This document shows positions 1-36,275 of a DNA stretch of 36,275 nt, piece after piece. The notes beneath the pieces were generated by a model. It did not search any database and was not told where the DNA came from. It was given only the letters and a program-made list of their open reading frames with translations. Both the position numbers and the translations under genes were made by a program. This stretch comes from Balneolaceae bacterium (GTDB lineage: Bacteria > Bacteroidota > Rhodothermia > Balneolales > Balneolaceae), in NCBI GenBank assembly GCA_009711805.1, contig VEMX01000073.1, positions 1 through 36,275 on the forward strand, written 5' to 3'. Numbering within the stretch: position 1 is the first letter of the stretch; each line of letters opens with the position of its first letter.

Positions 1-335
1 ACTTATCGAAGAGGTTGCCAGTTGGAATCCGGTAAGAACAGCAACAACCGCCTAAAGCGAACTCAGATAACTATACATGTTGCTCATTTATGAAATCCCT
101 GTTGAAAAGATATTTTCTCACAGCCTCTTGGGAGAGGACTTGCTGGCTAACCAATAGATCGTTCGCTTGTTTTATGGGAACCATTAAAAAGCCCTATTCC
201 TGTGTTCGCATCCCAAACAAGGAGGGAGACGCAGAACAAACTGAATGACCTTTTCTTTATACTCCGCCCCAAAATATTTTTATCCATAAGGGATGCCCAC
301 GGCAGAAGCCCCGGCTTTTTCTCATTGTTACCTTT
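1..335. other. Left-edge region without a recognisable complete gene
   Basis: No convincing complete gene lies here. On the plus strand a short open frame at positions 2-55 ends in TAA and could be the last 17 codons of a gene cut by the window edge, but it is too short to identify. A second open frame ends with TGA at 91-93 and is equally short. A small AAGC/GCTT palindrome followed by a T run around 312-322 is too weak to call a terminator. Confidence 0.4.
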
Positions 336-914
336 TCACTTTTTACTTTCCATAACCCTGGTTACCCCACCGGATACAATGAATCGCATAAAATCGGTCG
401 GATCTGCATTTATAGGAGTTACGGCCTCTTTTGGTACAAAATAGACATTGCCTGAGAAGTTATAAGAGTGCGGACAGTACACGGCAACATCATTGGGAAT
501 CCTAAACTGATCTAAGCTCTCCTCCGTGACAAAACCAAAGCGTTTCATACCACTTTCGTTCAGCTGAACCATCACCGGCTTATCGAACTTCTTTTTATCT
601 CCTACAAATGCTTCGGTTAAATCCTTTAGCGAAGAATACACGATACTGATGAGAGGCATTTGCACAAAGAGCCGCTCAAAATAATGCACCAGGGGCATGA
701 TGAATGTTCTCGAAATAATAAATCCAATAAGGGTAATCGCCACAAAAGCCGTTAGTATTCCCAGGCCCGGGATCGAAATTTCAAGCTGACTGAAGAACAG
801 GTTGTTAAAAACCTCATTCATCCATTTAAGGGTGGCATAAGTAAAATAAACAGTGGCGCTTGCCGGAAGCACAATCAGCATCCCGCGGAAGAAATAATTA
901 AGAATTGTTTTCAT
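336..914 (-). CDS. DUF502 family inner-membrane protein
   Basis: A 192-residue protein of the DUF502 (COG2928) family, whose molecular function is not established. Two hydrophobic segments are visible, at about residues 8-28 and 48-70, followed by a soluble C-terminal domain. The family signature is seen in the second segment (PGLG near 49-52), in the stretch ERLFVQMPLISIVYSSLK, and near the C terminus where an FVPKE block is followed by a DFMRFIVSGGV block. The length is usual for the family. The gene is divergent from alaS with about 110 nt between the starts, so the two probably have separate promoters in that gap. The family call is firm; a role in transport or envelope maintenance would be a guess. 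Confidence 0.85.
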   Translation of the reverse strand: MKTILNYFFRGMLIVLPASATVYFTYATLKWMNEVFNNLFFSQLEISIPGLGILTAFVAITLIGFIISRTFIMPLVHYFERLFVQMPLISIVYSSLKDLTEAFVGDKKKFDKPVMVQLNESGMKRFGFVTEESLDQFRIPNDVAVYCPHSYNFSGNVYFVPKEAVTPINADPTDFMRFIVSGGVTRVMESKK

Positions 915-1027
915 AGATTTGATAGAATTTTAAGGCTCAGATTTAAAAATATGATTTCATGAGTTAGAGGTAGATTTTTTCTATCTTTCCCGCCCTTTGA
1001 AATGAATAATGTAAACAACTAAAGTTA

Positions 1028-3697
1028 ATGTCTAAAAAGACTTCATCCCAGATACGACAAGAGTTTCTCGATTTTTTTGCTGAAAAGAATCATGCTGTTG
1101 TAGAAAGTGCCCCTGTGGTTCCCAAAGATGATCCCACATTACTTTTTACCAATGCAGGAATGAACCAGTTTAAGCCTATTTTTTTAGGTGAAGAAGAGGC
1201 ATTAAGTCACGACGGTAAAAAATGGAGCAGAGCCACCGATACCCAAAAATGCATACGGGTAAGCGGTAAACACAACGATCTGGAAGAAGTGGGACACGAT
1301 ACTTACCACCATACTCTTTTTGAGATGCTGGGGAACTGGTCGTTTGGGGATTACTTTAAAAAAGAAGCCATTGGCTGGTGCTGGGAACTGCTCGTGGATA
1401 TATGGGGGATGGAAGCCGACCGACTGTATGCCACCGTATTTGAAGGAGATGATGAAGACGGGCTTCCGGTGGATGCTGAAGCCATTGAGCTTTGGAAAAG
1501 CGAAACCTCCATTGATCACGGACACATCCTGAAATGCGACAAAAAAGACAATTTCTGGGAGATGGGAGATACCGGGCCATGTGGCCCATGTTCAGAAGTA
1601 CACATCGATTTACGCCCGGATGAAGAAAGAGAAAAAGTAGATGGTGCCCAGCTTGTCAATAAAGATGATCCCCGGGTGATAGAGATATGGAACCTGGTAT
1701 TTATACAATTTAACCGAAAACCCGATGGATCCCTCGAAAAACTACCGGCACAACACGTGGACACCGGTATGGGCTTTGAACGACTTTGTGCCGTATTACA
1801 AGGCAAAGTTTCTAACTACGATTCGGATGTATTTACTCCACTCCTGGATCGAATTTCTGAGATGGCCGGAATGAAATATGGGCTCAATGAAGAGAAAGAC
1901 ATTGCCATGCGGGTAATAGCCGATCACATCCGGGCCGTTACCTTCTCCATCGCTGATGGAGCTTCTCCCGGTAATGACGGACGCGGATATGTAATCCGCC
2001 GTATTCTGCGAAGAGCTATCCGGTACGGCTGGGATAAACTTAATTTCAAAGAACCATTCTTTTTTAAGCTGGTAGATGTACTGGCTGATCAGTTTGCGAA
2101 GGTTTTCCCCGAGATTGTAGCCCAGAAAGAATATATCGTGAATGTGATTCGCTCAGAGGAAAAAAGTTTCCTCAGAACTCTTGGACAGGGAATTGAGCTT
2201 TTTGATGATATGGTGAAAGGCAAAGATAAACTCTCTGGCGAAGATGCATTTAAACTCCACGATACCTACGGTTTTCCTATCGATCTCACCCAGTTAATGG
2301 CACGTGAGCGGGGGGTAGAAGTAGATGAAGAAGGCTTCAATACATTAATGCAGGAACAAAAAGAACGAGCTCGGGCGGCTGGTACATTCTCTGTAGATCA
2401 AAGTGAATCCAAAGAATGGACCGCAGTGAGTGATGCAGATGGTTTTGAATTTGTAGGCTATGATAACCTGGAAGCTGAGGTAAATATCACTGCCTATAGA
2501 AAAGAAGGGGATAAAATAGCCTTGTTGTTAAACCAAACTCCATTCTATGCAGAAAGTGGTGGACAGGTAGCTGATATCGGTTTATTGACCAATGGAGATG
2601 AATACATCCGGGTGCTGGATGTCCAAAAAAGTCAGCGGGGCTACATTCATTATGTAGAAAAAATGCCCCGGGATCTTGAAGGCAGCTGGACAGCTACTAT
2701 TGATCAAAAACGCCGACAGGAAATTCAAAAGCACCATTCCGCTACCCACCTGGCCCATGCAGCTCTTAGAAAGGTACTTGGGGGGCATGTACAACAAAAG
2801 GGATCCCTGGTAGATGACCATCACCTGAGGTTTGATTTTTCCCATTTTGAAGCTGTGACTGCTGCCCAACTGGATGAGGTAGAGGAACTGGTAAATGAAA
2901 AGATCCAGGAGAATATCCCACTCAAAGAAGAACGCAGCGTGCCAATTGAAGAAGCCCGTAAAAGCGGAGCCATGATGCTTTTTGGTGAAAAATACGGCGA
3001 CCATGTTCGTGTCATTACTTTTGATGACGACTATTCCAAAGAACTGTGTGGAGGTACCCATGTGCTGGCGACAGGAGAAATAGGATATTTTCGTTTTACC
3101 AATGAAACATCAGTTGCGGCCGGTATTCGCCGGATTGAAGCGGTATGTGGGAATCATGCCGATCAGTACTTGCGGGAAGAGAAGAAATTGCTGCAGCGGC
3201 TAAAAGGAGCCATAGGTCAAACCGAAGATCTTGCGGCTGATGTCAAAAAGTTGTTGGAAGAAAAAAAAGAATTAGAAAAACAGCTCGATCGTATGCAGCT
3301 GCAAAATACGGCTGCAGTACTGGATGGTTTAATTAACGAACCAGAAGTACTTGATGGAGGCATTCACCTGGTGAAAGGAGATATCCCGGGAGCCGATATG
3401 GATGTATTGAAGCAGCTGGGCTACGATGCTATTCAAAAAACAGAAGACAATACGGTAATTGTACTGGGCTCCAGGAAGCCCGACGAAGGAAAAGTATTTA
3501 TCATGGTGGCTATCACCGAAGACCTCATTAAAGAAAAAGGCCTCAAAGCCGGAGCTATTGTGGGGCAGCTGGGACGCATGGTGGGTGGCGGAGGCGGGGG
3601 ACAACCCAACCTTGCCACAGCCGGAGGCCGCCAGCCAGAGAAACTACCGGAAGCCTTCAACAAAGTGAATGAAATTATAACAGAATCAATTCAGTAA
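1028..3697 (+). CDS. alaS: Alanine--tRNA ligase
   Basis: Alanyl-tRNA synthetase, 889 residues, a normal bacterial length. It is a cytoplasmic class II enzyme that activates alanine with ATP and charges tRNA-Ala. The order is catalytic core (about 1-250, with FTNAGMNQFKP and the GKHNDLEEVGHDTYHHT block), tRNA-recognition region, editing domain and C-terminal DHHA1-type domain. The editing zinc ligands are intact: HSATH with H570 and H574, and CGGTH with C674 and H678. The glycine-rich GGGGGG segment before QPNLATAGG near the C terminus is typical of DHHA1. The ATG at 1028 opens the conserved N terminus (SSQIRQEFLDFF). An imperfect Bacteroidota-type -7 element (TATCTTTC, 982-989) lies about 40 nt upstream. 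No attenuator or T-box is visible. Confidence 0.97.
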   Translation: MSKKTSSQIRQEFLDFFAEKNHAVVESAPVVPKDDPTLLFTNAGMNQFKPIFLGEEEALSHDGKKWSRATDTQKCIRVSGKHNDLEEVGHDTYHHTLFEMLGNWSFGDYFKKEAIGWCWELLVDIWGMEADRLYATVFEGDDEDGLPVDAEAIELWKSETSIDHGHILKCDKKDNFWEMGDTGPCGPCSEVHIDLRPDEEREKVDGAQLVNKDDPRVIEIWNLVFIQFNRKPDGSLEKLPAQHVDTGMGFERLCAVLQGKVSNYDSDVFTPLLDRISEMAGMKYGLNEEKDIAMRVIADHIRAVTFSIADGASPGNDGRGYVIRRILRRAIRYGWDKLNFKEPFFFKLVDVLADQFAKVFPEIVAQKEYIVNVIRSEEKSFLRTLGQGIELFDDMVKGKDKLSGEDAFKLHDTYGFPIDLTQLMARERGVEVDEEGFNTLMQEQKERARAAGTFSVDQSESKEWTAVSDADGFEFVGYDNLEAEVNITAYRKEGDKIALLLNQTPFYAESGGQVADIGLLTNGDEYIRVLDVQKSQRGYIHYVEKMPRDLEGSWTATIDQKRRQEIQKHHSATHLAHAALRKVLGGHVQQKGSLVDDHHLRFDFSHFEAVTAAQLDEVEELVNEKIQENIPLKEERSVPIEEARKSGAMMLFGEKYGDHVRVITFDDDYSKELCGGTHVLATGEIGYFRFTNETSVAAGIRRIEAVCGNHADQYLREEKKLLQRLKGAIGQTEDLAADVKKLLEEKKELEKQLDRMQLQNTAAVLDGLINEPEVLDGGIHLVKGDIPGADMDVLKQLGYDAIQKTEDNTVIVLGSRKPDEGKVFIMVAITEDLIKEKGLKAGAIVGQLGRMVGGGGGGQPNLATAGGRQPEKLPEAFNKVNEIITESIQ

Positions 3698-3728
3698 AGC
3701 GATTTACGAATTCTTCATAAAAAATGGA

Positions 3729-3736
3729 TATATTTG
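3729..3736 (+). promoter_or_regulatory. Bacteroidota-type -7 promoter element before the pdh operon
   Basis: TATATTTG matches the TAnnTTTG -7 consensus exactly and lies 38 nt before the E1 alpha start codon. No clear TTG -33 element is visible at the usual spacing; TTTA at 3703-3706 is the nearest. The call rests on the -7 match and its place in the only sizeable gap ahead of the operon. Confidence 0.5.
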
Positions 3737-3774
3737 CATCCTTTTGAAGAAATCAGGTTATCAAAAAACGGAAT

Positions 3775-4875
3775 ATGGCTAAGAAGAACACAGACGAAGT
3801 TAGGTTTGCCCCCACAGGTATAGGGGATGAGAAAGACGGTGCCGTCCAAAAAGGTGTTGATCTTCCCTCTGCAACAAGAAAAAAACATAAAAGCCTGGGG
3901 TTATCAGAAGACGATCTCAAATCAATGTTTAAGCAAATGTATTTGCAGCGACGATTTGAGGAACGGGCAATGCAGCAGTACCAAAAAGGAAAATTTGGCG
4001 GATTTCTTCATCTTTACATTGGGCAGGAAGCGGTTTCTACAGGAACCGTTTTTGCGCTAAATGATGATGACGATATCATTACCGCTTACCGTGATCATGG
4101 ATGGGGAATTTGCCGCGGGGTCACTCCCAAAGAAGGAATGGCCGAGCTTTTTGGTAAAGTGACCGGTTGCTCTAAAGGGAAAGGTGGATCTATGCACTTT
4201 GCCAAAACCGAAAATCATTTTTGGGGTGGCTATGGAATTGTAGGTGGTCATATTCCTATAGGCGGTGGTTTAGGCTTTGCCAACAAATATGAACAGAATG
4301 GCAGGATAGCAGCCTGTTTCTTTGGGGATGGAGCCGTAGATCAGGGATCGCTGCATGAGACCTTTAACATCAGTAAGCTGTGGGGACTGCCGGTAATTTA
4401 CGTAGTTGAGAATAATGGCTACTCCATGGGAACGGCCGCCAAAAGACATACCGTGGAAGATATTGTAGATCGGGCCAAAGGCTACGGGATGAAAAGTGCG
4501 GTTGTAAATGGGATGGATGTGTTCTCGGTATATGAGACCATGAAAGAAGTGGCCGAAGACGTACGCGAAAACTCAGAGCCTTGGTTGCTTGAGATCCGAA
4601 CCTATCGGTATCGCGGTCATTCTATGTCTGACCCTCAGAAATATCGCACCAAAGAGGAATTGGAAACATACCAAAAAAATGATCCTATTGAACGGATTAA
4701 ACGCTATTTGTTGGGGAATGATATCCTGAATGAAGAAGAAATTGAGGAAATAGAAAATAAGGTTGAACAAGTAGTGCTGGATGCAGTTGAGTTTGCTGAT
4801 GCATCTGACTTTCCGGATGAAGCCGAGCTCTACGATGATATGTTCGTAGAAGATGATCCATATTTCCATAACTAA
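3775..4875 (+). CDS. pdhA: Pyruvate dehydrogenase E1 component, alpha subunit
   Basis: A 366-residue E1 alpha subunit of the thiamine-diphosphate-dependent 2-oxoacid dehydrogenase family. With E1 beta it decarboxylates pyruvate and passes the acetyl group to the E2 lipoyl arm. The TPP/Mg motif is complete: GDG at 184-186, then NN at 213-214. The phosphorylation-loop region YRYRGHSMSDPQKYR is also present. A charged N-terminal extension of about 40 residues precedes the catalytic domain, which starts near EDDLKSMFKQMYLQRRFEE. It is first in a tight operon: the E1 beta start is 18 nt downstream. A branched-chain or acetoin enzyme would look similar, but the neighbouring E2 and the close fit to PDH alpha sequences favour pyruvate. 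Confidence 0.92.
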   Translation: MAKKNTDEVRFAPTGIGDEKDGAVQKGVDLPSATRKKHKSLGLSEDDLKSMFKQMYLQRRFEERAMQQYQKGKFGGFLHLYIGQEAVSTGTVFALNDDDDIITAYRDHGWGICRGVTPKEGMAELFGKVTGCSKGKGGSMHFAKTENHFWGGYGIVGGHIPIGGGLGFANKYEQNGRIAACFFGDGAVDQGSLHETFNISKLWGLPVIYVVENNGYSMGTAAKRHTVEDIVDRAKGYGMKSAVVNGMDVFSVYETMKEVAEDVRENSEPWLLEIRTYRYRGHSMSDPQKYRTKEELETYQKNDPIERIKRYLLGNDILNEEEIEEIENKVEQVVLDAVEFADASDFPDEAELYDDMFVEDDPYFHN

Positions 4876-4893
4876 TTAAACTGAGTAGATAAG

Positions 4894-5877
4894 ATGGCAG
4901 AATTACAATTCAGAGAAGCTATACGTGAAGCAATCGATGAAGAAATGGGACGCGATGAGAAGGTTTTTCTCATGGGCGAAGAGGTTGCTGAATACAATGG
5001 CGCATATAAAGTAAGTGAAGGACTGTTAGACAAATATGGATTTAAACGGGTAATTGATACCCCCATATCTGAGCTTGGATTTGCCGGTATAGGGGTAGGG
5101 GCCGCAATGAACGGTCTCCGACCTATAGTTGAGTTCATGACTTTCAACTTTGCCGTATTGGCTGCAGATCAGATTATAAATCACGCTTCTAAAGCACGAT
5201 ATATGACCGGCGGGCAGATTACCATACCCATGGTCTTCAGAGGTCCTAATGCCTCGGCAGGGCAGCTTGGTGCCACCCACTCGGTAGCTTTCGATTCCAT
5301 GTATGCTCATTTCCCAGGACTTAAAGTGATTTATACTTCCGAACCTGATGATGCAAAAGGATTATTGAAATCAGCTATCCGTGATGACAATCCGGTGCTG
5401 TTTATGGAGTCGGAGCAGATGTATGGTTTGAAAGGGGAAGTATCTGAGGAAGATGATTATATTATTCCCATTGGAAAAGGAAAAATTAAACGTGAAGGTT
5501 CGGACGTAACTATTGTTGCTCACGGAAAAATGTACCATGTAGCCAAACAGGCGGCCGCTCAACTCGAAAAAGATGGAGTGGAAACCGAGATTATTGACCC
5601 AAGAACGGTTAAGCCCCTGGATCTGCCAATGATTATAGACTCCATCAAAAAGACAAACCGGTGTGTGGTTGTAGATGAAGCACATCCGTTTGCAGGGTTC
5701 TCAGCTGAAATTGGATTTTTAATTCAACGGGAAGCTTTTGATTATTTGGATGCTCCTGTTCAGCGTGTTACTCTTCCGGATGTAAACGCACCATTTGCCA
5801 AAAACCTGTTTGATGCGTGGCTGCCAAGCCCAAAGCAGGTGATAGATGCGGTTAATCAAGTAACTTACAGAAACTAA
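4894..5877 (+). CDS. pdhB: Pyruvate dehydrogenase E1 component, beta subunit
   Basis: A 327-residue E1 beta subunit with the transketolase pyrimidine-binding domain first and the transketolase C-terminal domain second. Recognisable family blocks are the N-terminal FREAIREAIDEEMGRD, VFLMGEEVAEYNGAYKVSEG, then DTPISELGFAGIGVGAAMNG, FRGPNASAGQLGATHS, and IDPRTVKPLD in the C-terminal domain. It forms the alpha2beta2 heterotetramer with the upstream subunit. The E2 gene starts 25 nt after its stop, so the three genes are almost certainly cotranscribed. The length matches the family and nothing is missing. Confidence 0.93.
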   Translation: MAELQFREAIREAIDEEMGRDEKVFLMGEEVAEYNGAYKVSEGLLDKYGFKRVIDTPISELGFAGIGVGAAMNGLRPIVEFMTFNFAVLAADQIINHASKARYMTGGQITIPMVFRGPNASAGQLGATHSVAFDSMYAHFPGLKVIYTSEPDDAKGLLKSAIRDDNPVLFMESEQMYGLKGEVSEEDDYIIPIGKGKIKREGSDVTIVAHGKMYHVAKQAAAQLEKDGVETEIIDPRTVKPLDLPMIIDSIKKTNRCVVVDEAHPFAGFSAEIGFLIQREAFDYLDAPVQRVTLPDVNAPFAKNLFDAWLPSPKQVIDAVNQVTYRN

Positions 5878-5902
5878 AAACTCACTCAAGCAATAAGGAA
5901 TT

Positions 5903-7147
5903 ATGGCGATTAAGATTGAAATGCCGAAGCTTAGCGATACCATGGAAGAAGGGGTAATCGCAGCCTGGAATGTTAATGAAGGTGACGATGTGGAACCCGG
6001 CGATATTATAGCTGAGGTGGAAACCGACAAAGCGACTATGGAAGTAGAAGTTTTTGATGCCGGAAAAGTACTTAAAATTCTTGTTGATGAAGGAGATGCA
6101 GTTCCGCTTGGTGGACTGATGGCAGTACTCGGTGAAGAAGGAGAAGACATTAGTGATATCCTTGAGGGGGCAGATTCAAATGGTGCCTCCGCTTCAGGTA
6201 GTTCTGAGGATCAAAAGGAGGAAGATAAAGATGAGGCTAAGGAAGAAGCTGTAGCATCTGATACACAGCCTGCCTCTTCAGCTTCAGATAATGGAAGAAT
6301 AAAAGCATCTCCATTAGCTCGGAACATGGCTCAGGATAAAGGTATTGATCTCTCAAATGTAGAAGGATCGGGACCTGAGGGACGAATCATAAGAAGAGAT
6401 ATAGAAGATTATAAAGCACCCGTCCGGGCAGAATCTGCTCCGTCTGCAGTTCAAAGCTTCCAGCAGCTTGAAAGCCGGGAAGTTAAAGTGTCTCAAATGC
6501 GGAAAACTATTGCCCGAAGACTTTCGGAAAGCAAATTCTCTAATCCCCATTTCTATGAGACTATAGACATCGACATGAAACAAGCGGTGGCGGCTCGTGC
6601 CAAAATGAATGAGGCTAATGAGGTCAAAATCAGTTTCAATGATATTGTAGTGAAGGCGTGTGCCATAGCCTTGACTCGACATCAGCCCGTAAACAGTTCC
6701 TGGCATGATGATGTTATCAAAGAACACGGCGATGTACATGTAGCCGTAGCCGTAGCTGTTGAAGAAGGACTGATGACACCGGTTATTAATCATGCAGACC
6801 AAAAGGGACTGGCTCAGATTTCAGCAGAAACCAGAGAGCTTGCAGGACTGGCCCGGGAACGAAAGCTGCAACCCGAACAGATGGAGGGCAGCACTTTCAC
6901 CATAAGTAACCTGGGGATGTATGGCATTGAAGAATTCACCGCCATCATTAATCCTCCCAATGCATGTATTCTTGCAGTAGGTGCAATACGGGATGTGCCG
7001 GTTGTGGAAAACGGAGAAGTGGTGCCGGGTAAGCGAATGAAAGTGACCTTGTCCAGTGATCACCGTATTGTAGATGGCTCTAAAGCAGCTGAGTTTCTCA
7101 ATACCGTACGAAACCTCCTGGAAAACCCATTGGCAATGTTGCTATAA
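5903..7147 (+). CDS. pdhC: Pyruvate dehydrogenase E2, dihydrolipoamide acetyltransferase
   Basis: A 414-residue E2 that carries acetyl groups on lipoate to CoA. The order is one lipoyl domain (about 1-78; lipoylated lysine K43 in ETDKATME), an acidic Ser/Ala/Glu linker (about 85-130), a peripheral-subunit-binding domain (about 133-170; SPLARNMAQDKGIDLSNVEG), then the catalytic CAT domain with DHRIVDG near the C terminus (H387 and D391). A single lipoyl domain is usual for this type. AAGGAAT just before the ATG could serve as a ribosome binding site. It is the last gene of the pdh operon. No E3 (lpd) gene lies in the window, so dihydrolipoamide dehydrogenase must come from elsewhere. Confidence 0.93.
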   Translation: MAIKIEMPKLSDTMEEGVIAAWNVNEGDDVEPGDIIAEVETDKATMEVEVFDAGKVLKILVDEGDAVPLGGLMAVLGEEGEDISDILEGADSNGASASGSSEDQKEEDKDEAKEEAVASDTQPASSASDNGRIKASPLARNMAQDKGIDLSNVEGSGPEGRIIRRDIEDYKAPVRAESAPSAVQSFQQLESREVKVSQMRKTIARRLSESKFSNPHFYETIDIDMKQAVAARAKMNEANEVKISFNDIVVKACAIALTRHQPVNSSWHDDVIKEHGDVHVAVAVAVEEGLMTPVINHADQKGLAQISAETRELAGLARERKLQPEQMEGSTFTISNLGMYGIEEFTAIINPPNACILAVGAIRDVPVVENGEVVPGKRMKVTLSSDHRIVDGSKAAEFLNTVRNLLENPLAMLL

Positions 7148-7160
7148 AGCAGGGGCAAAA

Positions 7161-7242
7161 CAGACCGTGGCAGGGTGAGGAAAAAATAATAAGAGCCTTC
7201 CTCTGCGAGGGAGGGTGAGCTTAGCGAGCCAGACCGTGGCAG
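7161..7242. repeat. 13-bp direct repeat in the pdhC/btaB convergent gap
   Basis: CAGACCGTGGCAG occurs at 7161-7173 and again at 7230-7242. The interval holds GC-richer sequence (CTCTGCGAGGGAGGG) that looks like a repeat fragment rather than coding DNA. The gap lies between the convergent ends of pdhC and btaB and holds no supported gene. Confidence 0.5.
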
Positions 7243-7350
7243 TCTCCCTGTCTGTGGCAACTGATGGTGTCAGCGCTGATGTAGATCCTAAACAGATTTT
7301 GGGAGATCGCCGCGTTGGTATTGAACCAGGTCTTATTTAAACTTGAGCTC

Positions 7351-7420
7351 CTTGCGAGAGAGATTGCTTCATCGTTCTGCACTCCAAACCTACATTAAAC
7401 TTTATAGCATTCGCAATGAT
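7351..7420. repeat. Degenerate dispersed palindromic repeat (inferred)
   Basis: The left arm reads CTTGCGAGAGAGATTGCTTC and the far end reads CATTCGCAATGAT. Together they resemble a decayed copy of the widespread bacterial intergenic palindrome with arms of the type ATTGCGAG..GAAGCAATCT. The identification is from memory of that motif and the copy is imperfect. Confidence 0.4.
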
Positions 7421-7444
7421 CGGGCTTTTTTTGGGTGATTCTTC

Positions 7445-8038
7445 TCATGATCTGCCCACAAACAAAGCATACGTCCAAAGTCCAAGGTAGGCTTGGTATG
7501 TATGGTAGCTGTAGTTGGGAAAAGACGTTTTTAGTTTGGTGAAAAGACCTGCATCAAAGTCTACAAAATTAGTTTTCATCCATTGTTTGAATAGGAGAGA
7601 CGGGCTTTGGTCGAAATCTACGGCCATGAACATGCCTTCGGCACACAGGTGCTTTTTTATGGCTTCAATAACATTATTCAAGTCGTTCATCATGGTGAGC
7701 GAATAGGAACAGATGATAAGATCAAAACTGTTTTCAGGAAACGAATCCCCGGTATATCGATCTTTGATGAAAACAGTTTGTTCGGAATGAATTTTACCCT
7801 TGGCAATCTTAAGCATGGCCTCGGAGGAGTCTATGCCGGTTAACTGGGCTTGAGGGAATCGTTGCTCAAGTTGAGCTAAGTGATAACCCGTACCGCAACC
7901 TATTTCCAAAATGCGTTGAGGAGTCGCCGAATCCGGTATGTGATTATGGAGTTTGGTTCTTCCAAAAAGAAACGCCCACCGCGTTGCATTATAGAAGGGG
8001 GAGTGAATACGGTAATATTGCTCTTTTGAGGTATACAT
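7445..8038 (-). CDS. btaB: Betaine-lipid N-methyltransferase BtaB (predicted)
   Basis: A 197-residue class I SAM-dependent methyltransferase with motif I at residues 43-53 (ILEIGCGTGYH). The N-terminal YNATRWAFLFGRTKL stretch resembles BtaB proteins. BtaB adds three methyl groups to diacylglyceryl-homoserine to give the betaine lipid DGTS. The specific call rests mainly on context: its ATG overlaps the btaA stop by one base (TAATG), which implies translational coupling in a two-gene leftward operon. On sequence alone it would be called only a generic methyltransferase. The length fits bacterial BtaB, and there is no membrane segment, so it likely acts peripherally at the inner membrane. Confidence 0.75.
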   Translation of the reverse strand: MYTSKEQYYRIHSPFYNATRWAFLFGRTKLHNHIPDSATPQRILEIGCGTGYHLAQLEQRFPQAQLTGIDSSEAMLKIAKGKIHSEQTVFIKDRYTGDSFPENSFDLIICSYSLTMMNDLNNVIEAIKKHLCAEGMFMAVDFDQSPSLLFKQWMKTNFVDFDAGLFTKLKTSFPNYSYHTYQAYLGLWTYALFVGRS

Positions 8039-9171
8039 TACTGAACGACTCCCAGCCAGGTGGCTGTATAGGTACCCACCCGATCTTGTTGCTGGATGTT
8101 GATATTCTTTGCATTGGTGAAATTCACTTCACCAAAAACAAAAGGAGGAAGAAAGCTTAGGTCTGGGTAAGCAGACCGGAATAAAATTGTAGCACCCGGC
8201 AAGGCATGAGTTAGGATCAGTTTCCACTGTTTAGCCAGTAATGCAGGCTCGGTTTCTGCCATCCAATCCATATGATCCAGGAGGATGAAATGACTGTATT
8301 TCGTTTCGGTATGGGAAAGGTGCTGCAATAGATTCGAAGATTTCAGGCTAAGCCTCCCAATGTTTTTCCGTAATACTGCAAAATTCTCTTTTTGTAAATA
8401 TTGAGGGCAGCAGTCAGTAGAGTACTTCCCCTCCAGGTATACTCTCCAATAATGGTTTTGAGCAGGGTTCTGTTCCACAAACAGTTGATAGATGGTGCCT
8501 TGCATAAATGCATTCAGATCTTCCACGGCTTCTGCTTGCGAAGCAGGGATGCCTGCCAGACTCAGTAGCCCATCCCATTTCCAAAGATATTGTGACAGCC
8601 CGGACCATAACTTCCCTTGAGTGGACCTGAAAATCTGCTCTCGTTCCGATCTGGATGCCGTATGAAGTAACCGGGATACATTGGGTTTTAATCCTTTAAG
8701 TTTTAGAATGGCATTCAGGATTAATGCAAAAGTACCAGCCGTCCCATTGTAATATAATCCCCGGCCGCCGGGTGAAAAGTAACGGATGTACCGGTCCCAA
8801 AAGAATCTGCTTTTTGCTTCCAGGTATGGACGCACCCTGGAATAAATGGCCAGGTATTCCGGATGCCGGCCTGTTAAAAAAAGGTTGCTTAATGCCGTAT
8901 AATCCCGGTACCTGATTAGCTTTATTTTGAGGTCAACAAGGGCATTCTGTCGGTAATTGACATCTATCCCATCTATGCGGCGGGGACCATCAAGCAGATA
9001 GGCGAGGGCGTTACAGCCGGCGCTTGTAATCATAAGCACAGAACTGTTATTATTAAGGTGTAGCAACTCACGATCAATAGCTGCATCTTCCCATGAAGTG
9101 TTGTAGACCAGATAATTTGAATGAATATAGCTGAACCATTTTTGATAAAGCCAATTGGACATCGAGTTCAT
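8038..9171 (-). CDS. btaA: BtaA-type SAM:diacylglycerol 3-amino-3-carboxypropyltransferase (DUF3419)
   Basis: A 377-residue DUF3419 protein. BtaA transfers the 3-amino-3-carboxypropyl group of SAM to diacylglycerol, making diacylglyceryl-homoserine, the first step to the phosphorus-free lipid DGTS. The family's signature stretch is intact: SWEDAAIDRELL (26-37), then MITSAGCNALAYLLDGP (47-63) and GIDVNYRQNAL (68-78), which form the SAM-binding fold. The C-terminal DHMDWM block is also present. The start is ATG at 9171, with a second ATG three codons in that could also be used. It precedes btaB in the same transcript and diverges from a DUF883 gene. No textbook Pho box is visible in the 92-nt upstream gap. 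Confidence 0.85.
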   Translation of the reverse strand: MNSMSNWLYQKWFSYIHSNYLVYNTSWEDAAIDRELLHLNNNSSVLMITSAGCNALAYLLDGPRRIDGIDVNYRQNALVDLKIKLIRYRDYTALSNLFLTGRHPEYLAIYSRVRPYLEAKSRFFWDRYIRYFSPGGRGLYYNGTAGTFALILNAILKLKGLKPNVSRLLHTASRSEREQIFRSTQGKLWSGLSQYLWKWDGLLSLAGIPASQAEAVEDLNAFMQGTIYQLFVEQNPAQNHYWRVYLEGKYSTDCCPQYLQKENFAVLRKNIGRLSLKSSNLLQHLSHTETKYSHFILLDHMDWMAETEPALLAKQWKLILTHALPGATILFRSAYPDLSFLPPFVFGEVNFTNAKNINIQQQDRVGTYTATWLGVVQ

Positions 9172-9213
9172 TTAATTGGGCACAAATAATGTTTAAATCA
9201 GTGTAAATCATAC

Positions 9214-9228
9214 GAATAATTATCATTC
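9214..9228. promoter_or_regulatory. AT-rich imperfect palindrome, possible operator between btaA and the DUF883 gene
   Basis: GAATAATTATCATTC matches its own reverse complement at 12 of 15 positions and contains half-sites resembling Fur boxes (TGATAAT on the minus strand). It sits in the 92-nt gap between two divergent starts. In AT-rich DNA such a match can arise by chance. Confidence 0.2.
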
Positions 9229-9263
9229 TAATTTTATATTTTTCAACTAAAACGAGGAGTGTT

Positions 9264-9536
9264 ATGGCTACCAAGAATAAAGAATCTAAATTGCGCAGAG
9301 ATATTGAGGATAAACTTTACGATGCCGCAGATAATATTCAGGTACGGGCAGAAAATACATTAGATGTATTGATCGATCGTCTGAAATATGAAAGAGATAA
9401 TCTTGAAAGAGACCTGAAACACGAATATCGTAATGCTCGCCGATATGTACGAGCTAACCCCGAACAAGGAATAGGCATCGCATTTGTAGCTGGATTAGCC
9501 ATAGGGGTGCTAATAGCCGGTGGGCGTAAAAAATAA
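9264..9536 (+). CDS. DUF883 (YqjD/ElaB-like) small membrane-anchored protein
   Basis: A 90-residue protein with a long charged helical region (about 5-60) and a single C-terminal hydrophobic segment (about 69-86) ending in RKK. The RRYVRANPEQGIGIAF junction is typical of DUF883. Characterised members in E. coli (YqjD, ElaB) are inner-membrane proteins that bind ribosomes in stationary phase; whether this one does so is inference from the family. GAGGAG lies 7 nt before the ATG. The gene sits between divergent btaA and prfB, which starts 26 nt downstream, so it could share a transcript with prfB. An unrelated YtxH-like tail-anchored protein is the main alternative. Confidence 0.7.
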   Translation: MATKNKESKLRRDIEDKLYDAADNIQVRAENTLDVLIDRLKYERDNLERDLKHEYRNARRYVRANPEQGIGIAFVAGLAIGVLIAGGRKK

Positions 9537-9562
9537 ACTAACAGTATTTTTTGGATAATTAT

Positions 9563-10679
9563 ATGGCAGTAAATACAGATTACCTGAGTGAACTCTACGA
9601 GCGTGTAAATGCGCTCAGGGGGTACCTTTGACTACGACAAACGAAAAGTCCGAATAATAGAACTTACTGAACAGACGCAGGATCCCAATTTTTGGAATGA
9701 CCCTGCCGAAGCACAACGCATCATGAAAAAGATCGACCATGAAAAGGGATTGGTCGAAGGGTGGGATACCCTCAATGATTTAAGAGATAGCATAAATGTA
9801 TATCTTGAATTCCAGGAGATGGGAGAAGACGTTGACAATGAGCTCGAATCTGAAGTAAAAAAACTGGAGAAAAATCTGGAGGATCTTGAGCTCCGCAATA
9901 TGCTTAGTGGCGAAGACGACCATCGGGATGCAGTAGTTAATTTCAATCCTGGTGCAGGGGGTACCGAAAGCCAGGATTGGGCACAAATGCTGTATCGCAT
10001 GTACCTGAAATGGGCAGAAAGTGCCGGCTTCAAAGTCTTCAATATTGACTACCAGGATGGAGATGTGGCTGGAATTAAAAGTGCCACTATAGAAGTGCAG
10101 GGTGAGAATGCCTACGGTTTCTTAAAAGCTGAAAACGGAGTACACCGCCTGGTCCGGGTATCTCCCTTCGACAGTAACGCCCGGCGACATACCTCCTTTT
10201 GTTCTGTTTTTGTAGCTCCACTTGTGGATGACACTATAGAAGTAGATATAAACGAAAAGGATGTTGAGCTTCAGCGGTTTCATTCAAGTGGTGCCGGCGG
10301 GCAGAATGTAAACAAGGTTGAGACCGGTGTAAGGCTCATCTGGGAAGGGGAACTCTCGGATGGAACCACAGAAAAAGTGGTAGCTGAATGTCAGCAGGAA
10401 CGCTCACAGCTTCAGAATCGTGAAAAGGCCATGGTATTGCTGAAGTCTAAAATATACGAGCTTGAAAAGGAAATCCGGGAAGCTGAAAAAGCTAAGCTTG
10501 AAGGCTCAAAAAGCAAAAACGAATGGGGTTCTCAAATCCGAAGTTATGTGTTTGATGATCAGCGGGTTAAAGATCACAGAACCAATTATGAGACATCCAA
10601 TGTAAATGCTGTTATGGATGGAGACTTGGATGATTTCATAAAAGCATATTTGTTGCAGGGGCAGGATGCCAACGTATAG
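9563..10679 (+). CDS. prfB: Peptide chain release factor 2 (programmed +1 frameshift)
   Basis: RF2 recognises UGA and UAA and triggers peptide release. The full gene starts at ATG 9563; 22 codons later an in-frame TGA (9629-9631) must be bypassed by a +1 shift, giving a 371-residue protein. After the shift the frame runs without a break to TAG at 10677. The SPF stop-codon recognition motif is at residues 200-202 and the catalytic GGQ at 245-247, spaced as in E. coli RF2. SPF separates it from RF1. A reading beginning at 9609 would miss the conserved N terminus and is not the true start. The end overlaps nadB by 14 nt. Confidence 0.96.
9617..9632 (+). promoter_or_regulatory. RF2 programmed +1 frameshift site
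   Basis: The sequence AGG GGG TAC CTT TGA C is the classic RF2 autoregulatory slip site: a Shine-Dalgarno-like AGGGGG, a three-base spacer, the slippery CTT, and a TGA followed by C, a weak termination context. It differs from the common form only in TAC for TAT. Low RF2 slows termination at the TGA and favours the shift, so the protein controls its own level. Confidence 0.95.
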
Positions 10680-12255
10680 TTACGATTTCTTAGTTATAGG
10701 AAGCGGCATTGCCGGCCTTACTTTTGCACTAAAAGCTGCAAAACATGGCCGGGTAGCTGTTGTAACCAAGAAAGAGAGTATGGAAGCCAATACGGCCTAC
10801 GCCCAGGGAGGCATAGCCGGAGTATTGGAACCAGAAAATGATTCGTTTGAAAAGCATATCGAAGATACCCTGGATGCCGGAGCCGGTTTATGCAACAGGG
10901 AAGCAGTAGAATTAGTGGTGCGTGAAGGTCCCCGGCTGATACAGGAACTGATCGACCTTGGCGTAGAGTTTACCCGAAAAAATGGTAAACTTGATCTTGG
11001 CCGCGAAGGAGGGCATTCAGAGAACCGTATTGTACATGCTAAAGATGCAACCGGGCGGGAAGTGCAGCAAGCCCTGGTGAATACGGTAAAGAGTCACCCC
11101 AATGTTAAAGTATTTGAATATCATTTTGCTGTAGACCTGCTTACTGAACATCACTTGGATCAAGAAGTGTGCCAGGGAGATGATATACATTGTTTTGGGG
11201 CCTATGTATTGGATCAGAAAAACAACACTGTAAAACGTATGTTGGCTAAGGTGACGGTATTGGCTTCTGGCGGGGCAGGAGAAGTGTATCAGCACAGTAC
11301 AAATCCATCTATTGCTACCGGAGATGGAGTGGCCATGGGGTATCGGGCAAAAGCCCATATCGCCAATATGGAATTCATTCAGTTTCATCCCACCAGTCTG
11401 AATATCTATGAAGCAGATTCGTTTTTAATTTCAGAAGCATTAAGAGGGTACGGGGCTATTCTCAGAAATAAGGACGGGGAGGCATTTATGGCAGAATATG
11501 ATGATCGAAAGGAACTAGCTCCCCGCGATATTGTAGCCCGTGCAATCGATGACCAGTTAAAACAAAGAGGGGAAGAAAGTGTATACCTGGATGTGACTCA
11601 TCTGGATGCTGAACAAACGAAAAGGGAATTCCCGAACATATATGAAACTTGTCTTAGGTTTGGGCTGGATATCACCCAAAAACAAATTCCGGTAGTTCCT
11701 GCAGCTCATTATGTATGTGGAGGGATTTCAACCGACCTGGATGGGCAAACATCCATCCAACAGCTATTCGCCTGCGGAGAAACTGCCTGTACCGGCATTC
11801 ACGGGGCAAATAGGTTGGCCTCCAACAGTTTATTGGAATCACTGGTTTTTGCAGATCAAAGTGCACAAAAGGCTATTGCTATGATTGACGAACTTGGCTT
11901 TGAAGAACGGATTCCCGAATGGGATGAGAGTGGGATGGTAAACACAGAGGAATGGGTGCTTATATCCCATAACCGTGAAGAGCTCCGAAAGATTATGTGG
12001 AATTATGTGGGCATTGTAAGAAGTAACCTTCGCCTCGAACGTGCTTTAAGACGTATCAATCTCTTATATGAAGAAGTAGAAAGTTTCTACGACCGCACAA
12101 AACTTAGTGTCCCCCTTTGCGAACTCCGAAACTTGATTTCGGTAGCATACTTGATTGTACAATCAGCGCTCAAGCGTAAAGAAAGCAGAGGGCTGCACTA
12201 TACTACCGATTATCCAAACTTAGAGGATACAAAGAACACAATAATCCGGCGATGA
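10666..12255 (+). CDS. nadB: L-aspartate oxidase
   Basis: A 529-residue FAD-dependent oxidase that converts L-aspartate to iminoaspartate, the first step of de novo NAD synthesis. The Rossmann FAD motif is at the N terminus ([10 protein letters not shown]12, G14, G17). [12 protein letters not shown], the HTKDATGR-like [11 protein letters not shown] block and [15 protein letters not shown] are characteristic of NadB rather than of succinate dehydrogenase flavoprotein. The C-terminal helical domain ([15 protein letters not shown]) is complete. The ATG lies inside the last codons of prfB in a different frame (14-nt overlap), and the stop overlaps the coaE start by 4 nt. nadA and nadC are not in the window. 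Confidence 0.95.
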
Positions 12256-12851
12256 TTAAAGTAGGTATTACAGGCGGCATTGGCTCAGGAAAAACTACTT
12301 TTTGCCAGGAATGGGAAGAGCAGGGCGCTTTTGTTATTTATGCAGATGACTTTGCCAAAAAGCTGATGAGTGAAGATTCCGGCCTGAAACAAAAAATTAT
12401 AGACGCGTTTGGAGCATCATCCTATTTGCCGACCGGAGAATTGAACCGGGCTTATCTTGCTGAAGAAGCATTTAGCAAGGGCAGGGTAGAGGAATTAAAT
12501 GAATTGGTGCACCCTGTACTACAGCAACGACTGTTAGAATTGGCTGCAGCTAAAGAAAAAGAAGGCATTGAAGTATTTGCAGAAGAGGCGGCCGTACTTT
12601 TAAACAAGGGGCGCCCCGACATGTTCGATTATGTTGTAGTGATTCTGGCCAACGAACGGCAGCGTATTGACAGGGTAGCAGAACGGGATGAGGCGCAGAA
12701 AGAAGATATTATAGCCCGGATTCGTAAACAGCCGGATTTTGAATCAAAAACACAGCTAGCAGATTTTGTAATCATAAACAATGGAACCCTGGAAGAACTA
12801 AAAGAGAAAGCCAGGGAACTGTATTCATCAATCAAAACTATAAATAGTTAG
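12252..12851 (+). CDS. coaE: Dephospho-CoA kinase
   Basis: A 199-residue P-loop kinase that phosphorylates dephospho-CoA, the last step of CoA synthesis. Walker A is at residues 8-15 (GGIGSGKT). The nucleotide-binding [10 protein letters not shown], the [10 protein letters not shown] motif and the RIDRVAERD lid segment follow in the expected order, and the length is normal. The start overlaps the nadB stop (ATGA), which indicates translational coupling. The sequence before the lid reads [10 protein letters not shown], slightly unlike the usual E-x-PLL-F-E pattern but in the same place. Confidence 0.93.
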
Positions 12852-12926
12852 AATTTGGGAAGGAGCATAAAAACTTTCCTCAACATTCTTATATTGCACT
12901 AAAAGCGCTTCCAAAATTAGAAAAAT

Positions 12927-13961
12927 ATGGTCACCGAAAAGGAAAACCGCCTGGTAACTCTCGAAGAGTACATCATTCAATCTCAAAACAGATTTCCGGG
13001 AGCTACTGGTGAATTATCCCAGCTTCTTAGGGATATTGGCCTGGCAGCCAAGATCATTTCCAGGGAAGTAAATAAAGCGGGTATTACAAACATCCTGGGG
13101 CTGGATGGATCTACAAATGTACACGGAGAAGCCGTTAAAAAACTCGATCTTTTTGCCGATCAACAGCTTATTTCAGCGCTCGATCGTTCCCTTATTACCT
13201 GTATGGTGATATCGGAAGAGAATGACGGTATCGTAAAATTGAGCAGCAAAGGAGGGAAATACATTGTATACCTGGATCCTTTGGATGGGTCCTCCAATAT
13301 TGATGTTAATGTATCGATCGGGAGTATCTTCTCTGTATATATGCGAGAGCCACGCTTCGAGCCCACCGTGAAAGAAAGTGACGCCCTGCAGCCTGGAGTA
13401 AAACAAGTTGCTGCCGGTTATGTGCTGTATGGTTCCAGTACAATCATCGCTTATACAACTGGACTTGGAGTTTCTATGTTTACCCTGGATCCAAGTATTG
13501 GTGAATTTATTTTAAGTGAACAACGTATTCAGATCCCGGATTCAGGATCTATTTACAGTATCAATGAAGGAAGTTATAACTCGTGGGATTTAGGACTCAA
13601 GAAATATGTAAAGTACTGCCAGGAATTTGATCCCGATACCAATCGCCCTTATTCGGCACGCTATATTGGTTCTATGGTGGCTGACATTCACCGAACTCTT
13701 ATTAAAGGGGGGATCTTCATATATCCGCACAGCAAGAGATACCCCAACGGTAAATTGCGGCTGATGTACGAATGTAACCCACTGAGTTTTATCATTGAGC
13801 AGGCCGGGGGGGTGTCTACAGATGGGGAAATGCGAATCATGGAAAAGAAGCCTGCCTCAATCCACCAACAGACACCAATCTACATAGGATCGAAACAGAA
13901 TGTGGCCAAAGTGATGGAGTTTTTAGAGGAGCACGCTGCCGTTGAAGCCGATAAAGGATAG
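12927..13961 (+). CDS. fbp: Fructose-1,6-bisphosphatase, class I
   Basis: A 344-residue enzyme that hydrolyses fructose 1,6-bisphosphate to fructose 6-phosphate in gluconeogenesis. The metal-binding signature LDPLDGSSNIDVNVSIGSIF lies at about 116-135 (D117, D120). Further family blocks are ISEEND near residue 97, SARYIGSMVADIHRTL, and GKLRLMYECNPLSFIIEQAGG near the C terminus. The length and motif order are normal for class I FBPase. It starts 75 nt after coaE and may have its own promoter there. Confidence 0.95.
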   Translation: MVTEKENRLVTLEEYIIQSQNRFPGATGELSQLLRDIGLAAKIISREVNKAGITNILGLDGSTNVHGEAVKKLDLFADQQLISALDRSLITCMVISEENDGIVKLSSKGGKYIVYLDPLDGSSNIDVNVSIGSIFSVYMREPRFEPTVKESDALQPGVKQVAAGYVLYGSSTIIAYTTGLGVSMFTLDPSIGEFILSEQRIQIPDSGSIYSINEGSYNSWDLGLKKYVKYCQEFDPDTNRPYSARYIGSMVADIHRTLIKGGIFIYPHSKRYPNGKLRLMYECNPLSFIIEQAGGVSTDGEMRIMEKKPASIHQQTPIYIGSKQNVAKVMEFLEEHAAVEADKG

Positions 13962-13978
13962 CTACTGTTCTTTTACAT

Positions 13979-13990
13979 TGGTAGCTACCA
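13979..13990. repeat. 12-bp perfect palindrome between fbp and the YCII-like gene
   Basis: TGGTAGCTACCA is a perfect palindrome located 18 nt after the fbp stop. It lacks a T run and has no loop, so it is not a terminator. It could be a protein-binding site for the downstream gene, or chance. Confidence 0.3.
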
Positions 13991-14016
13991 CTTATTTACT
14001 TTTACTTTAGAGGATA

Positions 14017-14304
14017 ATGAAGATATTAGCAATACAGAAAGAAGCGCCCGGACTCAGCGCCAGAGACTTTGTGCCTCACCTCAGGGGTGAAGCAAGTGCA
14101 GGATGGGCTTTGTATAAAGAAGGAGTGATCCGGGAAATGTATTTCAGGGGAGATAAACCCGAGGTTATACTGATACTTGAATGTGAAAATATTGAGGAAG
14201 CAGAATCCAAGCTGGCTACGCTGCCCCTGGTCCAAAAAGAGCTTATATCTTTCGACTTAATTGAACTCAAGCCTTATCATGGCTATGAGCGATTGTTCAG
14301 GTAA
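14017..14304 (+). CDS. Small YCII-like / dimeric alpha-beta barrel protein
   Basis: A 95-residue protein without signal peptide or membrane segment. The pattern of a short N-terminal strand (MKILAIQKEA), a central GWALYKEGVIREMYFRGDKPEVILILEC block, and a helix beginning with NIEEAESKLATLPLV that ends in LISFDLIELKPY resembles YCII-related and muconolactone-isomerase-like ferredoxin-fold proteins. Members mostly lack known function, so no reaction is proposed. It is 55 nt after fbp and may be the last gene of that transcript. It is convergent with the DUF192 gene, with 36 nt between the stops. Confidence 0.55.
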   Translation: MKILAIQKEAPGLSARDFVPHLRGEASAGWALYKEGVIREMYFRGDKPEVILILECENIEEAESKLATLPLVQKELISFDLIELKPYHGYERLFR

Positions 14305-14340
14305 AATGAATTAAATGACTGGAAAGGAAGGTTTATTGAA

Positions 14341-14829
14341 TTAAAACGTAATTCTCATACCCTCTTTAATATCCCGCGCAATACAGTAACCGCCATTGGT
14401 TTCTACCACATATTGTGCAGGAGCGTCTGAGGGAAGTTGGTTTTCAGAGTAAGGGGTAGTGCTGTGATGAATGCGAACAATAGTACTGTCTGAGTTTACA
14501 TATATGATATCCAGAGAAAGAGGAGTGTTGGACATCCAGAAACTTCGTTCTGTTTCATCTGGAAAGGTAAACAGCATTCCTGCATGTTCGGGCAAATTGA
14601 TAATGTTCATTAACCCTTCATTCCGCTCAATCTGCTCATCTGCAATAGCCACTTCAATAGTTGAAACCGTATCACCGGCTTCATTTATGAACGAAACTTC
14701 TCCACTATAATCCAACTGCCGAGAGGTGGATTTCTTTTGTGGGTCTTCTGGAGTACTTTTCTTTTCACTCCCGCAGGAAATCAGGGATAATGTTAACACA
14801 ATAGCAGAAAAATAAAGAATCGGCTTCAT
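14341..14829 (-). CDS. DUF192 family lipoprotein
   Basis: A 162-residue predicted lipoprotein. The N terminus has a lysine, a hydrophobic core and a lipobox LISC with the lipidated cysteine at 19, followed by a polar Ser/Lys/Pro-rich linker. The remainder (about 55-162) is a DUF192 domain, with the typical NEGLMNIINLPEHAGMLFTFPDE, RSFWMSNTPLSLDIIYVN and YVVETNGGYC blocks. DUF192 proteins are small beta-rich extracytoplasmic proteins without a firm biochemical role. The gene is alone on the minus strand between the fbp group and the rimP operon. Confidence 0.85.
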   Translation of the reverse strand: MKPILYFSAIVLTLSLISCGSEKKSTPEDPQKKSTSRQLDYSGEVSFINEAGDTVSTIEVAIADEQIERNEGLMNIINLPEHAGMLFTFPDETERSFWMSNTPLSLDIIYVNSDSTIVRIHHSTTPYSENQLPSDAPAQYVVETNGGYCIARDIKEGMRITF

Positions 14830-15037
14830 ATATAAAGAGGATTAATAATTAGTGAAATATTCCGTTGCTAAGTTATCTTTTTATTATCTAACAATCTTCC
14901 CGCATTTATAGAATGCTAAATTAGGTAGAATAACACTTACAGGTCAGGGAAAATTGGTTAAGTACATGGTAAAAGGTCATATTTTAGCACCGAAAAAGGC
15001 TCTTGTAAACCAAAGCAATTCTAAACCATGTGTTTCA

Positions 15038-15068
15038 TTGAAATTTAAAGGAAATAAGCCTACCTTTG
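15038..15068 (+). promoter_or_regulatory. Promoter of the rimP-nusA-infB operon
   Basis: TTG at 15038-15040 and TACCTTTG at 15061-15068 form a Bacteroidota-type promoter (TTG-N20-TAnnTTTG). Transcription would begin at about 15073-15077, roughly 55 nt before the preferred rimP start. The 200-nt gap upstream holds no supported gene. Confidence 0.65.
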
Positions 15069-15076
15069 AAGCCGTA

Positions 15077-15106
15077 GTGAGCGCCGAAGGGCACTCGCTT
15101 TTTTTT
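15077..15106 (+). terminator. Hairpin plus T8 tract in the rimP leader (terminator-like)
   Basis: GTGAGCGCC (15077-15085), a GAAG loop, and GGCACTCGC (15090-15098) form a 9-bp stem with one C-A mismatch and one wobble, followed by eight T residues (15099-15106). This is the shape of an intrinsic terminator, yet it lies just after the predicted start of transcription and before rimP. It could attenuate the operon, stop read-through from upstream, or stabilise the 5' end. Confidence 0.6.
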
Positions 15107-15131
15107 GTTCCTGAAATCAGGTAGAATCAGA

Positions 15132-15587
15132 TTGAATACTATAGAAGAAATAAAAGATTTAGCGATACCTCTTGTTGAAAATGGGGGGATGTTTTTAGTT
15201 GATGTTGAGATCAAAACAGGCGGTGGTCAAACCGAAGTTTGGGTTTATGTAGATGCTGAAGATCGGGGAGTGAGCCTCGATGAATGTGCTGATATAAGCA
15301 GTGAGCTTGGAATTATACTCGAAGCCCATGAGTTGTTTGACCGAAAATACCGCCTTAATGTGTCTTCACCCGGTTTAAGCAGACCGTTGGTTGACATCAG
15401 GCAATACCGAAAAAGTGAAGGTCGTGTAGCCTCTGTTAAATACAAATCAAGTGGTGAATATCTGAAACTGAAAGGGGTAATAACCGGTGTTTCAGACGAC
15501 CAGGTTGAAGTAACAGATGAAGACGAAAACGAAACATTGATTCCTTTTGATGATATCGTTGAAACAAAAATAATCCCCGTAATTTAA
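15132..15587 (+). CDS. rimP: Ribosome maturation factor RimP
   Basis: RimP assists maturation of the 30S subunit. The predicted protein has 152 residues when started at TTG 15132 (MNTIEEIKDLAIPLVENGG). An in-frame upstream TTG at 15105 gives 160 residues but lies in the T tract of the leader hairpin and adds residues not expected in RimP. AGG at 15119-15121 is well placed for the 15132 start. Family blocks include GGMFLVDVEIKTGG, the SLDECADISSELG segment and KYRLNVSSPGLSRPL, followed by a small C-terminal SH3-like domain. nusA starts 18 nt downstream, the usual neighbour in many bacteria. Confidence 0.9.
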   Translation: MNTIEEIKDLAIPLVENGGMFLVDVEIKTGGGQTEVWVYVDAEDRGVSLDECADISSELGIILEAHELFDRKYRLNVSSPGLSRPLVDIRQYRKSEGRVASVKYKSSGEYLKLKGVITGVSDDQVEVTDEDENETLIPFDDIVETKIIPVI

Positions 15588-15605
15588 CTCATACAGCCAA
15601 AACAG

Positions 15606-16862
15606 ATGCAAAACGAATTATCAAAACAGATTATATCGTCGTTTGCTGAAATAGCACACGAAAAAGGCATTGAACGTGATATGCTCCTCTCAATACTGGA
15701 GGATGTATTCCGGACTATGATTCGCAAAAAGTATGAAACAGATGACTCTTTTGAAGTTATACTGAATGCTGACCGGGGAGAAATACAGATTCTTCACGTA
15801 CAGGAAGTGGTTCCGGAAGAAGAGCTCACCGACGAGGTAGCGGAGATCACTCTCGAAGACGCCAAGAAGGTAGACCCTGATGCAGAGCTGTATGATGAGC
15901 TCGCACAGGAAATCCAAATTACAGATTTTGGCCGACGTGCTGTAATGATGGCACGCCAGCAGCTGGCCCAACGCATCCGTGAAATTGAAAAGGATAATAT
16001 TTACGATGATTATACTGACCGGGTAGGTGAGATAATTTTAGGGGATGTATACCAGGTACGGCACAATAAAGATATCTTGGTAAACCACAACGGCGTTGAG
16101 CTGCTGATGCCCAAGAAAGAACAGATTTACAAAGACCGTTACCGCAAGGGTGATACCATTCGGGCGGTTGTGATTGGGGTTCACATGAAGAATGGGAATC
16201 CAACAGTTATTATATCCCGAACATCAGAGTTATTCCTGGAACGACTCTTTGAAAATGAAATACCTGAAGTATTTGATGGGATTATTGATCTTGTTAAGAT
16301 TGCACGTTCTCCCGGAGACCGATCCAAAGTAGCTGTGCTCTCGCACGACGAAAGAGTAGACCCGGTTGGCGCCTGTGTAGGTATGAAGGGGATCAGGATT
16401 CATGCAATAGTCCGGGAACTCCAGAACGAGAATATCGATGTAATTAACTACACGCCCGATAAACATGAGTTCATAAAACGAGCTCTGCAACCAGCCGAGG
16501 TGTTAAAAGTTGAACTCAGCGAAGATCAGTCTCAGGCCAATGTGTTGGTGCCTGCAGATGAAGTATCCAAGGCTATTGGAAAGGGTGGAGTTAATATCCG
16601 GCTCGCATCCAAGCTGACGGAAGCCGAAATTGATGTTTACCGGGAAGTTGAAGAAGAAGATGATATTGACATCAACGAATTTGAAGTTGATTTTGGTGAA
16701 GAAGTAATTGAAATGCTTCACGAAATCGGATGCGATACTGCACGCGCAGTATTGGACCTTAATGAAGATGAGTTAGTAAGCAGAACAGATGGTAAAATTG
16801 ATGAAGAGCTTGCTGAACGCATCATGAGCATAATTGCTTATGAATTCGAGGATGAGTCCTAA
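15606..16862 (+). CDS. nusA: Transcription termination/antitermination protein NusA
   Basis: A 418-residue NusA that binds RNA polymerase and nascent RNA to modulate pausing, termination and antitermination. The N-terminal polymerase-binding domain (about 1-125) includes MLLSILEDVFRTMIRKKY. It is followed by an S1 domain (about 130-200) and two KH domains (about 230-345), with SPGDRSKVAVLSHDERVDPVG and IGKGGVNIRLASKLT visible. A short C-terminal acidic region (about 375-418) keeps one helical repeat (EIGCDTARAVLDLNEDELV). This is shorter than the two repeats of E. coli NusA but usual outside Gammaproteobacteria. A 6-bp hairpin at 16862-16878 lies between its stop and infB. Confidence 0.95.
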   Translation: MQNELSKQIISSFAEIAHEKGIERDMLLSILEDVFRTMIRKKYETDDSFEVILNADRGEIQILHVQEVVPEEELTDEVAEITLEDAKKVDPDAELYDELAQEIQITDFGRRAVMMARQQLAQRIREIEKDNIYDDYTDRVGEIILGDVYQVRHNKDILVNHNGVELLMPKKEQIYKDRYRKGDTIRAVVIGVHMKNGNPTVIISRTSELFLERLFENEIPEVFDGIIDLVKIARSPGDRSKVAVLSHDERVDPVGACVGMKGIRIHAIVRELQNENIDVINYTPDKHEFIKRALQPAEVLKVELSEDQSQANVLVPADEVSKAIGKGGVNIRLASKLTEAEIDVYREVEEEDDIDINEFEVDFGEEVIEMLHEIGCDTARAVLDLNEDELVSRTDGKIDEELAERIMSIIAYEFEDES

Positions 16863-16920
16863 TTCGGCAATTCCGAATAAAAATAGTTAGTTTAACAGGC
16901 TGAATACTTAAAACTCTTAT

Positions 16921-19830
16921 ATGTCGTCTAAAAGACCAAAACCTTTATTTAAAGTAGCTTCGGAATTTAATGTAGCTACACAATCTATTGTGGATACACT
17001 CCAGGAAAATGGGTTCGAAGCCGCAAACAAGCCTAACTTTAAGGTGACACCAGAAATGTATGGTGCCCTGGAAGCTATCTATGGGGAAGATAAAGCTAAA
17101 AGCGAGGATCATGTAAAAGCGCGCGAGGAGTATGAAAGTCGCCGCAATCAGATGATGAACCAGCGTAACGAAAGTGTTACCCTCGATAACGTTTTGGAGC
17201 CTTTAGATGAAGCCCCCGACCTTGAACCTGAAGATGAGGACGAATCAGATGCTATTGGTGGATTGGAACCGCTCGAGCTTGAACCTGAAGAGGAACAGCA
17301 AGAAGAGCTAGAAGATACCGCTGATGTTGAAGAAGAAGTAGCCGAAGATGACGACGAAACTACTGACGAAGAGCCTGCAGAAGAGGAAGAAGAAAAAGAG
17401 GAAGAACCCGCCGTAGAAGAAGCCGATGATGAGGATGAGGATACGGAAGAATCGGAAGAGCCTGCAGAAGAAATAGCTGCAGAAGAACCTGCTGAAGAGA
17501 AAGCCGACGAAGATACTGAAGAAGATGCAGATGAAGACTCTGAGGAGGAAGAAGAATCGGATGAGGAAGATGAAGAAGAGGATGACGACGAAGAGGAAAC
17601 TGAAGCCGATACTCCTTCTGAAGACCAGGATTCCGATGACAAGAAAAAGGAAAAAGAAACTGAAGATGAAGACGAAGAAGAGGATGAGGATGAGGATGAG
17701 GAAGTCATCCGGGGTAGTGCAAGCAAGCTGAAAGGAACCAAAGTACTGGGGAAAGCGGCCTTCACCAGTGATATTGCCTCCAAGAAAAAACGTCGTAAGA
17801 AAAGAAAGCGTCGCAAAGACCGGGATGATGATTCCAAGGATAAGAAGTCCAAGGACAAAAAGAAGAGTAAAAAGAAGACAAGAAAGAAGAAAAAGCGTCG
17901 TACCGATGTTGATGAAAACGATGTAGATAAGATGATGAGAGAGACGATGCGCCGTATGCAATCGTCTAAAACTGTTGGTAGTAAACGCCAGAAACGCCGC
18001 CGTAAGCGAAAAGAAGAACGCGAAGAGGAAATACAACAGCAGGCAGAAATGCAAGAACTCGAGTCTCAGGTTGTAGAGACAACCGAGTTTATCACTGCTA
18101 ATGAACTGGCTGATCTCCTGGATGTAGGTGTTAATGATATTATTTCGGTATGTATGAGTATTGGATTGATGATCACCATCAATCAGCGACTGGATGCCGG
18201 TACTATAGAGCTGGTAGCAGAAGAATATGATAAAGAAGTAGAGTTCATCGATGCAGAAGAGATGGACGAAGAACTTGAGATTGAAGAAGATAACGAAGAA
18301 GATCTTGAACCCCGCGCACCTATTATTACCGTAATGGGGCATGTTGATCACGGTAAAACTTCACTACTTGATTACATCCGTAAAGCAAAAGTAGCTGCCG
18401 GCGAGGCTGGTGGTATTACCCAGCACGTGGGTGCATACGAAGTGGTGTACAACGAAAGTAAAATCACCTTCCTTGATACACCGGGTCACGAGGCTTTTAC
18501 AGCCATGCGTTCTCGCGGTGCCCAGGCTACCGATATTGTAATTCTTGTAGTAGCAGCTGATGACTCAGTGATGCCTCAGACTATAGAGGCAATCAATCAC
18601 GCCAAAGCAGCAGGTGTACCTATTGTTGTTGCTATCAACAAGATGGATAAGCCGGGAATTAACCCCGACAAGATCAAGCAACAGCTTTCTGAACATGATG
18701 TGATTGTTGAGGAATGGGGAGGAAAAACCCAGTATGCTGAAGTATCCGCCCATACCGGCCTTGGTATTGACGACCTGCTTGAAAAGGTATTGATAGAAGC
18801 TGAATTACTTGAACTGAAAGCTAATCCAGCCCGCCGCGCCGATGGTGTGGTACTTGAAGCTCGCCTTGATAAAGGAAAAGGTATTGTTTCGAACATCCTG
18901 GTACAGGGTGGAACATTGAAAGTGGGAGATCCATTTGTAGCCGGTCCTTGTTTTGGACGAGTTCGCGCAATGGAAGATGACCACGGCAAAAGAGTGGATG
19001 CCGCAGGCCCCTCAACACCGGTACAGCTTACCGGTTTTGATGAGATGCCACAGGCCGGGGATAAACTAATTGTAGCTGAAGATGAAAAAATAGCGAAAGA
19101 AGTTGCTAACGAACGTCAGCAGATACGACGTGAGCAGGCGATACGAAGTACCAAGCACATGACACTGGATGATATCTCCCGCCGTCTGGCGTTAGGAGAG
19201 GTATCAGAACTCAATATTATTATTAAAGCCGATGTGGATGGTTCTATAGAGGCGCTTTCCGGATCACTGCAGAAATTGGGTACGGATGAAGTAGCAGTGA
19301 ATATAATTCATACGGGAGCTGGAGCTATTTCAGAATCCGATGTATTGCTTGCATCCGCCTCAGATGCGATTATTATCGGTTTCCAGGTACGTCCAACTGC
19401 ACAGGCCCGGGGACTTGCCGAAGCAGAAGAAATTGACGTCCGCCTCTTCAGTGTTATTTATGATGCTGTAGATGAAGTCCGAGATGCACTTGAAGGGTTG
19501 CTCTCGCCAGCACTCAAAGAACAGCTTGTGGGTGTTGTGGAAGTCCGGGAAATCTTCAAAGTATCTAAGGTGGGAACCATTGCCGGTTGTTATGTAACGG
19601 AAGGCAAGATAGAGAGAAATAACCCCATCCGCGTAGTTCGTGATGGTGTAGTTATTTACGATGGAGAGATTGATGCCCTGAAGCGTTTTAAAGATGACGT
19701 GAAAGAAGTAAACACTGGTTACGAATGCGGTATCAGCATAAAGAATTACAATGATATTAAAGTTGGCGACCAGTTTGAAAGTTACAAGATAACAGAAGAG
19801 AAGCGTACGCTGGAAGATTCAGCAGGTTAA
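16921..19830 (+). CDS. infB: Translation initiation factor IF-2
   Basis: A 969-residue IF2, the GTPase that brings fMet-tRNA to the 30S subunit and promotes subunit joining. The order is an N-terminal IF2_N-like domain (about 1-60), an extremely acidic region (95-262), a Lys/Arg-rich block (about 288-327, and again 350-365), a second IF2_N-type domain (about 385-440, [20 protein letters not shown]), the G domain with GHVDHGKT from residue 473 and [12 protein letters not shown], then domains II, III and IV (fMet-tRNA binding, QFESYKI near the end). The catalytic core is complete. The acidic-to-basic polyampholyte linker is much longer and more charged than usual. The region is a single open frame without frameshift. 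Confidence 0.96.
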
Positions 19831-19848
19831 TTTTTAGCTAACAACATT

Positions 19849-20220
19849 ATGAGTTTCAGACCAAAGCGCCTCGCCGAGGTAGTAAAGCGTGACCTGGGTA
19901 GCATAATTCAAAAAGATTATCAGCCGGAAGGTACTTTCGTTACCGTAACAAAAGTAACGATGACCCCCGACCTGATGATTGCAAAGGTGTACCTGAGTGT
20001 ATTCTCTCCCGGACGCGATGATAAGGCGGTGTACGAATACATTGATGATCACATTCAGGAAATTCGGTACAAGCTTGCCTCTAAAATAAGAAACCAGGTT
20101 CGAAAAATACCGGAACTTCATTTCTACGTTGATAAATCAGCTGAGTACATCGACAAAATGGAACGATTGCTTGATGATGTAGATATTCCGGAAAAAGATT
20201 CAGACAACGAAGAAGGGTAG
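19849..20220 (+). CDS. rbfA: 30S ribosome-binding factor RbfA
   Basis: A 123-residue KH-fold protein that helps maturation of the 16S rRNA 5' end and 30S assembly, including during cold stress. The family pattern is clear: RPKRLAEVVKRDLGSIIQKDY, then VTMTPDLMIAKVYLSVFSP, and VRKIPELHFYVDKSAEYIDKMERLL at the C terminus. A short acidic tail follows. It starts 18 nt after infB and ends 2 nt before truB. Confidence 0.94.
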   Translation: MSFRPKRLAEVVKRDLGSIIQKDYQPEGTFVTVTKVTMTPDLMIAKVYLSVFSPGRDDKAVYEYIDDHIQEIRYKLASKIRNQVRKIPELHFYVDKSAEYIDKMERLLDDVDIPEKDSDNEEG

Positions 20221-20222
20221 TC

Positions 20223-20960
20223 ATGGCGATTGCTATACCTTTGGATGAACTGCCTGTATACTCCAAAGAAAACCCGCCTCAACCAGATATTGACTTTTCT
20301 GCAGGTGCTGCCTTTTTACTAAATAAGCCCAAAGGCTGGAGCAGTTTTGATGTAGTAAAGTTTGTACGCCGAAGAGTCAAGGTTAAGAAGGTTGGGCATG
20401 CAGGTACTCTTGATCCTATGGCAACCGGCTTGCTGATCGTTTGTTGCGGGAAAGCAACCAAATCTATCTCTCAGTTTCAGGAACTTTATAAAGAATATAT
20501 AGGTGAAATAACTCTTGGCGGCTTTACCCCAAGTTATGATGCTGAAACGGATATCACCGAAACAGGGCCTACTGAACATATCACCCGGAAATTGATTCAG
20601 CAAAAACTGGAGGAACATTTTTCCGGAGAAATACATCAGGTGCCTCCTATGTATTCAGCTCTTAAAAGGGGCGGAAAAAAGCTATATGAGTTAGCCCGAA
20701 AGGGAGAAACCGTGGTTCGGCCTCCACGTGCGGTTATTATCTATGAAAGTGAAATAATGAGGTTCAACTTGCCCAAAGTAACTCTTCGTATTAAGTGCAG
20801 CAAAGGAACCTACATTCGATCTATAGCGCACGATCTCGGGGAAACCCTGGGGACCAAAGGATTTTTAAGTGCACTTGAACGAACGTATATTGGCGAATAT
20901 GCTTCTGAACAGGCATTACATCCCCATAAATTTGGAGATTCTTTATTAGACAATGGCTGA
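20223..20960 (+). CDS. truB: tRNA pseudouridine synthase B (Psi55)
   Basis: A 245-residue pseudouridine synthase that modifies U55 in the T loop of tRNAs. The catalytic aspartate is D64 in HAGTLDPMATGLLIV. KPKGWSSFDVV precedes it, and the CSKGTYIRSIAHDLGE block follows near the C terminus, as in TruB. There is an N-terminal extension of about 30 residues before LNKPKGW, and the protein lacks a clear PUA domain, as in many bacterial TruB proteins of this size. The end overlaps ribF by 8 nt. Confidence 0.94.
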   Translation: MAIAIPLDELPVYSKENPPQPDIDFSAGAAFLLNKPKGWSSFDVVKFVRRRVKVKKVGHAGTLDPMATGLLIVCCGKATKSISQFQELYKEYIGEITLGGFTPSYDAETDITETGPTEHITRKLIQQKLEEHFSGEIHQVPPMYSALKRGGKKLYELARKGETVVRPPRAVIIYESEIMRFNLPKVTLRIKCSKGTYIRSIAHDLGETLGTKGFLSALERTYIGEYASEQALHPHKFGDSLLDNG

Positions 20961-21882
20961 GCTGGTTCACCTTAACAATGTAGAAAGAGCCCATAATACC
21001 GTACTAACCGTTGGTACTTTTGATGGGGTTCACATAGGACATAAAGCCCTTATTGAAGCCGTGGTTTCGAAGGCAAAACAACGGGATGCCCGAAGCCTGG
21101 TCGTTACTTTTGATCCACATCCAAGAAATATCATTAACCCTGGAAAAGAGGGAATTAAGTTGTTAACCACCCTTGAAGAGCGTTCAGAAATAATGAAGAT
21201 TTTTGGGATCGATGTATTGTTGGTAATCCCTTTTGACCGTGATTTTTCATTACTCAGCTCCGAAGAGTTTATCCGGAAAATAATTTATGAAAAGATTGGG
21301 GTTTCTGAGTTTGTCATTGGCTATGATCATCACTTTGGCAGGGATCGGGAAGGCACAATAGAAACTATTAAACAACTGGGAAGTGAGTTGGATTTTGATT
21401 CCTATGTAGTTTCAAAAAAAGAGATGGGGCATACAACCGTAAGCAGTACGGTTATAAGGAATACCTTGTCGGAGGAGGGGGATGTCAGAAAAGCCGCAGA
21501 ATTTCTTGGGAGAGATTATATATTGAATGGGATGGTTGCTCATGGCGAAGAGAGAGGCCGTAAAATCGGATTTCCCACAGCCAATATAGAACCGGAACAC
21601 CAGCATAAAGTGATTCCTAAAAATGGGGTATACGCTGTACATGCACGGGTAGATGAGCAGTGGTATGGGGGAATGATGAATATTGGAGTAAGACCCACTT
21701 TTGACGGCCATAAGAAAACGCTGGAAGTCCATATGTTTGATTTTGACCAAGAGATATATGGTAAGAAAATACAGATCCGGTTTCGGGACCGCATAAGGGA
21801 TGAGAAGAAGTTTGAGGGAGTGGAGGCTTTAATTACTCAGCTGAAAGCCGATAAACAAAGAAGTCTGGAAATCCTCAGTTAA
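20953..21882 (+). CDS. ribF: Bifunctional riboflavin kinase / FAD synthetase
   Basis: A 309-residue bifunctional enzyme that phosphorylates riboflavin to FMN and adenylates FMN to FAD. The N-terminal nucleotidyltransferase domain has GTFDGVHIGH (HIGH at 27-30) and VIGYDHHFGRDREG. The C-terminal kinase domain has GRKIGFPTANI and GMMNIGVRPTF. It is the last gene of the rimP operon; its start lies within truB, consistent with coupled translation. No FMN riboswitch is present. No strong terminator is visible in the short gap to the convergent gene downstream. Confidence 0.95.
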   Translation: MAELVHLNNVERAHNTVLTVGTFDGVHIGHKALIEAVVSKAKQRDARSLVVTFDPHPRNIINPGKEGIKLLTTLEERSEIMKIFGIDVLLVIPFDRDFSLLSSEEFIRKIIYEKIGVSEFVIGYDHHFGRDREGTIETIKQLGSELDFDSYVVSKKEMGHTTVSSTVIRNTLSEEGDVRKAAEFLGRDYILNGMVAHGEERGRKIGFPTANIEPEHQHKVIPKNGVYAVHARVDEQWYGGMMNIGVRPTFDGHKKTLEVHMFDFDQEIYGKKIQIRFRDRIRDEKKFEGVEALITQLKADKQRSLEILS

Positions 21883-21924
21883 TACCGTTTTTATTGTATA
21901 GCAGCTATAAGGTATGCATCGTGA

Positions 21925-22482
21925 TTAATCCATTCGTGCATTAAATGCTTGTTCGCTTTTTTTAATGTGATTTATTTTCCGGATCCAGTTCTTTGTCGAT
22001 AGATAAATTAAGACAATCATCCCAATCAGTAAACCCAAAAGGAGTAGCATTTTTGTTTGGGTGAAATGTATGCCAAAAGTAAAAAAGAGAATGATAGAGC
22101 TTCCAAATAGCACAGACGTACTTATTGAGAAGAGGGCTATTCGCTTTAGATTCAAATGAAAATGCTTCAGGGAGTTTCTCAGGTTATCCCCTGATACAGG
22201 GTTATACAAAACCAACAGACTGATACAGTCTCCTATAATAAACAGACAAGCCGATGTTATTACAAGGTAGTTGAGCCAAACGGCTTTGGCAAGACCATCA
22301 AAAATATCGTTATAGATAAACAGGAAGCCAATGAGCAACAAACACTCTATGAGAAGTTTTATCCTGATCCACTTAAGTTTGGGGTGATTGCGGGTTTTGG
22401 TCATAAGTAAAATGTCATTAGTGCTGAGTTTTTGATCAGCTGCAGGTACATCCCAATTCGATTTCATTTCTTCTAAATTCAT
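21925..22482 (-). CDS. Four-TM membrane protein, possible regulator of the adjacent ECF sigma factor
   Basis: A 185-residue protein with a short polar N terminus (about 1-35) that has the pattern NLEEMKSNWDVPAADQKLS, then four predicted membrane segments at about 41-57, 69-93, 114-137 and 144-162, and a short basic C-terminal tail. No family was recognised with certainty. Its start is 4 nt after the stop of an ECF sigma factor gene on the same strand, the usual place for an anti-sigma factor. That role is inferred from position; no zinc-type anti-sigma motif (HxxxCxxC) is present. Confidence 0.6.
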   Translation of the reverse strand: MNLEEMKSNWDVPAADQKLSTNDILLMTKTRNHPKLKWIRIKLLIECLLLIGFLFIYNDIFDGLAKAVWLNYLVITSACLFIIGDCISLLVLYNPVSGDNLRNSLKHFHLNLKRIALFSISTSVLFGSSIILFFTFGIHFTQTKMLLLLGLLIGMIVLIYLSTKNWIRKINHIKKSEQAFNARMD

Positions 22483-22486
22483 AATA

Positions 22487-22957
22487 TTAAGCTAATCTTT
22501 TTTTGAGTTTTGTTTTGATGCGGTTAAGCCTTACACCTACATAATTCTCACTAATACCTGTGATGTTGGCAATTTCTTTGTAGGAGAAATCATCAAGATA
22601 AAGTGCTATGATCGCTCTTTCAGCAGAGCTTAACTTCCGGAGTTCTGTAAACATTTTCTCCTTCTTATCCGACTGTTCTTTCTTGGAAATGGTATAAGCA
22701 CCTTCCGGTAGGTTTTCTTTTAGATCGATAGGCACCTTTTGCTTTCTGAACACAGCTATAGCCGTGTTCAGGGCAATGCGGTACATCCAGGTACTCACTT
22801 TGGCTTCGTTCCTGAAAGCGGAGTACGCTTTCCAAAGCTGCAATACAATATCCTGGAACAGATCTTTCTGATCCTCTGGTGTATCTCTGTACATCTGGCA
22901 TACTTTATGAATGATATGTTGGTGATCATCAACCATTTTTAAGAAAGCTTTTTCCAT
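22487..22957 (-). CDS. ECF-type RNA polymerase sigma factor
   Basis: A 156-residue sigma-70 family member of the extracytoplasmic-function class. Region 2 is seen in DQKDLFQDIVLQLWKAYSAF followed by STWMYRIALNTAI (DNA melting and -10 recognition). Region 4 is seen in LSSAERAIIALYLDDFSYKEIA followed by TGISENYVGVRLNRIKTKL (helix-turn-helix for -35 recognition). Region 3 is absent, as expected for ECF factors. It lies in a leftward operon: 4 nt after a serine hydrolase gene and 4 nt before a membrane protein gene. The operon's own upstream gap has a GAACTT sequence that could be an autoregulated promoter. Confidence 0.93.
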   Translation of the reverse strand: MEKAFLKMVDDHQHIIHKVCQMYRDTPEDQKDLFQDIVLQLWKAYSAFRNEAKVSTWMYRIALNTAIAVFRKQKVPIDLKENLPEGAYTISKKEQSDKKEKMFTELRKLSSAERAIIALYLDDFSYKEIANITGISENYVGVRLNRIKTKLKKRLA

Positions 22958-22961
22958 ATAC

Positions 22962-24353
22962 CTACAGTTTTCTAAATTGAAACTTTCTTCCCATTCTTTC
23001 TCCTGTCAAACCAGATATTTCTCCATCTTTGATTTTAAAAGACAATTCAATTTCAACTTTTTTCCCAAAAAAGAGATGGTTACCCTTTGGGTATATCCGA
23101 AAAGGAGGGTTAGCTGCCAGCCGAGCAAACAGTTGTCCATTTTTTTTAATAATGCTAAGTTTCATTCTGCCCGAAGGTGATTCATAATTGCCTGTGTACA
23201 AGCTTAAATCATTTAAACCAGAGGCTATGCTTCGTTCACGTTTAGGCATGGTAAACGGTTTCCCAAACAGGATGTATTCTAAATCTGTAGCTATAGATTC
23301 TACTGGAAGTGTAGAACGGTTACTAAGCAATATAATACTTAACCGCTCTTCCGGGTAATATGACGTATGGGAAGAATATCCCCATGTACCACCTCCATGA
23401 TAGTACTTTAGGGGTTTCTCTTGCCGTATAAACCACCCAAGGCCATATCTTCTTCCTTTCTTGTCGACGAGTGGATGCGAGGTAAAAATGGCTTTGATCG
23501 TTTGCTTAGAAATAAGATCTCCGGACATAAGCTGTAGATTCCATTTCAACAAATCCTCAGCCGTTGAATACATATCACCTGCACCTTTTAACATGGAATA
23601 GTTACGGTAGGGGGGCGTTACTACGCTGTCATCAGAAACAAGGTGATAACCAGGTACCAAGCCAGGCACAATGTGTAATGAATTGGCGACTCCTGTCGTG
23701 TTCATGCCAGCTGGAAGGAACAACTCATTATGTAATACCTGTTTTAAATCCTGTTGATATACATTTTCCAATATTGTTGCCAGTAGATAGTAACCGATGC
23801 TGGAATAGTGCATTTTGGATCCGGGAGGAGCAATCAAAGATAGCTTGTTGATTTCATTCATGATCTGATCATGCGTTAATTGCAGTTTCGATTTTATTGT
23901 CCAATAATCTTCTATCCCTTCATTATGCGGAAGGCCTGAAGTGTGCGTGAGCAGCTGGTAGATGGTAATTTCTTCAAAAGTATCCGGAAGGTTCTTAATA
24001 TACCGGACGGCTTTATCATCAAAACTAATCTTTTTCTGTCTTTCTGCTATAGCCGCTAAAGTTCCTGTAAAGGTTTTAGAAATGGATGCTATTCGGTATT
24101 TCTTTCCATTTATGAGCTTCAGGTTATGTTCCACGGAAGCCATACCAACCGATCTTTGAAAAATAATATCGGTGCCTTTAGCCACCAACACCTCTCCATG
24201 AAACCCTTTCTTTTGATGGATGATATTTAGGTAAGTAGACAATTTGTTTTTAAGTAAAGCCGGACGAGGTTCGGATTGGGCTTTAACAGAAGGGCCAAAA
24301 CTAAAAAGAAATGATAACAGAATCAGAATTCTAAAAGGATACATAAACAACAA
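22962..24353 (-). CDS. Beta-lactamase-fold serine hydrolase (class C / PBP-like family)
   Basis: A 463-residue secreted or periplasmic hydrolase of the Beta-lactamase (PF00144) family. A signal peptide covers about residues 1-25, ending in VKAQ. The nucleophile motif SISK has S90 and K93; the second motif is YSS near residue 168, and HGGGTWGY replaces KTG as in many family esterases and D-amino peptidases. A C-terminal domain (about 370-463) has the LYTGNYESPSGRMKLSI pattern often found in this family. It could be a peptidase, esterase or cell-wall enzyme; true beta-lactamase activity is not implied. It is the first gene of an operon with an ECF sigma factor, so an envelope or cell-wall stress link is possible. 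Confidence 0.88.
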   Translation of the reverse strand: MLFMYPFRILILLSFLFSFGPSVKAQSEPRPALLKNKLSTYLNIIHQKKGFHGEVLVAKGTDIIFQRSVGMASVEHNLKLINGKKYRIASISKTFTGTLAAIAERQKKISFDDKAVRYIKNLPDTFEEITIYQLLTHTSGLPHNEGIEDYWTIKSKLQLTHDQIMNEINKLSLIAPPGSKMHYSSIGYYLLATILENVYQQDLKQVLHNELFLPAGMNTTGVANSLHIVPGLVPGYHLVSDDSVVTPPYRNYSMLKGAGDMYSTAEDLLKWNLQLMSGDLISKQTIKAIFTSHPLVDKKGRRYGLGWFIRQEKPLKYYHGGGTWGYSSHTSYYPEERLSIILLSNRSTLPVESIATDLEYILFGKPFTMPKRERSIASGLNDLSLYTGNYESPSGRMKLSIIKKNGQLFARLAANPPFRIYPKGNHLFFGKKVEIELSFKIKDGEISGLTGERMGRKFQFRKL

Positions 24354-24366
24354 TGATTAGGTTTAT

Positions 24367-24393
24367 TTCCCTATAGGTTGTTTTTGGAAGTTC
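24367..24393 (-). promoter_or_regulatory. Candidate ECF-type promoter of the hydrolase-sigma operon
   Basis: On the minus strand, GAACTT (24388-24393 on the plus strand) is followed about 13-16 nt later by CCTATAGGG, then by the hydrolase start some 15 nt further on. GAAC-type -35 elements are typical of ECF promoters, so this may be autoregulated by the sigma factor in the operon. The spacing would leave a very short leader, so the call is weak. Confidence 0.25.
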
Positions 24394-24499
24394 AAAACTT
24401 ACACATGTCACTATTTTTTTTGCAAAGGAGAATAAAATTTAAATCAAACAGATACCCCGACGGCTCTGTCTGGGAGTAGTTTATTATACTCATTTTATA

Positions 24500-24709
24500 T
24501 CAACAACAGTTTTGTTCTTGTTGAATGGGAGGGCAAGGGGTATCACCGTAGGAGCAAAACACGCAACAATCACCTTGGTTTGGTTTTAGCATTTCATCAC
24601 AATTGGGACATTGCCAAAAGAATTGGCAGGAATCCGTAGGCATGGTTTCAGTGGATTCATGCCCGCAGTTGGGACATGTTATGATTGATTCTAAGGTTAC
24701 GGTACTCAT
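24500..24709 (-). CDS. GDCCVxC-domain small cysteine-rich protein
   Basis: A 69-residue protein with eleven cysteines (12, 15, 28, 34, 37, 48, 49, 52, 59, 68, 69). CPNCG and CPNCD are zinc-ribbon knuckles, and GDCCVFCSYGDTPCPP is the signature of the GDCCVxC-domain (seleno)protein family. In some members one cysteine is a selenocysteine; here all are TGC/TGT codons and no in-frame TGA is seen. The family often occurs near metal resistance genes, but no such genes are in the window. A function in metal handling or redox is inference. It is transcribed alone, with a possible -7 element about 90 nt upstream. Confidence 0.8.
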   Translation of the reverse strand: MSTVTLESIITCPNCGHESTETMPTDSCQFFWQCPNCDEMLKPNQGDCCVFCSYGDTPCPPIQQEQNCC

Positions 24710-24796
24710 TTTTTAAGGGAGTGTAATCTAAACTCTGTCTGATTATTTGTTAGGTGTTGTCGGGTGCTCGGGTTAGGGCCAACGGCAACCGATCTC

Positions 24797-24804
24797 CAAA
24801 TTTA
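24797..24804 (-). promoter_or_regulatory. Possible -7 element for the GDCCVxC gene
   Basis: On the minus strand this reads TAAATTTG, an exact TAnnTTTG match, about 90 nt before the start codon. No TTG is visible at the -33 position, so confidence is low. Confidence 0.3.
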
Positions 24805-24840
24805 ATCGCTAGCTGCGGAATGCTCCATTAAGGTTCTGCC

Positions 24841-24896
24841 TCACACTTATATTTTTATCTCGTTCATATCCTCATAAAAAGTGTGAATAAAATTCA
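24841..24896 (-). terminator. Inverted repeats downstream of the histidine kinase gene
   Basis: TCACACTT (24841-24848) pairs with AAGTGTGA (24879-24886), and overlapping it GTGAA (24882-24886) pairs with TTCAC (24892-24896). Read on the minus strand, the second hairpin is followed by ACTTTTTAT, giving a weak, AT-rich terminator shape about 70 nt after the kinase stop. The two structures are mutually exclusive. Confidence 0.35.
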
Positions 24897-24967
24897 CGAA
24901 TCCTTAATGAATGAGGAATCCAATTCTCACACAAATCAATATAGAACCTTTTTTTATGAGTATGACA

Positions 24968-27772
24968 TCAAGTTCCAATAGTAAAATAGACCGTACTTCC
25001 TTCACCCAATTCACTTTCAACCCAGATTTTACCATTATGTCGGTTTATAATGTCTTTTACAATTGCCAACCCAATGCCTGTACCTTCGAATTCGGATTCT
25101 TTATGAAGGCGTTGAAAAACTTCGAACACTTTGTCTTTAAATCTGGCATCGAAACCAACGCCATTATCCTTAATGCGATATGTATATCCATGTTCAGTGA
25201 GTATTCCACTAACACCAATGATGGCATGTTCTTCATTACTGGTATACTTCAAGGCATTCCCCAATATGTTAGTGACAGCCTGGACAATAAGTGTGCGATC
25301 TCCTCTTACCATTTCCAGTGTTTTATCTACTTTAAAAGTGATTTTCCGGTCCTCATCAGGATGTTCGCTGTGTAACAGTTCATCGAATACATCAGAAAAT
25401 ATTTTTTTCATATTCAGTGTCGTCAGGGTAAACGATTGCCGCTTTATTCTCGAATAGATGAGGATATCATCGATCAATGTTCCCATTTTAGTTGTGTTCT
25501 TTATCACTCTGTCAAACATTTTTTTTCCTTCTTTATCCAGAGTTTCAGAATACTCTTCCCCCAACAGATTGCAATAACCTGATATAGCCCGCAAAGGAGC
25601 TCTTAAATCATGAGCAACTGAATAGCTGAACGCTTCCAGGTCCTCATTGGCTTTCTCCAACTTAACTTTCTGATCTTTAAGTGTTTCATTTTTAGATTTC
25701 AGTTTCTGGTTATATTCTTTGATAAGATTCTCATCTTCTTTGCGCTTAGTTACATCCCGTATGGCTACCGATACCAGGACCCCTTTATCTGTTTCCAGCG
25801 GACTCAGACTGATCTCCACAGGAAACTCTTTGCCATTTTTCTTTTTCCCGTTCAATTCCATCCCAATCCCCATGCCGCGGACGTTGGGATTTTTGGTATA
25901 ATGGGTGCGGTGCTCTTGATATGAATGCATAAAAGAATCAGGAATTAATTCCTCTACTTGTGTCCCTATAAGTTCTTCCCGCTGATATTCAAACAGGGCT
26001 TCCGTTTGTTTGTTAACCAGTTCTATAGTACCCGATTCGTTTATAATGACCATGGCGTCAGGGGCAGATTCCATAAGATTTCGGAACCGCTCTTCCGCTT
26101 TTTTTCGTTCGGTTACATCCCGGATAGCCGCAGAGATCAGTACCCCTTTATCCGTCTCCAGCGGACTCAGACTGATCTCTACAGGAAACTCTTTGCCATT
26201 TTTCTTTTTCCCGTTCAACTCCATCCCAATCCCCATGCCACGGGCGTTGGAGTTTTTGGTATTATGGGTTGGATGCTCTTGATATGAATGCATAAAAGGA
26301 TCAGGAATTAGCTTCTCTACTCGTGTACCTATAAGTTCTTCCCGTCGATATCCAAACAGGACTTCCGTTTGTTTGTTAACCAGTTCTATAGTATCTGATT
26401 CGTTTATAATGATCATAGCATCAGGGGCAGATTCCATTAGATCCCGGAATCGTCCTTCCGCTTTTTTCCGCTCAGAAACATCTCTTATAATTCCAATAAA
26501 GAAATGTTCTTGTCCGCTTTGCCAGGTATTCAATGATAGTTCGAGGGGGAATTCGGTAGAGTTCTTATGCAAGCCGGTTAATTCAACCGTCTTTCCAATA
26601 ACATTTGAGCTGCCTTCTTTGAGGTGACGCTGCATGCCTTTAGTGTGAAGTTTTCTGAACTTTTCAGGCATAATGGTTGTGAGAGGTTTGCCGATAATCT
26701 CATTGGCTGTATAGCCGAAAGTAGTTTCAGCTCCTTTATTCCAGCTAAGTATGTTTCCCTTTTGATTTGCAGTAATAATGGCATCTTGGGAAGAAGAAAT
26801 GAGTGATCTAAAGCGTTCTTTAGCTTCATTATGCTTTTTGATTATTCTCAAAATGATTACAGCGAATAGGATATTCAACAGAATAATAATACCCAGAAAG
26901 ATGGATAAGATATACATCCCGTTGTTGCGTTCTGCAAAGGCAATGTCTAAGGGTTGATAACTAACAACTCCCCAGGGGTATTCCGGGACAGCTTCATAGG
27001 AGACCAGCCGTTTTTCCTGTTCGAGAGGATTAAAGTAAATGCCGGTACCCTTTTCTCCTTTCAACACTCTTTGTACCGGGGGAACTTCTTGGTAATTTTT
27101 AAGCACAGTTTGGGTAGTTGTATATTCGGGGATTTTCAGTCCCTTTCCGTCAACCAAATAAAGTCCTCCTTCTTCAGGGGAAACCATTTCCATGCCCCAT
27201 TCAGAAATTGTTTCGATTTTCATCTCAAGAACCAGATACCCCAGCAGCTGATCCGGAATTTTTCTGTGCCATACCGGAAACACATAAGCAATAATAGGTT
27301 CATGGGTTGAAGTCCTGTGGTGTATATTACTCAGCAGGGGTTTCTTAGCTTGTTTAACATTTCTGAACCATTGTGTATTGCTGAAATCCTGCCCTATAAT
27401 ATGATCAATACTGGGGGCATTTTGCATGGCTTTTCCCAACGTATCCATTAAGATAAGGTGATTTATGAAAGGAAAATTTGTTGGAATATCCCGGACAATT
27501 GAACGTGCGCCTTCCCAATCGTTTTCTATTATTAAGTTGCGAAATTTAACACGGGTGGCTAATGAAATTCCAACATCATAAACCCGGTCAAATCTTTCTT
27601 TAATCAGTACAGAAGCGAGTTGAACAGTAGAATTTCGTCTGTTAAAAGCTTGATCGGTCAGATTATGGTAAAGTTTATAATAGCTATAACCACCAATAAT
27701 TATCCCTGGTAATACCACAAGGGCAAAAATTACTGCCATCCGCCATCCCGGGGGAGACTTTTTGATATCCAT
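24968..27772 (-). CDS. Membrane sensor histidine kinase with three PAS domains
   Basis: A 934-residue sensor kinase. The order is TM1 (about 11-30), an extracytoplasmic Cache-like sensor (about 35-285), TM2 (about 287-308), PAS1 (320-440), PAS2 (441-561), PAS3 (562-682), a coiled linker, the HisKA domain with phospho-acceptor H721 in SYSVAHDLRAPLRAI, and a HATPase_c domain with N box (NILGNALKYTS), G1 (DNGVGFD) and G2 (GTGIGLAI). PAS2 and PAS3 are a recent tandem duplication. No receiver domain is attached and no response regulator gene is adjacent, so its partner is unknown. The signal may be a small extracellular molecule sensed by the Cache part, with PAS domains adding a cytoplasmic input. 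Confidence 0.93.
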   Translation of the reverse strand: MDIKKSPPGWRMAVIFALVVLPGIIIGGYSYYKLYHNLTDQAFNRRNSTVQLASVLIKERFDRVYDVGISLATRVKFRNLIIENDWEGARSIVRDIPTNFPFINHLILMDTLGKAMQNAPSIDHIIGQDFSNTQWFRNVKQAKKPLLSNIHHRTSTHEPIIAYVFPVWHRKIPDQLLGYLVLEMKIETISEWGMEMVSPEEGGLYLVDGKGLKIPEYTTTQTVLKNYQEVPPVQRVLKGEKGTGIYFNPLEQEKRLVSYEAVPEYPWGVVSYQPLDIAFAERNNGMYILSIFLGIIILLNILFAVIILRIIKKHNEAKERFRSLISSSQDAIITANQKGNILSWNKGAETTFGYTANEIIGKPLTTIMPEKFRKLHTKGMQRHLKEGSSNVIGKTVELTGLHKNSTEFPLELSLNTWQSGQEHFFIGIIRDVSERKKAEGRFRDLMESAPDAMIIINESDTIELVNKQTEVLFGYRREELIGTRVEKLIPDPFMHSYQEHPTHNTKNSNARGMGIGMELNGKKKNGKEFPVEISLSPLETDKGVLISAAIRDVTERKKAEERFRNLMESAPDAMVIINESGTIELVNKQTEALFEYQREELIGTQVEELIPDSFMHSYQEHRTHYTKNPNVRGMGIGMELNGKKKNGKEFPVEISLSPLETDKGVLVSVAIRDVTKRKEDENLIKEYNQKLKSKNETLKDQKVKLEKANEDLEAFSYSVAHDLRAPLRAISGYCNLLGEEYSETLDKEGKKMFDRVIKNTTKMGTLIDDILIYSRIKRQSFTLTTLNMKKIFSDVFDELLHSEHPDEDRKITFKVDKTLEMVRGDRTLIVQAVTNILGNALKYTSNEEHAIIGVSGILTEHGYTYRIKDNGVGFDARFKDKVFEVFQRLHKESEFEGTGIGLAIVKDIINRHNGKIWVESELGEGSTVYFTIGT
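25750..26475. repeat. 363-bp tandem repeat encoding PAS2 and PAS3
   Basis: Two adjacent DNA copies with a period of 363 bp (121 codons) encode PAS3 and PAS2 of the kinase. The marker CCCCTTTA occurs at 25780-25787 and 26143-26150, exactly 363 bp apart. The proteins agree at about 84 percent by eye, and one stretch of over 30 residues is identical, which points to recent duplication or gene conversion. Confidence 0.9.
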
Positions 27773-28230
27773 TATACCGTCCTTTATAAATTCTCTTTTG
27801 AGTAAGTTCCTGACAACTGTTTATTAAATATTTTGATAATTTGGTGATTTGGGGAAATATCAAAAGTCATCAGCTCTCTTTTATTTTACTGGTTATGCTA
27901 CAACAACTTTTTCTTTTTATTAGTTGATGTGAAGTATTCTATTTTCTGTTAGAAATATGTTCTTAAACGATAAATGTGAGCAAAAAAAGACAGACAAACA
28001 ACAAGAAGAATAAACTGTATCTACAACCCAATACAGGTTGCTAAACATGATGATTATAATTGCGGAGTGATACTGAATTGCTAAGCCCCCCCCCTTATAT
28101 TAAGTTCAGGGAATGATGGTTTTTAAAGAATGGATATACAACTATGGCAAGAGGAGATCTGTAATTCACAATATAGGTATGGTATCAGGCAGGGAGATTC
28201 AAAAGTGAATACAGGAAGGGTGGATACAAG
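27773..28230. other. 458-bp gap without a supported gene; contains a C9 run
   Basis: The gap lies upstream of the kinase gene and downstream of the next leftward gene. No coding frame with convincing composition was seen on either strand. Nine consecutive C residues occur at 28086-28094, unusual for this AT-rich stretch. No tRNA, terminator or clear promoter was found. Confidence 0.5.
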
Positions 28231-28728
28231 CTACATAAAAATCAGAGTTGCTAAACCTACAGCCATAATGGTATAAGCAAGTTTTTTATACCACTGATCA
28301 ATATAAAGCCCGCTTAGAAATAAAAGCTCTTTGAAGTCACTGGAAAGGGAATAGCCGGCAGAATCATGGGGTGTATTGTGTACTTCCGTTCCTTTATTGT
28401 TGTGAAACTTCCATTCGGTATTAAAGAGATTCAGGTATTTCCAATGAAAGTCCTGATCCATAAGAGAAACCGTAGCTTTACTTACCCAAAGGTTATATGA
28501 GATTTGCCCTACCACTTCTCGTGCATTCACATCAATGATAGAAGTATGTTGTTTAAAAATGCCTTTGGTTTCAAAGTGGTATTGCTCTCCATTTAAATTT
28601 GCAATTGCTGATGAAGACAACGAATTATTATTTAAGAAACCAATGTGCTTGTTTTTGAAAAAGATATCACACGTGCGTGTAAGGATATTTCGGTTTTTCC
28701 ATTTATAGTCAATCGACATGGCCAACAA
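28231..28728 (-). CDS. Hypothetical protein with C-terminal membrane anchor
   Basis: A 165-residue protein that I do not recognise. The first 145 residues look like a compact beta-rich soluble domain (repeated short strands such as CDIFFKNKHIGFLNN, HFETKGIFKQHTSIIDVN, VVGQISYNLWVSKATVSL), followed by a hydrophobic end (about 149-165) that could be a tail anchor. The strand pattern recalls tubby/LURP-one-like folds, but that is only an impression. A second ATG at codon 4 could be the real start. It is isolated, with about 460 bp of non-coding DNA on each side, so context gives no hint. Confidence 0.6.
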   Translation of the reverse strand: MLAMSIDYKWKNRNILTRTCDIFFKNKHIGFLNNNSLSSSAIANLNGEQYHFETKGIFKQHTSIIDVNAREVVGQISYNLWVSKATVSLMDQDFHWKYLNLFNTEWKFHNNKGTEVHNTPHDSAGYSLSSDFKELLFLSGLYIDQWYKKLAYTIMAVGLATLIFM

Positions 28729-29120
28729 ATTGTATTTAAAATGATCCGGTATTTAAACTGCCCCGTTTTGGAAGATTGAGTTGAAAAAGCCAAAACGTTC
28801 TCTTATTAGATTAAGTTACAAGATATGGCGAGAATTACGATTAGTATTATTTAATAATTGTCTGTGGTATCTACCCGAGATTCAATCTTTAAACACTCCT
28901 GCAGGCATTTCTTCGGTAAAACAGGGAAAAGGAAGGGAAGTGGCGTCCTCGATTCAGCTGGATATATATTTTGGTATTATCGAGTGAAAGCAAATGTAAT
29001 TGCTTTGCTAAAAAAGGAGACAAAGTATTCAGGGCATTCCTATTTTTAAACCAGTAAAAAGAGTCATAGTTCAACTTTGTTTCTCTTCATATACTATTCA
29101 ATCAATAATACATGTAAACA
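28729..29120. other. Gap without a supported gene upstream of rpsO
   Basis: Short open frames exist on both strands here, but they overlap one another, lack ribosome binding sites and have no recognisable sequence. No RNA gene was recognised. The right part leads into the rpsO promoter. Confidence 0.5.
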
Positions 29121-29151
29121 TTGTTGATTACCTAAAAAAAGACTATCTTTG
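29121..29151 (+). promoter_or_regulatory. Promoter of rpsO
   Basis: TTGTTG (29121-29126) and TATCTTTG (29144-29151) form a near-ideal Bacteroidota promoter, with 17 to 20 nt between the elements. The start codon lies about 40 nt further on. Confidence 0.75.
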
Positions 29152-29192
29152 CCACTTGTAAACGACTTATAAGCATTAATACAAAAATTGTA

Positions 29193-29462
29193 ATGAGCAT
29201 AACTGCAGAAGAAAAGAAAGAACTTTTTAAAAAATTTGGTGGAAGTGAAACCAATACGGGTTCCTCAGAAGGCCAGATTGCCCTTCTAACCAAGCGAATC
29301 AATGACCTTACGGATCATCTTAAAGACAATAATCAAGATCATGCATCCCGAAGAGGACTGCTTAAGATGGTGGGTAAGAGACGCCGTTTGTTAAACTACC
29401 TGATGAAGAAAGATATCGAGAAGTACAGAGAACTTATCAAAGAACTCGGTATCCGTAAGTAA
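29193..29462 (+). CDS. rpsO: 30S ribosomal protein S15
   Basis: An 89-residue S15, a normal length. It binds the central domain of 16S rRNA and contacts the large subunit. The signature is clear: [29 protein letters not shown], and the conserved [22 protein letters not shown]. It has its own promoter and an efficient terminator directly after it, but pnp follows in the same direction, a gene order conserved in many bacteria. S15 autoregulation through leader RNA is known in other species; no obvious structure is visible in the short leader here. Confidence 0.97.
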
Positions 29463-29470
29463 TTCAATTA

Positions 29471-29496
29471 AAGGCTCCATCGTGGGGCCTTTTTTA
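29471..29496 (+). terminator. Intrinsic terminator after rpsO
   Basis: AAGGCTCC (29471-29478), a short ATCGT loop and GGGGCCTT form an 8-bp stem with one G-T pair, followed by a T run through 29495. It lies directly after the rpsO stop and would separate rpsO from pnp. Confidence 0.85.
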
Positions 29497-29530
29497 TATT
29501 TATTCCGCCTACATGCGTATAATTCTTACC

Positions 29531-29538
29531 TAATTTTG
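29531..29538 (+). promoter_or_regulatory. -7 element before pnp
   Basis: TAATTTTG is an exact TAnnTTTG match, 35 nt before the pnp start and after the rpsO terminator. No good TTG -33 element is visible, but the position supports a separate pnp promoter. Confidence 0.5.
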
Positions 29539-29573
29539 CGGAATCGTAAATCAACAAAGACAAAGACGAAATA

Positions 29574-31679
29574 ATGAAAGAAGATTTTAGAAGTGTAGAA
29601 TTTGCACCGGGAAAGGTGCTTTCAATTGAAACAGGCCGGCTTGCCAAGCAAGCTGATGGCGCTGTAGTAGTGCGTATGGGAGATACCATGACGCTTTGTA
29701 CTGCTGTAAGTGCAAAAGAGCCCAAACCGGGACAGAGTTTTTTCCCGCTTACTGTAGACCATAGAGAAAGTTTTTCAGCTGGTGGGCGTTTCCCCGGTGG
29801 ATTTATAAAACGTGAAGGGCGTCCTTCCGAAAAAGAAGTATTATCGAGCCGGTTAATCGACAGGGTTTTGCGCCCGCTTTTTCCCAAGGGATACCGATGT
29901 GATACACAGATCATTTCCAATGTAGTTTCATCAGACGGACAAAATGATGCCGATGTATTAGGTGGCGTTGGTGCTTCTGCAGCTCTGCATATCTCTGATG
30001 TGCCTTTTGCCGGACCTATTGCAGAAGTGCGGGTTGGACGGGTAGACGGTGAATTTATCATCAACCCAACGCTTGATGAGCTTGAGAACAGTGACCTCGA
30101 TATGATTGTAGGTGGTACTGTGGACAGTGTACTGATGATAGAAGGGGAGATGCATGAAGTCTCTGAAAAAGACATGCTGGAAGCTATTAAAGCTGCTCAT
30201 GGTTCTATTATCACCCTCTGTGAATTCCAGGAAGAACTCAGAGAAGAATTTGGTAAACCGAAGAGAGAGTATACTCCGGAAGAATATCCTGAAGAATTGG
30301 AAAACAAAGTTCGGGAACTGGCTACTCAGAAAATTAAAGACCATGTGAATGTTGGTCTTGGTAAAGAGGAATACAGTGCCGGACTTAAAGAAATTAAAGA
30401 TGGCACCGTAGCTGAACTTGAAGAGGAATATGAAGATGAAATAGGAACCATCAAAGAGGTGCTAAGTGATATTGAGAAGGCAGAACTTCGCAATCTCATT
30501 CTCGAGAAGAAAAAAAGAATTGACGGCCGTACGCCAACCGATATCCGGGATATCTGGACACAAGCGGGGTACATAACCCGCGCACACGGTTCTTCTATCT
30601 TTACCCGTGGCGAAACACAGGCGCTGGTGTCTGTAACGCTTGGTACAAAGAAAGACGAACAAGCGGTAGATACATTATTTGATGAGGAAGCCAAGCAGTT
30701 CTTCCTGCATTACAATTTCCCTCCCTATAGTGTAGGGGAAGCTGGATATATGAGAGGGCCCGGCCGACGTGAAATTGGTCACGGTCACCTGGCTGAGCGT
30801 TCATTAAGAATGATGATGCCTTCGTTTGATGACTTCGGATATGTGATTCGCGTTATTTCTGACATTACAGAATCTAACGGTTCATCTTCTATGGCTTCGG
30901 TTTGTGGTGGTTCAATGGCGCTTATGGATGCCGGCGTTCCCCTCAAAAAGCCCGTAGCCGGTATTGCAATGGGTATGATTGTAGGTGATGAGGAAACAGT
31001 TGTGTTGTCTGATATCCGCGGTGAAGAAGATTTCATGGGCGATATGGACTTTAAAACAGCTGGTACTGCCGATGGTATTACTTCGTGCCAAATGGATATG
31101 AAAGTAGGAGGGATATCCTTCGAAATTATTGAAGAAGCCCTCGAACAAGCTCATGAAGGCCGTATGCATATTCTTGGTAAAATGGCCGAGACCATTTCAA
31201 CCGCAAGAGAATCATTGTCCGAATTTGCTCCACAATTTGTGAAGATGGAGATTGACGGTGACATGATTGGCGCGGTTATTGGACCTGGCGGAAAAGTAAT
31301 TCAAACCCTTCAGAAAGAAACAGATACTGAAATCTGGATTGAAGAAGATGAACAAGGTAAAGGACAGATTACCATATCTGCCGACAGCCTGGAGAAAGCC
31401 CAGGATGCTCAGAGCAGAATCAAAGCAATAACCGGTCACTTAGATGAAGGTGCTACATACAAAGGTGTTGTTAAGTCGATTAAAGACTTTGGAGCATTTG
31501 TAGAAGTTGCCCCGGGCCGCGATGGACTCCTGCACATTTCAGAGATTGATCATAAACACGTAGATAAGGTAAGTGATTACCTGAGTGTTGGTGACGAGTT
31601 GGATGTGAAGCTGCTCAAGATTGAGCCAGGTAATAAACTTCGGCTCTCAAGAAAAGCATTGATTGAAAAGGAAGGTTAA
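29574..31679 (+). CDS. pnp: Polyribonucleotide nucleotidyltransferase (PNPase)
   Basis: A 701-residue 3'-5' phosphorolytic exoribonuclease that degrades RNA and can add 3' tails. Two RNase PH domains are seen (about 1-215 and about 310-540, the second with YNFPPYSVGE and GRREIGHGHLAERSL), separated by an alpha-helical domain. A KH domain (about 555-610, GAVIGPGGKVIQTLQ) and an S1 domain (about 624-690, YKGVVKSIKDFGAFVEVAPG then GLLHISEID) follow. The length is typical. It lies downstream of rpsO, as in many bacteria, and has a strong terminator after it. Confidence 0.97.
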   Translation: MKEDFRSVEFAPGKVLSIETGRLAKQADGAVVVRMGDTMTLCTAVSAKEPKPGQSFFPLTVDHRESFSAGGRFPGGFIKREGRPSEKEVLSSRLIDRVLRPLFPKGYRCDTQIISNVVSSDGQNDADVLGGVGASAALHISDVPFAGPIAEVRVGRVDGEFIINPTLDELENSDLDMIVGGTVDSVLMIEGEMHEVSEKDMLEAIKAAHGSIITLCEFQEELREEFGKPKREYTPEEYPEELENKVRELATQKIKDHVNVGLGKEEYSAGLKEIKDGTVAELEEEYEDEIGTIKEVLSDIEKAELRNLILEKKKRIDGRTPTDIRDIWTQAGYITRAHGSSIFTRGETQALVSVTLGTKKDEQAVDTLFDEEAKQFFLHYNFPPYSVGEAGYMRGPGRREIGHGHLAERSLRMMMPSFDDFGYVIRVISDITESNGSSSMASVCGGSMALMDAGVPLKKPVAGIAMGMIVGDEETVVLSDIRGEEDFMGDMDFKTAGTADGITSCQMDMKVGGISFEIIEEALEQAHEGRMHILGKMAETISTARESLSEFAPQFVKMEIDGDMIGAVIGPGGKVIQTLQKETDTEIWIEEDEQGKGQITISADSLEKAQDAQSRIKAITGHLDEGATYKGVVKSIKDFGAFVEVAPGRDGLLHISEIDHKHVDKVSDYLSVGDELDVKLLKIEPGNKLRLSRKALIEKEG

Positions 31680-31715
31680 TTCCTGCTATCAATAACTACT
31701 TATAAGTTGTTTACT

Positions 31716-31749
31716 AAAAGGTTCCTTTCGATCGAAAGGAACCTTTTTT
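31716..31749. terminator. Strong intrinsic terminator after pnp
   Basis: AAAAGGTTCCTTTC (31716-31729), a GATC loop and GAAAGGAACCTTTT form a perfect stem of 14 bp with A and T runs on either side. It is symmetrical and could act in both directions. It marks the end of the pnp transcript. Confidence 0.92.
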
Positions 31750-32290
31750 ACTTAATGGGAGTGACTCGGTCTAATCTGATCAAAAATCGTTACATCGTTA
31801 AATCGCAAATCATTCAATCTGAATCACGGGTTCAACGGATTTTGGGATTGCACGGATTTCATAAATCATATAGTCAAAGTTACTCAAAAACCTAATCAAC
31901 GTGCCCTCTTGCCCTGGCCGGGTGCTAAGGAAGTGTAGTCCTGTTCCTATGGAAGAAAGAGACTCGCGGAGCGTGGATTCAAGATCGGTTCTGTGTGCTT
32001 CCAAAAATTTGTGGTATCTGTGCAATCGGCTTAATCCGCGATTCGAGCAACCTTGCTTTTTCTTTTCCCTAATTCAGGAAGTGTAGTCTTAATCCATCGA
32101 TCAGCCCGGTGATCGGTCAGATCGGCTACGGGGTTACTTTGGCTTACCCCTTCGGTCTGGCAGCTGGAGCCCCTCTCACCATTGCCCGATCCAGGTAATC
32201 CTACTTTACCTTTTACTCAATTCATTACAAATTTCCTGTTTATGCTTTCTAAGCTTTGTATATTAGCCGCCTGCCAAAAGGGAGGCAATT
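31750..32290. other. Repeat-rich gap between pnp and the M16 peptidase gene
   Basis: The gap of over 500 bp has no supported complete gene. It contains an imperfect inverted pair (31815-31860 and 32014-32047, shared core ATCYGTGCAATC) and a 13-bp direct repeat AGGAAGTGTAGTC (31928-31940 and 32076-32088). A frame at about 32104-32202 reads like a hydrophobic protein fragment (IGQIGYGVTLAYPFGLAAGA) ending in TAA, perhaps a gene remnant. Confidence 0.5.
31815..32047. repeat. Imperfect inverted repeat pair
   Basis: The reverse complement of 31815-31860 includes ATCCGTGCAATCCC then AATCCGTT; the plus strand at 32014-32047 includes ATCTGTGCAATCGG then AATCCGCG. The two copies are about 150 bp apart in opposite orientation and resemble dispersed intergenic repeats of Bacteroidota genomes (inference). 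Confidence 0.5.
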
Positions 32291-32307
32291 TAAACAAATA
32301 ATTGTAT

Positions 32308-33564
32308 ATGGATAAGCTGAAAGAAATTGATTTTGTACATAAGAACAAACTGGATAACGGTTTGCGTATTGTGACCGAGCATATTGAAAGTGTGAAAAGT
32401 ATATCTGTGGGTATATGGGTGAAAACCGGGAGCCGGAATGAGACTCAGAAGCAAGCGGGAATCACTCATTTTCTGGAGCATATGTTGTTTAAAGGAACAG
32501 ATAGCCGTTCTTCCTACGATATTGCTTTGAGTATGGAAGCAGTAGGGGGCTATTTGAATGCATTTACTTCTTCCGAATACACCTGCTACTATGCGCGTTG
32601 CGTGAATACTCAGTTGGAACGGGCTTTAGACGTCCTCTCCGATATGGTGTTAAACCCTTCTTTTCCGGAAGAAGAAGTGGAAAAGGAAAAGAAGGTGGTG
32701 ATTGAAGAAATGAAAATGTATCGCGATTCTCCTAACGATTATCTGTTCGAACAATTCAGTGAAAAGATGTTCAAGGGACATGAACTGGGCAGATCTATTT
32801 TGGGATATGAGGACACCGTATCAGCATTCAGCAGAGAAGATCTGTATGAGTATATGTCGGAGCAGTACTATCCCGGAAATATTTTGGTTTCAGTAGCTGG
32901 AAATGTAGACCATGATAAAGTAGTGGCATTAGTTAGCAGCTATTTCGAAGAACTTGAAGCCCGGAAATCCCGCAAAAATGAGCAGAAACTACCCGCTTTT
33001 ACACCGGTAGACCTTAAACTTACCAAAGCGATTGAACAAACACATTATGTGTATGGGCGAAGGGGAATCAACTTTGATCATGAAGATAAATACCTGCTTC
33101 TATTAGCAAATACAATTCTGGGGGGAGGTATGAGTGCCCGTCTGCATCAGAATGTGCGGGAAAAATACGGCTACTGCTATTCCATACAAACGTTCAATCA
33201 ATCCTATACCGATACCGGCTTGTGGGGGGTATATGTAGGTACCGATCAGCAATATGTGGATCATGTCCGGGACCTTATTAAGCAGGAACTGAAGAAGGTA
33301 CAGGAAGAACTAATTCCTCAAAAAGAACTGGACGAAGCAAAATCGCAGCTAAAGGGTAAACTATTACTCTCTCAGGAAAACACAAGCAGCAGAATGACCC
33401 GGCTGGCCAAAAGTGAACTTTATTTTGGCCGTTTTGTAACCCTGGATGAACTGGTAGAGAATATTGATTCTGTAACATCTGAACAGATCAATGAGTTTGC
33501 CCGGAATTTCTTTGATGAACAATATTTTATGGAAGGTATTCTTTTGCCTGAAGAGGGAAAATAG
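32308..33564 (+). CDS. M16 family zinc metallopeptidase (pitrilysin/MPP-like)
   Basis: A 418-residue M16 peptidase. The inverted zinc motif is HFLEH (H54, E57, H58), and a distal glutamate E134 follows 76 residues later, as the family requires. The N-terminal catalytic domain and the C-terminal domain, with the REKYGYCYSIQTF pattern, are both present, so this is a full single-chain M16B-type protein. No signal peptide is seen, so it is cytoplasmic. ATG 32308 is preferred; an in-frame TTG two codons upstream adds nothing. rpsO-pnp-M16 peptidase is a common gene order (mlpA/ymxG in Bacillus). The peptidase is separated from pnp by a terminator and a repeat-rich gap, so it is probably transcribed alone. 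Confidence 0.92.
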   Translation: MDKLKEIDFVHKNKLDNGLRIVTEHIESVKSISVGIWVKTGSRNETQKQAGITHFLEHMLFKGTDSRSSYDIALSMEAVGGYLNAFTSSEYTCYYARCVNTQLERALDVLSDMVLNPSFPEEEVEKEKKVVIEEMKMYRDSPNDYLFEQFSEKMFKGHELGRSILGYEDTVSAFSREDLYEYMSEQYYPGNILVSVAGNVDHDKVVALVSSYFEELEARKSRKNEQKLPAFTPVDLKLTKAIEQTHYVYGRRGINFDHEDKYLLLLANTILGGGMSARLHQNVREKYGYCYSIQTFNQSYTDTGLWGVYVGTDQQYVDHVRDLIKQELKKVQEELIPQKELDEAKSQLKGKLLLSQENTSSRMTRLAKSELYFGRFVTLDELVENIDSVTSEQINEFARNFFDEQYFMEGILLPEEGK

Positions 33565-33652
33565 CATACAAAGGTTAACAGAAATGTCATGTTGGTTCAA
33601 CATTAAACACGAACCGGTAAACAAAATTTAAACTTAATATTCTTAGCACAAA

Positions 33653-35146
33653 ATGATTTATATCAGTAATCTTTCCGAACATGTTGATCAAGAAGTAGCC
33701 CTGAAAGGTTGGGTATATAATTACAGAAGCAGCGGAAGTCTTGTTTTTATAGAGATGAGAGACGGAAGCGGACTTACTCAATGTGTGGTAGCCAAAGATG
33801 ATGTAAAAGAAGATGCATGGGAAGCAGCTACCTCTTTGCGACAGGAAAGCTCTCTTGAAATTACAGGTACCGTTAAAAAAGATGACCGCAGTGTAGGTGG
33901 GTACGAGATTCATGTGTCAGACGTCCGGGTTCACCAGGTTGCAGAGGATTACCCTATTACGCCCAAAGAGCATGGGGTAGAGTTCCTGATGAATAACCGC
34001 CATCTCTGGTTGCGAAGCCAAAAGCAATGGGCGGCTATGAGAATACGAAATGAGATTATTTTTGCCATTCATACCTTTTTTCAGAAAAGAGGCTTTGTGC
34101 AGATGGACTCTCCTATTTTTACCGGCAACGCCGCAGAAGGAAGCACTACCTTGTTTGAAACCGACTACTTTGAAGATAAAGCATATCTGGCGCAAACCGG
34201 CCAGTTGTATGGCGAAGCTATGGCCATGGCTCACGGACTGATTTACACCTTTGGACCTACCTTCCGTGCAGAGAAAAGTAAAACCCGCCGTCACCTCACC
34301 GAGTTCTGGATGATTGAGCCGGAAATGGCTTATTACGATCTGGATATGAATATGGACCTGGCAGAGGATATGATAAAGGCCATTATTTCCACCGTGTTGG
34401 AAAAGAGGGGTAAAGAACTGGAGATCCTTGAACGGGACACTACCTCACTTGAAAAGACTGCCAGTGAGCCTTTCAAGCGAATGACTTACGATGAAGCTGT
34501 TAAACAGTTAAAGAGTGACGAAACGGCCCGGATGCTGGATGATATGGCCGAAGCAAGGCGACAGGAAGAAATTGATCTCGAAAAAGAAGAAAAAGAGATT
34601 AAGAAGGAGAGAGGTTCTGCAAAAAAATGGCGTAAGGCTCAGATTGACCAGCGGGTTAAGGAAATATCAGCCCGCATTGCCCAGATTAAAGAAGACCTGA
34701 GAAACATCCCAAGCTGGAAAGAATCGGCCCGCAATTTTGAATGGGGGAACGACCTCGGTGGCTCAGACGAAACCGTTCTTATGATGCAGTACGATGTTCC
34801 GCTTATTGTAACTCACTGGCCGGCAGAAATTAAGGCATTCTACATGAAGCGGGATGAAACCAATAAGCTGGCTCTTGGAATGGATGTTCTTGCTCCTGAA
34901 GGGTATGGTGAGATCATCGGTGGAAGTCAGCGTGAAGATGACCTGGAAGTGATGAAAGAACGCATTGAGGAAGAAGAGCTGGATCAGGACGTATTTGAAT
35001 GGTACCTGGACCTTCGTCGCTTTGGTTCGGTTCCTCATTCAGGATATGGCCTGGGATTAGAACGAACCGTAGCCTGGTTGTGTGGACTTTCTCATGTACG
35101 CGAAACTATTCCATTCCCGAGAATGATGGGAAGACTTACCCCTTAA
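33653..35146 (+). CDS. asnS: Asparagine--tRNA ligase
   Basis: A 497-residue class II asparaginyl-tRNA synthetase that charges tRNA-Asn. It has an N-terminal OB-fold anticodon-binding domain (about 1-105; VALKGWVYNYRSSGSLVFIEMRDG), then a catalytic core with motif 2 (FRAEKSKTRRHLTEFWMIEPE) and motif 3 (SGYGLGLERTVAWLCGL). GGSQREDDLEVM separates it from AspRS. An unusual charged insert lies between VKQLKSD (about 282-288) and FEWGNDLGGSDE (about 362), about 60 residues longer than the usual short linker and predicted to be coiled coil. The core motifs are complete, so the enzyme should be active. It starts 88 nt after the M16 gene. Confidence 0.95.
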   Translation: MIYISNLSEHVDQEVALKGWVYNYRSSGSLVFIEMRDGSGLTQCVVAKDDVKEDAWEAATSLRQESSLEITGTVKKDDRSVGGYEIHVSDVRVHQVAEDYPITPKEHGVEFLMNNRHLWLRSQKQWAAMRIRNEIIFAIHTFFQKRGFVQMDSPIFTGNAAEGSTTLFETDYFEDKAYLAQTGQLYGEAMAMAHGLIYTFGPTFRAEKSKTRRHLTEFWMIEPEMAYYDLDMNMDLAEDMIKAIISTVLEKRGKELEILERDTTSLEKTASEPFKRMTYDEAVKQLKSDETARMLDDMAEARRQEEIDLEKEEKEIKKERGSAKKWRKAQIDQRVKEISARIAQIKEDLRNIPSWKESARNFEWGNDLGGSDETVLMMQYDVPLIVTHWPAEIKAFYMKRDETNKLALGMDVLAPEGYGEIIGGSQREDDLEVMKERIEEEELDQDVFEWYLDLRRFGSVPHSGYGLGLERTVAWLCGLSHVRETIPFPRMMGRLTP

Positions 35147-35210
35147 TACTTTGTTCGTAGTGAACAGAATGTTGATAATATTGGGTGGGTAAGTGTTAGG
35201 TATTATACTA

Positions 35211-36071
35211 TTAATTTCTATCAGTAATTTCTCTTTCAGAGATTAAGAAATTGTTCACGGCCTGTCCAAATTCTTCATACAACTGATGATGAAAGGCATG
35301 ACCCGCATTTGAATAAAGTATAAGTTTTGCTTTGGGTAATTCTCTGTAAAGCAGAAATGAGTTTTTAGCTGAAAATGCGATATCATTTTTAGCTCCTGCA
35401 ACTAATACCGGATGGTTTATTTCTTTTAACTTAGAGAAGTAATTTCCTGTTCCCTGTAAAAAAGAACGGGTAGCACTGCCTTGCGCTTTCCATGTTTCGA
35501 TTGGGTTAATGGGAACTTCATCGGGGTTTGCAGCTGCTTCAATTCTTGCTAAAGAAGTTAGGGTATTGTTAAGCCCTGATTTACCTTCTGTAAAGAATAA
35601 TTGCTGATGATGTTCCGCTTTAAGGTGATAAACCTCGGTAGCTATTTCAAGAAACTTTGCACTTGGATATTCTGTTTCTGGACTGCCTCCGGGGGCTGTA
35701 CCAGCTAAAATAATCTTCTTGACCATATCGGGATAATTCAGGGCAAATACCTGGGCTACCAAGCCACCCATACTCCAGCCAAAAAGATTCAATGTCTTTA
35801 TACCAAGAGCTTGAATAAATAGATATGCTGATTTAGCCATTCCTTCAATCGACTGATCCGGAGTACCTCCGGTAGCACCAATACCCATATTATCAAAAGA
35901 AATTACTTTGTGGCTTTCAGCCAATTTGGTAATAAAAGCAGGATCCCAATCATCGATAGTGCCTCTGAATCTGTTAAGTAACAGCAAGGGGGAACCAGTT
36001 CCAATTTCTCGATAAGCAAAACGATTTGCTCCGTTTATTGTGTATTGTACAGAAGATAGATCAGTATGCAT
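35211..36071 (-). CDS. Alpha/beta hydrolase
   Basis: A 286-residue single-domain alpha/beta hydrolase, predicted to be cytoplasmic since no signal peptide is seen. The catalytic triad is probably S100 (nucleophile elbow GWSMGG), D230 (AGAKNDIAFS) and H258 (NAGHAFHHQ). The oxyanion region lies near LLLLNRFRGTIDDW, where the usual HG is replaced by NR. It is similar to proline-iminopeptidase and haloperoxidase-like members, but the substrate cannot be told. It is convergent with asnS (64 nt between stops) and transcribed alone. Confidence 0.9.
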   Translation of the reverse strand: MHTDLSSVQYTINGANRFAYREIGTGSPLLLLNRFRGTIDDWDPAFITKLAESHKVISFDNMGIGATGGTPDQSIEGMAKSAYLFIQALGIKTLNLFGWSMGGLVAQVFALNYPDMVKKIILAGTAPGGSPETEYPSAKFLEIATEVYHLKAEHHQQLFFTEGKSGLNNTLTSLARIEAAANPDEVPINPIETWKAQGSATRSFLQGTGNYFSKLKEINHPVLVAGAKNDIAFSAKNSFLLYRELPKAKLILYSNAGHAFHHQLYEEFGQAVNNFLISEREITDRN

Positions 36072-36107
36072 TGGAAAATGAATAGTTAATAATTGTTTGT
36101 GATTCTT

Positions 36108-36135
36108 ATGCTTGATGCTTGATGCTTGATGCTTG
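36108..36135. repeat. Four tandem copies of ATGCTTG
   Basis: The heptamer ATGCTTG is repeated four times without interruption at 36108-36135. It lies about 37 nt upstream of the alpha/beta hydrolase start and 53 nt before the transposase-like gene. Such short arrays vary in copy number by slippage. Confidence 0.95.
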
Positions 36136-36188
36136 TGAAGCTATATTATGTCTATCTCTAGCATAGCTTGACCGCTTAACCCCAAGTT

Positions 36189-36275
36189 ATGAACAAGCGA
36201 AAACTAAACAAACACCGTTATTTTAGCGAACAAATCCGTCGTAAAGCCGTCAAGGAATTTCGTAGCGGAACCTAT
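36189..36275 (+). CDS. Transposase-like protein, 5' part (IS3-type OrfA-like), cut by window edge
   Basis: Only the first 29 codons are present and the frame is still open at the edge. The sequence starts MNKRKLNKHRYFSEQIRRKA and continues with VKEFRSGTY. This basic start, with the FSEQIRRKAVKEFRSG pattern, resembles the N-terminal helix-turn-helix of IS3/HTH_Tnp_1-type transposases. The call rests on a short match. The IS left end was not located with certainty; it would lie between the tandem heptamers and the start codon. Confidence 0.5.
   Translation, partial: MNKRKLNKHRYFSEQIRRKAVKEFRSGTY

Follow-up and report, generated by a model that had tools for sequence, protein, structure and literature searches.

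A predicted btaAB betaine-lipid operon in the Balneolaceae, probably an old resident of its site, and a contrast in its promoter motifs within the family

The window analysed here, a stretch of 36,275 nucleotides comprising one whole contig of a 4.08 Mb genome, comes from a member of the Balneolaceae, a family of mostly salt-loving bacteria of saline habitats. On its minus strand we confirmed two open reading frames, btaA (nt. 9171–8038, 377 a.a), encoding a DUF3419 protein predicted to be an SAM:diacylglycerol 3-amino-3-carboxypropyltransferase, and btaB (nt. 8038–7445, 197 a.a), encoding a predicted SAM-dependent diacylglyceryl-homoserine N-methyltransferase. Base 8038 is common to the stop codon (TAA) of btaA and the start codon (ATG) of btaB, giving a one-base overlap (TAATG). 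We propose that the two genes form a translationally coupled operon for the synthesis of DGTS, a phosphorus-free betaine membrane lipid. A 92 bp intergenic region (nt. 9172–9263), whose best dyad (ATTTACA-ctga-TTTAAAC) was not significant, separates btaA from a divergent plus-strand gene (nt. 9264–9536) for a small DUF883/ElaB-type protein (DUF883_C, PF19029, E 3e-8). This is followed by prfB (release factor 2; nt. 9609–10679, plus strand), a conserved flank identified by synteny and orthologues in relatives, and on the other side no gene lies between btaB and the convergent pdhC. A sequence-only reading of this DNA had described the overlapping BtaA/BtaB-like pair, the divergent DUF883 gene, and the Balneolales-type genome, all of which hold. 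We also noted a classical release-factor-2 programmed +1 frameshift (AGGGGG TAC CTT TGA C; nt. 9563–9632) near the start of prfB, and this gene therefore probably begins further upstream, at 9563, than the listed start at 9609.

The BtaA protein is a full-length DUF3419 member, matching PF11899 over residues 12–373 (profile positions 5–382 of 385) with an E-value of 6.6e-86 and a score of 289 bits, against a curated cut-off of 28.2 bits. The BtaB protein is a class I SAM methyltransferase (Methyltransf_25, PF13649, E 7e-19), and a profile built from Balneolaceae BtaB sequences recovered the BtaB encoded beside btaA in Sinorhizobium meliloti (E 7e-36). Given that btaA of S. meliloti Ak57 is split in its record, R. 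leguminosarum, which has the same neighbourhood, was taken as the rhizobial reference. (In the Ak57 record, L031 nt. 3908–5157, btaA occurs as two ORFs and btaB is intact.) Identity to rhizobial BtaA is low (~24–28%); nevertheless, the window and rhizobial proteins share conserved residues such as Y23, WED 27–29, D33, S50/G52 (SAG/SGG), D70, N72, K82, and LLD..DW 297–303. Both window proteins are shorter than those of R. leguminosarum (377 and 197 a.a versus 414 and 224 a.a). Adjacent, co-directional genes for a DUF3419 BtaA and a class I methyltransferase BtaB are likewise the arrangement in Rhodobacter sphaeroides and S. meliloti, where the function of the pair has been established (PMC3972451). 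As judged from sequence, the window pair is a genuine, complete, and ordinary btaAB.

An AlphaFold2 model of BtaA (50 sequences; pLDDT 92) displayed a class I SAM-methyltransferase (Rossmann) fold broken by a large helical insertion. While sequence searches found no homologue of BtaA of solved structure, the model superposed on SAM-bound class I methyltransferases in the PDB with Z-scores of 13–15 over 140–190 residues (Foldseek alone gave an E-value of about 1e-3). The modelled fold thus fits an SAM-using transferase, a fit that does not prove the acceptor or the activity.

DUF3419 proteins fall into two parts. In a quick tree of 87 of these proteins, a split with an SH-aLRT support of 99 separated a clade of 70, which holds both the rhizobial and the window BtaA and in which a BtaB-like gene is adjacent in 63 members, from a clade of 17 in which BtaB is adjacent in none. 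Some branches in the BtaB-less clade are long; the window protein is not among them. Members of the smaller clade often lie in clusters ordered UbiA, PEP/pyruvate-binding, DUF3419, unknown, and AMP-binding, and possibly carry out a different aminocarboxypropyl transfer. The existence of this second clade, with its own gene clusters, is what would favour a reading in which the window DUF3419 protein acts on another acceptor and the neighbouring methyltransferase is no functional BtaB. We consider this very improbable given that the window BtaA groups outside that clade and with the rhizobial proteins, its BtaB being homologous to rhizobial BtaB. The UbiA-type clusters were seen in Bacteroidota and on a Roseinatronobacter plasmid (L034, L048, L052, L053, and L054). 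Separately, three Balneolaceae genomes carry a very divergent DUF3419 paralogue without BtaB (stem branch 3.8; L070 nt. 4959–6077, L081 nt. 5004–6116, and L082 nt. 4959–6071), and one of the three, G017, also has a normal btaAB pair.

DGTS synthesis by the window pair is thus likely, as far as homology can tell. By the chemistry known from R. sphaeroides and S. meliloti (PMC3972451), BtaA would transfer the 3-amino-3-carboxypropyl group of S-adenosylmethionine to diacylglycerol, forming diacylglyceryl-homoserine, and BtaB would methylate the nitrogen of this intermediate three times to yield DGTS. The same two activities are found, by domain homology, in algal and fungal Bta1 (PMC10685587), which is one fused protein rather than the two separate proteins of the window. 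A related betaine lipid might be made instead if the short BtaB methylates incompletely or a different diradylglycerol is the acceptor, the product then being diacylglyceryl-homoserine, a mono- or dimethyl form, or an ether analogue. The C-terminal part of the 197-residue BtaB does align poorly with rhizobial BtaB, and polar-lipid reports on Balneolaceae list, besides named phospholipids, only 'unidentified' lipids and aminolipids (PMC5167729, PMC12260241). Against such a product, the BtaB core (GCGT, D70, SY, and the VDF region) is kept from rhizobia to Balneolaceae and both genes are kept together throughout the family genomes examined (see below), and we regard it as improbable in comparison with DGTS itself.

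The sequence-only reading had treated a btaAB pair outside the Alphaproteobacteria as remarkable, which it is not. A scan of genome contigs for BtaA relatives returned at least 568 confirmed related loci, and the best 80 of these span Balneolaceae, Saprospiraceae and other Bacteroidota, Verrucomicrobiota, Planctomycetota, Lentisphaerota, Acidobacteriota, Desulfobacteraceae, and gammaproteobacteria, most of the 80 with BtaB alongside. Betaine-lipid makers have already been reported from Bacteroidetes, Verrucomicrobia, Actinobacteria, and Gammaproteobacteria (PMC10667739), and Bta sequences of planctomycetes and archaea have been treated (PMC10685587). Within a sample of the phylum, DUF3419 was concentrated in the Balneolaceae, occurring in 28 of ~45 family genomes versus 17 of ~349 others. 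The pair itself recurs in related genomes: BtaB follows BtaA in all 35 Balneolaceae genomes with the locus that we examined and is directly adjacent in 34, and in G036 an opposite-strand ORF of ~350 a.a lies between the two genes.

The genomic site is also shared. In the window and 22 relatives, representing nine Balneolaceae genera, btaAB adjoins a (DUF883)-prfB-(nadB)-coaE-fbp block, and most genera without btaAB keep the DUF883-prfB-coaE-fbp block. The 22 BtaA proteins from Balneolaceae pairs that the DUF3419 tree includes all fall into one group (SH-aLRT 85, not starred). On a PrfB tree, which is a rough species tree because PrfB is one gene, about six changes are required to explain where btaAB occurs, and a genus without the pair (g4) branches near the window. 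Given the shared site, the single BtaA set, and the block retained in genera lacking the pair, the simplest reading of these sequences is that btaAB is an old resident operon of the Balneolaceae with several losses, placed at its present site early in the family and inherited vertically. The capacity to make betaine lipids would then be both ancient and fixed in much of the family. Recent acquisition of the pair by the window genome from another phylum, a form of the transfer that the sequence-only reading had raised, could draw on the patchy distribution within the family (any DUF3419 in 43 of 92 Balneolaceae genomes). It is scarcely credible beside the common grouping of the pair sequences and the site held in nine genera, and a test for a horizontally acquired island found no grouping with a donor outside the Balneolaceae in the BtaA tree. 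G048 is the sole examined genome with btaAB at another site (L071 nt. 4977–6811), and relocation and separate acquisition are both possible there; this genome belongs to a genus (g12) otherwise without btaAB.

No Pho box was visible before btaA to the sequence-only reading, and for the window this holds. The window genome has pstSCAB-phoU, with a repeat (GTTAACA-ttag-TTTAACA) in its own pstS promoter. Since a TTTACA consensus used alone gave no clear answer in many genomes, we took the pstS promoters from 11 relatives to train a dyad PWM (consensus CTTAAyA-N4-GTTAACA), leaving the test genome out when it was scored. The dyad background rate in flanking DNA was 0.17 per kb over both strands. 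In the window btaA promoter, the best dyad scored no better than shuffles (p = 0.72), and direct repeats of the Pho-box type (7 bp units with an 11 bp period) were not found. On the Fodinibius side of the family (genera g3, g7, and g17), the picture is different: the combined p-value at btaA promoters was 5e-6, versus 0.26 for the other genomes, and even here the PWM catches only part of the btaA sites. A TTYAYA-N5-TACAYA element precedes the btaA start in 14 of 14 Fodinibius-side genomes versus 0 of 21 others, the window included (nt. 9172–9263), a count that measures conservation and not an independent prediction of PhoB binding, as the element was defined from the same promoters. It lies about 40 bp before the start codon (range 26 to 43), and many of these promoters carry extra TTTACA/TTAACA units upstream, spaced 11 bp apart, to form a tandem array.

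Fodinibius-side genomes have pst-phoU, and their btaAB is probably induced by phosphate starvation via this PhoB-type array, comparable to the PhoB control described in rhizobia (PMC3972451, PMC8829014). For this half of the family the lack of a Pho box therefore does not hold, and the suggestion of a differently controlled betaine lipid is sharpened into a contrast of motifs within one family. The window pair is orthologous to that of Fodinibius and sits at the same genomic site (BtaA about 39–43% identical); however, it lacks the tandem array. With no Pho box found, it also differs from the sinorhizobial btaAB, which is PhoB-regulated (PMC3972451). The absence of the motif suggests that the window btaAB is probably expressed independently of phosphate, in a genome that has pstSCAB-phoU, although an unrecognised operator at the promoter is possible.

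Phosphate control of the window pair after all, via a degenerate or displaced Pho box or an unrelated regulator, with the lineages differing in motif sequence only, is an unlikely but serious alternative. The window genome's own pst operon with its TTAACA-type repeat speaks for it, as does a TTTACA heptamer about 30–37 bp before btaA. Set against these are the shuffle result at the window promoter and the behaviour of the 20 other genomes outside the Fodinibius side, of which only G048 beats shuffles (individual p 0.003) and most of those tested have neither PstS nor PhoU. Specifically, PstS (over cut-off) and stand-alone PhoU were absent from the sampled btaAB-bearing genomes of g2, g6, g8, g11, and g20, an absence that is uncertain for the incomplete genome G048. 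Two further markers were set aside: TIGR02154 (PhoB), for which many OmpR-type regulators appeared in 20 of 20 genomes with none over cut-off, and Porin_O_P, which was not clean. A Fur-like AT-rich palindrome in the window promoter (AATGATAATTATT / GAATGATAATTATTC; nt. 9172–9263, minus strand) was dropped because it was not seen in the btaA promoters of relatives.

The model as a whole, which we hold with good confidence, is that a coupled btaAB makes DGTS, is old and vertically inherited, and is probably phosphate-induced on the Fodinibius side and phosphate-independent in the window genome. The sequences directly show the identity and pairing of the genes, their clade, the predicted fold, the synteny, the motif contrast, and which genomes have Pcs; we infer the enzyme activities, the product, and the expression. 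A plcP-btaAB system for phosphate-stress remodelling in Phaeobacter sp. MED193 (PMC4796936) likewise holds btaA and btaB together; in contrast, no plcP or other remodelling gene lies beside the window pair, its flanks being DUF883-prfB and pdhC. While the btaAB pair itself is ordinary and of a known kind, the regulatory contrast and an accompanying contrast in phosphatidylcholine (PC) within the family are less so.

Searches with a phosphatidylcholine synthase (Pcs) model gave a bimodal result. Scores of 136–180 bits were obtained for all g3, g7, and g17 genomes tested (155–180 bits) and for three g12 genomes, versus at most ~31 bits (a PssA-type background) in the window genome and in g2, g4, g5, g6, g8, g11, and g20. 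The top five NCBIfam matches of five high-scoring proteins were all phosphatidylcholine synthases, though below equivalog cut-offs. A PmtA route to PC may also exist; the PmtA model NF045882 was not a clean marker, with matches in Fodinibius of ~86–102 bits versus a curated cut-off of 390. The Pcs result agrees with chemotaxonomy, in which PC is reported in Fodinibius/Aliifodinibius while Balneola and Gracilimonas have PG in its place (PMC5167729), and PC and DGTS are inversely related in other organisms (reviewed in PMC3972451). Hence, in lineages that make PC, DGTS may replace it under phosphate stress, and in those that do not, DGTS may be a standing choline-type lipid. On the Fodinibius side, which keeps Pcs, DGTS would replace PC on phosphate starvation; on the Balneola side, including the window genome (without Pcs and without a Pho-like array at btaA), DGTS would stand in for PC permanently, uncoupled from phosphate sensing. 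We offer this division tentatively, as a reading somewhat more likely to fail than to hold. The Pcs/Pho contrast represents few independent events, as it largely follows one deep split in the family. If true, PC/DGTS interchange would be found in both states within one family, in association with the acquisition or loss of Pcs, Pst-PhoU, and the Pho-like array. The joint pattern of Pcs, Pho, and btaAB across cultured genera with and without Pcs and the Pho-like array offers a clean comparative test of the existing idea that the two lipids can replace each other (PMC3972451).

Some features around the locus were noted in passing. In Balneola (L182 nt. 6231–7415), the gene after btaB, in the same orientation, encodes a proline dehydrogenase. 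The Fodinibius-side DUF883 gene (L065–L069 and others) has a conserved TATCTTTG element, of the Bacteroidota promoter type, just 5′ of its start. Elsewhere in the window, nt. 16921–19830 encode an IF-2-like protein whose very long N-terminal part is extremely acidic and then lysine-rich.
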